Part shown: positions 1 to 11,392 of the stretch, in pieces
Position numbering within the stretch: the stretch's first letter is position 1
Layout: each line of letters opens with the position of its first letter
Notes under the pieces: generated by a model
Databases searched by the model: none
What the model saw: only the letters and a program-made list of their open reading frames with translations
Told to the model about the DNA's origin: nothing
Source: Bacteroidales bacterium
Lineage (GTDB): Bacteria > Bacteroidota > Bacteroidia > Bacteroidales > UBA932
Length of the DNA: 11,392 nt
Assembly: GCA_017383945.1 (NCBI GenBank)
Contig: JAFNUQ010000072.1
Span: forward strand, 1 to 11,392
Reading direction: 5' to 3'
Position numbers and translations under genes: made by a program

Positions 1-1
1 A

Positions 2-142
2 AGCAGAGACAGTGCCGTCGGTAGAGCCGTTATCCACCACAAGCACATCGCATGGGTGCGAAGAGGCCTCAAGACTTGAGAAGCACTTCTGCAACCACGG
101 CATCGCATTATATGTAACGACGACTACAAGGACTCTAGGCAT
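2..142 (-). CDS. GT2 family glycosyltransferase, N-terminal fragment (runs off the window)
   Basis: The first 47 residues of a family 2 glycosyltransferase (GT-A fold, nucleotide-sugar dependent), cut by the left edge of the window. It begins MPRVLVVVVTYNAMPWL, the hydrophobic first strand and TYN motif of GT2 enzymes, and reaches VVDNGSTDGT at residues 36-45, the nucleotide-binding segment typical of the family. The ATG at 142-140 overlaps the stop of the upstream GT2 gene by eight bases, so the two are translationally coupled and probably act on the same glycan. Sugar donor and acceptor cannot be told from the fragment. The enzyme would be cytoplasmic or on the inner membrane face. The family call is firm; anything finer is not. 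Confidence 0.9.
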   Translation of the reverse strand, partial: MPRVLVVVVTYNAMPWLQKCFSSLEASSHPCDVLVVDNGSTDGTVSA

Positions 143-1103
143 TGCGCAAACGATTATAATACTTGATAAACAATTGCTTAGGGCTGCGACAAGAAAGAAC
201 GGCAGCGCAGATGTGTGCAAATGTCTGCAGCTTGATTTTGTTTTCTTCGCTTCGCGCGAATGTATACCTCAGCGCAGCTTTGGCACATTTGAGTGCTTCG
301 GCAGCAAAAACACCGGCAGCTAGCAGCAGATACTTCAAGCATTTGCCTTCGCTGAAGAAAATCAATGAACCACGGACAGCCGCAGGACGCACAGCAGTGG
401 AAATTTTTGTCGCTGTCGTGCGCCAGAGGTGCACTATGGTCGCATCAGCATCCACATAGAGCTCATATCCTCTCTTGCGGGCGAGAGTCGAGAGTGCAAG
501 GTCCTCAGGGGTGAAGAAATACCTCTCGTCAAAGAAACCCAGCTCCTTGAAGACATCTGTCTTGATCAAAAAGGCAGCGCCTGTTATGTTATATGTCTGA
601 TAGACCTGATCAAAAAGCGGCGTGAGACCTTCTATATTGTTGATGGGCTCCTTATAGCAATGCCACTGCTGAAGGAAATACTTGCGTGCAGGATAGACGG
701 GACGACCGCACAACTGAAGACTGCCATCAGCGTTGAGAAGCTTAGGGGAAACTATTGCTGTGTGTTCAGGAAGTCTCTCAATATCAGCAACTAAACGTGC
801 AATAGTATCTTCTGTCATCAAAGTGTCATCGTTGAGCACAAAGCAGTATTTTCCTATTGCCTGACGCAGTGCAAGATTATTGTTTTCTGAAAAGCCGCGG
901 ACTTCGTTGCTCTCAATAAATTTTACCCAAGGATAATCCTGACGGGCCTTGGCCAGGTTTTCCTTTGAGAACAGATAGGCTACGACCAGAGTCTCCTGCG
1001 GCACAGAGCAATGCTTGCTGATGCCATCCAGACAAGGATATAGGTTATCCAGCCTGTTCATACAGACTATCACTATACTCACTATTGGACCCTGTGTTGA
1101 CAT
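135..1103 (-). CDS. GT2 family glycosyltransferase (rhamnosyltransferase-like)
   Basis: A 322-residue family 2 glycosyltransferase. The N-terminal strand is VSIVIVCMNRLDNLYPCL; RGFSENNNLALRQA lies at residues 69-82; the metal/nucleotide motif is FVLNDDT near 88-94, an NDD variant of DxD; and FDERYFFTPEDLAL around 191-204 carries the ED pair where the family places its catalytic base, followed by a VH at 224-225. This pattern resembles WbbL/rhamnosyltransferase-type GT2 enzymes, but the sugar is not proven. A short hydrophobic stretch near 256-270 may let it sit on the membrane. I chose the ATG at 1103; an in-frame TTG four codons upstream (1115) would give a longer form and is less likely. 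It lies 27 bases after rimM, behind a terminator, and overlaps the next GT2 gene by eight bases. Probable role: surface polysaccharide assembly. Confidence 0.9.
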   Translation of the reverse strand: MSTQGPIVSIVIVCMNRLDNLYPCLDGISKHCSVPQETLVVAYLFSKENLAKARQDYPWVKFIESNEVRGFSENNNLALRQAIGKYCFVLNDDTLMTEDTIARLVADIERLPEHTAIVSPKLLNADGSLQLCGRPVYPARKYFLQQWHCYKEPINNIEGLTPLFDQVYQTYNITGAAFLIKTDVFKELGFFDERYFFTPEDLALSTLARKRGYELYVDADATIVHLWRTTATKISTAVRPAAVRGSLIFFSEGKCLKYLLLAAGVFAAEALKCAKAALRYTFARSEENKIKLQTFAHICAAVLSCRSPKQLFIKYYNRLRNA

Positions 1104-1120
1104 AATTGAGTGCAAGATAC

Positions 1121-1142
1121 AAAAAAAGGGCTAAATCAGCCC
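1121..1142 (-). terminator. Intrinsic terminator at the end of rpsP-rimM
   Basis: On the minus strand a GGGCT arm (1142-1138) and an AGCCC arm (1132-1128) form a five-base-pair G/C-rich stem around a GATTT loop, followed at once by seven T residues (1127-1121). This is the classic Rho-independent layout. The rimM stop codon TAG lies across the loop and the second arm (1133-1131), so the terminator begins within the coding sequence. It should end rpsP-rimM transcription and limit read-through into the two glycosyltransferase genes. Confidence 0.85.
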
Positions 1143-1595
1143 CTCCGGAAGATCCAAGTTCAACTCTCTGCGCTCAGGATCTGCAGAAATTATGAAATCC
1201 TCGTGCAGAGGAATCAATGTATCCCCCACATAAATACAGAGATTTCCAGGGATAGGTTCAATGCCCTCAATCTCTCCTACAGGCTCACCTCTGTTAAGGA
1301 GCATCCAGCCTGTGAAGTCATCCTCATCGTCATCTTCCCATTCGCCCTCAATAAAGACATCTCTGCCCACAATCTCTTCTGCGTCTTCAAGCGTGAAAAC
1401 ATCATTGAGATGCACAATCGCCTTGGATGTACCTCTTTTCTGAAGGCTCTGAATAAAAAACGGAACCGGGAGTTCATCAAAATAGATGAATACCGGTTCC
1501 TTAAGATTAATGTCTTCGACAGCGATGTCGCGCACACTCATCAGAATGCCGCCATCGGTGCCATTGGACTTAAGAATCTTTGCAATCTGGAGCAT
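1131..1595 (-). CDS. rimM: Ribosome maturation factor RimM
   Basis: RimM, the 16S rRNA processing factor that binds ribosomal protein S19 and helps mature the 30S head. The 154-residue protein starts [16 protein letters not shown], matching the family's N-terminal IGKI.K.hG-type motif of the first beta-barrel. It ends with a PRC-barrel domain from about residue 92: GEPVGEIEGIEPIPGN, then LIPLHEDFI and the closing DLPEGLI that is characteristic of RimM. It is somewhat shorter than the roughly 170-180 residues usual elsewhere. An acidic run WEDDDEDDF (86-94) joins the two domains. Its ATG shares one base with the rpsP stop (TAATG), giving tight coupling to S16, a common pairing in bacteria. The intrinsic terminator overlaps its stop codon. 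Confidence 0.95.
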   Translation of the reverse strand: MLQIAKILKSNGTDGGILMSVRDIAVEDINLKEPVFIYFDELPVPFFIQSLQKRGTSKAIVHLNDVFTLEDAEEIVGRDVFIEGEWEDDDEDDFTGWMLLNRGEPVGEIEGIEPIPGNLCIYVGDTLIPLHEDFIISADPERRELNLDLPEGLI

Positions 1596-2122
1596 TAAGC
1601 CTCAACAGCCTCTTCTGCAGCTTCCTCAACTGGAGCCTCAGCAGCAGCCTGAGCAGCAGCAAGCTCAGCAGCCTTTGCAGCGATAGCAGCAGCGCGTGCC
1701 TCGTTTACCTTTACTTCCTCAGCCTTAGCAGCCTTCTTAGCCTCAATTGCAGAGTTCTTGATGTTTGACTTCTTAGCCTCGAGCTTTGCAGCAGCCTGTG
1801 CCTTCCAATCTGCAAACTTCTTGTCAGCCTCAGCCTGAGTGAGAGCACCCTTAGCTACACCGCCATCAAGGTGGTGACGAAGGAGAACACCCTCGTAAGA
1901 GAGGATACGACGTGCAGTGAGAGTAGGAGTAGCACCCATCTTAATCCATGCAAGAGCGCGCTCTGAATCGAGGTTGATAGTTGCAGGGTTAGTGTTTGGG
2001 TTGTAAGAGCCGATCTGCTCGATGTAACGACCATCACGTGGTGAACGTGAGTCAGCCACAACAATGTGGAAGAATGCGAAATTCTTCTTACCGTGGCGCT
2101 GGAGACGAATTTTAACAGCCAT
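1595..2122 (-). CDS. rpsP: 30S ribosomal protein S16 with a long Ala-rich C-terminal tail
   Basis: Ribosomal protein S16, a 30S body protein that binds 16S rRNA early in assembly. The core, about residues 1-85, is clear: [13 protein letters not shown], then [24 protein letters not shown] (19-42), and an [16 protein letters not shown] segment. S16 is usually 80-90 residues; here a tail of about 90 residues rich in Ala, Lys and Glu follows, ending in [14 protein letters not shown]. Such tails are a known trait of Bacteroidota S16 and are probably helical or disordered; their function is not established. Codons such as CGT, CTC, GTT and GGT suggest high expression. There is a strong promoter upstream with a leader of about 55 bases and no obvious Shine-Dalgarno site, as is usual in this phylum. 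The stop overlaps the rimM start by one base. Confidence 0.97.
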
Positions 2123-2157
2123 TGTGAATCTGTTTTTAAAAAGTTAAACCTATAATT

Positions 2158-2174
2158 ATTCCTTCTCGAGGAAT
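2158..2174 (-). other. Small hairpin near the 5' end of the rpsP leader
   Basis: On the minus strand ATTCCT and AGGAAT form a perfect six-base-pair stem around a five-base loop (CGAGA), starting about ten bases after the predicted transcription start. No T-run follows, so it is not an intrinsic terminator. It may protect the 5' end of the mRNA or be a simple structured leader; binding by a ribosomal protein is possible but unproven. Confidence 0.4.
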
Positions 2175-2180
2175 GGGGTG

Positions 2181-2211
2181 CAAAGGTAAGCAAAAATTAT
2201 TTATGCTGCAA
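2181..2211 (-). promoter_or_regulatory. Bacteroidota-type promoter for rpsP-rimM
   Basis: On the minus strand the -7 element is TACCTTTG (2188-2181), a full match to TAnnTTTG, followed by CACCCC. A TTGC element (2211-2208) lies 19 bases upstream, the spacing expected of the -33 box of the Bacteroidota primary sigma factor, although it differs from TTTG. The -33 box lies inside the 3' end of the upstream DUF616 gene. Transcription should begin around 2173-2177. Confidence 0.8.
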
Positions 2212-2871
2212 GTATTTGAGTCCCGGATGGTTGCGACTGCTCTGCCCCGGAGGGAGAAGGTAGTCGCGCTGCACGCCACAGCGCCTCAGACACCACATAA
2301 AACTGATCTGGTCGCGACGGCAGAAGTTGTTAATGCGCTCCCACCAAAGCTCGTCCAGAGCAATAATTTCAGGCCTGTTGTGACGACGGAAGATAATATT
2401 GTTCTCCATCAAGCCCTTGTGCTGCCTCTCTCCGTGGAGGAAAAGCCATATCCAGACTTTCAACAAGGCAAAATCTGAGATATATTTCATATCGCGGCAC
2501 TTGCGTGCTTCGGCATAGACACAGTCGCGAGTAGGGTGTGCAACGCCGCTATAGCCCACACCGGCACATTGCTTGGTGTGCAAGGCCTTATATATGCTAG
2601 CATCTGTGATTGCTATATTTCCGTCTATCCAGAGACTGACTTCATATTGGGGAAGCAGAACATGAGGATGTGTCTTGGGATAGCGCGAGAGCAACTGAGG
2701 GTCTGCAATATCTACATCCAGTTCCCTGATCTGCCAGGCTCCATCCTGCTCACAATGCTTCTCTCCCTTACCCACAAAGCAGATAAAGTCCACATCGGGA
2801 GCCACTACCGCAGGCTGCTGCAGCTTGTCGTAGGCTCCGATTATACAAGTATATATCGCTATCCTCTCCAT
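2197..2871 (-). CDS. TOD1/MUCI70 (DUF616) family glycosyltransferase-like protein
   Basis: A 224-residue protein matching the TOD1/MUCI70 glycosyltransferase-like family (formerly DUF616). Motifs in order: IYTCIIGAYDKL (6-17), DVDFICFV (26-33), a YPKTHPHVLLPQYEVSLWIDGN block (64-85) whose WIDGN is the family hallmark and probable metal/nucleotide site, AHPTRDCVYAEA (111-122), ENNIIFRRH (156-164) and RRDQISFMW (185-193). No signal peptide is seen, so it is probably cytoplasmic. In bacteria such genes often sit in capsule or O-antigen loci; plant members affect pectin, but the bacterial reaction is not established. Its start overlaps the end of the flippase/ATP-grasp gene by 13 bases, and the rpsP promoter lies across its 3' end. 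The family call is strong; donor sugar and acceptor are unknown. Confidence 0.85.
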   Translation of the reverse strand: MERIAIYTCIIGAYDKLQQPAVVAPDVDFICFVGKGEKHCEQDGAWQIRELDVDIADPQLLSRYPKTHPHVLLPQYEVSLWIDGNIAITDASIYKALHTKQCAGVGYSGVAHPTRDCVYAEARKCRDMKYISDFALLKVWIWLFLHGERQHKGLMENNIIFRRHNRPEIIALDELWWERINNFCRRDQISFMWCLRRCGVQRDYLLPPGQSSRNHPGLKYLQHK

Positions 2872-5210
2872 TTTCTCTCTGGCAATTTAATAAGGCTGCC
2901 CATCCACTCGTCTGCACTTTCCGGATCAAAAGGAACAAAGCCGCTCCAATGATAGAAAGTATATTCTCCAAAATATATCTGACCTCCCACTTCATAGAAA
3001 TCCATCCTCACGTGAGGAATGCCTTCCGAGAGCTTTGCCGCAAGGGCTTTCATCTCCTCAAATTGCTGCGGCTTGTCCGGGGTGACAGCGGCATTTGGAT
3101 GCCCGTTGCGGATATCCAGATGGCGATACTGCATATCAAAGAAATCAAATTTTGTCTCTTCAGCTGCCGCTCGCTGCGTCGCTACAAACATCACTTCAGG
3201 CTTGCCGTCAAAGCAGAAGAATTTGTAATCGTTTATCTCGCCTTGAAGCAGAGGTTCAACGATAATGCGTGGGGTGACAGACTTGTATACCCATTCGCGC
3301 ATGCGCTTATAAAAATCTCGTTTCAGCGCCGCATTGAGCTGCACTGCGGCTGCCTGCTTGTCAAAAGCAGCCTTATCATAGCAGATAATTGTGCTTCCGC
3401 TATCGTGAGTGCACTTGAGCACAAAGCTCTGTGGCAGACTGTTCCAATCGATTTCTTCCGCCTTGCTCCAGACTCCAAGAGTCGGAATAACATACTGCTC
3501 TCCTATCTTTTCTGCAACCAGACGCTTCGCCTCAACTTTGTCTACCAGCTTGTGATATAGCGGGTTACGATCATAAAGCTTGAGCCATTGGAGCTTCTCG
3601 TTATATGTCTTAGGGTGCTTCAGGTCAAGAGGCTTGCCCATCGAGCGGACAAACTGAGCCTCCAAGAACAAGCGATCCGGCATCTGGCGAAGAGGCTTGC
3701 GCAGCAGCCATGCTCTCTCTCCCGGAGTGAGGGCAATTGCAAATGTCGCCACAGCCATAGAACCCCAGGCACTGACGCAGACGAGCAGCAAGCGCAGCCA
3801 GCCTTGTGGCACAAGCAGATAGCATAGCAGCGGAAGTATATATGAAAGCGCCGTCACGAGCAGAAGCTTACCCATCACGCTTCGCATAAATTTATCAATC
3901 GGGAAGCCGGTATCTCTGCTCACAAGCACGAGTTTCTGCACAAAAACCAGCAGGTATATGCTGATAAGCACTATATAAGCCCAGACGGGCGAAGCTCCAA
4001 GCTTGTAAGAGAGCCACACACAAGGCACAACAAGCAATGAAGTCAGACCTGTAACGAGATAATATCGCTTCACGTCTCCTGTGGCCAGCTTGAGGGTGAG
4101 CAGGCTGTTTCCGGTCATACCTATCAGCAGCGACACCAGCGTGAGCACGGCAAAATCGCTTGCCTGGTCAGGAAGCGGACCAAGCCACAGAGAGAGTATC
4201 GTTTCCGCCTCAAAACTCAGCGGAATCAGGAACATCATCACCACGAGGTATGAAAACTTTGCTCCTTTGCGCACGAGTTCAAAGCAGTATTCTTTATTTC
4301 CGGCAGCCCAACTCTTGGTGATCTGAGGATTAAGGGCGGTCAGGAAGTTGGAGACAAACTGCTTTACGATATTTTCCACCTGCGCCGCAACGCCTCTTGC
4401 CGCATTGAGCACAACTCCGAAGAAACTATTTATGATGAGTTCAACGCCCTGATTGTTAAGGACGTAGGCACTAGCTCCAAGCGAAGACCATCCGGCAAAC
4501 CCACTCATTTCCTTAATGAGCGAAGGGTCAAACACCAGACGTCCTCGGCTCTCCTCGAAATGATGGCGGCAGTATGTACCATAACTCAAGCGCACGATGA
4601 GCGCAACCGCAAGCATAAGGAATGCATAAGTTGCTAGCTTGTCGTAGCTCGACAGGAGAAGAAGCACGGCAACCGTGAGCTTCAGAACTGCTTCGCCGAT
4701 GCTTATATAGGCAAATGCCGACATCTTCTCGTGGGCCACGATAGCCGCATTGTATGGAACCGACAAGAGATTGATAATCAGCACTCCCAACGAGCAATGA
4801 AGCACTGTGCGGGCGACCTCCAGACGACCTTCCGGCAGCTCCATGCGGTTATTGAGCCACCACATGCCGACTGTTTCAATCAAGACAGCGAGGATCGCGG
4901 CAAAAATGAGCTGGATTATGACTCCCGTGGAGAAGATTCTGCGAAGCTTGGATTTATCTCCCCTCTCCAACTCAAACGCCAGATAGCGGCTGATCGCATT
5001 GGATATGGATGTTGTAATGAATGTAAAGACAGTCACAACTCCACCCACGGCATTATAGACGCCATAATCGGTGATACCGAGGGTTCTGATCACCACGCGA
5101 TAGGTAAAGAGTCCTATCACCATCATCAGAAGCATACGGAAATACAGCAGGAGAGTGTTCTTTGCTATCCTTCTGCTATTTGCCGAGATATGACTTCCGT
5201 TTTGCGACAT
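2859..5210 (-). CDS. Polysaccharide flippase (MOP/Wzx-like) fused to a TupA-like ATP-grasp domain
   Basis: One 783-residue frame joining two proteins normally encoded apart. Residues about 15-495 form a multi-pass membrane protein of the MOP superfamily, Wzx/oligosaccharide-flippase type: it opens RRIAKNTLLLYFRMLLMM, includes RTLGITDYGVYNAVGG, VPYNAAIVAHEKM and NPQITKSWAAG, and has around a dozen or more hydrophobic segments. From about 510 comes a cytosolic TupA-like ATP-grasp domain: HPKTYNEKLQWLKLYDRNPLYHKLVDK-type start (532-558), FVLKCTHDSGS (596-606, ATP-binding Lys599), IIVEPLL (649-655), DYKFFCFDGKP (661-671) and RMDFYEV...IYFGEYTFYHWSG (735-757, likely Mg-binding acidic residues). 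The linker is only about 15 residues. Flippases move lipid-linked glycans across the inner membrane; TupA-like ATP-grasp proteins occur in glycan loci and probably form an amide or similar bond. The start lies two bases after ispE; the end overlaps the DUF616 gene. Confidence 0.9.
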   Translation of the reverse strand: MSQNGSHISANSRRIAKNTLLLYFRMLLMMVIGLFTYRVVIRTLGITDYGVYNAVGGVVTVFTFITTSISNAISRYLAFELERGDKSKLRRIFSTGVIIQLIFAAILAVLIETVGMWWLNNRMELPEGRLEVARTVLHCSLGVLIINLLSVPYNAAIVAHEKMSAFAYISIGEAVLKLTVAVLLLLSSYDKLATYAFLMLAVALIVRLSYGTYCRHHFEESRGRLVFDPSLIKEMSGFAGWSSLGASAYVLNNQGVELIINSFFGVVLNAARGVAAQVENIVKQFVSNFLTALNPQITKSWAAGNKEYCFELVRKGAKFSYLVVMMFLIPLSFEAETILSLWLGPLPDQASDFAVLTLVSLLIGMTGNSLLTLKLATGDVKRYYLVTGLTSLLVVPCVWLSYKLGASPVWAYIVLISIYLLVFVQKLVLVSRDTGFPIDKFMRSVMGKLLLVTALSYILPLLCYLLVPQGWLRLLLVCVSAWGSMAVATFAIALTPGERAWLLRKPLRQMPDRLFLEAQFVRSMGKPLDLKHPKTYNEKLQWLKLYDRNPLYHKLVDKVEAKRLVAEKIGEQYVIPTLGVWSKAEEIDWNSLPQSFVLKCTHDSGSTIICYDKAAFDKQAAAVQLNAALKRDFYKRMREWVYKSVTPRIIVEPLLQGEINDYKFFCFDGKPEVMFVATQRAAAEETKFDFFDMQYRHLDIRNGHPNAAVTPDKPQQFEEMKALAAKLSEGIPHVRMDFYEVGGQIYFGEYTFYHWSGFVPFDPESADEWMGSLIKLPERKWRG

Positions 5211-5212
5211 TA

Positions 5213-5983
5213 CTATTTTTCAAAGATTCCAAACACAGCGGAGCCGGAGCCTGACATACTCGCATAAACAGCACCCTGCTCATAGAAATCTGCTTTAAGT
5301 GCAGCGATTTCAGGATATAAAGGGAATACCGAATCTTCAAAATCGTTGACCAACTCTTCCTTCCACTGCTCAATCGGAAGCTCAAGAACCCCTCTCAGAG
5401 CTGCTCTTGCCGACTCTCTTCGATCTCTTGGAATCACGCCAGAGTAGGCCTCCTTGGTGCTGACTTTTACACCTCGTGGAGTTTCTACTCGGATTTCATA
5501 ATTGCTCAGGTCAATCGGGTAATCTCTGAGCACCTCGCCCCTGCCCTCTCCCAACATAGGACGATTGTAGATAAAGAACGCACAATCTGAGCCTAATCGG
5601 GCAGCATACTGTGCAAGGGTCTCATCAGATAGTTTAAGTTCATACAACTCATTGAGGGCCTTCAGGGTAAATGCCGCATCGGCAGAACCGCTTCCAAGTC
5701 CAGCACCTACAGGGGTGCGCTTGGTCAGGCGAATATGAGTCTTTGGAATGCTAAAATCAGTTTCTATGAGCTTGAGGGCACGGAAAGAAAGATCCGTTGC
5801 CGGGTCCCAATCTCCTCCTATCAGTTCAATGCTACTCTCCGGCCTGCTAGATGGAAGCACTTCCAGCTCGTCACTTAGCCCAAAATAGGGCACAAAGAGT
5901 GTCTCCAGATCGTGAAATCCGTCCGGACGTTTCCTCAGTATGCTCAGACCGAGGTTGATTTTAACATTTGGATATAGAAGCAT
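5213..5983 (-). CDS. ispE: 4-diphosphocytidyl-2-C-methyl-D-erythritol kinase IspE
   Basis: IspE, the GHMP-family kinase that phosphorylates the 2-hydroxyl of CDP-methylerythritol in the MEP route to isoprenoids. At 256 residues it is slightly shorter than the usual 280 or so. The N-terminal NVKINLGL (6-13) has catalytic-type Lys8; RPDGFHDLETLF (19-30) is the substrate motif; PVGAGLGSGSADAA (91-104) is the ATP-binding glycine loop; GSDCAFF (131-137) holds the likely catalytic Asp133; SMSGSGSAVFG (242-252) is the third GHMP motif. The true start is the ATG at 5983, which shares one base with the sufD stop (TAATG); the open frame extends to 6154, but that part lies inside sufD in another frame and does not look like a protein. 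It ends two bases before the flippase start. Its product step precedes the Fe-S enzymes IspG and IspH. Confidence 0.96.
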   Translation of the reverse strand: MLLYPNVKINLGLSILRKRPDGFHDLETLFVPYFGLSDELEVLPSSRPESSIELIGGDWDPATDLSFRALKLIETDFSIPKTHIRLTKRTPVGAGLGSGSADAAFTLKALNELYELKLSDETLAQYAARLGSDCAFFIYNRPMLGEGRGEVLRDYPIDLSNYEIRVETPRGVKVSTKEAYSGVIPRDRRESARAALRGVLELPIEQWKEELVNDFEDSVFPLYPEIAALKADFYEQGAVYASMSGSGSAVFGIFEK

Positions 5984-6576
5984 TATAGTGTTGCGTAAAT
6001 TTCTTCTTTTATCTCTTCGCTGAGGTGCTCTATCACCGGTGCAAGGAATGCAATCTTCTGGAAGCGCTCCGCATCCTCTTTGGCTACGCCTCGCGAACGC
6101 ATATAGAACAGCTGCTGAGCATTGAGTGCGCCCGAAGTGGCACCGTGGGTACACTGCACGTCATCGGCATAAATCTCCAGCTGCGGTCTGCTTTCCATCT
6201 GGGCATCCTTGCTGAGCAGAAGCGAATGCACCTGCTGGAATGCGGCTGTCTTCTGTGCATCCTGCGCCACATAGATAAGTCCTTCAAAGTTGACTTTTGC
6301 TTTGCCGCCGACAATACCCTTGAAGAGCTGGTTGCTGCTGGCGTGAGGACTTTGATGCTGCATTTGCACATTGATATTCAATCTCTCCTCTCCAGTGCAG
6401 ACAAACACTCCCTTAATCTCCGCATTTGCCTCAGGGCCAAGTAGTTGAATGTGTAAATCCACATCGGCACTCACGCCCGGAAGAGCTACAAGACTCAGCG
6501 AGATACTCTGTGATGCTTCCACACAGATGCTTGAAGGGACCTCGTCGCGACCTATGATGTATATCTTATTATCCAT
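5983..6576 (-). CDS. sufD: SufD, much shortened (C-terminal half of the family only)
   Basis: A SufB/SufD-core protein of only 197 residues, where SufD is normally about 420-450. What remains matches the C-terminal half: NQLFKGIVGGKAKVNFEGLI (82-101), VAQDAQKTAAFQQVHSLLLS (103-122), PQLEIYADDVQCTHGATSGA (131-150) and QLFYMRSRGV (155-164), then a helical tail that in the family contacts SufC. His144 in CTHGAT aligns by motif with E. coli SufD His360, needed for cluster assembly at the SufB-SufD interface. The N-terminal helical domain and much of the beta-helix are absent. The frame is open with no internal stop. I chose the ATG at 6576, overlapping sufC by eight bases; a TTG at 6588 is the alternative. 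The stop overlaps the ispE start. Position after sufC supports the call. Confidence 0.85.
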   Translation of the reverse strand: MDNKIYIIGRDEVPSSICVEASQSISLSLVALPGVSADVDLHIQLLGPEANAEIKGVFVCTGEERLNINVQMQHQSPHASSNQLFKGIVGGKAKVNFEGLIYVAQDAQKTAAFQQVHSLLLSKDAQMESRPQLEIYADDVQCTHGATSGALNAQQLFYMRSRGVAKEDAERFQKIAFLAPVIEHLSEEIKEEIYATL

Positions 6577-7321
6577 TGAAGCTTTCAAATCCGTTCTTTT
6601 CTATCTCTGCTATTAACTCTCTGCCGCCGCTCTTGACGATACGACCATCTTTAAGGATGTGCACATAATCCGGCACAATGTATTCCAAAAGACGATGATA
6701 ATGGGTGATGATGATAGACGAAGTCTGAGGGCTTCTGAGCCTTGACACGCCATCGGCAACGATGCGAAGCGCATCCACATCAAGACCGGAGTCGGTCTCA
6801 TCAAGGATGCTGAGGGTCGGTTCGAGCATCGCCATCTGGAAGATTTCGCTGCGCTTCTTTTCTCCGCCGGAGAAGCCTACATTGACCTCTCTGCGCGCAA
6901 ATTCGCCCTTCATCTGGACAAATGCCATTTTCTCCTTGAGAAGCTTGAGATATTCTGCTGGCTTGAGCTCAGGCAAGCCGGCTGCCTTTCTGCGCGCATT
7001 GACTGCGGCTTTCATAAAAGCAGTGATGCTCACTCCCGGGATCTCGATAGGATACTGGAAGCTGAGGAAGATGCCTGCCCAGCTGCGCTCCTCAGGGCTG
7101 AGTGCCAGAAGATCCTCTCCATTATAGCTGATACTTCCCTGGCTCACGTTAAATTCAGGACGTCCGGCGAGCACTGCACTGAGAGTACTCTTTCCGGCTC
7201 CGTTTGGTCCCATAATGGCATGCACCTCACCTCGACCGATGCTGAGGTCTATACCTTTGAGGATTTCTTTTCCTTCGATGCCTGCCTTCAGGCCTTTAAT
7301 GTCTAATAATATATCGTTCAT
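6569..7321 (-). CDS. sufC: Fe-S cluster assembly ATPase SufC
   Basis: SufC, the cytosolic ABC-type ATPase that drives the SufBC2D scaffold for Fe-S cluster assembly. The 250-residue length is standard. Visible motifs: Walker A GPNGAGKST (38-46), Q-loop Gln89 in SFQYPIEIPGV, a signature FSGGEKKR (150-157) in the form special to SufC, Walker B with SILDETDSGLD (171-181), and the switch His207 in IIITHYHRLL. There are no membrane segments, as expected of a soluble ATPase. The ATG lies three bases after the pnuC-like stop, and the end overlaps sufD by eight bases, so translation is coupled along the operon. All catalytic residues appear intact. Confidence 0.98.
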   Translation of the reverse strand: MNDILLDIKGLKAGIEGKEILKGIDLSIGRGEVHAIMGPNGAGKSTLSAVLAGRPEFNVSQGSISYNGEDLLALSPEERSWAGIFLSFQYPIEIPGVSITAFMKAAVNARRKAAGLPELKPAEYLKLLKEKMAFVQMKGEFARREVNVGFSGGEKKRSEIFQMAMLEPTLSILDETDSGLDVDALRIVADGVSRLRSPQTSSIIITHYHRLLEYIVPDYVHILKDGRIVKSGGRELIAEIEKNGFESFNG

Positions 7322-7324
7322 AAT

Positions 7325-7906
7325 TTATGCTTTCTTGTATAGTTTATACCAGTTAATCAACGAGACTACCGCGTTGATGAGGTAAAGTGCACTTACTATC
7401 GGCATGAACACAAGGCCTGCCGAGATGTATAAGGTGAGGTTGGCAATATTGACAAAAAGCCAAGCAATCCAACACTCAAATTTCTTCTGCGCCGAGAGGA
7501 ACTGTGCTGTGAGTATGAGTGCCGTCACTACGCAGTCCAGGTATGGCAGAGGATTGTCCGTCTTGCTCATCAGCCAACCCCAGAGCGCAGCAAGCGACAG
7601 GGCGACTATGATGGTGATGATTCTGATCGGCCACGATAGCATCGTTACCTTGAGTTCACCCTGAGATGTGGTTTCTTCTGCGCGAGGGTGAGTCCAGCGA
7701 TAATGCCCCAAAATATTGATGCACAATGATATCGGCTGAAGGATGAGGTTGGCATAGAGGTTTTTGTCCCAAAACATTACAGCTAGCAGTGCTGTGTAGA
7801 TATAGCCTACCCAGAAGTTGTATTTGCTCGCCCTGCCGGCAAGAAATACTGTGGTCAAGCCAAATACAGCAGCAATGACGTCTATATGTGAGATGAGCCA
7901 ATCCAT
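7325..7906 (-). CDS. pnuC: PnuC-family vitamin transporter (nicotinamide riboside or related substrate)
   Basis: A 193-residue inner-membrane protein of the PnuC family, which take up nicotinamide riboside (PnuC), thiamine (PnuT) or riboflavin (PnuX) by facilitated diffusion with later phosphorylation trapping the substrate. Family marks are NFWVGYIYTALLA (30-42), LYANLILQ (50-57), and AQKKFECWIAWLFVNIANLTLY (139-160) with the W..W...N spacing (Trp146, Trp149, Asn153). About six or seven hydrophobic segments are present, and the end KLYKKA is basic. Substrate cannot be settled by eye; no TPP or FMN riboswitch is seen nearby, which mildly favours nicotinamide riboside. It lies between sufB and sufC: its ATG shares a base with the sufB stop (TAATG), and sufC starts three bases after it. 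This interrupts the usual sufBC adjacency. Confidence 0.85.
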   Translation of the reverse strand: MDWLISHIDVIAAVFGLTTVFLAGRASKYNFWVGYIYTALLAVMFWDKNLYANLILQPISLCINILGHYRWTHPRAEETTSQGELKVTMLSWPIRIITIIVALSLAALWGWLMSKTDNPLPYLDCVVTALILTAQFLSAQKKFECWIAWLFVNIANLTLYISAGLVFMPIVSALYLINAVVSLINWYKLYKKA

Positions 7907-9348
7907 TATCCTACCGATCCTTCAAGTGATATCTGTAAAAGTTTCTGGGCCTCAACCGCAAACTCCATAGGAAGCTTGGCGAGGACTTCCTTGGCATATC
8001 CGCCCACAATGAGTCCTACTGCATCTTCCGAATCTATGCCTCGCTGGTTGCAGTAGAAAAGCTGATCTTCACTGATCTTTGATGTCGTAGCTTCGTGCTC
8101 AAGGGTAGCACTTGGACAGTGGTTCTTGATGACAGGGAATGTGTGTGCTCCGCATTTATCTCCGATGAGCAGAGAGTCGCACTGCGAATAGTTGCGTGCA
8201 TTTTCTGCACCCGGAGCCACATGGACAAGTCCACGATAGCTGTTCTGACTATGTCCGGCAGAGATACCTTTGGAAACGATGCGGCTGCGGGTATTGCGAC
8301 CCAGATGAATCATCTTGGTGCCGGTATCCGCCTGCTGACGGTTATTGGTAACTGCCACGCTATAGAATTCGGATGAGGAATTGTCTCCCTTGAGGATGGT
8401 GCTAGGATACTTCCACGTAATGGCAGATCCTGTCTCGACCTGAGTCCAGCTGAGATGCGAGCCGCTTCCTTTGCAGATGCCTCTCTTGGTCACCAGGTTA
8501 AGGATACCGCCTTTGCCGTTTTCGTCACCCGGATACCAGTTCTGGGCGGTACTGTATTTGACATCTGCGTCTTTCTCAACAATAATCTCTACTACTGCCG
8601 CGTGGAGCTGGTGCTCATCACGCATCGGGGCGGTACATCCTTCCATATAGCTGACAGTTGAGCCCTCGTCTGCGATGATGAGGGTGCGCTCAAACTGGCC
8701 GGTTTCCATTGCGTTGATGCGGAAGTAGCTGGAGAGCTCCATCGGACATTTTACGCCCTTGGGGATGTAGCAGAAAGATCCGTCGGAGAAGACCGCCGAA
8801 TTGAGCGCCGCAAAGAAGTTATCACCGACAGGGACTACCGATGCAAGGTATTTCCTGACAAGGTCAGGGTGTTCCTTGACTGCTTCTGAGAAAGAGCAGA
8901 AGATGATGCCTTTCTCGGCAAGGGCCTGACGATAGGTGGTTGTGACGCTGACTGAGTCAAACACGGCATCGACGGCTACGTTGCTTTTGACGCCTGCGAG
9001 GACTTCCCTCTCGTGAAGAGGGATGCCGAGCTTGTCAAAAGTTTCCATCAACTTAGGGTCTATTTCTGTAGGGCGTTCTGAGTCCTTCTTCGGGGCAGCC
9101 CAATAGATAATATTCTGATAATCAATCTCCGGCATATCAAGATGGCCCCAAGTTGGAGGGGTCATCTTCTGCCATCTTCTAAAGGCATCGAGTCTGAACT
9201 CCAGAAGCCAGTCAGGTTCCTGTTTTTTAGAAGATATAAGTCTGATGATGTCTTCATTGAGACCTCGAGGGATGTACTCCTGCTCGACATCAGTCACGAA
9301 TCCTTCTTCATAGACTTTGCTGGTTATGTCTTTTATTATATCGTTCAC
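7906..9348 (-). CDS. sufB: Fe-S cluster assembly scaffold SufB
   Basis: SufB, the scaffold subunit on which the SUF system builds Fe-S clusters. The 480-residue length is normal. The start, with [21 protein letters not shown] (14-34) and [16 protein letters not shown] (44-59), is typical of the family. Later come [11 protein letters not shown] (265-275), [24 protein letters not shown] (380-403) and [17 protein letters not shown] (416-432). By spacing, Cys390 probably corresponds to the essential E. coli Cys405, with His418/Glu419 as the partner pair. The start codon is GTG at 9348; an in-frame TAG lies six codons upstream and no ATG falls between them. A -7 promoter element lies 23 bases upstream of the start, implying a very short leader. 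It heads the leftward operon; no sufS, sufE or sufU is in the window. Confidence 0.97.
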
Positions 9349-9371
9349 TTCTTTATTCTTTACCTAATTTA

Positions 9372-9379
9372 CAAATATA
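9372..9379 (-). promoter_or_regulatory. -7 element of the sufB operon promoter
   Basis: On the minus strand TATATTTG is an exact TAnnTTTG match. Transcription would start near 9365-9368, leaving a leader of only about 17-20 bases before the sufB GTG. No good TTTG is found at the expected -33 position (about 9399-9402), so the promoter may be weak or need an activator. It overlaps the region expected for the -33 box of the rightward promoter. Confidence 0.6.
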
Positions 9380-9392
9380 GCCGTTTTTTTCT

Positions 9393-9400
9393 TACTTTTG
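9393..9400 (+). promoter_or_regulatory. -7 element of the promoter for the URO-D/MtaA-like lipoprotein gene
   Basis: TACTTTTG is an exact match to TAnnTTTG. A weak -33 candidate TTTA (9368-9371) lies 21 bases upstream. Transcription would start near 9405, giving an A-rich leader of about 70 bases without a Shine-Dalgarno site, as is common for well-expressed Bacteroidota genes. The element lies where the -33 box of the divergent sufB promoter should be. Confidence 0.65.
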
Positions 9401-9476
9401 CTGAAACTAGCCCATATAACCATTTCCATCAAAACCTAACATTAAACTAAAAACAACTTTTAATAATTTAAAACCA

Positions 9477-10520
9477 ATGAAAAAAACAAACAGCATTTTC
9501 AAATCAGCATTGATTGCACTTTCTTTGTGCATCGTGGCTAGTGCTTGTGCACCGAAGGAAAACCAGCTCCCTACAACCAAAAAGGGCATTATGGACGCAT
9601 TTGTAGCCGGCACTCTTCCTGAGAGTTATGCCCCTGCAGCATTTTTCGTGCACTTTGCAAACAATCAGAAAGTCGGTATGCCGGCTGTCAATGCTCACCT
9701 TCAGTTCCTCCTCAAAACCAATGCCGACATCCTCAAAGTTCAGTTTGAGCAGAGAGTTCAGCGCGTTACAGACGATCTTGACAAGCAGGAGACTTGGGAC
9801 AACATCGGCCCAATCCCTGTAGATTTCTACCGCCCAACCGTGGAGATCATCAAGAATATCAACGAGATTGCAGGTAAGGATGTTTATGTTGCTCCTACCG
9901 TTTACTCTGCATACCAGGTAGCTCGTCAGGCACTCGGTGATGAGAACATCGCTAAAGCAGCCGCTGAGCGTCCAGAGGATCTCAAGAGAGTTCTCGGTTA
10001 CTATCTCGAGGCCCTTGAGTGGTATGTTCAGGAGTTGAAGAACATCGGCATCGAGAGTTTCTATATGACAACTCAGGGTGGCGAGATGAAATACAACTCA
10101 ATCCCTGGTTTCTACAGCGATATCATCAAGCCTTTTGACCTCAAACTCATGAACCAGTGCCAGGAAGGTGCTAAGCTCACTCTTCTCCACATCTGCGACT
10201 GGGAAGGCACATATGATGACCTTACAAGATATCTTGATTACCCTGGCGATATCGTAAATGTTCCTCTTGCACTCAACGGCACTCCTGTGACTTTGAGCGA
10301 TGCAGAAGAGCTCTTTGGTCGTCCGGTTCTCGGTGGCTTTGACAGAAAGGGTCATGTCATCAACAAGGGTAGCGTAGAGGAAGTTGCTGCTGTAGTCAAG
10401 GAAGCTATCGCCAACGGACCTAAGGGTCGCGTGATGATTGGCGCTGACTGCACCGTTTCAGACGCTCCTATCAAGAATATCCACGCTGCCGTAGCTGCAG
10501 CTCACAATTCGGGAGAATAA
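9477..10520 (+). CDS. Uroporphyrinogen decarboxylase/MtaA-superfamily protein with a lipoprotein signal
   Basis: A 347-residue protein of the URO-D superfamily (uroporphyrinogen decarboxylases and cobalamin-linked methyltransferases such as MtaA and CmuA). Residues 1-24 form a lipoprotein signal: MKK, a hydrophobic core IFKSALIALSLCIVA, and ASAC with Cys24 as the lipidation site. The body shows WDNIGPIPVDFYRPTVEII (107-125), LLHICDWEGTY (236-246) and MIGADCTVSDAP (320-331). His238, Cys240 and Cys325 reproduce the His-X-Cys...Cys zinc site of MtaA-type methyltransferases, suggesting methyl transfer rather than porphyrinogen decarboxylation. No corrinoid protein is visible nearby. If the signal is used, the enzyme sits in the periplasm or outer membrane, which is odd; Met39 is an alternative start that would make it cytoplasmic. 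Codon choice resembles rpsP, suggesting high expression. A WYL regulator follows nine bases later. Substrate unknown. Confidence 0.85.
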   Translation: MKKTNSIFKSALIALSLCIVASACAPKENQLPTTKKGIMDAFVAGTLPESYAPAAFFVHFANNQKVGMPAVNAHLQFLLKTNADILKVQFEQRVQRVTDDLDKQETWDNIGPIPVDFYRPTVEIIKNINEIAGKDVYVAPTVYSAYQVARQALGDENIAKAAAERPEDLKRVLGYYLEALEWYVQELKNIGIESFYMTTQGGEMKYNSIPGFYSDIIKPFDLKLMNQCQEGAKLTLLHICDWEGTYDDLTRYLDYPGDIVNVPLALNGTPVTLSDAEELFGRPVLGGFDRKGHVINKGSVEEVAAVVKEAIANGPKGRVMIGADCTVSDAPIKNIHAAVAAAHNSGE

Positions 10521-10529
10521 TTATTATTT

Positions 10530-11392
10530 ATGGATCAGCCGAAGCTGGAGCGAATGTTGCGTCTGATGCAGCTGCTCGCAAGCAATACACATTACAGCAT
10601 CGACGACTTGGCCGATAAGCTTGATATGTCCTACAGGACCATTTATCGCTACCTCGACACATTTCGCTCCGCTGGCTTCGCTGTCACAAAACTGCATAGC
10701 AATGTCTACAAGCTCGGGGCTATGCCCAGCGGCACAGTAGACTTTGACAACTTGATCTATTTCAGCGAGGAGGAGGCCTACCTGGTAAACAATCTCATTG
10801 ACAGACTTGACCCGACCAATGCTCTAAAGGTAGATCTGAAGCGCAAGCTCACTGCAATCTACAACAGCACAAGCATTGCAGACTATATCGACAAGGGTCA
10901 CAATGCCAGCAATGTGCAACTCCTCTCTGATGCGATCAAGCAGAAGAAAAAAGTTATCCTTAAAAGCTACGAATCCGCTCGCAGCGGAAGCATCAAGGAT
11001 CGTCTCGTGGAGCCATTTGGCTTCACTACCAATTATATAGATGTCTGGGCCTACGATCTCGGCGATTTCCACAATAAGCTTTTCAAGCTCGCGCGCATCG
11101 GAGAGGTCGTCATCTGCGACGAGAGCTGGGAATGCGAGAGCAACCACCGTAAGCAGGGAATGGACATCTTCCGGATGTCAGGCAAGACAGCAAAGCGTGT
11201 GAAGCTCCTCCTTAGCGTGAGAGCCAAGAACCTGCTGCTGGAGGAATATCCGCTTGCAGAAAGGGATCTGAGCGCAGCAGAAGACAAATGGCTGCTGGAA
11301 ACCGACATCTACAATTATGCAGGCGCCTGCCGATTCTATGTCGGCCTGGCCGGAGAAATCAGCATCGTAGACTCTCCGGAATTTAAGGAATA
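10530..11392 (+). CDS. WYL-domain transcriptional regulator, C-terminus cut by the window end
   Basis: The first 287 residues of a DNA-binding regulator of the HTH-WYL-WCX type. Residues 1-60 are a DeoR/HTH_11-like winged helix: LERMLRLMQLLASNTHYSIDDLADKLDMS with recognition helix YRTIYRYLDTFRSAG (35-49). A linker leads to the WYL domain, about 127-195, with RLVEPFGFTTNYIDVWAYD (158-176) and LFKLARIGEVVI (184-195). The WYL tripeptide itself is altered to a VWAYD form. The C-terminal WCX domain begins near 221 and is incomplete; the last bases are TA, so the stop is either at the very edge or further on. WYL proteins often sense nucleic acids or nucleotides and act as repressors or activators. 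It lies nine bases after the URO-D-like gene, so the two are probably co-transcribed and it may control the shared divergent promoter region. Confidence 0.88.
   Translation, partial: MDQPKLERMLRLMQLLASNTHYSIDDLADKLDMSYRTIYRYLDTFRSAGFAVTKLHSNVYKLGAMPSGTVDFDNLIYFSEEEAYLVNNLIDRLDPTNALKVDLKRKLTAIYNSTSIADYIDKGHNASNVQLLSDAIKQKKKVILKSYESARSGSIKDRLVEPFGFTTNYIDVWAYDLGDFHNKLFKLARIGEVVICDESWECESNHRKQGMDIFRMSGKTAKRVKLLLSVRAKNLLLEEYPLAERDLSAAEDKWLLETDIYNYAGACRFYVGLAGEISIVDSPEFKE

Follow-up and report, generated by a model that had tools for sequence, protein, structure and literature searches.

A MOP/Wzx-type flippase and a TupA-like ATP-grasp ligase are encoded as a single protein in a draft Bacteroidales genome. 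This fusion is real and recurrent, and in the samples taken it is confined to one large genus. The window analyzed here is an entire contig of 11,392 bases, from a draft genome of 1.49 Mb that comprises 252 contigs and is 81% complete. Its relevant features are as follows.

2859..5210, minus strand: flippase-TupA fusion gene, 783 aa (frame, Pfam and 49 other fusions in the genus)
3711..5210, minus strand: MOP/Wzx-type flippase part, residues 1-500, with 14 predicted membrane helices (model and Pfam)
3624..3731, minus strand: junction, residues 494-529 (AF2 helices and junction comparison)
2862..3692, minus strand: TupA-like ATP-grasp domain, residues 507-783 (Pfam)
2197..2871, minus strand: TOD1/MUCI70-like (PF04765) glycosyltransferase-like gene (Pfam, E 1.7e-10)
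135..1115, minus strand: GT2 glycosyltransferase (Pfam PF00535, E 2e-11)
5213..6154, minus strand: ispE frame (TIGR00154, over cut-off; family match from near residue 60)

Architecture of the fusion protein

The frame at 2859-5210 on the minus strand has 783 codons and a single stop, which is terminal. A preliminary description of this DNA had given the uninterrupted frame exactly, without its strand, and had proposed that a complete flippase and a complete TupA-like ATP-grasp domain share one chain. Pfam and the predicted fold bear this out. At E 0.001, the only Pfam families detected in the protein are MatE and ATPgrasp_TupA.

The flippase half (about residues 1-500) is modeled with the MurJ/WzxE fold and 14 helices, within the range of 12-14 used to define MOP proteins. 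Its MatE match spans residues 24-182 (E 2.5e-7; 30.9 bits, cut-off 24.9), and no NCBIfam model matched this half at E 0.001. MurJ and WzxE are MOP flippases of lipid-linked glycans that are not known to have an ATP-grasp domain, and they are 9-15% identical to the window flippase. The window flippase presumably also moves a lipid-linked glycan, the connection to glycans coming only from the neighboring transferase genes.

The ligase half matches the ATPgrasp_TupA model (PF14305) over its full length (model positions 1-241 of 241) at residues 538-775, with E 6.8e-61 and 206.3 bits against a cut-off of 25. PMC2824669 describes ATP-grasp ligases as conserving lysines in their first module and, close to the last strands, residues that are acidic or polar. 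The window domain has the ATP-grasp fold with conserved lysines and with acidic residues in the last strands, so the ligase motifs are intact, as had been claimed. Twelve residues (D557, K558, K599, E639, E652, D661, Y662, K663, R735, D737, E749 and T751) are invariant in all 50 fusions described below. Because these key residues never vary, the sequences suggest that the enzyme half has been kept active in every lineage.

The two halves are not separated by a long linker. The junction consists of the end of the last membrane helix, an invariant E498 and two short helices predicted by AF2 at residues 496-508 and 512-524. The spacing between the last helix and the ligase motif is characteristic of the lineage (44-45, 47, 49 and 60, 51, 53, or 54-55 residues), and such lengths fit an origin by separate junctions. 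An internal start at M510 that would yield a separate ligase is not favored, because most fusions have a different residue at this position in the junction listing. A positive-inside count over the 14 modeled helices predicts that the ligase domain is on the cytosolic side. The model therefore supports the cytosolic placement that had been proposed for the ATP-grasp domain.

Neither the whole protein nor a profile of either half retrieved a relative from the PDB by sequence search; the one match had E 0.12. A search of the open-access literature found no flippase-TupA fusion, although a 2009 survey of ATP-grasp proteins may describe one.

Distribution of the fusion

The TupA domain (PF14305) was detected in 115 of 400 sampled genomes of the genus. 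In 50 of these 115, including that of the window, it lies within a frame of 606-868 aa. The N-terminal half of this frame is a flippase in every case: 48 are recognized by a profile of the window flippase, and two (G022 and G185) by Pfam Polysacc_synt_3. The best NCBIfam scores of the G022 N-terminal half are to MOP flippase and TuaB models, below their cut-offs. Three fusions (G258, G225 and G015) are cut on their N-terminal side by contig ends. The two-domain architecture, which the preliminary description had suggested seeking elsewhere, is thus present in 49 further genomes. A separate search of 61 genomes of relatives found other fusions in G008, G015, G022, G027 and G034, all of the same genus.

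Broader samples contain TupA matches in 34 of 393 genomes of the order, 26 of 149 of the family and 36 of 395 of the phylum. Frames longer than 600 aa with a TupA match are restricted to that of the window in the order and family samples. In the phylum sample, they are that of the window, a 1195-aa TupA-GT4 protein discussed below, and a 2407-aa frame in G892 whose TupA match is below the cut-off. These three samples overlap, and coverage outside the phylum consists of one pattern scan. A whole-protein search of 296 genomes of the phylum gave no second match covering both halves.

TupA-like domains also occur at 28 loci (L166-L193) of a viral collection, several of them on contigs of 200-670 kb that represent either large phages or viruses, or mis-sorted contigs. 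The same collection yielded no relative of the flippase. A stand-alone TupA gene in a draft labeled Clostridia (L033:5866-6846) is 55% identical to the window domain and groups with a copy from Paludibacteraceae, reflecting either transfer or mis-binning.

Gene neighborhood

The stop codon of ispE is 2 nt before the fusion ATG on the same strand, and past ispE lie sufD, sufC, pnuC and sufB. Downstream, the TOD1/MUCI70-like gene overlaps the 3' end of the fusion by 13 bp and is followed by rpsP, rimM (below the NCBIfam cut-off) and the GT2 glycosyltransferase. The gene is not part of a large capsule or O-antigen cluster, the kind of locus in which the preliminary description placed such genes normally. 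The locus is instead a small glycan cassette, in which a handful of transferase genes accompany the fusion amid housekeeping genes (ispE/suf and rpsP/rimM).

The arrangement with suf genes upstream and TOD1, rpsP and rimM downstream is found at 14 other fusion loci. In profile searches, a TOD1-like homologue lies downstream of the fusion, in the same orientation, at 41 of the 50 loci; the nine without an adjoining TOD1-like gene include both Polysacc_synt_3-type fusions.

The window is one draft contig among 252, and its architecture might in principle be an assembly chimera or a frameshift artifact. However, such fusions exist in 49 other genomes, the order sufB-pnuC-sufC-sufD-fusion-TOD1-rpsP-rimM recurs at the 14 loci, and both GC and GC3 are even through the junction between the flippase and TupA. 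An artifact is therefore very improbable, and we reject it for the architecture on the basis of recurrence in the genus and shared gene order.

Two other features of these regions were observed. Upstream of the fusion, a segment of about 940 bp is inverted between G173 and G088 (L103 and L089), with 83% identity and flanks of about 89-94%. Self-comparison there found no inverted repeats flanking the fusion 5' end, and an invertible DNA switch is not claimed. At 9477-10520 on the plus strand of the window, a frame matches MtaA/CmuA-type methyltransferase models far below their cut-offs; its N-terminus looks like a lipoprotein signal, which is odd for an enzyme of this type.

Unfused, ligase-less and otherwise fused relatives

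Forty loci with stand-alone TupA genes were sampled from the genus, and G020 (L116) was considered in addition. A flippase gene on the same strand abuts TupA at ten of the 40. The flippase precedes TupA at L201, L204, L218, L223, L224, L225 and L229, as it does in G020, and the order is reversed at L208, L212 and L215. At L116, L218, L223, L225 and L229, the flippase stop and a candidate TupA ATG share an overlap of 4 bp, and at L201 and L204 one that is slightly longer; L224 has a gap instead. At six of the 40 loci, the next gene after TupA in the same orientation is TOD1-like. Relatives thus also carry the flippase, the ligase and the TOD1/MUCI70-type transferase as separate, abutting genes.

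The preliminary description had named relatives with two separate genes, split near residue 500, as evidence that would refute the fusion. Such split genes do exist, but given the 50 fused genomes their existence does not indicate an error. The two forms side by side imply repeated fusion and/or fission of an operon.

Searching 220 genomes of the genus with the flippase half gave matches in at least 155 (E up to 1e-20). The flippases of G104 and G132 are 61% identical to that of the window, in frames of 523 and 519 aa, and G224 has a window-type flippase broken by a stop. No TupA domain was detected in G104, G132 or G224, which belong to the 400-genome PF14305 sample and are drafts of 78%, 81% and 95% completeness, respectively. 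In all three, a TOD1-like gene directly follows the flippase. Because unfused operons exist and these three genomes lack TupA, it appears from the sequences that neither a single chain nor a ligase is needed for the flippase. A homologous flippase gene in Phocaeicola sartorii (L035:1654-3296) is spread over two frames, and is either a pseudogene or a sequencing error.

Beyond the known TupA fusions, the matches listed with more than 600 aa are in G009, G166 and G034. The G009 frame (662 aa) is extended on its N-terminal side, and the fetched G166 frame (602 aa) has no TupA match. G034 carries a TupA fusion and also a second protein of 804 aa (L237:1833-4244, minus strand), in which a window-like flippase (profile E 1.1e-172) leads into a polysaccharide pyruvyl transferase domain (PF04230, E 4.6e-15) and TupA is not detected. 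This protein resembles the window fusion in joining a flippase to a tail enzyme, but the enzyme is a pyruvyl transferase instead of an ATP-grasp ligase. It is the only such fusion among the matches listed.

Repeated fusion and/or fission, and replacement of the ligase

A TupA tree built with a quick method comprises 129 rows, after removal of five on long branches and of near-identical ones. The fused label needs 11 changes on it, of which well-supported branches force eight. Shuffled labels give about 40 changes. A quick tree of 103 rows that includes the five long-branched rows has 10 changes, five of them forced, and a flippase tree without the two Polysacc_synt_3-type fusions has six, four of them forced. 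These changes may be fusions or fissions. The unfused pair at L229 nests inside a fused clade and is perhaps a fission. L063 (G199), counted as unfused, is probably a cut fusion, because its TupA gene starts at a contig end and the window-type flippase of G199 ends near another contig end.

The fusion could be functionally neutral, such that translationally coupled operon genes merely lost an intervening stop and start and the ligase, still acting on the glycan that the flippase exports, gained only equal dosage. The presence in this genus of unfused pairs that overlap by 4 bp, the number of label changes on the TupA tree, the variation of junction sequence and length among lineages, and the flippases without any ligase are consistent with this explanation. 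However, large clades of the TupA tree consist entirely or nearly entirely of fusions, related TupA domains are also fused to another flippase subfamily (Polysacc_synt_3), and a pyruvyl transferase has once been fused in place of TupA. These observations fit selection for fusion, without proving it, and we consider neutrality rather unlikely.

The ligases attached to one flippase clade, which comprises 19 fusions, belong to two deep TupA clades. Within it, the ligase type changes four times on the tree (three to four in bootstraps, two forced by well-supported branches), which is about the same as the mean of 4.6 for shuffled labels. A single clade for the type II ligase is rejected (p-AU 4.6e-9).

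The fusions of G173 and G088 are 93% identical in their flippase residues and 37% identical in their ligase residues. Measured per 60 bases, the DNA of the flippase part is 78-100% identical, in most steps at least 88%, and that of frame bases 1621 to 2520 is 33-72% identical. Right past the stop, identity returns mostly to 88-100%, apart from a later step at 54%. Dissimilarity also marks the initial 180 bases of the frame, which lie at or before the likely start. Blastn aligns the two loci at 92.9% over 1,472 bp and, farther downstream, at 94.0% over 4,639 bp; the interval separating these stretches gave no alignment. G360 and G241 have the same pattern in a less sharp form. The ligase has thus been replaced several times as a precise cassette, with the flippase and the downstream gene left in place. 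Comparison of the loci indicates that the flippase and TOD1-like transferase form a constant core to which the ligase is an added module. It occurs as a coupled gene of its own, as a domain within the fusion or as another type, and it may be missing altogether.

Proposed function

We propose, with moderate confidence, that the fusion is a membrane-tethered ligase-flippase for one surface glycan, whose enzyme decorates a lipid-linked glycan at the cytosolic face before export. Export to the periplasm would be the task of the N-terminal MOP flippase, acting on a glycan that is linked to a lipid, presumably undecaprenyl. Before flipping, the C-terminal TupA-like domain at the cytosolic face would use ATP to form an amide or similar acyl bond on the glycan, most likely between a carboxylate and an amine or amino acid. 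The adjacent TOD1/MUCI70-type and GT2 transferases would help build the same glycan. In view of the gene partnership and the fusion, a shared glycan pathway for flippase, ligase and transferase is likely. We infer the substrates, the bond, the ancestral state and any effect of proximity in improving or gating export.

A UDP-sugar dehydrogenase (PF03721, over cut-off) was detected in 27 of 50 fused genomes and in 20 of 30 TupA-less genomes, the latter not a random draw. None was found in the 81% complete genome of the window. Because of its presence in only 27 of the fused genomes and this absence, a glucuronate acceptor does not appear to be general, and a uronate acceptor is an unproven candidate. 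Some other carboxylate may serve as the acceptor, or else the domain may couple an amino acid, which it would activate, to an amino sugar.

Alternatively, the ligase might act on a soluble or nucleotide-linked precursor, or charge an amino donor, and simply be parked at the membrane beside a flippase whose lipid-linked substrate is unrelated. The dehydrogenase is not enriched in fused genomes, and the flippase and transferase persist where the ligase is of another type or lacking, as this would allow. Yet flippase, TupA and TOD1-like genes adjoin even when unfused, and a TOD1-like gene follows in most fused loci. We regard a parked ligase as improbable.

Under the ligase-flippase proposal, it is possible that modification is coupled to flipping. 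The preliminary description had suggested that modification could be coupled to export. The persistence of unfused pairs, the ligase swaps on near-identical flippases and the three TupA-less relatives argue against strict coupling. The swapped and ligase-less forms likewise speak against strict recognition of the decoration by the flippase.

More tentatively, the flippase tail may be a mount for exchangeable decoration enzymes, which repeated fusion would bring to the cytosolic mouth, where glycans would be modified as they are loaded. Replacement of the domain would then re-type the surface glycan while leaving its backbone and export unaltered. At least two deep types of ATP-grasp ligase and one pyruvyl transferase are seen at the tail, which in some relatives bears no enzyme, and the swapped and ligase-less forms make this idea more likely.

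Relation to known systems

TupA, the namesake of PF14305, functions in teichuronopeptide synthesis in Bacillus and is encoded by a stand-alone gene. It belongs to the same family as the window ligase domain, which is fused. A long TupA chain with a glycan enzyme exists in a different family of the phylum, where a 1195-aa protein (L236:1974-5558, minus strand, G1242) combines TupA and GT4-type glycosyltransferase domains. Unlike in the window, its TupA domain is N-terminal and its partner is a glycosyltransferase.

The nearest studied relative found for the ligase domain is Cj1438C. PMC11800379 presents Cj1438 of C. jejuni as a GT2 transferase and a TupA-like ATP-grasp amidoligase in one chain, and states that Cj1438C amidates the glucuronic acid carboxylate with serinol-P or ethanolamine-P in the Campylobacter capsule. 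As there described, Cj1438 is like the window fusion in having a C-terminal TupA-like domain chained to a glycan-handling partner; the partner is a glycosyltransferase rather than a membrane flippase, and the likeness lies in the described architecture.

In MprF, one protein synthesizes and translocates aminoacyl phospholipids, according to PMC8131360. Both MprF and the window fusion place an enzyme and a flippase in one chain with the enzyme cytosolic, a placement that is predicted for the window protein. The MprF substrate is a phospholipid, whereas the presumed substrate of the window fusion is a lipid-linked glycan. The domains of MprF are not known to be of the MOP flippase and ATP-grasp kinds, and no MprF domain was detected in the window fusion (Pfam, E 0.001). 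By analogy, the fusion may work like MprF, without being a member of the MprF family.

To our knowledge, it is an open question how bacteria restrict flipping to finished glycan units. Fused, unfused, swapped and absent ligases around near-constant flippases provide natural experiments on whether flippases sense decoration. They also suggest that these bacteria have diversified their surface chemistry by exchanging one enzyme domain.
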